A stretch of DNA of 33,305 nt from a virus: IMG/VR virus record IMGVR_UViG_3300020051_000054, positions 1-33,305 of that record; one strand, written 5' to 3'. The position numbers and the translations under genes are program-made. Positions 1-33,305 of this stretch are shown piece by piece. The stretch's first letter is position 1; each line of letters begins with the position of its first letter. A model generated the notes under the pieces. The model was not told the origin of the DNA, did no database searches, and worked only from the letters and a program-made list of their open reading frames with translations.

Positions 1-65
1 AAATGTAAACAAAAAAGTAAATATTATAAAAACCCGGTAGTACATTGGGGAGATGGAGAAAATTT

Positions 66-341
66 ATGTCAGTTGAAAAAGCAGGAGAAAGATTCTCCGG
101 ATATAATAAACCAAAGCGCACACCAGGTCATAAGACCAAATCACACGCCGTCCTTGCAAGGTCAGGCGGTAAAGAAAAGCTAATTCGGTTTGGTCAGCAA
201 GGTGTAACAGGCGCAGGTAAAAACCCTCAGTCTGCTAAAGATAAAGCCCGTAAGAAATCCTACTATGCTCGTCATAATGCGCAAGGTGCACCAGCAGGTC
301 CGCTATCTGCAAAGTATTGGTCGCATAAAGTAAAATGGTAG
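66..341 (+). CDS. small basic conserved phage protein (DUF5872-like)
   Basis: A 91-residue, lysine- and arginine-rich protein with the core AVLARSGGKEKLIRFGQQGV and the ending SAKYWSHKVKW. From memory this pattern (a lysine-rich stretch, then FGQQGV, then ARH, then a YW..KVKW tail) matches the DUF5872 family of phages and large DNA viruses, whose function is unknown. I chose the ATG at 66 because the purine-rich GGGGAGATGGAG (47-58) sits just upstream; an in-frame TTG at 45 would add seven residues but lies inside that region. The next gene starts inside its last codons. The high positive charge fits nucleic-acid contact, but that is inference. Confidence 0.8.
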   Translation: MSVEKAGERFSGYNKPKRTPGHKTKSHAVLARSGGKEKLIRFGQQGVTGAGKNPQSAKDKARKKSYYARHNAQGAPAGPLSAKYWSHKVKW

Positions 342-469
342 ATGAGAAATATGCTGAAGAGCTAATCAAATCTCGTAATCAATGGCGTAGTAAAGCGCTG
401 ATGAGGGCTCGCCGTATTGAAGAACTAGAGGCTGAGATCCGTAGATTAAAAGGACAGGGGTATGAATAG
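335..469 (+). CDS. 44-residue coiled-coil-like protein of unknown function
   Basis: This short gene overlaps the end of the upstream gene by seven bases (the ATG lies within its final codons, ATGGTAG) and ends directly before the next ATG. The product is a single charged helix-like segment: EKYAEELIKSRNQWRSKALM followed by RARRIEELEAEIRRLK, with heptad-like leucine and isoleucine spacing, so a short coiled coil is likely. No family recognised. Support comes from exact end-to-end packing between two genes with recognisable products and from the absence of any alternative reading in this gap. Confidence 0.65.
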   Translation: MVDEKYAEELIKSRNQWRSKALMRARRIEELEAEIRRLKGQGYE

Positions 470-637
470 ATGGCAGTTAATGCAGCAGGAAATTATACAA
501 AACCGACCATGCGAAAGAACTTGTTTAACCGCATTAAAGCAAGTAATAAAGGCGGTAGACCGGGCCAATGGTCGGCTCGTAAAGCTCAAATGCTTGCTAA
601 GCAATATAAAGCAAAGGGTGGAGGCTACAGAGACTAA
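470..637 (+). CDS. small basic conserved phage protein (KGG..GQWSARKAQ motif)
   Basis: A 55-residue protein starting MAVNAAGNYTKPTMRKNLFN and continuing with KGGRPGQWSARKAQMLAKQY and a GGGYRD end. I recognise this pattern (GNYTKP.MR, then KGG.PGQWSARKAQ.LA..YK..GGGY) from many marine phages and some large eukaryotic viruses, where it is an uncharacterised short protein. The start codon follows the previous stop without a gap and the stop overlaps the next start (TAATG at 635-639), so translation is coupled. It is basic and could bind nucleic acid; this is inference. Confidence 0.8.
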   Translation: MAVNAAGNYTKPTMRKNLFNRIKASNKGGRPGQWSARKAQMLAKQYKAKGGGYRD

Positions 638-891
638 TGGCAAAGAAGCCTACGCAAAAGAGCCTAAGCAAATGGACCTCGGAGAAATGGCGGACCCGAA
701 GTGGTAAACCCTCTACTCAAGGACCATTAGCCACTGGTGAAAGATATATGCCGGCTTCTGCTGTTAAAGCATTATCAGCTGCTGAGTATGCTGCAACAAC
801 TAAGAAGAAACGGAAAGATACGAAAGCTGGTAAACAGCATTCAAAGCAACCTAAAAAGATTGCTGCTAAAGTACGTACACATAGAACATAA
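637..891 (+). CDS. small very basic conserved phage protein
   Basis: An 84-residue protein, about a quarter lysine plus arginine. The visible core is SKWTSEKWRTRSGKPSTQGP, then ATGERYMPASAVKALSAAEY and AATTKKKRKDTKAGKQHSKQ. The order W..EKWRT.SGKPS..GP, ERY.P, AL...EYAATT is shared, from memory, with short uncharacterised proteins in marine phages and giant viruses. GGAGG at 620-624 could act as ribosome binding site, and the ATG overlaps the upstream stop. The role is unknown; its place just upstream of the portal suggests a late or virion-linked function, and its charge suggests DNA contact, but neither is shown. Confidence 0.8.
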   Translation: MAKKPTQKSLSKWTSEKWRTRSGKPSTQGPLATGERYMPASAVKALSAAEYAATTKKKRKDTKAGKQHSKQPKKIAAKVRTHRT

Positions 892-906
892 ACCCAGGAG
901 CGGTAC

Positions 907-1047
907 ATGTCACGATTTGTTCAAGAACCACAAAAGCTGAAACCAGCTAAGAAGCCGCAGGCGCCTCTCCCTAAAGCAGGTAAGTATTCTGTAAAGGAAC
1001 TAGAGAAGTCTAAACCAATCTATTCAAATACCGGAGGTAAGTATTAA
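907..1047 (+). CDS. 46-residue basic protein of unknown function
   Basis: A short lysine/proline-rich protein (MSRFVQEPQKLKPAKKPQAP, then KAGKYSVKELEKSKP and the end IYSNTGGKY). It has its own Shine-Dalgarno sequence, AGGAG at 896-900, and its TAA overlaps the portal ATG (TAATG at 1045-1049), which couples it to portal translation. The TGGKY end recalls the glycine-glycine-lysine tails of two other small proteins in this window (6052-6240 and 6240-6440). No family recognised. Confidence 0.65.
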   Translation: MSRFVQEPQKLKPAKKPQAPLPKAGKYSVKELEKSKPIYSNTGGKY

Positions 1048-3206
1048 TGTCTACACCTCAAGGGTATAAAGAAAGTGTAACTGATGAGCAGTTAGTTAAT
1101 CTAATTGAGAGTGGTGTAAACAACTCAACAGGTGATTGGCTTAATTCATCAGACCTTGCAAGAGAACGGCTTAAAGCAACATATGAGTATGCTGGATTAC
1201 CAGTTGCCCACCTCGCACCTCAGGGTGTTTCAGCAATCGTTGACACTTCAACTACAGAAGTTATTGAAGCATATACCGCAGTATTGTGTGATCTGTTCCT
1301 AAGCAACCAGCGCATTGGTCGATTCCTACCATGGAACGATAGCCCAGGTGCATTCCAGGGCGCTAAAGATGCAGCGATGTTAGTAAACTACGCAATTTTT
1401 AAACAGAATAATGGTTGGGAACTTATAGAGCAGTGGATGAAATCTGCACTACTATGGAAGAACTCTGTTATTCGTTGGGCTTATATTGAAGACTATGACT
1501 ACGTATTTGAAGAATATGAAGAAATTAGCCAGACTAAACTAGATGAAATCTTATCAGATGATAGTTTAGAAATCGTAGGGGACCTGGAATTTGAGAACCG
1601 TGCTAAGCCAACTTCCGATGGTATGGCACCAGAAGTAGAACTTATATATGTTAATGTGCGTGTTCGCCGGGAAATTAACAAGTCTCGCGTTAAGCTTGAG
1701 CTTGTACCGCCGGAAAACTTCCGTATTTCTAGGGATGCAACATCAATTGAAGATGCTTCTTTTGTTGGTATCCAGAATAGTATGACCCGGTCTGAAATCC
1801 GTAAGTACTATCCAGATATGGCTGATGCTATTTTAGATTGGGATGAGTTAGCAGATGGTACAACCTGGAATGGTGCACTGGACTACGCTCAGGATGTTGC
1901 AGCAAGAAAACAAATTACCGGTCAAGAGTACTATCAAGGGTCAAATTCAGTAAGCGAGACACCTCTTGAAGCTAGTCGTGAAGTTGTTGTAACTGAATGC
2001 TGGCTACACGTAGATCGTGATGGTGATGGTATTGCTGAGCTTAAGCATCTTATAGTAGCAGGTAACTTTATTCTGCATGAAGAAGATTGTGATATGGTTC
2101 CACTTGCTGATATTGTTCCGTTTGGTATTCCTCACGAATATTTCGGTCTATCAATGGCCGACTTCACACGTAGCTCAACACTTGCATCTACTGCAATCCT
2201 ACGGGGTTTTGTTGAGAATACATATCTTACTAACTACTCACCGAAGCTAGCTGATCCAAACGTAGTTGACTTTAGCGCACTGCAGAATATGAAACCTAAG
2301 CAGATTATTCCAACTAATGGAAGTCCTATGGGTGCAGTTCAACAGCTACCGCCAGAGGCAATCTCTACAGGTACTGTCCCGCTACTAGAACATTTACAGC
2401 TTATTAAAGAGCAGGCTACTGGTATGTCAAAGGCTGCGCAAGGTTTGAATGATACACTATATGTATCAGGTAACTCTGAGCAAAAGCTTTCAGCTGTACA
2501 ATCAGCTGCGCAGAAACGTATCCAACATATTGCACGTCGATTTGCTGAGACAGGTTTCAAGCGGTTAGTTAGTGGTGTGTATCATACTTTAAAAGAATCG
2601 CTGAAAGGTGACTTCACTTATAACATGCAAGGGGTGTTTAAAACTATTAACCTCGAGACACTTCCTTCTAAAATGGAAGTTGAAGTATTGCTTGATATCG
2701 GTGAAAACTCAAATGCTACAAAGATTGCTAAACTATCTAAGGTTGGTGCAGAGATTTTACCTGCTCTTAATCAGCAAGGTGCCGGTATGGTTGTTAAGCC
2801 CGCTGCTCCTGCAGTCTTAGCAACTAAACTAATTGAAGCAATGGATCTCGATAGTAATGACTTCCTTGAAGACTATACTACCGATGAGTTTCAGCAGAAA
2901 GCACAGCAAGCAATTCAGCAACAGTCTCAAATGGCTGAAGCTGCGAAGCAGGCTGAGCAAAGAAAAGCTGAAGCAGAAATTGCCTTGTCAGAAGCTAATG
3001 TTATGTATACGAATGCTCAATCAAAGAATACATTCGATGATAACTCTAAGCAACTTGCAGTGGCAATTGATAAGCACTTCCAGGAGTGGGCAGACCTTAG
3101 CATTAGGGCTCTTAAAGAAGGTGCAGACCTTCCTCCACATCCTGATTATAAAGAAATCTTAATGATGGCACGTGGCTTACTACAACCACCACAGTCACCG
3201 GAATAA
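1047..3206 (+). CDS. portal protein (P22-type, podovirus-like)
   Basis: A 719-residue portal (head-tail connector ring and DNA gate), close to the 725 residues of P22 gp1. Signs of the family include the early DLARERLKATYEYAGLP segment, a central region with ECWLHVDRDGDGIAELKHL followed by PFGIPHEYFGLSMADFTR, the helix-rich LLEHLQLIKEQATGMSKAAQ segment with a serine/glycine loop (LYVSGNSEQKLSAVQ), and a C-terminal glutamine/alanine/glutamate-rich coiled coil (about residues 615-660). GGAGG at 1033-1037 lies nine bases before the start. It stands first among the recognisable head genes; the terminase should lie upstream of the window. I place it by pattern, not by a profile search. Confidence 0.9.
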   Translation: MSTPQGYKESVTDEQLVNLIESGVNNSTGDWLNSSDLARERLKATYEYAGLPVAHLAPQGVSAIVDTSTTEVIEAYTAVLCDLFLSNQRIGRFLPWNDSPGAFQGAKDAAMLVNYAIFKQNNGWELIEQWMKSALLWKNSVIRWAYIEDYDYVFEEYEEISQTKLDEILSDDSLEIVGDLEFENRAKPTSDGMAPEVELIYVNVRVRREINKSRVKLELVPPENFRISRDATSIEDASFVGIQNSMTRSEIRKYYPDMADAILDWDELADGTTWNGALDYAQDVAARKQITGQEYYQGSNSVSETPLEASREVVVTECWLHVDRDGDGIAELKHLIVAGNFILHEEDCDMVPLADIVPFGIPHEYFGLSMADFTRSSTLASTAILRGFVENTYLTNYSPKLADPNVVDFSALQNMKPKQIIPTNGSPMGAVQQLPPEAISTGTVPLLEHLQLIKEQATGMSKAAQGLNDTLYVSGNSEQKLSAVQSAAQKRIQHIARRFAETGFKRLVSGVYHTLKESLKGDFTYNMQGVFKTINLETLPSKMEVEVLLDIGENSNATKIAKLSKVGAEILPALNQQGAGMVVKPAAPAVLATKLIEAMDLDSNDFLEDYTTDEFQQKAQQAIQQQSQMAEAAKQAEQRKAEAEIALSEANVMYTNAQSKNTFDDNSKQLAVAIDKHFQEWADLSIRALKEGADLPPHPDYKEILMMARGLLQPPQSPE

Positions 3207-3216
3207 GAGAGGATAA

Positions 3217-3552
3217 ATGGATAAGTACCGTAAGTCAGCTGAGACGAAGCTGAGTAATAATAAATCATACGGTAATCATAAAATTCATCCTGAAGAATTG
3301 GCGCGTCGTGCTCACGTAAAGGGGCACTTCGCTGCCAAAGAACGGGATGAGTTCTTTGATGAAGTATATGGTGAAGTCTTAGTTGACTTCTTTTTAGAGT
3401 GGCTCAAGACGGAGCCGCATGAAACTAAATCTCGAGAGTTCCTCTACTCTTCAGCCATGGCACTTGGTAGTGTTAAGGAAAGAATGATAAACTTCGAGAT
3501 GTATGGGAAGAACATCCCACACCTTATGGAGGATACAAATGAGACCGATTGA
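3217..3552 (+). CDS. conserved head-module protein of unknown function
   Basis: A 111-residue charged protein between portal and scaffold. The C-terminal half, FFDEVYGEVLVDFFLEWLKT and REFLYSSAMALGSVKERMI, looks like an all-helical small domain; the N-terminus is basic (DKYRKSAETKLSNNKSYGNH). Ribosome binding site GAGAGGA lies directly upstream. Its last 14 bases overlap the next gene. Genes at this place in P22-like and related phages are often small, poorly conserved and sometimes linked to terminase or portal function; I do not recognise this one. Confidence 0.75.
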   Translation: MDKYRKSAETKLSNNKSYGNHKIHPEELARRAHVKGHFAAKERDEFFDEVYGEVLVDFFLEWLKTEPHETKSREFLYSSAMALGSVKERMINFEMYGKNIPHLMEDTNETD

Positions 3553-3733
3553 TATCGAAGCTCTACTTAAAAATTATAAAGACATGATCAATACGCTTGA
3601 GTACGATTCAATGCGCAGTGCAGGAAAAGCAAAGATTAATGCAGAGACATTAATTGATATGCATGCACTTGTCGAGCGTTATGAAAAATTATTGAATTCC
3701 CAGAAAGCAGCCCCAAAGAAGGAGGCTAACTAA
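3539..3733 (+). CDS. 64-residue protein of unknown function
   Basis: The ATG at 3539 follows GGAGG (3528-3532) by six bases, so I prefer it to the upstream in-frame start at 3503. The product (MRPIDIEALLKNYKDMINTL onward, with ALVERYEKLLNSQKAAPKKE near the end) is a short helical, coiled-coil-like protein. It overlaps the previous gene by 14 bases and the scaffold start by one base, so the three genes are translated as a coupled set. Function unknown; a scaffold or portal partner is possible. Confidence 0.7.
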   Translation: MRPIDIEALLKNYKDMINTLEYDSMRSAGKAKINAETLIDMHALVERYEKLLNSQKAAPKKEAN

Positions 3734-4839
3734 TGGAACAGGATACCGAAGCACAAATGGACTCTACCCAAATGGATGACTCTACCGCAGAGGTTAATAA
3801 CGGTCAAACTGAAGACGCCTTGCTGGCTGACATTGTACGAAACTCCGAGTTCGTAGGATCTCTACCCGATGAGCAAGTCCCTGAGTTAGACCCGGAAGAA
3901 TCAGATGAAGAAGACCCAGAACAATCTGATGAAGCCGATAGCGAAGAAGTTGAAGAAGAGGTCGAAGAAGAAGAAGCTGAAACTGAAGAAGAAGATGCCG
4001 ACGAAGAGTCCGCTACCGATGAATCTGATGTTTATGCTACTGAAGACTTAGACCTAGAAGCTAAGGTTGTTATCAAAGTTGATGGCGAATTTGCCGAAGT
4101 TTCTTTTGGTGACCTGATTAAAGGTTACTCTACTGAACAGCATCTTTCTAAAAAGGGTCGTGAACTTGGTGACGCAAGAAAAGAGTTGGAAGAAGAATAC
4201 CAAACAAAGGTGGAAGAGTTAGGCGTAATGTCTAAAGCATCTGCTGCGGTATTATATTCTAATGAACAAACGTTATCAGCCGAATACCATGAGCTTGAAT
4301 CTAAAATTGAGCAAGCTCGTAAAGACGGTGATACCTACGAAGTAAATGAACTCAAGGACCAACGTGAGCAAGCGCAAAAGAATTACTGGAACGCTCGTAA
4401 ACAACGTGAATCACTTGTTACTCAGATTACTCAACAGGAGCAGCAAGCAAACGAGACTGAATGGAAACAGCAGTTAGATTATTTCAATGAAACAATCCCA
4501 ACGCTTATTCCCGATTTCAATGAAGAAACAGCTGGAGCAATCCGGCAGTTTGCTATTGAGGAAGGAATTTCCCCCGAAGTTTTAGATTCTATTGCTGATC
4601 CTATTATTGTTAAGTTTGTTGATGACTATCGACGACTTAAACAAGGTGTTACTAAAGGTGCTGTTAAACGTAAGTCAACCCCAACAAAGAAGGCTCCGTT
4701 AAGGAAAGCAAAGTCTGTATCTAAACAAAAAGAAGATGCACGTGAAGCTACTCGTAGACGCACTTTAAGTGGTCAAGCTTCAGCTGACGAACAACAAGCC
4801 TTTCTAAGAACTCTTGCTGAACGCTCCTTAAATCTTTAA
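3733..4839 (+). CDS. capsid scaffolding protein
   Basis: A 368-residue protein directly before the major capsid gene, the usual place of the scaffold. Residues about 46-115 are extremely acidic (runs of glutamate and aspartate with serine), followed by a globular stretch (AKVVIKVDGEFAEVSFGDLI), a long coiled-coil region (about 140-250, rich in E, K, Q) and a basic C-terminal tail (KRKSTPTKKAPLRKAKSVSK) ending in a short helix. Acidic N-terminus, coiled coil and basic capsid-binding tail are the standard scaffold plan. AAGGAGG at 3719-3725 serves as ribosome binding site. No protease domain is visible. The call rests on position and composition; sequence motifs of scaffolds are weak. Confidence 0.87.
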   Translation: MEQDTEAQMDSTQMDDSTAEVNNGQTEDALLADIVRNSEFVGSLPDEQVPELDPEESDEEDPEQSDEADSEEVEEEVEEEEAETEEEDADEESATDESDVYATEDLDLEAKVVIKVDGEFAEVSFGDLIKGYSTEQHLSKKGRELGDARKELEEEYQTKVEELGVMSKASAAVLYSNEQTLSAEYHELESKIEQARKDGDTYEVNELKDQREQAQKNYWNARKQRESLVTQITQQEQQANETEWKQQLDYFNETIPTLIPDFNEETAGAIRQFAIEEGISPEVLDSIADPIIVKFVDDYRRLKQGVTKGAVKRKSTPTKKAPLRKAKSVSKQKEDAREATRRRTLSGQASADEQQAFLRTLAERSLNL

Positions 4840-4845
4840 TACCTT

Positions 4846-4852
4846 AGGAGGG
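4846..4852 (+). promoter_or_regulatory. strong Shine-Dalgarno of the major capsid gene
   Basis: AGGAGGG nine bases before the ATG at 4862. It is among the longest anti-16S matches in the window, fitting the most abundant virion protein. Confidence 0.75.
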
Positions 4853-4861
4853 TATAAATAA

Positions 4862-5998
4862 ATGTCAAGCACTCTTGGTGTACGCGGCACAGGTGGACCA
4901 CAAGGTCCAGCTCGCGGAACTGGCAAAGATGTTTCCCAGCGGGAAGATCTAGCTAACTTCATCACAATGATTACTCGTGATGAAACCCCTTTCATGTCAT
5001 CTGTTGGCAAAGCTAAAGCAACTGCAATTTATCACGAATGGCAGACAGACCAACTCGATACTCCAGGCTCTTCACGCATTGCTGAAGGTACTGACTACAT
5101 CGAACCATCTGTTGCTGGTGGTACAGGTACTCCTGCAGTCGGCGATCGCTTTGCTCGCACTGGCCCATACCGCACTCGTCTGGGTAACTACACTCAGATC
5201 AACGGTAAGACAATTGCTGTATCAGGCACACGCCGTGCAGTAGATCAGGCAGGCATTGCAGACGAATATGCTTACCAGCTCAAGAAGCGTGGTACAGAGC
5301 TTCGCCGTGATGTCGAGCACGACATGATTCACTCATTCAACGTATCAGCAGCTGTTGGTGTTCAGGGTAATACTGCACGCTCAGCTGGTGGTTACCAATC
5401 ATTCATCAACTCAGCTGATACTGTAGTATACGCTGGTCAATGGGCCTCGCCTGCTGTTGCTGGTGATGGTACTCAGGTTGTTCGTTCTTCACTGACAACA
5501 ACTGCAGCACCTACTAAAGGTTCACTTGCTTTGTCTGATCTTGATGCAGTTATGCAGAAGATCTACGAGCAGGGCGGTAAGGCTTCAAAGGTTATGCTTT
5601 CACCAAAGCTGCGCCGTGACTTCTCTGACCTTGTCCAGGCTTCTACCAATGTTCAGCGTAACATTGATGAGTCAGGTAAGCTGCGCCAGTCTGTAGACAT
5701 CTACATGTCTGACTTTGGCGATCTCATGGTAGTTCCTAACTACATCATGGGCCTTGCTAACCAGGTACAGTTCATCAACTCAAACGCAACACCTGCTAAC
5801 CTAGCAGCGACTACTAACGTAGCCGACTTTTCTGCATTGATCTACGATCCAATGTGGTTTAATGTTGCAACCCTGCGCCCAATGCAGGAAGTTGATGTAG
5901 GCCAGAAAGGCGACTCAACTGTCGGCATGATGGTTGAAGAGTCAACCTTGGAAGTACGCAACCCATCAGGTTGTGGCGCTATCTACGGCTTGAACTAA
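4862..5998 (+). CDS. major capsid protein (SU10-like, HK97 fold family)
   Basis: A 378-residue protein that forms the icosahedral shell. The N-terminal part DLANFITMITRDETPFMSSV followed by a HEWQTDQL segment is the hallmark of the SU10 major-capsid family (formerly DUF5309). The middle has LKKRGTELRRDVEHDMIHS (a long spine-like helix) and the later part VMLSPKLRRDFSDL and WFNVATLRPMQEVDVGQKGD, ending in an EESTLEVRNPSGCGAIYGLN tail, all typical of that family. Codons are strongly C-ending (AAC, ATC, TTC, CGC) compared with neighbours, as expected for a highly expressed gene. No delta domain or separate protease is visible. A terminator follows at once. Confidence 0.95.
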   Translation: MSSTLGVRGTGGPQGPARGTGKDVSQREDLANFITMITRDETPFMSSVGKAKATAIYHEWQTDQLDTPGSSRIAEGTDYIEPSVAGGTGTPAVGDRFARTGPYRTRLGNYTQINGKTIAVSGTRRAVDQAGIADEYAYQLKKRGTELRRDVEHDMIHSFNVSAAVGVQGNTARSAGGYQSFINSADTVVYAGQWASPAVAGDGTQVVRSSLTTTAAPTKGSLALSDLDAVMQKIYEQGGKASKVMLSPKLRRDFSDLVQASTNVQRNIDESGKLRQSVDIYMSDFGDLMVVPNYIMGLANQVQFINSNATPANLAATTNVADFSALIYDPMWFNVATLRPMQEVDVGQKGDSTVGMMVEESTLEVRNPSGCGAIYGLN

Positions 5999-6005
5999 AA
6001 TATCT

Positions 6006-6036
6006 GAGGGGAGGCATCTAGCTTCCCCTCTTTTTA
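6006..6036 (+). terminator. intrinsic terminator after the major capsid gene
   Basis: A ten-pair stem (6006-6015 GAGGGGAGGC against 6021-6030 GCTTCCCCTC, with one G-T wobble) encloses the five-base loop ATCTA and is followed directly by TTTTT. It starts eight bases after the capsid stop. It is the only clear rho-independent terminator I see in the window and probably acts as a partial stop that favours head-gene transcripts over the tail genes, since no obvious new promoter follows. Confidence 0.9.
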
Positions 6037-6051
6037 TTATAGGAGATAATG

Positions 6052-6240
6052 ATGGCTAATAAAAAAGGTATTATTTTAAAAGATGGGTCTATGAGTACAG
6101 ATCCAAAAATTATTGCTCGTGAAGAAAAAAACGAACTAATAAAAAAACTATATGGTAAAAAAGCTACATATAAAATGGGCGGTGGTAAAATTTCAAAATA
6201 TTATTCAGCTGGTGGTACTGTAATTACTGGGAGAGACTAA
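6052..6240 (+). CDS. small basic protein with glycine-rich tail, unknown function
   Basis: A 62-residue lysine-rich protein (MANKKGIILKDGSMSTDPKI ... then YKMGGGKISKYYSAGGTV and the end ITGRD). AGGAG at 6041-6045 is six bases from the ATG at 6052 and only three from an alternative ATG at 6049, so 6052 is preferred. The tail GGGK-YY-AGGTV-TGR is a pattern I have seen at the ends of other small marine-phage proteins; its role is unknown. First gene after the terminator, coupled to the next gene by TAATG. Confidence 0.75.
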   Translation: MANKKGIILKDGSMSTDPKIIAREEKNELIKKLYGKKATYKMGGGKISKYYSAGGTVITGRD

Positions 6241-6440
6241 TGAAACTATGCGCAGATTGCCCATCACCAGCCAAGTGTAAAGCTGCTGGAAAGTGTATGA
6301 AGAGTATGCCTCTTCCAAAGTCAAAGCCTAAATACGCAAACCCAAAGCACCCTATGAATGCTGAGCGTACTGGGCCATCAACTTTAAAAGAAGATCCTGT
6401 TTATAAAAAAGCAGGTGGTAAAATTTATAACTGTCGATAA
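6240..6440 (+). CDS. small cysteine-containing protein, unknown function
   Basis: A 66-residue basic protein. Cysteines at 4, 7, 13 and 19 (MKLCADCPSPAKCKAAGKCM) could bind a zinc ion, and a fifth lies next to the C-terminus. The middle is proline/lysine-rich (PLPKSKPKYANPKHPMNAER). The end VYKKAGGKIYNCR echoes the tail of the upstream protein (YKMGGGKISKYY), also at DNA level. No known family is recognised; metal binding is inferred from spacing only. Confidence 0.7.
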   Translation: MKLCADCPSPAKCKAAGKCMKSMPLPKSKPKYANPKHPMNAERTGPSTLKEDPVYKKAGGKIYNCR

Positions 6441-6459
6441 AATAATAGGAGTACAGTAA

Positions 6460-6681
6460 ATGCTAGTTATTCAACTTGCTAACGGGAATACTTACCCCGC
6501 AGAAACATGTGTATGGCGTACAGCCTCAGCCGCAGCAGGCGGCTATCAGCTTACCCATCTTACAGTTGGTACACCTACGATTGCCGTAGGTACAGCACCA
6601 GCAACCGCACCAACTGGTGCAGAGCTTGGCTATATTGGAAAGTCTGGACGCTTTGTAGCGTATACAGAACCCGCCGCTTAA
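6460..6681 (+). CDS. 73-residue protein of unknown function, probably structural
   Basis: A small beta-type protein rich in threonine, alanine and glycine (MLVIQLANGNTYPAETCVWR, then TVGTPTIAVGTAPATAPTGA and GYIGKSGRFVAYTEPAA). AGGAG at 6447-6451 stands eight bases upstream. Composition resembles small decoration or head-fibre proteins often found after capsid genes, but no specific family is recognised, so the structural role is inference from position. Confidence 0.65.
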   Translation: MLVIQLANGNTYPAETCVWRTASAAAGGYQLTHLTVGTPTIAVGTAPATAPTGAELGYIGKSGRFVAYTEPAA

Positions 6682-6697
6682 TTAAGGAGTCGAGGAC

Positions 6698-7039
6698 ATG
6701 TCAAAAGAAACAGACTTTAAATTCCACAGTAGCACTGTGGAAGTAGATAAAGGTATTAACGCTGGCTTTGATCTTCAATCAGGAGACTGGCAAGCAACAC
6801 AAGATATAACACAGTATAAAGAGAATGCACGGTTAGATCGTGAAAAACAAGATCATTATGGAATTAGGAAGGATGGCTATCGTAAGATGGCAACGATTCC
6901 CGATATCGTAGCAATTAAGATTCTACAAGACCATAATATTGATCTTCATGATCCAGCGTTTATGCATGATTCAAATAATATGAAGAAGTTAAAAAGTATC
7001 TTGATGACTGAATACCGCGATCTGCTAATCAATACTTAA
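6698..7039 (+). CDS. conserved phage protein between capsid and adaptor genes
   Basis: A 113-residue protein with an N-terminal DFKFHSSTVEVDKGINAGFD and a C-terminal helical part YRKMATIPDIVAIKILQDHN followed by DLHDPAFMHDSNNMKKLKSI and EYRDLLI. I recognise the combination KMATIPD.VAIKIL...DIHDP.FMHD.. from marine phages, where it lies near the capsid or connector genes without assigned function. Two purine-rich stretches (AAGGAG at 6684-6689 and GAGGA at 6692-6696) precede the start. A head-completion or virion-associated role is plausible. Confidence 0.75.
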   Translation: MSKETDFKFHSSTVEVDKGINAGFDLQSGDWQATQDITQYKENARLDREKQDHYGIRKDGYRKMATIPDIVAIKILQDHNIDLHDPAFMHDSNNMKKLKSILMTEYRDLLINT

Positions 7040-7053
7040 TTAGGAGGCCAAGG

Positions 7054-7932
7054 ATGGCAAGAACTTACACGCAGTTCGTTGACTTAGTAAGGAACTGGTC
7101 TAATAAAGATTCCGCAGTTCTTAGCGATGACATAATCAAAGATTGTTTAAGATATGCTGCAGATAAGGCATATCGTAAACTAAGGGTTATTGCGCTTGAA
7201 AACACTATTAGTTATAACTCAACTGACTTGATTGCTGCAACAACTGCTGGAAACAACCTTGTTCCTAGTAAGACGGAAATCACCGTACCATCTGACCTTA
7301 TTGAATTTATTGAAATTCGAGAGGTAGATGCAGTAAATCAATCTACACGAGTTTTTAACGAAAAAACAGATTTGAGAACATTTAATGATTGGACGGCAAG
7401 TAAATATAATTACTCTGCTTTCTGGACTAGGCGAGGAAACACAGTAATCCTTTCTCCTGCTTTCCGAGATGGAATAGCTAGTGGTACAGCCACTAAGATT
7501 GAATTACACTATTACCGCAGACTCCCAGCATTAGATGCACTATATAATGTAACACCAACTAACTACACTGCAGGATTACTTAATCCGTCTTCTCAAGGTG
7601 TAACAGGTGCTGTTGAACTTTGGTTTTCTACAACCGGGGGTGTAGCAACTCCTTATGCAACACAAGCTGAAGCAATCGCAGCAGGTGGTACAGTTACAAG
7701 TGCATACTATCTTGGGCAGCTTGCCTATAATTGGCTACGTGATGATAATGAAAGAATTCTTCTTATGGGTTCATTAGGCGAATTATTTGCTTATCTACAA
7801 GATGATGATCAGGCACAAAAATACTTTGCTATGTTTGCTCAAGAAATAGATGAGTTAAATGATGAAGATAATAAACGGGGAGCATCTGGCGGTAACATTC
7901 AAATGAGTTATAATGCAGGAGGGTTAATCTAA
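7054..7932 (+). CDS. head-tail adaptor (P22 gp4 / SU10 adaptor-like)
   Basis: A 292-residue protein that begins TYTQFVDLVRNWSNKDSAVL and has an N-terminal helical bundle (DDIIKDCLRYAADKAYRKLR), then VPSDLIEFIEIREVDA, a beta region (TRRGNTVILSPAFRDGIASG, ELHYYRRLPAL) and a late helical segment (WLRDDNERILLMGSLGELFA followed by YLQDDDQAQKYFAMFAQEID). This order (helical start, PSDL.E.I.I, G..I.L.P, YY..LP.L, a final helix of DE.AQ.Y...F..EI) is that of adaptor proteins that attach below the portal in P22- and SU10-like phages. AGGAGG at 7042-7047 is the ribosome binding site. The start of the next gene overlaps its stop. Confidence 0.82.
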   Translation: MARTYTQFVDLVRNWSNKDSAVLSDDIIKDCLRYAADKAYRKLRVIALENTISYNSTDLIAATTAGNNLVPSKTEITVPSDLIEFIEIREVDAVNQSTRVFNEKTDLRTFNDWTASKYNYSAFWTRRGNTVILSPAFRDGIASGTATKIELHYYRRLPALDALYNVTPTNYTAGLLNPSSQGVTGAVELWFSTTGGVATPYATQAEAIAAGGTVTSAYYLGQLAYNWLRDDNERILLMGSLGELFAYLQDDDQAQKYFAMFAQEIDELNDEDNKRGASGGNIQMSYNAGGLI

Positions 7933-9047
7933 TGGCTACACCTGCAAGTCCAGATACCACTGATACCACAGGAGCAACCGATGATGGTTCTCTTGGTGGA
8001 CTTTTCAATTCAGGTGATGGTAGTGTAGTAACTACATTAGCCAGCTCTCTTGCTGGACTAGTTGAAGATGCACAAACCGCAGCTACTAATGCTGGAGTTT
8101 CTTCAGCTTCAGCCGCAGCTAGTGCAACTTCAGCAGCCGCCTCTTTAGCTTCAATTGGAAATTCAGTAACTGCTTCAGCAGCATCCGCTGCCGCCGCACT
8201 AGTATCTGAAAATAATGCTGCTACAAGTGAAACTAATGCGGCTACTAGTGAAACTAATGCGGCCACTAGCGAAGCTAATGCTGCTACTAGCGAAACAAAT
8301 TCAGCAACAAGTGAAGCAAATGCGCTTGCTAGCGAAACTGCAGCGGCGTCAAGTGCTACTCAGTCAGCAGGAAGTGCTACTAATGCGGCTACTTCAGCGG
8401 GAAACGCAAGTACCTCTGAAATAAATGCAGCAGCCTCAGCAGCAGCAGCGCTTACATCAGAAGGTAATGCTTCAACAAGTGAGACCAATGCAGCTACTAG
8501 TGAAACCAATGCTGCAGCATCCGCAGCGGCAGCTCTTGTTTCTGAAACTAATGCAGCGACTAGCGAGACTAACGCAGCAACTTCAGAGACTAATGCGGCT
8601 ACTAGTGAAACAAACGCAGCTAGCTCAGCTACTTCAGCAAGTAGTGCACAAACAGCAGCAGAGGCAGCAAGAGATCAAGCCTTAGCAGCCTTTGATAATT
8701 TTGATGATAAGTACCTTGGCGCTAAAGCAGCAGACCCTACTACTGATAACGATGGTGATCCGCTACAAGCAGGTATGTTATACTATAACACTACTGATGA
8801 TGTAATGAAAGTTTACACAGGTAGTGCTTGGGTTGCAGCCTATGTTTCAGGTTCTGGTTTTGCTGCAATAACTGGTGCTACTTTCACTGGACCTATTTCA
8901 GCACCAAGTATCGATGGTGTACTTGCAAGTACTGTAACAGGTACTACACAGGCAAGCGGAACTAATAACACTAGTATTTCAACAACTGCCTTTGCAGTAA
9001 CAGAAGCAAACAATGCAGCGGTAGCTATGGCTATTGCACTAGGATAA
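7932..9047 (+). CDS. tail fibre with TNAATSE repeats
   Basis: A 371-residue fibre. Residues about 93-236 are near-perfect heptads of the TNAATSE/SETNAAT type mixed with AAASAAAAL blocks, expected to form a long trimeric coiled shaft, as in the phage tail-fibre repeats of lambda Stf. Residues about 250-300 (FDDKYLGAKAADPTTDNDGD, then GMLYYNTTDDVMKVYTGSAW) are a small beta domain found in many phage fibres, and the last 70 residues (ITGATFTGPISAP, NNTSISTTAFAV) resemble the foldon-like ends of T7 gp17/Stf-type proteins. AGGAGGG lies at 7917-7923. No host-binding tip is obvious, so it may be an anchor for other fibre parts. Confidence 0.88.
   Translation: MATPASPDTTDTTGATDDGSLGGLFNSGDGSVVTTLASSLAGLVEDAQTAATNAGVSSASAAASATSAAASLASIGNSVTASAASAAAALVSENNAATSETNAATSETNAATSEANAATSETNSATSEANALASETAAASSATQSAGSATNAATSAGNASTSEINAAASAAAALTSEGNASTSETNAATSETNAAASAAAALVSETNAATSETNAATSETNAATSETNAASSATSASSAQTAAEAARDQALAAFDNFDDKYLGAKAADPTTDNDGDPLQAGMLYYNTTDDVMKVYTGSAWVAAYVSGSGFAAITGATFTGPISAPSIDGVLASTVTGTTQASGTNNTSISTTAFAVTEANNAAVAMAIALG
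8212..8640 (+). repeat. in-frame 21-base repeat tract of the fibre shaft
   Basis: Tandem, imperfect 21-base units such as GCTACTAGTGAAACTAATGC that encode TNAATSE. Units differ mostly at third positions, so the protein repeat is kept while the DNA has diverged. The tract is broken once by a less regular alanine/serine block around 8340-8460. Confidence 0.85.
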
Positions 9048-9059
9048 TAGGAGATAACT

Positions 9060-9404
9060 ATGGCTAATAGTTTTAAAAGTAAAACAGATACCGCTATTGG
9101 AACTTCTGCTGCTACGCTTTACACTTGTCCAGCTGCTACACAAACAACAATTATTGGACTTACAGTAGCTAATATTGTAGCTAGTCAAATTGTTATTGAT
9201 GTAGAGTTAGATGCTAGTACAAGAACAAGCGGCGCTGAAGATAGCGTTTATATTATTAAAGATGCACCAATTCCTGTAGGCAGTAGCCTTGTTGTAGTTG
9301 GTGGAGAACAGAAAGTAGTAATGGAACCAGGAGATACTCTGAAGGTAACTAGTAATGTTTTATCTTCAGCAGATGCTATTGCGTCACTTCTAGAAATCAC
9401 ATAA
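9060..9404 (+). CDS. conserved virion-associated beta protein
   Basis: A 114-residue protein with a clear beta-sandwich-like pattern: TAIGTSAATLYTCPAATQTT, IIGLTVANIVASQIVIDVEL, then YIIKDAPIPVGSSLVVVGGE, QKVVMEPGDTLKVTS and a final ASLLEIT. This arrangement (GTS..T.YT.PA...TT.IGL..AN, then APIP.GSSL...GG.QK.V...GD..KV) is common in marine phages next to fibre genes and is annotated there as a structural protein. It follows the repeat fibre after 12 bases with AGGAG upstream. It may be a fibre collar or decoration protein; function not established. Confidence 0.75.
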   Translation: MANSFKSKTDTAIGTSAATLYTCPAATQTTIIGLTVANIVASQIVIDVELDASTRTSGAEDSVYIIKDAPIPVGSSLVVVGGEQKVVMEPGDTLKVTSNVLSSADAIASLLEIT

Positions 9405-9416
9405 GGGAGGTTTAAT

Positions 9417-11549
9417 ATGTCATATATTGGCAAAGGTGTTGAGGTTGTAACCTTTAACACAGCAACAACCCTTGATGTAGCAGGTAACATTACGGTTGGT
9501 GGAACCGTAGATGGTCGTGATGTAGCAACTGACGGTACTAAGCTAGATACTATTGCTGCAAATGCAATTGCAAATCTTTCAGAGGATACAACACCTCAAC
9601 TCGGTGGAAACCTAGACCTTAACACTAGTAACGTTATTGGAACTGGTAATATAAATATTACTGGTTCTATCACAGGAACATCTTTTGTTTCAACTGGTGA
9701 TATGAGCTTTACTAATAACAGTAAGGCTATCTTTGGTACATCACCAAGCCTAGAAATATACCATGACGGTAGCAACAGTATTCTTGATGATGTTGGTGCT
9801 GGCAACTTTAAAATGCAACTTGCTGGTGCTGATAAGCTAGAAATAACTAGCACTGGTGTAGATGTCACTGGCACTTTGACGGCTACAGATGCAACCACAA
9901 CAAACAATGGACTTATTCTTCAATCGTCTAGCGTAACTAAATCTGCTTTGAATGTTGCTGCTACAACAAATCAAGGCATTAACGGAACGGCTGCTGGCGA
10001 CCAATACAACTGGACTACTGGCGGCAAAATGCTTTGGTCAACTAATAATGGCACAAACGCCCATTTGATTTTGGACAGCAGCGGTATCTTGCTGGTAGGA
10101 ACAACTACAAGTAATAGCGCAAATGTAGGGCACGGGCTTAATCCAAATGGGTTTACATATCACACCCGTGATGCGGGTGAGGTCTTACGGCTTAACAGAA
10201 AAACATCAGACGGCGATATTGTAGTATTCCGCAAAGACAACACCACTGTGGGGAGTATTGGTAGCACAAGTTATGCGGATGCTTATATTGCAGGTGCATC
10301 TACTGGTATCACCTTTGGTGGCACTAATGTTACACCAACTACAAATACAGGAGCGATATCAGACAACGCCAAAAATTTAGGTGGTGCATCAGCTCGTTGG
10401 CAAAACCTCTACCTATCCGGCACATTAACAAACAATGGCACTGGGGGTATCAATATTGATACCAGCGGTAACGTGGGCATTGGGACGAGTTCGCCAACGA
10501 GTAAATTAAGCGTTGTTTCTGGGACAAACGCTGGTATTACCGTTAATGATGGTACTGTAAACACAATACTTTTTAACACCAGCAGTGCTAATGGTTCTGT
10601 AGGCACAACTACAAATCACCCAATGGCTTTTTACTCTAACAACACAGAACGTATGCGTATCGACAGCAGCGGCCAGCTAATCGTTGGTCACACTGGAGCT
10701 GGCAGTCCTTACTTTAATGAAGGCATCGTCCTCAATCCCGCCGGTGATTCTGTGTTTCACAGGGATGGCAACTCTGTAGTTGATTTTTCTAGACAAACCA
10801 GTGATGGGAATATTGTCAGGTTTGTGAAGGACAACTCTGTTGTGGGTAGTATTGGGACTTACGCTGGGTTCATTACTATGGGCGGGGGCGATACTAGCCT
10901 TATCTTTGATGCCACAGCAAATACCATTGAGCCGTTTAACCAAAATGACAGAACCGCTGAAGACGCTGCCATTACACTAGGTTGGTCATCTAACCGCTTC
11001 AAAGACCTCTACCTCTCCGGCTCTATAAGTGATGGCACCAACTCAAAGACCGTAGCAGACATTGTGTCTGGAGGTGGCGGTGGTCTTATCCAAACTGTAT
11101 CAACGCATCACGTTACCAGTACTACAATATCTGGCACTGCGTTTACTCAGTACAGTGGATTAAACACATCTATTACGCCAACCTCATCATCTAATAAGGT
11201 TTTAGTTACAGTGCATATCAATATGAGTGCTGTCGGCGACTCATTTCCCGCCTTTAGAATATACAGAGGCGGCACTTGGATTGGGCAATCAAATACTGTT
11301 TCGCCCGGAATTGAGACAACATTTGCCCACGCTGTTCCAACAGGCGGTGCGTCTGCAACGGTTCAAATGGGTGTTGCATCATTTACATTCTTAGATAGTC
11401 CAAGCACAACAAGCGCAACAACTTACTCTGTTTATATTAGCCCTATGAGAACTACTAGCAGAACGCTTAGAATTAATGAGAGTTATAGTCGTGGTGATGA
11501 CAACCAATATTCTGGTGGTTCTACTATGATATTGATGGAGGTAACGTAA
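9417..11549 (+). CDS. large modular tail fibre 1
   Basis: A 710-residue fibre. The N-terminus MSYIGKGVEVVTFNTATTLD with VAGNITVGGTVDGRDVATDG is a virion-anchor type shared with the second large fibre (MAYIGK). Then follow DTTPQLGGNLDLNTSN, IFGTSPSLEIYHDGSNSILD, VTGT blocks, and two copies of a module of about 100 residues (near 236-340 and 433-545; both have a TSDG.IV.F.KDN..VGSIG core and end in LYLSG). ERMRIDSSGQLIVG separates them. Residues about 560-710 form a C-terminal domain (TSITPTSSSNKVLVTVHINM ... FLDSPSTTSATTYSVYISPM) related to the small tip proteins at 15905-17600. Likely receptor binding. The final bases overlap its chaperone-like neighbour. Confidence 0.87.
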   Translation: MSYIGKGVEVVTFNTATTLDVAGNITVGGTVDGRDVATDGTKLDTIAANAIANLSEDTTPQLGGNLDLNTSNVIGTGNINITGSITGTSFVSTGDMSFTNNSKAIFGTSPSLEIYHDGSNSILDDVGAGNFKMQLAGADKLEITSTGVDVTGTLTATDATTTNNGLILQSSSVTKSALNVAATTNQGINGTAAGDQYNWTTGGKMLWSTNNGTNAHLILDSSGILLVGTTTSNSANVGHGLNPNGFTYHTRDAGEVLRLNRKTSDGDIVVFRKDNTTVGSIGSTSYADAYIAGASTGITFGGTNVTPTTNTGAISDNAKNLGGASARWQNLYLSGTLTNNGTGGINIDTSGNVGIGTSSPTSKLSVVSGTNAGITVNDGTVNTILFNTSSANGSVGTTTNHPMAFYSNNTERMRIDSSGQLIVGHTGAGSPYFNEGIVLNPAGDSVFHRDGNSVVDFSRQTSDGNIVRFVKDNSVVGSIGTYAGFITMGGGDTSLIFDATANTIEPFNQNDRTAEDAAITLGWSSNRFKDLYLSGSISDGTNSKTVADIVSGGGGGLIQTVSTHHVTSTTISGTAFTQYSGLNTSITPTSSSNKVLVTVHINMSAVGDSFPAFRIYRGGTWIGQSNTVSPGIETTFAHAVPTGGASATVQMGVASFTFLDSPSTTSATTYSVYISPMRTTSRTLRINESYSRGDDNQYSGGSTMILMEVT

Positions 11550-11938
11550 TGGGCTTTTTTGTTGAAGCATTAAATGAATTAGGTGTGTTTGATTACACCT
11601 TTGAAGGTAATGAGCCTCAAAATAAAACAGAGTTTACATCTAGGTTTAAAGTAATTACTGGTGAAAATGATAATGGCGAAGCAATAATTTCGTCTGACCT
11701 TTCTGGCTTGTCAGTAAGCTGGTCTGATATATCTGCAAAGATGTTAGAATTGCAAAACGCAGAGCCAATGCGCTTACTGCGTGAAGAACGTAACAAGTTA
11801 ATTGCTGAAACAGATTGGTGGGTACTTCCAGACCAAGCAACAACACAAGCACAATTAGATTACCGACAAGCTCTTCGTGACATCACTAACACCTACACAT
11901 CACTGACTGATGTCGTATGGCCTACAAAACCAGAATAA
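11549..11938 (+). CDS. tail fibre assembly chaperone-like protein, copy A
   Basis: A 129-residue protein coupled to the upstream fibre (TAATG overlap). Its C-terminal half, EPMRLLREERNKLIAETDWW then DYRQALRDITNTYTSLTDVV and the end WPTKPE, is the signature of the Phage_tail_APC family (tail assembly chaperones; R..LL..TDW ... YRQALRDI ... WP..P). The N-terminal half (FFVEALNELGVFDYTFEGNE ... ITGENDNGEAIISSDLSGLS) is shared with copy B at 17616-18002. In other phages such proteins help fibres to fold or join. Role is inferred from family and neighbour. Confidence 0.82.
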   Translation: MGFFVEALNELGVFDYTFEGNEPQNKTEFTSRFKVITGENDNGEAIISSDLSGLSVSWSDISAKMLELQNAEPMRLLREERNKLIAETDWWVLPDQATTQAQLDYRQALRDITNTYTSLTDVVWPTKPE

Positions 11939-11960
11939 AAAATTAAAAGAGGAGAATAAA

Positions 11961-12179
11961 ATGACTGACAATGTCATCACTATTAACGGTGAAGAATACA
12001 AAACAGAAGACTTTAATGAACAACAAACCTATCTTATTAATCAAGTGAAGGCTTGTCAACAAAAAGTAGCTAACATTCGCTTTGAACTAGATCAAGTACA
12101 AGCAGCGCAAGATGCATTCACAAATGCACTTATTGCATCAGTTGAAACTAAAGAAGAAGAAGAAACTGAAGTTGCTTAA
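11961..12179 (+). CDS. DUF6447-like small coiled-coil protein
   Basis: A 72-residue acidic protein. GAGGAG (11949-11954) lies before the ATG at 11961, so I choose this start; a longer in-frame version beginning at 11910 would overlap the previous gene. The pattern VITINGEEYKTEDFNEQQTY, LINQVKACQQKVANIRFELD, QVQAAQDAFTNALIASVE matches, from memory, DUF6447 (ITI.G.EY....L...Q..L..QI ... LRFELDQLQVA..AF...L), often found in marine phages and cyanobacteria. Function unknown; here it sits between two large fibres. Confidence 0.78.
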   Translation: MTDNVITINGEEYKTEDFNEQQTYLINQVKACQQKVANIRFELDQVQAAQDAFTNALIASVETKEEEETEVA

Positions 12180-12197
12180 CTTAACGGAGTAACATAA

Positions 12198-14618
12198 ATG
12201 GCATATATAGGTAAAACACCTTCCCAGGCAGTGAGAAGCAGATACTTCTACACTGCAACTGGCGGTGAAACATCTCTATCAGGGGCAGATGATAACGGCG
12301 ATACTTTAATTTTCGCTGATGGTAACTACGTAGATGTATACCTAAATGGTGTGCTGTTGGTTGCTAGTTCAGACTACAATGTTAATACTGTTAATACAAT
12401 TGCTGGGCTTACTGCTCTAACTGCCTCAGACATTGTAGAGATAGTTGTATACGATACTTTCTCTGTCTTCGGAGGGGTCTTTCAAGGAGACCTCTCAGCA
12501 GACACTATTACTGGAGATATGTTTGGTTCTCACCAGTTTGAAGCTAAAAACATAGAAGGCTCAACTATTCCTAAAGGAACTCCTGTTTATATTGCAGGGC
12601 ATAGTGGTAATGATCCAGAGATTGCTATTGCAGACGCTGATGATCCAGCTAAAATGCCAGCCTTTGGTATTACCACAGCAGCTATTGCTAATAATACTAA
12701 AGGTAATGTTATTGTTTTTGGTAACTATATTGGGTTAGACACTAGCAGTTTTTCTGTAGGAGATGAACTCTATGTTTCTAATACAGGAACGCTAGTCAAT
12801 ACAAGACCTTCTGCTTCTGCTGATAAGGTACAAAAGATTGCTAAGGTAATCCGTAGTCAATCTCAGAATGGGCAGATCTTTGTAATGGGTGCAGGACGTA
12901 GTAACGATGTTCCTAACGCTATTACAACTAACTCTATAAACTTAAGTAGTACCACTACTGTAGATAGTGTTCTAGATGAGGACACTATGACTAGCGATAG
13001 TGCAACTGCATTAGCTACTCAACAGTCTATTAAGGCTTATGTTGATAGCCAAATAGGAAGTAATAACGAGTTATCTGAAATTCTTACTAATGGTAATACT
13101 ACTGGTGGTAATGATATTTCGTTTGATGATAACGATAAGGCAGTGTTTGGTGCTGGGTCTGACTTGCAGATTTACCATGATGGACTAAACAGCTACATCA
13201 CGGACAGTGGAACTGGCAATCTACGGATACAGGCGCAAGAATTGCTAATAGAAGACCCGTCTGGTAATGATTATTTCTACGGCATCTCTGGGGCGCAAAC
13301 GGCTATGTGTTATGCTGGGACTGCCAAAGTGCAAACCACCAGCACAGGCGTGGATGTCACTGGCACAGTAGCAGCAACGTCTTATACGGGTGATGGCTCT
13401 GCCCTAACAGGCATTGCGTCTGATGTAGTAAACGACACTACCCCGCAGCTTGGCGGCAACCTAGACACCAATGGCAACGACATTACCTTCGGCGACAACG
13501 ACAAGGCCGTCTTCGGTGGGGAATTGCAGATTTATTCTGATGCAACTCACGCTAGGATTGTTGAAAATGGAACTGGTCAGTTAAAGATACAGGGCAACAA
13601 TATGCAGTTGCTTACGTCTGATGGCGTATCCACATATTTAGAAGGCAATGCGTCAACCAGCGCAGTCACACTATATCACGCATCTAATTCGCCTCGTCTC
13701 GCCACCACCGCCACAGGCGTGGATGTCACTGGCACTGTGACGGCTGATGGGCTGACTGTTTCACCTAGTTCTGGTGCGGCTATAGGAACAGTTGAGGCTA
13801 TAGCTGGACAAAGCGCATATGTTTCCATTAGGGGAAACAACACCACATTTTTAACTGACTCATTTGATATCAGCCAGTTGTCAAATGGTGCTGCCGAAGT
13901 GATGCAAAGAGCCAATTATCCATTGGTTATTGGAACTAACAACGCAGAACGTATGCGCATCGACAGCAGCGGCAACGTGGGGATTGGTAGTCCAACCCCT
14001 TCATTTCGGCTTGCAGTAGAAGATGGTACCGCCGCAACACGAGTCAATGTAAGAAACAACGCTAATGCAGCGGCTGGTTCCGGCATTTTCTTTGAGGTTT
14101 TAAATGGTGGTAGCACTGTTGGAAATGGAACTATTGCCACTCAAGGCAATGGCGATATGGCGTTTTTTACCGGAACATCTTCTGGCGCAGAACGCCTCCG
14201 AATAGACAGTTCAGGCCGTGTGACGATGCCATATCAGCCAATGTCCTCTCATTCTACTGCTGTAGGCAGTACCGCTGACCAAGTGCTTCCTGCAAGTTCA
14301 GTACAAGTAAATAACGGCGGTCATCTATCTACATCAACAAATAGCGGGCGTTTTACTGCTCCTGTTACTGGTTACTACAAGTGCATATTCACTGGTTTCA
14401 CGAACTATTCGGGTGGATATGGCTATGTAAATCTAAGAAAGAACGGCGCACAGCAAGGATACTCTATCCATTGGAATCATAGTGGGTACCAAATACACAC
14501 AGGCGTGTCTCTAAACCAAGTTGTGTACTGTTCGGCCAATGATTATCTCGCGTTCCATTCCTTTGGAGGAAGCTCTTGGATACAAGGTGGGACAGTTACT
14601 TTTGAACTAATAGCCTAA
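12198..14618 (+). CDS. large modular tail fibre 2 with C1q-like tip
   Basis: An 806-residue fibre. N-terminal anchor MAYIGKTPSQAVRSRYFYTA with NYVDVYLNGVLLVASSDYNV (a domain common at the start of marine phage fibres), a beta domain at about 115-235 (IPKGTPVYIAGHSGNDPEIA ... FSVGDELYVSNTGTL), a linker VLDEDTMTSDSATALATQQS-IKAYVDSQI, then fibre repeats (IYHDGLNSYITDSGTGNLRI, DTTPQLGGNLDTNGND, STGVDVTGTV, ERMRIDSSGNVGIG) and a C-terminal domain at about 690-806 (NSGRFTAPVTGYYKCIFTGF ... NDYLAFHSFGG) resembling the C1q/TNF jelly roll. The tip is probably receptor binding. Codon usage changes sharply from about 13140 on (see findings). Confidence 0.87.
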   Translation: MAYIGKTPSQAVRSRYFYTATGGETSLSGADDNGDTLIFADGNYVDVYLNGVLLVASSDYNVNTVNTIAGLTALTASDIVEIVVYDTFSVFGGVFQGDLSADTITGDMFGSHQFEAKNIEGSTIPKGTPVYIAGHSGNDPEIAIADADDPAKMPAFGITTAAIANNTKGNVIVFGNYIGLDTSSFSVGDELYVSNTGTLVNTRPSASADKVQKIAKVIRSQSQNGQIFVMGAGRSNDVPNAITTNSINLSSTTTVDSVLDEDTMTSDSATALATQQSIKAYVDSQIGSNNELSEILTNGNTTGGNDISFDDNDKAVFGAGSDLQIYHDGLNSYITDSGTGNLRIQAQELLIEDPSGNDYFYGISGAQTAMCYAGTAKVQTTSTGVDVTGTVAATSYTGDGSALTGIASDVVNDTTPQLGGNLDTNGNDITFGDNDKAVFGGELQIYSDATHARIVENGTGQLKIQGNNMQLLTSDGVSTYLEGNASTSAVTLYHASNSPRLATTATGVDVTGTVTADGLTVSPSSGAAIGTVEAIAGQSAYVSIRGNNTTFLTDSFDISQLSNGAAEVMQRANYPLVIGTNNAERMRIDSSGNVGIGSPTPSFRLAVEDGTAATRVNVRNNANAAAGSGIFFEVLNGGSTVGNGTIATQGNGDMAFFTGTSSGAERLRIDSSGRVTMPYQPMSSHSTAVGSTADQVLPASSVQVNNGGHLSTSTNSGRFTAPVTGYYKCIFTGFTNYSGGYGYVNLRKNGAQQGYSIHWNHSGYQIHTGVSLNQVVYCSANDYLAFHSFGGSSWIQGGTVTFELIA

Positions 14619-14632
14619 TCGGAGTAAAAACA

Positions 14633-14923
14633 ATGACACAAACAATACAAATCGAACTGACAGATACTCAGTTCAAAGGACTGGAATACGCTGCATTGTC
14701 TCCGCAAGAGTGGGCTGAGAACGCAGTGACTGAACGCGCAAGGATTGCCAATGACGAAATCGTGCAGCTAACAGTCCAACACTGCCTCGACAATGGCATC
14801 CAAATACCAGCGACAAGAGAAGCTATAGTTGCTTTTGCCTTTGACAATGATGTCGTGAAGACAGCAGCAGTGCGACAAGCAGAGGCTGAAGCTGCTGCAA
14901 TGGCTCCGGTTGAAGAGGAATAG
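14633..14923 (+). CDS. conserved small fibre-region protein, unknown function
   Basis: A 96-residue acidic helical protein: IQIELTDTQFKGLEYAALSP, QEWAENAVTERARIANDEIV, QLTVQHCLDNGIQIPATREA. The order (LTD...KGLEYA...P.EWA.N....RARIA..EIV......C.D....IP..R..I) is one I recognise from marine phage genomes next to fibre genes, always without assigned function. The leading CGGAGTAAAAACA gives a GGAG ribosome binding site. It could be a chaperone or regulator of fibre assembly; no catalytic motif is visible. Confidence 0.72.
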   Translation: MTQTIQIELTDTQFKGLEYAALSPQEWAENAVTERARIANDEIVQLTVQHCLDNGIQIPATREAIVAFAFDNDVVKTAAVRQAEAEAAAMAPVEEE

Positions 14924-14926
14924 TAG

Positions 14927-15904
14927 ATGACTAGGGCAAGAGAATTAGCGAATTCCGCTGATAAGGACTTTGCAGGAACCGTTACGGTAGATAATATTGT
15001 TGTAGATACGGACTTACAGTTTGCAACAGGTGCTACTGTAACGACTATTCTGGATGAAGACAACATGGGAAGTGATAGTGCTGCGGCGCTATCTACCCAA
15101 CAAGCTATTAAGGCATACGTAGATACTCAAGTAGCTACAGTGCCTACGGGTGATATTACCGAAGTTACTGCTGGTACAGGGCTTACTGGTGGTGGTACTA
15201 CGGGTGCTGTTACCCTTAATATTGATAGTACTGTAGCAACACTTACAGGCACCCAAACTCTTACTAATAAGTCTATTGATGCAACACAACTCACAGGCAC
15301 TTTAGCTAATGCAGTATTCCCTGCTGTTTTACCAGCAGTGTCTGGAGCTAATCTTACAAACTTACCAGCAGCAGGTATTGCTGCTGTAGTTGATGATACT
15401 ACTCCGCAGCTTGGCGGTAACCTTGATGTTAATGGTAATGCTATTACCGGAAGTACAGTATCTATCAATGGCGCAACTGGTGAGTTTATGATTACTGCTA
15501 CCGAGAACGGTCCAGTAGCATTGCGTTATGACAACAACCTAAAGCTAACAACAAAGTCTGATGGTGTAGACATTACAGGTGAATTGCAAGCTGATAGTTT
15601 AGACATTGATGGTAATGGTGATATTACTGGAAACTTATCTGTAACAGGAACAGTAGCCGCTACTTCTTATACTGGTGACGGTTCTGCTTTAACTGGTGTT
15701 CAAGCTGGAGCGGGGTACTTTGATGGAAACAACGGTGCTGCTGGTGATACTACAAACGGCAAGGGTGATATTTTCCGTGTTCATTCACAAACTCTTACTT
15801 CAAATGTAACTATAGGTGCGACAGACAATGCTTTAGCTGTTGGACCCTTAACGGTTGATAGTAGCGTAACGCTAACTGTTAACGGAAATTTAACGGTGGT
15901 GTAA
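14927..15904 (+). CDS. tail fibre 3 (short modular fibre)
   Basis: A 325-residue fibre made only of shaft modules: the start MTRARELANSADKDFAGTVT, then TILDEDNMGSDSAAALSTQQ with AIKAYVDTQV (shared with fibre 2), DITEVTAGTGLTGGGTTGAV, GTQTLTNKSIDATQL, DTTPQLGGNLDVNGNA and TVAATSYTGDGSALTGVQAG, ending in a beta-rich segment with TVDSSVTLTVNGNLTVV. A dedicated receptor domain is not evident; the three small proteins that follow directly may supply it. The stop is directly followed by the ATG of the next gene. Confidence 0.83.
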   Translation: MTRARELANSADKDFAGTVTVDNIVVDTDLQFATGATVTTILDEDNMGSDSAAALSTQQAIKAYVDTQVATVPTGDITEVTAGTGLTGGGTTGAVTLNIDSTVATLTGTQTLTNKSIDATQLTGTLANAVFPAVLPAVSGANLTNLPAAGIAAVVDDTTPQLGGNLDVNGNAITGSTVSINGATGEFMITATENGPVALRYDNNLKLTTKSDGVDITGELQADSLDIDGNGDITGNLSVTGTVAATSYTGDGSALTGVQAGAGYFDGNNGAAGDTTNGKGDIFRVHSQTLTSNVTIGATDNALAVGPLTVDSSVTLTVNGNLTVV

Positions 15905-16489
15905 ATGGCTAGTATTCTTAATGTAGATCAAATAAACAACGCGGCGGGTACGTCTGCTGTCACGCTTGACCCAAGCACAGGCAAGCCATCGTTTCCGAAT
16001 GGGATGACGCTGCCAGCGGGTGTTGGTGGTAAGATGCTTCAAGTTGTTCAAGCCACTCCGGGAACAAACGGTTACACCCAAGCTCAGAGTTATGTAAATG
16101 TTACTTCTACCTCATTCGTGGACATTTCTACGGGTGGTCATTATGTAGACATAACGCCAATATCAGCGTCTAGTAAGATACTGGTGATGGCTTCTTTCCC
16201 TACATATAACAATACTTCTTACACCTATCATAAAATGGTGAGATACACAGGCAATACGACCTACGATTTCCCAAACATTGGAAATAGCGCATATGACATT
16301 ATGTCTTTGAACGGATCTAGTTGGCATCATGTAGGTTTCAATTGGATAGACACACCAAGCACTACTTCACTGATAAGATACAAAATGTTTGTGAAGGTTG
16401 CTGGCGGCTCTAGTCAAATTGGGTTTACATCCAGCGGCGGCACAAACGACAACGTTTCAAGTTACATAGTAGTGGAGATTGCACAATGA
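15905..16489 (+). CDS. small tip-like fibre protein 1
   Basis: A 194-residue protein starting MASILNVDQINNAAGTSAVT and LDPSTGKPSFPNGM, a beta-rich anchor common at the start of phage fibre proteins, then a C-terminal domain with YVDITPISASSKILVMASFP, WIDTPSTTSLIRYKMFV and the end SSYIVVEIAQ. That domain is shared with the C-terminus of fibre 1 and with the next gene. First of three tandem paralogues, linked to the next by ATGA overlap. Likely a receptor-binding tip or side fibre; inferred from shared domain and position. Confidence 0.78.
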   Translation: MASILNVDQINNAAGTSAVTLDPSTGKPSFPNGMTLPAGVGGKMLQVVQATPGTNGYTQAQSYVNVTSTSFVDISTGGHYVDITPISASSKILVMASFPTYNNTSYTYHKMVRYTGNTTYDFPNIGNSAYDIMSLNGSSWHHVGFNWIDTPSTTSLIRYKMFVKVAGGSSQIGFTSSGGTNDNVSSYIVVEIAQ

Positions 16490-17046
16490 GTACGTTATAC
16501 GTTGATACAATCACCGAAAAGACTGCTGGCAACGGTGTGCAGATTGCTGACCTTGTGCCAGCAGCGGGTAGTGTGGTTCAGGTTGTTCAAACTGTTTTCG
16601 ATGGCACTTTTTCCACAGCTATTGGTCCTAACTTTGTTGAGGTAACAGGGCTTCGTTGTAACATCACGCCTACGTCTGCAAGTAACAAAATCCTTGTGAA
16701 ATTAAACCTGAGTTGGTCAACAACTTATTTTCAATTTAGGGGTCGGTTGTTAAGAAACGGAGCAACAGTTTCTGACTCACTTGGCTCGGGTGCTGGAATC
16801 CGTACACCAGTTACATTTAACTATATACATTATGGTGGTGGCGGGAATACTTATGATATGTGGTCCGGTGGATTTGAATATTTAGACACACCTAGCACAA
16901 CTAGTTCGACCCAATACAGCGTTGACATTGGAGGTTACAGCACAGGCTACACTGTTTTTGTAAACAGAAACTCAAGCTACAGTAACAGTGCAGATTATAT
17001 GGGAACCCCGATTTCCACGCTTACTCTAATGGAGATTGCACAATGA
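16486..17046 (+). CDS. small tip-like fibre protein 2
   Basis: A 186-residue protein beginning MSTLYVDTITEKTAGNGVQI (the LYVDTITEKT.GNGV start is a known fibre anchor pattern), with C-terminal domain RCNITPTSASNKILVKLNLS, FEYLDTPSTTSSTQYSVDIG and the end TLTLMEIAQ. The shared markers ITP.SASNKILV, LDTPSTTS..YSV and MEIA show kinship with its neighbours and with fibre 1. The surface loops differ strongly, as expected for a host-recognition domain. It overlaps both neighbours by four bases. Confidence 0.78.
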   Translation: MSTLYVDTITEKTAGNGVQIADLVPAAGSVVQVVQTVFDGTFSTAIGPNFVEVTGLRCNITPTSASNKILVKLNLSWSTTYFQFRGRLLRNGATVSDSLGSGAGIRTPVTFNYIHYGGGGNTYDMWSGGFEYLDTPSTTSSTQYSVDIGGYSTGYTVFVNRNSSYSNSADYMGTPISTLTLMEIAQ

Positions 17047-17600
17047 CAAGTATATTAAAAGTCTCCACAATCCAGACAACGGCGGGTGGCGCACCAACTG
17101 CAGCTAACTTAGGGCTGAATGTAGCTGGGAGTGTGCTAAAGGTTTCAGGTACGGCATCATCAGCAAATAATGCGTATGGTAACAATGCTGGCGAAAATCT
17201 AATTATGACTATTACCCATACCGCTGCTCAGGCAAACAGTGACTTTTTAATTAGTGCCACTGTGTTTTTCTCCGCACAAGCATCTTCTGCGGAAGAAGCT
17301 CATCTAGTCTTAAAAGATAACACGACCAAAATATTATCAGGGGCAGACAGTGGCAGTCGTATTGGAGCGTTTGCTTCTTGTGATAGTGGCTACAACTTTA
17401 ACAGGTGTCAAATCCTTACAAATAGCGGGTTGTATACTAGCTCTACTCACGCCGCTGGAGATACAAAAACATTTAATCTGTACTTTTATGCCCCTGGCTC
17501 TAGCTCAAGCTACGTCATTAACAAAAGCTGGGGTGACAGTGACGGTAACTTTTTTCCCCGATTGGAAAGTCAATTTACGGTTATGGAAATCGCAGTATAA
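17043..17600 (+). CDS. small tip-like fibre protein 3
   Basis: A 185-residue protein beginning MTSILKVSTIQTTAGGAPTA and AANLGLNVAGSVLKV, then a beta-rich domain (ENLIMTITHTAAQANSDFLI, LVLKDNTTKILSGADSGSRI, NLYFYAPGSSSSYVINKS) and the end FTVMEIAV. The N-terminal anchor and final MEIA match the two preceding genes, but the middle is the most divergent of the three and lacks the PSTTS motif. Probably another tip variant in the same operon. Confidence 0.75.
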   Translation: MTSILKVSTIQTTAGGAPTAANLGLNVAGSVLKVSGTASSANNAYGNNAGENLIMTITHTAAQANSDFLISATVFFSAQASSAEEAHLVLKDNTTKILSGADSGSRIGAFASCDSGYNFNRCQILTNSGLYTSSTHAAGDTKTFNLYFYAPGSSSSYVINKSWGDSDGNFFPRLESQFTVMEIAV

Positions 17601-17615
17601 ACAGGAGTAAACAAA

Positions 17616-18002
17616 ATGGCATCAATAGCAGAAGCCCTAACTGAGTTAGGCATTACCGAATGGGTACTCCGTGGCGAACCTACCACTGAGGCCGAATTTA
17701 ACGAGATGTTCCGCAAAGTCACTGGAGCAGACGCTAACGGTTCAGCGATCGAAAGCAGCAACGTAGCTGACTGGGGATGTAGCTGGGCAACCGTCAACGC
17801 AAAGCTAACCGAGCTTAATACAGCGGAGCCTTTGAAGCTGTTACGCGCCGAGCGTGACCTCTTGATTGCGGCTACCGATTGGTGGGCATTGTCTGACCTT
17901 ACAATGAGCGCCGAGCGTACAGCATACCGTCAGGCATTGCGTGACATTACTGACAGCTACACCTCGCTTGACGATGTTGTGTGGCCTACTAAACCAGAAT
18001 GA
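17616..18002 (+). CDS. tail fibre assembly chaperone-like protein, copy B
   Basis: A 128-residue paralogue of the protein at 11549-11938: MASIAEALTELGITEWVLRG aligns with the start of copy A, KVTGADANGSAIESSNVADW with its middle, and LLRAERDLLIAATDWW ... YRQALRDITDSYTSLDDVVW with its Phage_tail_APC end (WPTKPE). It has more G and C at third positions than copy A, so it was not made by a recent local duplication. It follows the three tip genes and is probably their folding partner; that pairing is inference. Confidence 0.82.
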   Translation: MASIAEALTELGITEWVLRGEPTTEAEFNEMFRKVTGADANGSAIESSNVADWGCSWATVNAKLTELNTAEPLKLLRAERDLLIAATDWWALSDLTMSAERTAYRQALRDITDSYTSLDDVVWPTKPE

Positions 18003-18208
18003 AACTAGAACAGTCTTCAGACCTCACCCCTGAACTACGTGTTCAATTAGAATTAAACGCCCACGAAAAAGAATGTGCAGTACGTTATGAGATGGTTCAC
18101 GGTAAACTTGAGTCATTAGACAAACGTATGTGGCGTTTAGAAGCAATGATAATGGGTTCAACGGTAATAGTCGTTGGCCTTGCTGCATCCCTGTTAATGA
18201 AGTTATAA
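17999..18208 (+). CDS. XhlA-like small membrane protein, putative holin or lysis accessory
   Basis: A 69-residue protein with an N-terminal soluble helix (HEKECAVRYEMVHGKLESLD), a KRMWRLEAM junction and one C-terminal membrane segment (IMGSTVIVVGLAASLLM) ending LMKL. This plan (coiled coil, then KR.W.LE, then one TM) resembles XhlA-type proteins. It overlaps copy B by four bases and opens the lysis cassette. It may act with the 3-TM holin at 18924-19319, as XhlA works with XhlB; this is inference. Confidence 0.68.
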   Translation: MKLEQSSDLTPELRVQLELNAHEKECAVRYEMVHGKLESLDKRMWRLEAMIMGSTVIVVGLAASLLMKL

Positions 18209-18217
18209 GGAGCTACA

Positions 18218-18718
18218 ATGGAACCTATCAGTACTGCCTTAGCTGGGATTGCACTTGTTAAACAGAGTGTAGACTTTATTAAGACTCATATTAACACTGT
18301 TCAAGATATTGGACAAATAGCAAACCAGATTGACAACCTGTTCACAGGTGAAAAACAAGTACAACAAGCCAGAAACAAGAAGGCTGGTGGTGGACTTGGG
18401 GATCAATTTGGGGTAGATACTGTAGCTAAAGAAATGATAGATGCTAAACTCGCAGCAGAGAAGTTGCAGGAAGTGGCTACTATGGTTGACATGAGGTTTG
18501 GTCATGGTACTTGGAAAGGTATCTTAACTGAACGTGCTAAACGGTTACAAGAACAACGAGAAGCTGAAGCTAAGGCTAGGCGAGAGATGATACAGAAAGC
18601 CAAGGAATTTGAAGATACTATGAAAACTGTTGGGTTAGTTACGGCTATCCTAGCAGTAGCCATAGGTCTTCTTATAACAGTTATGGTTTCTATAGCAAAG
18701 GCGGCTAATTATGTTTAA
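18218..18718 (+). CDS. membrane protein of unknown function in lysis cassette
   Basis: A 166-residue protein: N-terminal ALAGIALVKQSVDFIKTHIN with TVQDIGQIANQIDNLFTGEK, a glycine-rich KKAGGGLGDQFG stretch, a charged coiled-coil region (RAKRLQEQREAEAKARREMI) and a C-terminal membrane segment (VGLVTAILAVAIGLLITVMV). I recall similar uncharacterised proteins in marine phages (ALVK.SVDFIK...I..V.DIG.IA..ID.LF.GE.Q). The long cytoplasmic coiled coil plus one TM could suit a lysis regulator, but nothing proves it. AAGGAG precedes the start. Confidence 0.72.
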   Translation: MEPISTALAGIALVKQSVDFIKTHINTVQDIGQIANQIDNLFTGEKQVQQARNKKAGGGLGDQFGVDTVAKEMIDAKLAAEKLQEVATMVDMRFGHGTWKGILTERAKRLQEQREAEAKARREMIQKAKEFEDTMKTVGLVTAILAVAIGLLITVMVSIAKAANYV

Positions 18719-18914
18719 AACACTAGTACTAGCTTGCAGCTTGTCTGTACCTACAGACTGTTGGGAGTTCAACGATACACGGGGCCCATACAAAACCTAC
18801 GAGCAATGCAGAGAGCGTGCTTATGAAATGGGAAATGCTATTATGGAATTACAAGGTAATGATCTAGCCCCTAAAAAATTTAAATGTGTACAGTTAAAAG
18901 GACAAGAACTGTAG
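18711..18914 (+). CDS. small cysteine-containing protein, unknown function
   Basis: A 67-residue protein overlapping the previous gene by eight bases. It has a short hydrophobic start (MFKTLVLACSLS) and four cysteines (9, 17, 33, 59) in a pattern like C.......C.........GPY.TYE.C.ER ... KC. The conserved GPYKTYEQCRERAYEMG looks like a disulphide-linked fold for the periplasm, yet the N-terminus is too short for a typical signal peptide and the VLAC sequence is a poor lipobox. A spanin-like role is possible given its place between lysis genes, but unsupported. Confidence 0.65.
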   Translation: MFKTLVLACSLSVPTDCWEFNDTRGPYKTYEQCRERAYEMGNAIMELQGNDLAPKKFKCVQLKGQEL

Positions 18915-18923
18915 GAGGACACT

Positions 18924-19319
18924 ATGCTTGAAGCACTTATAGGACCAGTCACAGGTATCCTAGATAAGTTTATACCTGATGCCGATCAAAGAGCAAAGCT
19001 TGCCCATGAGATTGCAACAATGTCGGAACGTCATGCCCAAGAACAATTAATGGCGCAGCTTGAAATTAATAAAGCTGAGGCAGCTAGTACAAGTATTTTT
19101 AAAGGTGGCTGGAGACCAGCAGTTGGTTGGGTATGTGCATCAGCCTTTGCATATCACTTTGTTCTACAGCCCATCCTGCTCTTTGTGGTAGCCTTAACAG
19201 GTACAGAGCTACCTGTACTACCCGAGTTTGATATGGGGACCCTGCTGCCTGTTCTAGGAGGTATGCTTGGTATTGGAACTTTACGTACATATGAAAAGAA
19301 AGCAGGGCTAACTAAATGA
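18924..19319 (+). CDS. holin of the 3-TM GTA type
   Basis: A 131-residue protein: amphipathic start (LEALIGPVTGILDKFIPDAD), charged helix (QRAKLAHEIATMSERHAQEQ), then FKGGWRPAVGWVCASAFAYH, FVLQPILLFVVALTGTELPV and LLPVLGGMLGIGTLRTYEKK. GWRP..GW, three hydrophobic segments and the final G..R..EK.AG are the marks of the GTA_holin_3TM family (holins of gene transfer agents and many phages of alphaproteobacteria and others). It lies directly before and overlaps the endolysin gene, the classical holin position. Confidence 0.9.
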   Translation: MLEALIGPVTGILDKFIPDADQRAKLAHEIATMSERHAQEQLMAQLEINKAEAASTSIFKGGWRPAVGWVCASAFAYHFVLQPILLFVVALTGTELPVLPEFDMGTLLPVLGGMLGIGTLRTYEKKAGLTK

Positions 19320-19756
19320 ATATAGAGACCCTTAGAGAAGAACTTAAGATTGACGAGGGCTGTAAGTATGAGATCTACTTGGATCATCTTGGCCTCCCTA
19401 CTTTTGGTATTGGTCACCTTATTCTCAATAGCGATCCTGAGTATGGACTACCAGTTGGAACACCAGTCTCAGAAGATAGAGTCAATGAGTGCTTCGCTAG
19501 TGATGTCGAAACAGTGTTATCGGAGTGCACACTCTTATACCCCAACTTTAGCATTCTGCCTGAGCAAGTCCAATTGATTATTGCTAATATGATGTTTAAT
19601 ATGGGAAGGTCTAGGCTAAGTAAGTTTAAAGGTATGAAGGCTGCTGTAGATGCTGGTGATTGGCATAGGGCTGCTGTCGAAATGGTTGATAGCCGTTGGT
19701 ATCAGCAAGTAACTAACCGAGCTGATCGCCTTGTAAAAAGAATGCGAATGGTGTAG
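19316..19756 (+). CDS. endolysin, T4-type lysozyme (GH24)
   Basis: A 146-residue muramidase that cuts the glycan strands of peptidoglycan. It resembles T4 gpe along its length: LREELKIDEGCKYEIYLDHL, GLPTFGIGHLI, then ANMMFNMGRSRLSKFKGMKA and ALV-type helices, and VDSRWYQQVTNRADRLVKRM. The catalytic set is present with T4 spacing (Glu14, Asp23, Thr29; E-x8-D-x5-T). No signal peptide or SAR segment is seen, so release should depend on the holin just upstream, with which it overlaps by four bases. It is slightly shorter than T4 lysozyme (164). Confidence 0.95.
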   Translation: MNIETLREELKIDEGCKYEIYLDHLGLPTFGIGHLILNSDPEYGLPVGTPVSEDRVNECFASDVETVLSECTLLYPNFSILPEQVQLIIANMMFNMGRSRLSKFKGMKAAVDAGDWHRAAVEMVDSRWYQQVTNRADRLVKRMRMV

Positions 19757-19770
19757 ATTTGAATTAAATG

Positions 19771-19809
19771 TCCCCTATAAGAGGAAGGCGCATCTAACCA
19801 TATAGGGGA
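19771..19809 (+). promoter_or_regulatory. inverted repeat covering the ribonucleotide reductase ribosome binding site
   Basis: A perfect nine-base arm pair, TCCCCTATA (19771-19779) and TATAGGGGA (19801-19809), with a 21-base loop. The right arm contains the purine tract GGGGAA that stands eight bases before the reductase ATG at 19818, so the hairpin would hide the ribosome binding site; the loop holds another purine tract (GAGGAAGG). There is no T-run after it, so it is not a terminator for the + strand. The right arm also looks a little like a T7-class promoter end (TATAGGGGA). Which reading is right cannot be decided here. Confidence 0.6.
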
Positions 19810-19817
19810 ATAAAAAT

Positions 19818-21566
19818 ATGCACAATACTGAATATACTGGACCAACTACAACCATTGCTGAAGAAATTGATAAGATGAAATACCGTCAGTCAGATGAAAC
19901 ATTTGATGACAAGATTAAAAGAATTGCTAAGACCCTATGTGATAATGAAGAACATCGATATAGCCTAGAAGATATTCTAGGGAATATGAGGTTTCTCCCC
20001 GCTGGTAGAGTACAGTCTGCTATTGGATCTCGTCGTATTACAACAGCGTATAACTGTTTTGTATCTGGTGAGATTGAAGATAGCATGGCTTCTATTATGG
20101 ATAGAGCAGCTGAAGCCGCTGAGACTATGCGCCGAGGTGGTGGTATTGGTTACGACTTTAGTAAGATTCGCCCACGTGGTGCAAAGATTAAATCACTAGA
20201 CTCACAGTCTTCCGGACCTATTTCTTTTATGGGTATCTTTGATGCTGTCTGTCAAACAATTGCATCATCAGGCCATCGACGTGGCGCACAGATGGGAGTA
20301 CTACGAGTAGACCATCCAGACATTGAAGAGTTTATTCAAGCTAAGCGTAATAGCGATAAGCTAACCGGGTTTAATATTAGTGTAGGCATTACTGATGCGT
20401 TTATGGAGGCGCTAACTAATGATAGCGACGATTCTTTCACACTGTGCTTCGATGGCATCGACTACAAAACGATATCCGCAAAAGCGTTGTGGGATGAAAT
20501 CATGTCGTCGACTTGGGATTGGGCAGAACCTGGTGTGCTGTTTGTTGACCGCATTACGGAGATGAACAACCTTCACTACTGTGAAGAGATTGCTGCTACT
20601 AACCCATGTGGCGAGCAGCCACTACCCGCTTATGGTGCATGCCTACTTGGTTCATTTAATCTTACTAAGTATGTTGAAGCTGACGGCTTTAACTTTACAC
20701 AATTTAAAAAGGATATTCCAGAAGTTGTTAGAGCACAGGACAATATTATTGACCGAACCATCTACCCACTTAAACAACAATCAGATGAAGCAAAGAACAA
20801 GCGCCGTATGGGACTTGGCATCACTGGTTTGGCTAATGCCGGAGAACTGCTTGGAATGCCGTATGCCTCACCAGAATTTCTTGTGTGGGCAGAAAAAGTA
20901 TTCGCGTGCTTGCGTGACAATTGCTACAGAGCATCTGCGCGACTAGCAGCAGAGAAAGGCGCATTCCCACTTTATCGTGAAGCTTACTTACAATCTAATT
21001 TTATTCGTACACTTCCAGCTTCTGTTAAAAAGGAGATCAGAGAACATGGTATCCGAAATAGTCACCTTACTTCTATTGCCCCTACTGGCACTATATCTAT
21101 TGTGGCCGACAACATCTCAGGTGGTATTGAACCTGTATTTTCGCATTACTACGATCGTACCATTCAAACATTTGATGGGCCGATTATTGAAAGAGTAGAA
21201 GACTATGCTTATGCACGTGGTGTAAAAGGCCGCAGTGCAAATGATATTTCGGTGCAGGAGCACTTAGCTGTATTACTATTAGCACAGCATTATATTGATT
21301 CTGCATGTTCAAAAACTTGTAACGTCGGAGATGATGTCTCTTATGAAGACTTTAAAAAGGTCTATGTTGATGCCTGGAAGGGCGGGGCGAAGGGATGCAC
21401 TACGTTCCGGATGTCAGGGAAACGGTTTGGAATCCTTAATACCATTGAAGAAACCGTGGAAGAAGAAGCGCAGGTACCTAGCGAAGCTGCGGAAGTGGTA
21501 CAAGAAACGGGAACGGTTGAGGCTTGCTTTATCGACCCGCTCACAGGTCAAAAAGAGTGTTCTTAA
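19818..21566 (+). CDS. nrdJ: class II (adenosylcobalamin-dependent) ribonucleotide reductase
   Basis: A 582-residue enzyme that reduces ribonucleotides to deoxyribonucleotides using a B12-generated thiyl radical. Visible: RFLPAGRVQSAIG, AYNCFVSGEIEDSM, RRGGGIGYDFSKIRPRGAKI, SSGHRRGAQMGVLRVDHPDI, the active-site loop ATNPCGEQPLPAYGACLLGS and the phosphate loop SIAPTGTISIVADNISGGIE, then KGCTTFRMSGKRFGIL. Cys80 and Cys275 fit the redox pair, Cys264 the radical cysteine, Asn262 and Glu266 the other catalytic residues. C-terminal cysteines in ACFIDPLTGQKECS could shuttle electrons. No ATP-cone, intein or small-subunit gene is present. It sits between lysis and tail genes, unusual for a replication enzyme. 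Confidence 0.95.
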   Translation: MHNTEYTGPTTTIAEEIDKMKYRQSDETFDDKIKRIAKTLCDNEEHRYSLEDILGNMRFLPAGRVQSAIGSRRITTAYNCFVSGEIEDSMASIMDRAAEAAETMRRGGGIGYDFSKIRPRGAKIKSLDSQSSGPISFMGIFDAVCQTIASSGHRRGAQMGVLRVDHPDIEEFIQAKRNSDKLTGFNISVGITDAFMEALTNDSDDSFTLCFDGIDYKTISAKALWDEIMSSTWDWAEPGVLFVDRITEMNNLHYCEEIAATNPCGEQPLPAYGACLLGSFNLTKYVEADGFNFTQFKKDIPEVVRAQDNIIDRTIYPLKQQSDEAKNKRRMGLGITGLANAGELLGMPYASPEFLVWAEKVFACLRDNCYRASARLAAEKGAFPLYREAYLQSNFIRTLPASVKKEIREHGIRNSHLTSIAPTGTISIVADNISGGIEPVFSHYYDRTIQTFDGPIIERVEDYAYARGVKGRSANDISVQEHLAVLLLAQHYIDSACSKTCNVGDDVSYEDFKKVYVDAWKGGAKGCTTFRMSGKRFGILNTIEETVEEEAQVPSEAAEVVQETGTVEACFIDPLTGQKECS

Positions 21567-21577
21567 AGGAGAAATAA

Positions 21578-23446
21578 ATGGCAGGTCAAGTCGTACCGAT
21601 TAATGATATAGCATCTGCAGGTGTAGTAAAGGATTTACCCGCCGCTTCTCTTGCACAAAACATTTTTACTGATTGTCTTAATGTTAGATTTAGAGATGGT
21701 GCAGTTAGAAAGATGGAAGGAGAGGAGGCGATAACAACACCTTTCTCCGATCCTATTATATACATAGCGTTTTGGGATAACCCAAACCTTAATCCTGGAA
21801 CTGGTTATTATATTGTAGTAACTAACAATGGATCTACAGATACAATACACGCATTAAAGAATGACGGTGTGCAAACTACTGAAGTATTAAAGTCAGGGAT
21901 TGCACAAGGCGGTGTTTGGCAACATACTTTATTTAATGGTGGTTTTACTTTTATTATTAATAATGGAATTGAAAGACCGCTGTATGCTCAAGATATTCCT
22001 GGAAATACTAACATTGCTAACTTAGATATGTATGAACTTCCAGGCTGGGATTCTTATTATGCTAATGAAGAAATATCTTCTGCTGTCTGGGATTCTGCTA
22101 ATCAAACACTAGACTTTAACCTAGGGCAGCTAGTAGACTTTAGTAAACAAGAAGCGACAATTACTATTATTAATAGTGCTACTAATACAATTAGAAACTA
22201 TGCTAAGTTTAGTTCGTTAGGTAGTAACTCAGACGATAAAGACGGTAATAATCAAACTACGTTTACTTGTTCTAATCAAGCCTCAACTAACACAACAATC
22301 ATTACACCTAGTGTTGCTATGATACAAAGCGGTGATACTGTTGTTTGTAAAGTAAGATCTACTAATGTAGTTCGTGTACGTTGTGGTGTGATTAGAGCCT
22401 ATAAGAATCTTCTTGTTGCTGGTAATCTTACAGAGTATGATAACACTAATACAGTTATTGTAAGGCGTTTGGCTGGTGTAGTAAGAACATCGGATGTTGC
22501 TGCGCCTGGAGCAGTGCCTGCTAACTGGAATCCGTTTGCTGCTGGTACTAATACAGCGGATGAGTTTACCTTATCTTCAACTGGCACTGTTCAAGACATG
22601 GCAGAGCTACAAGGTAGAATGTATATCTATACAAATAATTCTATACACTCATTAGAGCAAACAGGAAGCTCAACTATTCCTTTTTCTTTTTCTACAGTAA
22701 CAGATAGTTATGGTGCTCAAACAATTGAAGCAGTTCAAGAATATGATGGTCAACACTTTGTTGTCGGGAGTAATGATGTTTATACATTTGGGGGACATCC
22801 TGGATCCATTAAATCAGTGGCTGATGGCAAAGTTCGGCGTTATCTTATTGATAACTTAAATAAAGCACAAGAACAAAAACTCTTTATTTTACGTTATCAG
22901 TCTAAAGATGAGCTATGGATTTGTTACCCTAAAGGTAGCAGCACAACAATTAATGAATGTCTTATTTGGAACTATAGGTTAAATAATTGGACTATTCGTA
23001 GAATGAATAGTACTATTACTTCAGGTGATATTGCACCTTATGATAACAACCCTAATGAAAGAGTTCCTTTGTTTGCTTACGGAACAGAGTTGATGTATGG
23101 CGATAAGACTTATTCTTTAGTAGACTCTACTGCCTATGAATCGTTTGTAGAACGTAGAAGGCTTGCTATGAGTCCTGAGTTTGATACTGAAACATTATCT
23201 ACTATTGCAATGAAAGTAGAGGGAGCTAATGCTACACTAACAATGTACGTTAAAGGTAGTAATTATCCTGGAGATAATGTTAATCCAACAACAGGCATTA
23301 CTAATAACTTTGTAGTGGCAAGTGATTATAAAATAGATATTAAGGAATCAGGACGATTCCTAAACTATAAGCTAACTGAAACAGCTACTAATGAATGGAA
23401 TGTTTCTGGACTACAGTATGAGATCCTTAAAGGAGGAACTAGATAA
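21578..23446 (+). CDS. tail nozzle / hub protein (P22 gp10-like role)
   Basis: A 622-residue beta-rich protein. It begins VVPINDIASAGVVKDLPAAS with LAQNIFTDCLNVRFRDGAVR, the opening found in nozzle or stabilisation proteins of short-tailed phages (a start naming local geometry and then N.R..DG.....G). Later segments such as VRCGVIRAYKNLLVAGNLTE, ELQGRMYIYTNNSIHSL, DGQHFVVGSNDVYTFGGHPG and NECLIWNYRLNNWTIRRMNS show the regular strand pattern of a beta-propeller-like hub. AAGGAG lies before the ATG. It follows the reductase after 11 bases and overlaps the next fibre gene by one base (TAATG). Confidence 0.78.
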   Translation: MAGQVVPINDIASAGVVKDLPAASLAQNIFTDCLNVRFRDGAVRKMEGEEAITTPFSDPIIYIAFWDNPNLNPGTGYYIVVTNNGSTDTIHALKNDGVQTTEVLKSGIAQGGVWQHTLFNGGFTFIINNGIERPLYAQDIPGNTNIANLDMYELPGWDSYYANEEISSAVWDSANQTLDFNLGQLVDFSKQEATITIINSATNTIRNYAKFSSLGSNSDDKDGNNQTTFTCSNQASTNTTIITPSVAMIQSGDTVVCKVRSTNVVRVRCGVIRAYKNLLVAGNLTEYDNTNTVIVRRLAGVVRTSDVAAPGAVPANWNPFAAGTNTADEFTLSSTGTVQDMAELQGRMYIYTNNSIHSLEQTGSSTIPFSFSTVTDSYGAQTIEAVQEYDGQHFVVGSNDVYTFGGHPGSIKSVADGKVRRYLIDNLNKAQEQKLFILRYQSKDELWICYPKGSSTTINECLIWNYRLNNWTIRRMNSTITSGDIAPYDNNPNERVPLFAYGTELMYGDKTYSLVDSTAYESFVERRRLAMSPEFDTETLSTIAMKVEGANATLTMYVKGSNYPGDNVNPTTGITNNFVVASDYKIDIKESGRFLNYKLTETATNEWNVSGLQYEILKGGTR

Positions 23447-25458
23447 TGGCAATTATTCGTCCACCTATATCTGGTGATAGTCCTCAAGATTCGTGGATGA
23501 ATCAAGTTACTGAGGCTATTAACAAAGGATTACTTGCGCCAAGCGTAAATCCAAGTGAAGCAGCAGTGATTAGCGTTGATAGCTTTAGTGCAGCAACTGT
23601 TTATCTTTATACAAGAACAACAACTGCAGTTGCTCCTGCTGCTATTGCTCAAGACCTTACTTATGATTATAGTCAAGCTGGCTTTACAACTTCACCTCCT
23701 TTTGGTTCGGCTAACTGGGAGACTTCTCCTCCAGGCACAGTTAACGGTGATTATCTTTGGATAACTACAGTTAATATTTCTGCTAACGTAGGACAAGAAA
23801 TAATCCCAGCAGCTAGCTGGTCTACTCCTGAAATTTTTGCGGTTAATGGAAGTAGCTCCATTGTAATTGAAGCGTATCTAAGGGCAGCAAGTGCGCCATC
23901 AACACCTACTGGTGGCTCATATGATTTTGCTACAAAGACTTTAACACCACCCGCTGGTGGTTGGTCTCAAACGTTTCCTTCGGGATCAGACCCTGTTTAT
24001 ATTGTAACCACAATAGCAACTATATCAGGTACTACTGGCACAGACTTTAATCTTACTTGGTCTGCACCTGTTAAGATGGTAGAAGATGGTACTCCAGCTA
24101 CAGAAGTAGAATCTGGTCTTGTGTATTATACTCAAGCTTCTGCAAGTAATCCTGGAACACCAACCGCTACAAGCTATAACTTTACGACAGGTGCCTTTAC
24201 AGGATTAACTAGCGGATGGCAAACCAGCCCTGTCACTGTAAATATTACTAGTACTACTGCTTTATTTTGGTCATCAAGGTTTAGAGTTATTGAGCCACCA
24301 ACAGGCAGTCCTACAGTAACATTTGACACGCCTATTGCATCAGTAAACTTCGGTACTAATATACAGTCTGATAATTATATAGCAGGCAGTAGTGGTTGGC
24401 AAATACAAAGAGCTAGTGGCGATGCTGAGTTTAATAATATTACCGCTAGAGGTAGCTTAACTAGTGGTAGTTTTGATGGTGTTCTTAATAACTTAAATAA
24501 TACTATTAGTACTTATAGCACTGCAACAGGAGTCTTTGCTGCAAATGTATGGGGTCTTCGTGATGGATTTAGTAATAACGCAGCAAATATTTCAGCAGCT
24601 TCTTGGTCAGATTATTTAGATCCGGTTAGTAACACAGATCATGTTGTTTTAAAAGTTAGAGCAAGTACAGCAGCTATAACTGAAATTATAAGTCAACTTG
24701 GTCGAGGTCAAGAAATAACTATTACTAGAAACGCTAGTAATTATGCTGTGTTTGAAGTTTGGAGTGCAGGGTATGCGCCAGAGGATGGTAACACTGCTTA
24801 TATACAACTAAGAAACTTATCAACCGTAATAGGTACTCCAGGTAACAGTGCGATTACACTAGCGGCTGATAATGTAGTAGATCCTGGAACAGAGGGTTAT
24901 CTTTTCAGTGATGATGTTTCTGTTATTAACTCAGGAACACTTGATGTTAGCCACATTAGAATTAATGGTAGCATTCAAGCGAAAAATCTAGACATTGGTG
25001 TTACATTACAAAGTAAATCCGGTAATAGAGGCGGAGTAATTACTAGCTGGGCAGAATTTCTTAGGATAGAAACAGCAGATAATCCTGATTATAATACAGA
25101 TGTTTCTTATGATTCACAAGTTACAGTTGTATCGGAAGCAGGTGTTGGTGATATTGTGTTTTGTAAAGTATTAGATGAAACACAGCTAGGCACAGAAGGT
25201 TCAGCTACTTATTCATCATCTCAAATAGGGTTGTCAGTTGGTAGCACAACTAGTTTTACTAATACAATTGATAGTGCAAGCATTCAGGCTAACTCACCTA
25301 ACCAATCTAGTTCTTTTACAACATCAATGTCAGACTCTAATGTAAACGTAACAAGAGGTACTATTTATATTTTTTGTTATCGGGAAAGACCTGGTGGAGA
25401 TACTGCAATTGGGTGTAGTGCTAGCGGAAGTATTACTGAAGTAAGGAGACCTGCATAA
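23446..25458 (+). CDS. J-like tail fibre/spike with three tandem repeats
   Basis: A 670-residue protein. After a short anchor (PPISGDSPQDSWMNQVTEAI) come three repeats of about 80 residues (52-134, 139-215, 224-303), each with an aromatic start (VYLYTRT, IEAYLRA, GLVYYTQ), a proline-rich loop and a later tryptophan (SYDF/SYNF ... GW). Residues about 305-345 (IQSDNYIAGSSGWQIQRASG, DAEFNNITARGSLTSGSFDG) match the central fibre domain of lambda J-type host-specificity proteins. The rest is beta-rich with a region ISAASWSDYLDPVSN-type and a serine-rich end. Likely host binding, hub-proximal. GGAGG lies upstream, overlapping the nozzle gene end. Confidence 0.83.
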   Translation: MAIIRPPISGDSPQDSWMNQVTEAINKGLLAPSVNPSEAAVISVDSFSAATVYLYTRTTTAVAPAAIAQDLTYDYSQAGFTTSPPFGSANWETSPPGTVNGDYLWITTVNISANVGQEIIPAASWSTPEIFAVNGSSSIVIEAYLRAASAPSTPTGGSYDFATKTLTPPAGGWSQTFPSGSDPVYIVTTIATISGTTGTDFNLTWSAPVKMVEDGTPATEVESGLVYYTQASASNPGTPTATSYNFTTGAFTGLTSGWQTSPVTVNITSTTALFWSSRFRVIEPPTGSPTVTFDTPIASVNFGTNIQSDNYIAGSSGWQIQRASGDAEFNNITARGSLTSGSFDGVLNNLNNTISTYSTATGVFAANVWGLRDGFSNNAANISAASWSDYLDPVSNTDHVVLKVRASTAAITEIISQLGRGQEITITRNASNYAVFEVWSAGYAPEDGNTAYIQLRNLSTVIGTPGNSAITLAADNVVDPGTEGYLFSDDVSVINSGTLDVSHIRINGSIQAKNLDIGVTLQSKSGNRGGVITSWAEFLRIETADNPDYNTDVSYDSQVTVVSEAGVGDIVFCKVLDETQLGTEGSATYSSSQIGLSVGSTTSFTNTIDSASIQANSPNQSSSFTTSMSDSNVNVTRGTIYIFCYRERPGGDTAIGCSASGSITEVRRPA

Positions 25459-25811
25459 TGCCATTGTTTATTACTATTGATAATGATAATAAAATAACTT
25501 CGCAAGGGCAAATAGATTCTCCAATGGCTCAAACCTCTACAACAATTGTAGGGATTAGACCTAATACTTATGATACACACTATGACCCAGTTACTAGCTC
25601 AACTTATGAGTCAGAAGAATCTTATGCAGCTAGACAGCTTAATAAAAGAAATGTTTATTTAGCTGCTTCAGACTATACTCAAATACCAGATGCTACCTTT
25701 CCGGGAACATTAGTAGAATGGCAAACGTATCGTCAGGCGCTAAGAGATATTACTAGCAACAGTAATTGGCCTTACTTAAATCCAGAGGATTGGCCTACAA
25801 AGCCAAGTTAA
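25458..25811 (+). CDS. tail fibre assembly chaperone-like protein, copy C
   Basis: A 117-residue protein whose end EWQTYRQALRDITSNSNWPY ... DWPTKPS carries the Phage_tail_APC signature seen in copies A and B. Its N-terminal half differs completely (MPLFITIDNDNKITSQGQID, then GIRPNTYDTHYDPVTSSTYE), as expected if that part binds a different fibre. It directly follows the J-like fibre with a TAATG overlap, which strengthens the fibre-plus-chaperone pairing. Confidence 0.8.
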   Translation: MPLFITIDNDNKITSQGQIDSPMAQTSTTIVGIRPNTYDTHYDPVTSSTYESEESYAARQLNKRNVYLAASDYTQIPDATFPGTLVEWQTYRQALRDITSNSNWPYLNPEDWPTKPS

Positions 25812-25813
25812 AT

Positions 25814-26284
25814 ATGATAAGAAAACTAGAGGACAATGATGTATTCGAAGCTATTACGCTAATGAATAAATCAACAGAAGACAATGAGTACTTTGGCTAT
25901 AAACGAAATGAAGCTGTATGGATAAAGTATTTTGTTGGACTGGTAGAAAAACAAAAAGAAACCCCTCATGCGCTTGTAATAGGCGACTATATAGACGGGC
26001 AGCTAAGGGGTTTTCTTTCTGCTGAATCTTTTACTAACTACTATACTAACGAATATATAATGGACGTTAAGGATTGTATTGTTGATCATGACTACAATAA
26101 CACCTTTACAATCTATCGTTTATTCGATGCCATGATTGCACATACTAAAGAGTATGGTGGTAAACATTGGCGAGCCGACTCTATTCGTAGCGAGCAAGAA
26201 GCTATGGATTATGGTCGTTTCTTGCAACGCCGTTATAATTCGGCAATTCATGTCTCAGTTAGAGGCGTAATACAGGAGAATTAA
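25814..26284 (+). CDS. GNAT-like acyltransferase-fold protein
   Basis: A 156-residue protein. I chose the ATG at 25814, just after the upstream stop (25809-25811); an in-frame start at 25766 would overlap copy C. The start MIRKLEDNDVFEAITLMNKS and then HALVIGDYIDGQLRGFLSAE look like the first helix and central strands of the GNAT fold, followed by VKDCIVDHDYNNTFTIYRLF and a helix. The acetyl-CoA loop (Q/R..G.G/A) is not clear, so activity is uncertain. GNAT-like proteins near tail or ejection genes are common in marine phages; substrate unknown. Confidence 0.68.
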   Translation: MIRKLEDNDVFEAITLMNKSTEDNEYFGYKRNEAVWIKYFVGLVEKQKETPHALVIGDYIDGQLRGFLSAESFTNYYTNEYIMDVKDCIVDHDYNNTFTIYRLFDAMIAHTKEYGGKHWRADSIRSEQEAMDYGRFLQRRYNSAIHVSVRGVIQEN

Positions 26285-26932
26285 ATGTTCGAAGATTCGA
26301 ATCCAAATCTAGGAATCTTTGATATGCGAGTAGAAGTACCGGAGGACGCTCCAAAGTTTCTACATAGGCATTTCAATAATCATATTTGTAATAAAGGTGG
26401 TGGTCAAACTACAACAACAACTAGCGGTATTGACCCAGAATTTAAGCCATATCTTACAAAAGTATTAGCTGATGTAACAGGAAAATACGAAGCAGATATT
26501 GCTAAAGGTCCGGACGCTGTTGTGGCCGACATGACCCCGGAACAAATTCAAGCCTTAGCTGCGCAAAAGACAACTGCTGAAGAAGCAATTCAAGGCACTG
26601 GCGCGTATGACACTAGTGCGGCTCGTAGACGTGACTTAGAAAATCTTATGGGTAGTGCTTCTGGTATGGCAGCTGCAGGGGGTGGACTTGGTTCTGCTCG
26701 TGGTGAAAAAGCTATGTTAGGAGCAGTTGCCGATCGTTCACTTCAATTACAACAACAACGGCAAGCTGATATTGAAAAAGGAATTACTGGTCTCGGTGAA
26801 GTAGGAACTACTAAACAACAGTATGAGCAACAACGACTTGATGCACCTCACACGGTAGCACAACGTTACTTCGGATACCTTGGTAATGCACCACAACAAC
26901 AAACATCTACTCAAAGCGGAGGTGGTAAGTAA
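26285..26932 (+). CDS. putative internal virion (ejection) protein 1
   Basis: A 215-residue protein. After a variable start comes GGGQTTTTTSGIDPEFKPYL with TKVLADVTGKYEADI, a helical region rich in A, E, Q (MTPEQIQALAAQKTTAEEAI), a glycine-rich patch (SASGMAAAGGGLGSARGEKA) and a final TVAQRYFGYLGNAPQQQTST. I recall the TTT.SG.DPEFKPYL.K.L.DVT..Y motif in marine phage proteins near the ejection genes. Size and position before two much larger ejection proteins recall T7 gp14 or P22 gp7; this is by analogy. Confidence 0.68.
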   Translation: MFEDSNPNLGIFDMRVEVPEDAPKFLHRHFNNHICNKGGGQTTTTTSGIDPEFKPYLTKVLADVTGKYEADIAKGPDAVVADMTPEQIQALAAQKTTAEEAIQGTGAYDTSAARRRDLENLMGSASGMAAAGGGLGSARGEKAMLGAVADRSLQLQQQRQADIEKGITGLGEVGTTKQQYEQQRLDAPHTVAQRYFGYLGNAPQQQTSTQSGGGK

Positions 26933-27519
26933 TGGCTGTTCAACTAGCTAGGTTAGGTAATGAACCTCAACAAAGACAAGGACCGCTTTACAGACCTCAA
27001 CCACAACCGATGGCGCCTCAAGAAAAAGGCATGACTAGTCAGGTAATGGATGCTGTTACTAATAAAGCTGTGACAAAAGGTGTGGGCTACGGTGAAGAGA
27101 AACTAACAGAAGGCCTTTCATCTATGATGGCGCCTTCACTAGCAGCTCCCTCTGCTGCCCAAATGACAACCATGTCTAAGATGGCAGGGATGCCTTCTGC
27201 AGCAGGTGCAGGTCTTTCTCCAGGAGCAGCACAAGCTGTCTTAGGATCAGGGTCTAGCGCGGCCCCTTTGGTTGCACAAGCAGCAGGGCAAACTGCAGGT
27301 CAGCTTGCAGCTACAACAGGTGGTCAGCTTGCTACTGGTGCCGCAACAAATGCGGCAGCTGCAGGTGCGGGTACAGGTTTAATGGCAACGCTAGGTACAG
27401 CTGTACCTTACATTGGCGCTGCAATGCTGGCAGGTAAAGCCTTTGGTTTGTTTAATAAAGGCGGATATGTTAACGGTCCATTAGCGGCAGGTCATCAGCG
27501 TACCTTCGCAAATAAGTAG
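26932..27519 (+). CDS. putative internal virion (ejection) protein 2
   Basis: A 195-residue alanine/glycine/glutamine-rich protein, low in charge. The N-terminus is proline/glutamine-rich (EPQQRQGPLYRPQPQPMAPQ); the middle is a long run of small residues (GAGLSPGAAQAVLGSGSSAA ... ATTGGQLATGAATNAAAAGA) and the C-terminus has a hydrophobic segment (YIGAAMLAGKAFGLF) followed by NKGGYVNGPLAAGHQRTF. Such low-complexity hydrophobic proteins are typical of injected proteins that enter the cell envelope. TAATG overlap with the previous gene. Family not recognised. Confidence 0.65.
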   Translation: MAVQLARLGNEPQQRQGPLYRPQPQPMAPQEKGMTSQVMDAVTNKAVTKGVGYGEEKLTEGLSSMMAPSLAAPSAAQMTTMSKMAGMPSAAGAGLSPGAAQAVLGSGSSAAPLVAQAAGQTAGQLAATTGGQLATGAATNAAAAGAGTGLMATLGTAVPYIGAAMLAGKAFGLFNKGGYVNGPLAAGHQRTFANK

Positions 27520-27529
27520 GGAGAAGGTA

Positions 27530-30500
27530 ATGAGACTCAAAAAGTTTGAACAAAAGGACCGCTATGGAAATATGTTCTCTATTGAATTTGATACGTCTAT
27601 TCCAAAGATTGAAAGTATTCCTGAGCATCCTGGAGAACCGCGTGGTACTGATACCGTACCTGCTTGGTTAACACCAGGGGAGTTTGTAATGAATGCGGAA
27701 GCTGTCCGTATGTTTGAACCAGAGATCGAAGATATGAACGACAAAGGTCGTGAAGTTCAAATGCAGCAGGGTGGTACAATACCGGAGTATGCTGCTGCCG
27801 GTCAGAAGATTACAAAGCGTAAAATGCCTAACGGTAAAATGGGGCTTTGGCAAGGTAATACTTATCTAGGTCTGCATGAAGAAGGCCCTTCTTTTCTTGG
27901 GGATATTTCTGAAGCGGCTAAAGAAGGCTGGGAAGAATGGAATCCCTTTAAAAGTAATGGCGGTAGTGTACCCCCTGTTTATGCCGCGGCTGGTGGCAGC
28001 AGTAATTTTCTTGCTGATATCTTAAAGCGCTTAGAAGGAGTAGCTAGTGAAGCATACCTAGACTCTGCTGGTAAGGCAACCATCGGCGCTGGTAGTACAC
28101 GTGGTGTACAAATAGGCGACACAGCTTCTGATGAGCAAATTAACTCTAGACTTGCAGAAGACATGGCTATTGTTGATCAAGATTATGGACAGCTTGTGAC
28201 CGCAGATCTAAACCCTAATCAAGAAGCAGCAGTTAAATCTTTGTTGTTTAACATTGGTGGACCGCAGTTTGCTAATAGTAAAGCACGTGCTGCGCTTAAT
28301 GCAGGTGACTTTGATAGCTTTAAGAAAGAAGCTGCAGAGTTCCGCAAGGTTGGAGATAAGGTTATCCCTGGTCTTGAAAACCGTAGAGCACAAGAACTTG
28401 CTTTGTTTGATTCACCCGTTGGCGAAGACCCTTGGGGTATTAATAGACGACAAGTAGCGACTCGTGATGATCGTGTAGCTAAGCTTGTTGCTGCGGGTCA
28501 ACCTATTGACTTGGCTATGCAAGCAGCAATGCTTGGTCAAAATGCAGAGACTGAGGGTGAGATTGTAACACCTCCTCCAATTGATAGAGGGCCTCCTTCG
28601 GCTATGGCTATGACACCAGCTGAAGATATCCTTGCACTAGAACAGCAGATGAGGGCAGCTCAACAAGCGGGTACCTTTGAAGCAACATCAGATGTTGGAG
28701 ATCCATTCCCGCCTGAGCCACCAGTTCCTGGACCAGATGCAGAAATGCTTGCAGCACAGAAGGCAACACTCGAGCAAGGTATTTATGATCCTGATGGAAA
28801 CATGGAAGCTATTCAAGCTGGTATTGACCAAGCTCAAATCTTAGAAGATCAACGACGTATGCAGCAAGGTCAGGTTCCTGCAATTGAGGCGGCACCTCCT
28901 GCCAGCTATGGTGATGGTGACTTTGGTCAAGACGATATTAGCTCTGATGCTGGTAGTATTCCTGAAGATACACGCAATTGGCTTAGAAAAATCGGTGATG
29001 CTGGTGGGCTTTCTACTATTGTTAAAGATAAGTATGATCAGTTTGAAGCTGATGCTGAAAAGAAAGCAAAGCAAAAAGGTGTGATGACTTCGGATGATGC
29101 AGGTATGACACCAGCTGAAACATTGCCACCTGCTGAAATACCCAAGCCAGAGACAGGTACGTATGGTGTCCATAATACTATCATTAGACCGGACGCTGAG
29201 GGCAAAGATCGTACTTATAAGTGGGATGCTAAAAGAGAAGCATACATTGATGAAGCTGGGTTAGAGTATACTCGTGGTCCTGGTGAATTAATTAGTGGAC
29301 TCTTTACCGAGAAGCCACCAGTTGATGATCAGCCTGATCAAGGTGATACTCAAATCGGTACGCTTAATGGTAACCCTGTATATATGGGTAAAGATGGTCA
29401 GCCTTATGTCATGGAAGATCTTGGTAAGCTAGGTCTCGCTGCCGGTACTACAAAGATGAACGTGCAGCCTTGGCAAACTGATGATATTAAACTGCTTCCT
29501 AAAGCAGATCGTACAGTAGCTGGGCCTAAAACACCTGGTCCTAAAGATGGATTAATCGATCTACCCGGTACAGATACCGCACCACCACCACCAGCAGTAG
29601 CAACACCAGCAGCAACACCAGCAGCAACACCAGCAAACAACATTGCAGCAACTGCTAATGATAAAGACGGAACACCAGCAAAACCATCTGCAACACAAGT
29701 AGCTGCGGAAGTTAAGAAGGCTGATGATGGTTCCGCAGCAGGTACTAAGCCAGGTGAGGCTGAAGCAGCCGTTAAAAAGGCAGGTAGCGATGGTACGGAT
29801 AAAGTTGAGAAAGCTGAAGGCTGGTTAGCAGAAACCTTTGGTGGTTTGTTTGATGCCCAAGAACTTAAGAGAATGGCAATACTTTATGCTGGCTCAAGGC
29901 TACTTGGTAACTCACATGCTGGCTCACTTAATTGGGCAGCTGAAGGTTACTTAGATCGTGTTGGTGCACATGAAGAAAACGTACAGAAGTTAATTGAGAA
30001 AGGTGAGTATACTCCTGCATCAATTCAAAACTTTAAGAAGACTAAAGACTATAGCGTATTGATTAAAACCGGTACGCCTATCTCACCTACTGGGACTAAA
30101 GAAACTTGGTATACGCCTGAAGGAAAGCGGATACAAGCGGAGAAGTATAAGACAGGTAAAGATAGTTATGTCTGGTCTGCTGATGGTGGAAGAACTGCAA
30201 TACCTTCTGCCTGGCATCAGGATGCATCGCGTGTTAAGAACACCGACGAGTATAACGATCGGGTTATTAAAGAGTCAAACTATCTTGCAGAAAGATTAAC
30301 TGAAATTGACGAAAGCTCAGGTAATAAAATTGTAAGCGGCTCGGTTAAAGGCGGTGATAGAAAGACTGCGTATGTAACCGGCTTACGTCCAAAAGATGCT
30401 GCATCTCAAGTAGCACGGTGGGCTGCTGCAAACGGTATCGACGTTGGAAGTGCCGAGGGTTATGCTCGGCAGGCTTGGGAAATGGCAGTGGCCGATGCCT

Positions 30501-30904
30501 TAGCTGATCCAGATCGGAAAACAAAACCATCTGATTTGCGTCCTTACTTAAACCAGTTAAAGATCCGTCAAGACACAGGTATCAATGAACTCTTTGATAT
30601 CACTGCAGAAGATGGGAAGATAAGGAAGATGGATTCGGAAAAGATTGATGAAGTCAGTCGTAATTATCTTGCCCGTAAAGGGTTATCTGGTGGAGTGAGT
30701 GAGGGTGATCTTGTTAAAGACGGGGCAACTGGCTTTACTACTAGAAGAAATCGCAATGAAGTAAATAACTTTTGGACTGAAGCCAGCTCGCGTTGGACTA
30801 AGAAGGTTGCTGCAGATCCAAGTGTTGTAGATGAGTGGGCAGGCAAAGCTCTTCCGGGTGAGACCCCGTTCTTTGCTTGGGCTAAAGCTAACGTAATGAA
30901 ATAG
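27530..30904 (+). CDS. large internal virion protein with GH24 lysozyme domain
   Basis: A 1124-residue protein, probably ejected to open peptidoglycan for DNA entry. Residues 40-60 (TDTVPAWLTPGEFVMNAEAV) carry the D..PA.LTPGEFV motif often found in tape-measure proteins; GG..P.YAAAG occurs twice (82-91 and 144-155). A GH24 lysozyme domain follows (about 160-295): ILKRLEGVASEAYLDSAGKA and TIGAGST, with catalytic set Glu169, Asp178, Thr184 at E-x8-D-x5-T spacing, and ENRRAQEL near its end. The middle is acidic and disordered; about 685-715 is a proline/alanine linker. The C-terminal third is helical and structured (YAGSRLLGNSHAGSLNWAAE). Function as in T7 gp16 is by analogy. Confidence 0.85.
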   Translation: MRLKKFEQKDRYGNMFSIEFDTSIPKIESIPEHPGEPRGTDTVPAWLTPGEFVMNAEAVRMFEPEIEDMNDKGREVQMQQGGTIPEYAAAGQKITKRKMPNGKMGLWQGNTYLGLHEEGPSFLGDISEAAKEGWEEWNPFKSNGGSVPPVYAAAGGSSNFLADILKRLEGVASEAYLDSAGKATIGAGSTRGVQIGDTASDEQINSRLAEDMAIVDQDYGQLVTADLNPNQEAAVKSLLFNIGGPQFANSKARAALNAGDFDSFKKEAAEFRKVGDKVIPGLENRRAQELALFDSPVGEDPWGINRRQVATRDDRVAKLVAAGQPIDLAMQAAMLGQNAETEGEIVTPPPIDRGPPSAMAMTPAEDILALEQQMRAAQQAGTFEATSDVGDPFPPEPPVPGPDAEMLAAQKATLEQGIYDPDGNMEAIQAGIDQAQILEDQRRMQQGQVPAIEAAPPASYGDGDFGQDDISSDAGSIPEDTRNWLRKIGDAGGLSTIVKDKYDQFEADAEKKAKQKGVMTSDDAGMTPAETLPPAEIPKPETGTYGVHNTIIRPDAEGKDRTYKWDAKREAYIDEAGLEYTRGPGELISGLFTEKPPVDDQPDQGDTQIGTLNGNPVYMGKDGQPYVMEDLGKLGLAAGTTKMNVQPWQTDDIKLLPKADRTVAGPKTPGPKDGLIDLPGTDTAPPPPAVATPAATPAATPANNIAATANDKDGTPAKPSATQVAAEVKKADDGSAAGTKPGEAEAAVKKAGSDGTDKVEKAEGWLAETFGGLFDAQELKRMAILYAGSRLLGNSHAGSLNWAAEGYLDRVGAHEENVQKLIEKGEYTPASIQNFKKTKDYSVLIKTGTPISPTGTKETWYTPEGKRIQAEKYKTGKDSYVWSADGGRTAIPSAWHQDASRVKNTDEYNDRVIKESNYLAERLTEIDESSGNKIVSGSVKGGDRKTAYVTGLRPKDAASQVARWAAANGIDVGSAEGYARQAWEMAVADALADPDRKTKPSDLRPYLNQLKIRQDTGINELFDITAEDGKIRKMDSEKIDEVSRNYLARKGLSGGVSEGDLVKDGATGFTTRRNRNEVNNFWTEASSRWTKKVAADPSVVDEWAGKALPGETPFFAWAKANVMK
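29600..29635 (+). repeat. three exact 12-base direct repeats coding for ATPA
   Basis: GCAACACCAGCA three times in a row inside the large ejection protein gene, giving an Ala-Thr-Pro-Ala linker. Flanking CCA and CAGCAGTAG copies suggest slippage growth. Confidence 0.85.
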
Positions 30905-30913
30905 GAGATAGTA

Positions 30914-33305
30914 ATGGGTGAGTTTGATGATCTATTTACGCAGTCGTATGATCTTGCCGGAAGCGACGGGCATACCTTTGCTGATGGTGATACGCTACTA
31001 AATAGAGAAGGCCAGCTACTCCGTATTGAAGGGTTAGAGGCGGCTGAGATTGCTAAGAAGACAGGGCTTGGTATTCAACCAGGTACTGCAGGTGGTGCAG
31101 CCGCCACTACCACTATCATGAACCTAGCTAACCAGCATGGATTTAAAAACGTTATCTATCTGACGAATCCAGATGGTAGTCCAAAGATGGATGCCACTGG
31201 TACTCGTCAGATGGTACGGCTTCAAGATGATCAGGGCAGAGACTTTACAGTTGAAGCCACTAAAACTGGCATTAACCAGGTTGGTAAGTACAGTTCACAA
31301 AATGAAGTGTTAGCTGCCAGCTTGGCTGAAGCTGAAGACAAACTAGACCAACCACTAACTGATTGGGAAAAGGGTACACTATCAATTCAGCAGGCAACTA
31401 ATGCTGAGATGATGAGAGAGCAAGAGTTTAAAGACACAGCTCTTAATGAGCGTATGCTTGCTAGGTTAAATGCAGAACAGCAGCCTGGTGAATCAGCTGC
31501 TGCTTATGCTGCTCGTCGTGAAGAAGCTGCAAGGTATGTAGATACTAATGTGCAAGTCCGACATCTTGATCGCAACCTACAGAACCAAGCACTTAATCCT
31601 TTATCGGAAAGTTTCGATGTAGGCTTAACAGGTTTAGCTGAATCTATGTATGGCGTTGCGGAGATGGCTGGTGAGACAACCGGATGGGATTGGGCGCAGC
31701 AGATTGGTGAGCAAGGTATTGCCCGTCAGCGTGCGTACCTACAGCAAATGCCTCAGCTTAAACTATCTGCACTTAAACCGACTGTTGATAAAGATGGTAA
31801 GGTAATTGGTAATGAGTGGGACATTGATGGTATCGGAGAATTCTTTGAGTACTTAGGTAACAATGCTGCGGTCTCACTACCATATATGGCAGTATCTATG
31901 GGCGGTGCATTGCTAGCTCCAGCAACTGGTGGTACTTCATTAGCTGCTGCAACTGGTTTAGGTGTAGCTCGTTATGCTGGTGCCTCTATGTTAGCACCTG
32001 TTGCTATGTATACCGGTCAGACTTGGAATGAAATGGAAGGTGAGAAGAGTGCATCACTTGCAATTGCAGCGGGTGTAACTCAAGCCGTACTAGATCAGTT
32101 AGGTATTGCCTCGATTGTTAGAGGCGGTAGCATCCTAAAGAAGAGTACATTAGAAGCTGCAACTACAGCGTTTCTTAATAAGCAAGCACAAGCTGGAGTG
32201 ACTATTAGCCGTGAAGCTGGTCGTAAAGTTGTAGAGAATCTAACACGTAAAGAGATTGCAAAGTTTGCAGGGGCTGCAGCTCAAACTGCTAAGTCTCAAT
32301 TAGCCGCTCGTAATCTTCTTAGAGCTGCGTCTACCCAAGCTGGTAAAGGTTTGCTAGGCGAATCTGCAACAGAAACTTTGCAGGACCTAACAGGCTACAT
32401 GGCAGCGGTTGCAGGTAGTGATAAACACTTTGATGCAGTTGAACTACAAAACAGATTACTTAATGCTGCTATTGCTGGTGGTACTTTAGGTGCGGGCTTC
32501 TCTATTCCTGGTGTTGCATATGATGCAGGCGCTTGGGCAGACGTAGCAGTACGCCAAGCACCGGCTGAAGCAAAGCGGAAGTCTCGTGCAGGTAAGCGTG
32601 TTGCCGACGAAGAACGGTTACACGGTCAAGTCAGATCTATTCAACAAGTTAATCAGCAAACTGCAGAGGATATTGAACGGCGTAACAGGCGTGGTGGAAG
32701 TGCTTCAAACTTTTCAGATAAGGTTGCAGCTGCTAACGTCTCGGCTTTGAATAGAGATATCTTTACTCGGGCTAAAGATGCTTGGGCTTCAATTCCTGGA
32801 TTGTGGCAAGGCTCAACTCGGTTTATCTTTAAGGATGACTTACAAGATAAGTATAAAGCATTAGCTGAGTTAGCTGATACATTTCAAGGTAACCTACAAA
32901 AAGTTTTAAGTGGTTCTGGATTTGAAAACCGTAAGAAGCATTTGCTTACACAGTACCGTAACATGGTGGATTCACCAGCAGCCTTTGCACAGAGAGCGGG
33001 GTTTACCACACTAAATCAAGGAGCCATCTCAGATATCACTACTAAGTTTGGTAGATGGCTAGGTAACCAAAGAGGTACACCTGACTTTGATCAGATGCCT
33101 GATGAGTTACTTCAACATCGTAGCTGGTTAAGCTTATGGTATTCACAAGTTAATAACCTTAGTAATAAACTTTATAATGACCAGGTTAAAGCAACTACCG
33201 ATAACAATAAGCAATCAAACCTCGGGTTTGTACAAAACTATTTGTTTAAGTACAAGTCATTTAATAAAGCAGCTATTGAAAAAGATGAGAATGGTTTTAT
33301 CCAAA
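30914..33305 (+). CDS. giant internal virion protein with SNase-like N-terminus (partial, runs off the end)
   Basis: The frame is open from ATG 30914 (AGGAG just upstream) to the window end, 797 residues with no stop, so the gene is 3'-truncated by the window. Residues 20-125 resemble a staphylococcal nuclease-like (TNase) domain: DGHTFADGDTLLNREGQLLR and IEGLEAAEIAKKTG match the DGDT and R.....E..E parts of that fold. Then come charged helices (EQQPGESAAAYAARREEAAR), a region of several hydrophobic segments (about 315-440, e.g. YMAVSMGGALLAPATGG) and more helical sequence. Size, order and membrane-active segments fit a DNA-ejection protein like T7 gp16. Nuclease activity is not established. 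Confidence 0.8.
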   Translation, partial: MGEFDDLFTQSYDLAGSDGHTFADGDTLLNREGQLLRIEGLEAAEIAKKTGLGIQPGTAGGAAATTTIMNLANQHGFKNVIYLTNPDGSPKMDATGTRQMVRLQDDQGRDFTVEATKTGINQVGKYSSQNEVLAASLAEAEDKLDQPLTDWEKGTLSIQQATNAEMMREQEFKDTALNERMLARLNAEQQPGESAAAYAARREEAARYVDTNVQVRHLDRNLQNQALNPLSESFDVGLTGLAESMYGVAEMAGETTGWDWAQQIGEQGIARQRAYLQQMPQLKLSALKPTVDKDGKVIGNEWDIDGIGEFFEYLGNNAAVSLPYMAVSMGGALLAPATGGTSLAAATGLGVARYAGASMLAPVAMYTGQTWNEMEGEKSASLAIAAGVTQAVLDQLGIASIVRGGSILKKSTLEAATTAFLNKQAQAGVTISREAGRKVVENLTRKEIAKFAGAAAQTAKSQLAARNLLRAASTQAGKGLLGESATETLQDLTGYMAAVAGSDKHFDAVELQNRLLNAAIAGGTLGAGFSIPGVAYDAGAWADVAVRQAPAEAKRKSRAGKRVADEERLHGQVRSIQQVNQQTAEDIERRNRRGGSASNFSDKVAAANVSALNRDIFTRAKDAWASIPGLWQGSTRFIFKDDLQDKYKALAELADTFQGNLQKVLSGSGFENRKKHLLTQYRNMVDSPAAFAQRAGFTTLNQGAISDITTKFGRWLGNQRGTPDFDQMPDELLQHRSWLSLWYSQVNNLSNKLYNDQVKATTDNNKQSNLGFVQNYLFKYKSFNKAAIEKDENGFIQ

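What the first reader, a model, noticed from the sequence alone, without database searches (positions are those of the whole stretch)
30914..31300. Degenerate staphylococcal nuclease-like domain at the head of a giant ejection protein
Residues 20-125 read ADGDTLLNREGQLLRIEGLE AAE. By eye this fits the nuclease core: DGDT at 24-27, an arginine at 37 (R35 position), Glu42 where the metal ligand D40 sits, and Glu45 at the E43 position, with exactly the R-x4-(D/E)-x2-E spacing, then D93..G96..R98 near the D..GR (R87) motif. A nuclease or DNA-binding head on an injected protein could attack host DNA or hold phage DNA during entry. I do not know a described example.
Basis: partly seen in the sequence, partly recalled or inferred. 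Interest (0 to 1): 0.65.

Follow-up and report, generated by a model that had tools for sequence, protein, structure and literature searches.

The report
Nuclease domain on phage injection protein
A family of marine short-tailed viruses of bacteria carries a staphylococcal-nuclease-like domain, with its catalytic residues strictly preserved, at the front of a giant protein that is probably injected into the host with the viral DNA; this combination does not appear to have been described and can be tested directly.

Summary
The open-ended ORF 30914..33304 starts with a ~110-residue domain homologous to staphylococcal nuclease (SNase). The window sequence alone hits nothing. A profile of 18 relatives hits only SNases among the 60 PDB matches shown (best E 2e-4). 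The predicted fold matches SNase (Foldseek prob 1.00; Z 10.4). In 55 distinct heads (mean identity 31%) only seven columns are invariant: the equivalents of D19, D21, T22, R35, E43, R87 and G96. They hold the catalytic R35/E43/R87 and ligand D21 (chance about 5e-6). 'Degenerate' fits only the second metal ligand, D40: Glu here, Asp/Asn/Ser elsewhere, with at least six changes.

The body is an all-helical giant of PHROG 6958 (virion structural protein), structurally like phage 'large polyvalent' proteins and KPP25's structural protein. In relatives it lies between a giant with an exchangeable peptidoglycan hydrolase and a giant with RNA-polymerase motifs, an N4/T7-like ejection cassette. Isolates CRP-7 and Aeromonas phage phiA008 share the architecture.

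Most likely a virion-borne nuclease delivered at entry. Activity, target and injection are inferred, not shown. The polyvalent-protein survey reports ParB as the only DNase type in such proteins, so this is a new variant of a known kind.

The parts
30914..33304 (+). Giant SNase-headed virion (ejection) protein, 5' 797 codons; ORF runs off the contig end. Complete relatives are 1067-2050 aa; a 97%-identical relative shows at least 1165 aa.
   Evidence: PHROG 6958 'virion structural protein' hit on the 97%-identical relative L001 (E 1.9e-20)
30959..31288 (+). SNase-like head domain, residues about 16-125
   Evidence: profile vs PDB best E 2e-4, SNases only among the rows shown; AF2 model vs SNase prob 1.00, Z 10.4, rmsd 3.1 over 113 residues
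30983..30994 (+). DGDT motif, residues 24-27 (SNase D19-T22; D26 = metal ligand D21)
   Evidence: D24, D26, T27 invariant in 55/55 heads
31022..31024 (+). R37 = SNase R35
   Evidence: 55/55
31037..31039 (+). E42 at the SNase D40 metal-ligand position; variable in the family (D30 N15 E7 S3)
31046..31048 (+). E45 = SNase E43 (general base position)
   Evidence: 55/55
31190..31207 (+). D93...R98 = SNase D83...R87
   Evidence: R98 55/55; an Asp 3-8 residues before it in 54/55
32024..32047 (+). WNEMEGEK signature (residues 371-378) of the helical body, after a hydrophobic stretch
   Evidence: invariant in 18 relatives
27530..30904 (+). Upstream giant virion protein of the same cassette, carrying a phage lysozyme domain
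   Evidence: Pfam Phage_lysozyme E 2.2e-27, residues 166-289
28025..28396 (+). Lysozyme domain in the upstream giant protein

Best explanation
The ORF encodes a giant ejection protein of a CRP-7-type marine podovirus whose first ~125 residues are a true, divergent member of the SNase superfamily. Proposed mechanism: the protein is packaged in the virion and expelled at infection with the upstream giant (cell-wall hydrolase) and the downstream giant (RNA-polymerase-like). The helical body helps form or line the trans-envelope channel. The head is a metal-dependent, non-specific nuclease that cleaves nucleic acid at or inside the cell envelope in the first minutes of infection, most plausibly host DNA and/or RNA, with competing incoming DNA as an alternative. 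Shown by computation: homology, fold, catalytic-residue conservation, constant position at the N terminus, cassette order. Inferred: virion packaging, injection, catalytic activity, target. Sub-confidences: SNase homology 0.96; ejected virion protein 0.8; catalytically active 0.65; attacks host nucleic acid on entry 0.45.
For: Profile vs PDB: all 60 matches shown are SNase/thermonuclease. Fold match. D21/R35/E43/R87 invariant in 55/55 heads at mean identity 31%, while D40 changed at least 6 times on a tree of the protein body. An A1 profile built without them finds the heads of isolates CRP-7 (1.6e-17) and phiA008 (3.4e-9); phiA008's head passes Pfam's SNase cut-off alone (29.9 bits vs 21). 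All 65 relatives found through patterns in the body carry the head. Body = PHROG 6958 virion structural protein; BFVD matches to the KPP25 structural protein, 'large polyvalent protein associated domain' proteins and an internal virion protein. Cassette: peptidoglycan hydrolase upstream, RNA-polymerase-like giant downstream. N4 and T7 eject three such proteins (PMC12633501).
Against: No direct evidence of virion localisation, injection or activity. The window sequence alone matches no SNase model. The D40 metal ligand is Glu here and Glu/Ser in its 10-member clade; by general knowledge of SNase this should weaken or change metal binding. AF2 confidence for the head is moderate (mean pLDDT 67.6), although it is about 85 in relative L004. 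A nuclease packaged beside the phage genome needs restraint, and no inhibitor or DNA-modification system was looked for systematically.
Confidence: 0.6

Rival explanations
1. The head keeps the SNase fold but is a nucleic-acid-binding module without useful catalysis, gripping the leading end of the phage genome or guiding DNA through the channel (pseudo-nuclease, as in some Tudor-SN repeats).
For: The D40 ligand is lost in 25 of 55 heads and in the window's whole clade. A non-catalytic domain would avoid damage to the packaged genome. The full-length model's head also matches Tudor-SN.
Against: R35, E43, R87 and D21 have not changed once in 55 divergent heads, although the family tolerates about 70% divergence elsewhere; a mere binding fold would not be expected to hold exactly the catalytic set.
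Confidence: 0.25
2. An active nuclease that protects the infected cell against rivals: it degrades superinfecting phage or plasmid DNA, or extracellular DNA, rather than the host chromosome.
For: The same alternatives were proposed for ParB-type DNases in polyvalent proteins (PMC5512222). Ejection channels lie in the periplasm, where incoming DNA passes.
Against: No data here separate the targets; no export signal or periplasmic retention feature was identified.
Confidence: 0.2
3. The nuclease acts during assembly or DNA entry on phage DNA (end processing, nicking or trimming in the virion) rather than on foreign nucleic acid.
For: It would be carried in the virion next to the genome. No such role is excluded.
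Against: SNase is non-specific by known family biochemistry, unsuited to defined processing. Related podoviruses (KPP25, PaP3, Vibrio phages) share the body without the head and without any Pfam SNase in the genome.
Confidence: 0.08
4. The resemblance is coincidental or the fold is another OB-type barrel.
For: Single-sequence searches with the window head are negative.
Against: Profile, fold and conservation tests all point to SNase and to nothing else.
Confidence: 0.02

Closest known systems
Staphylococcal nuclease (thermonuclease) superfamily, Pfam PF00565
   Same: Fold; DGDT, R-x4-D/E-x2-E and D-x3/4-R motifs; G96 and (nearly always) G107 positions.
   Different: N-terminal head of a >1000-residue virion protein instead of a secreted or stand-alone enzyme; D40 replaced by Glu (here), Asn or Ser in about half of the family; too divergent for single-sequence detection in most members.
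Polyvalent proteins of phages and conjugative elements (Iyer et al. 2017, PMC5512222)
   Same: Giant proteins predicted to be packaged and injected, combining effector domains including nucleases, lysozyme and N4-type RNA polymerase; structural matches to proteins annotated with large polyvalent-protein-associated domains.
   Different: That survey names ParB-type DNases, says other DNase domains neither displace nor accompany them, and its main text does not mention SNase. Here the effector is an SNase, and hydrolase, nuclease and polymerase sit on three consecutive proteins.
T7 gp14/15/16 and N4 gp50/51/52 ejection proteins
   Same: Consecutive late genes for virion proteins expelled before DNA; peptidoglycan hydrolase in one protein (T7 gp16, from general knowledge) and an RNA polymerase in another (N4 gp50).
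   Different: No SNase domain known to me there; no sequence similarity found; three giants in place of one or two.
KPP25/PaP3/VPp1-type podoviral virion structural protein (PHROG 6958)
   Same: Homologous body, annotated as structural or constituent protein.
   Different: No SNase head in those sampled and no Pfam SNase anywhere in those genomes.
Phage GBSV1-NSN non-specific nuclease (PMC2390534)
   Same: A phage-encoded nuclease discussed in connection with SNase; reported to degrade RNA and DNA (abstract).
   Different: Stand-alone protein; not described there as part of an ejection protein.

Membership tests
SNase superfamily (PF00565) | OB-type SNase fold | tested here: met
   Foldseek prob 1.00, E 2.6e-4; VIA Z 10.4, rmsd 3.1, 113 aligned. 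Predicted model, not experimental.
SNase superfamily (PF00565) | Statistically significant sequence similarity | tested here: met
   Profile of 18 heads vs PDB E 2e-4; 7 of 18 members hit PF00565, best 6e-5; phiA008 head 29.9 bits over the 21-bit cut-off. The window sequence alone does not reach it.
SNase superfamily (PF00565) | Catalytic residues R35, E43, R87 and ligand D21 | tested here: met
   R37, E45, R98, D26; 55/55 distinct heads
SNase superfamily (PF00565) | Metal ligand D40 | tested here: not met
   Glu42 in the window; D30 N15 E7 S3 among 55 heads. Typical of classical active SNases, not required for superfamily membership; lowers the claim of classical Ca2+ chemistry, not of homology.
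SNase superfamily (PF00565) | Metal-dependent nuclease activity | not testable with these tools
   needs purified protein
Podoviral ejection (internal virion) proteins | Late-gene position in an ejection cassette with peptidoglycan hydrolase | tested here: met
Podoviral ejection (internal virion) proteins | Homology to proteins of known virions | tested here: met
   PHROG 6958, KPP25 structural protein, PaP3 constituent protein for the phiA008 body
Podoviral ejection (internal virion) proteins | Present in the virion and released into the host | not testable with these tools
   needs proteomics or ejection assays
Polyvalent proteins (Iyer et al. 2017) | Effector domain fused in a giant protein encoded with late virion genes | tested here: met
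Polyvalent proteins (Iyer et al. 2017) | Two or more effector domains of disparate activity in the same polypeptide | tested here: inconclusive
   only the SNase head was recognised; the rest is helical and matches proteins annotated with polyvalent-associated domains at low TM-scores

The most novel reading that the evidence does not exclude
A virion-borne SNase that is injected with the genome and breaks down host DNA or RNA within the first minutes, with a metal site re-tuned at D40 and with packaged phage DNA protected by metal exclusion or compartment. It would be the first SNase-type injected nuclease and would feed nucleotides to the phage's own late-region ribonucleotide reductase.
Probability: 0.3. 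Interest if true: 0.75.

Novelty: new variant of a known kind. Interest (0 to 1): 0.55.

Why it matters
How lytic podoviruses disarm the host before any phage gene is expressed is still poorly known. A pre-loaded nuclease, conserved across a broad group of marine podoviruses that includes the cultured CRP-7, gives a concrete candidate for immediate host-DNA or RNA attack and adds a nuclease fold not listed in the polyvalent-protein survey. It also poses a sharp question: how a packaged nuclease spares the genome it travels with. CRP-7 and Aeromonas phage phiA008 make it testable in culture.

Tried and rejected
Single-sequence searches of the window head against Pfam, NCBIfam and PDB gave only sub-threshold noise (Sigma70_r4_2, PhiCb5 coat, LolB): rejected as chance. 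tblastn of the window protein against isolated phages: no match; reached only through relatives. PADLOC: nothing relevant. Scanning with the head alone found only the two near-identical contigs; alignment A3 was too diverse for a scan; phiA008's protein found no relative in viral contigs. Foldseek of the full-length model against PDB gave whole-length matches to transporters and karyopherins with prob under 0.15: ignored as helical noise; only the head gave a meaningful row (Tudor-SN, prob 0.99). The third giant had no PDB sequence match. Literature: no paper found that links SNase/thermonuclease to phage ejection or internal virion proteins; the library holds open-licence PMC papers only, so absence is weak evidence. 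Considered and rejected: that the domain is a contaminating host gene fragment, because it is in frame at the N terminus in all head-bearing relatives.

Full report
What is in the sequence. ORF 30914..33304 (+) starts with ATG and is open at the contig end. The contig is a partial podovirus genome: portal, scaffold, major capsid protein, tail and tail-fibre genes, a single-ORF ribonucleotide reductase, a tail-tip-like protein, a lysozyme-bearing giant protein and then this ORF. The late-gene order matches Roseobacter phage CRP-7, a 58.1-kb podovirus described as the founder of a new marine group (PMC6918029).

Is the head an SNase? Alone, the window head hits nothing. Relatives change that. 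Scans of viral contigs gave 22 and then 65 loci. A profile of 18 heads (A1), run against PDB sequences, returned staphylococcal nuclease entries in all 60 rows shown, best E 2e-4. Seven of 18 members hit Pfam SNase individually, best 6e-5. The AlphaFold2 model of the window head (mean pLDDT 67.6) matched SNase structures with Foldseek probability 1.00 and VIA Z 10.4, rmsd 3.1 over 113 residues. In a full-length model of relative L004 the head is the only beta-rich domain, with pLDDT about 85, and its only meaningful PDB match is again SNase-type (Tudor-SN).

Is the active site kept? In 55 distinct heads with mean pairwise identity 31%, exactly seven columns are invariant: the equivalents of D19, D21, T22, R35, E43, R87 and G96. 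The chance that the four core positions D21, R35, E43 and R87 would all fall among seven random columns of 115 is about 5e-6. D40, the second metal ligand in SNase, is D in 30, N in 15, E in 7 and S in 3 heads. On a tree of the protein body, built without the head, it changed at least six times, and the window lies in a 10-row clade with E or S. So 'degenerate' is right for one ligand only. Whether the altered site is slower, uses another metal or is inactive cannot be told here.

How far does the architecture reach? A profile made without them finds the heads of two isolated phages: CRP-7 gp34 (E 1.6e-17) and Aeromonas phage phiA008 pA_gene0066 (E 3.4e-9). The phiA008 head passes Pfam's curated SNase cut-off (29.9 bits). 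Both are annotated hypothetical. All 65 loci found through motifs in the body carry the head. Body homologues in Pseudomonas KPP25/PaP3-type and Vibrio podoviruses lack it, and no Pfam SNase is found elsewhere in those of their genomes that were searched. That negative is limited in sensitivity, since the same search also misses CRP-7's divergent head.

What is the rest of the protein? Complete relatives are 1067-2050 aa. The body belongs to PHROG 6958, 'virion structural protein', with E from 1e-11 to 1e-24 in relatives, is almost wholly helical, and matches in BFVD the KPP25 structural protein, several 'large polyvalent protein associated domain' proteins and an internal virion protein of Xylella phage Cota. 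TM-scores over the full length are low, so this supports class rather than detailed fold.

Cassette logic. Immediately upstream of the SNase-headed gene there is a giant ORF in the relatives examined. It carries a peptidoglycan hydrolase whose family is exchanged between relatives: Phage_lysozyme (window, L008), SLT (L013, L015, L020, L088), Phage_lysozyme2 (L044), GH108 (L063), pesticin-like (CRP-7); two of those checked (L003, L026) gave no hit. Downstream, in nearly all relatives checked, there is a third giant. In L037 it hits phage RNA polymerase (PHROG 414, E 7e-8) and in L013 virion RNA polymerase (PHROG 2206, E 3e-6). Its alignment shows R-x3-K-x3-MT-x2-YG and an H/Y-D-A element that I read as single-subunit polymerase motifs B and C; there was no PDB sequence hit. 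A wall-cutting protein, an SNase-headed protein and a polymerase-like protein in a row look like an ejectosome cassette of the T7/N4 type (PMC12633501).

Mechanism. Shown by computation: SNase homology, fold, retained catalytic set, constant N-terminal position and cassette context. Inferred: packaging, injection, catalysis and target. I take as most likely a virion-borne, metal-dependent, non-specific nuclease that acts at the envelope or in the cytoplasm at the start of infection, before phage genes are expressed. Strict retention of R35/E43/R87 argues against a mere DNA-gripping fold; drift at D40 keeps that rival alive at about 0.25.

Prior knowledge. Injected giant 'polyvalent' proteins with nuclease, lysozyme and N4-type RNA-polymerase domains are established in outline (Iyer et al. 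2017, PMC5512222). [quoted passage not shown] The SNase head is therefore an exception to that statement and a new variant of a known kind, not a new kind. I found no paper describing it; only open-licence papers could be searched.

Noticed in passing
L037:10927-14415, L013:10195-13404, L023:9610-13320 and others: The giant gene after the SNase-headed gene appears to encode a single-subunit RNA polymerase (PHROG 414 and PHROG 2206 'virion RNA polymerase' hits; motif B/C-like conservation). CRP-7 also has a separate T7-like polymerase (gp30), so it may have both a virion and a non-virion enzyme. CRP-7 gp33 is annotated hypothetical.
   Followed up: partly
window 27530-30904 and upstream giants in L008, L013, L015, L020, L044, L063, L088, L023: The peptidoglycan hydrolase in the upstream ejection protein is swapped between at least five families while the neighbouring SNase head stays constant.
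   Followed up: partly
window 19818-21566; MK613349 35552-38170: The ribonucleotide reductase is one 582-aa ORF in the window but annotated as two pieces (gp44, gp46) with a small ORF (gp45) between them in CRP-7, which suggests an intervening element there.
   Followed up: no
window 19316-19756: A second, small lysozyme-like ORF (146 aa) just after a holin-like ORF, probably the lysis endolysin.
   Followed up: no
L099 (CALGTL010000115.1): A contig binned as an uncultured Dehalococcoidia MAG carries this phage cassette; it looks like a viral contig placed in the bin, so it is not evidence for the host.
   Followed up: no
PHROG 18798: A PHROG of unknown function (124 aa) matches the head of the window protein (E 5e-5) and 10 of 18 relatives; it is probably an SNase-like family and could be re-annotated.
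   Followed up: no
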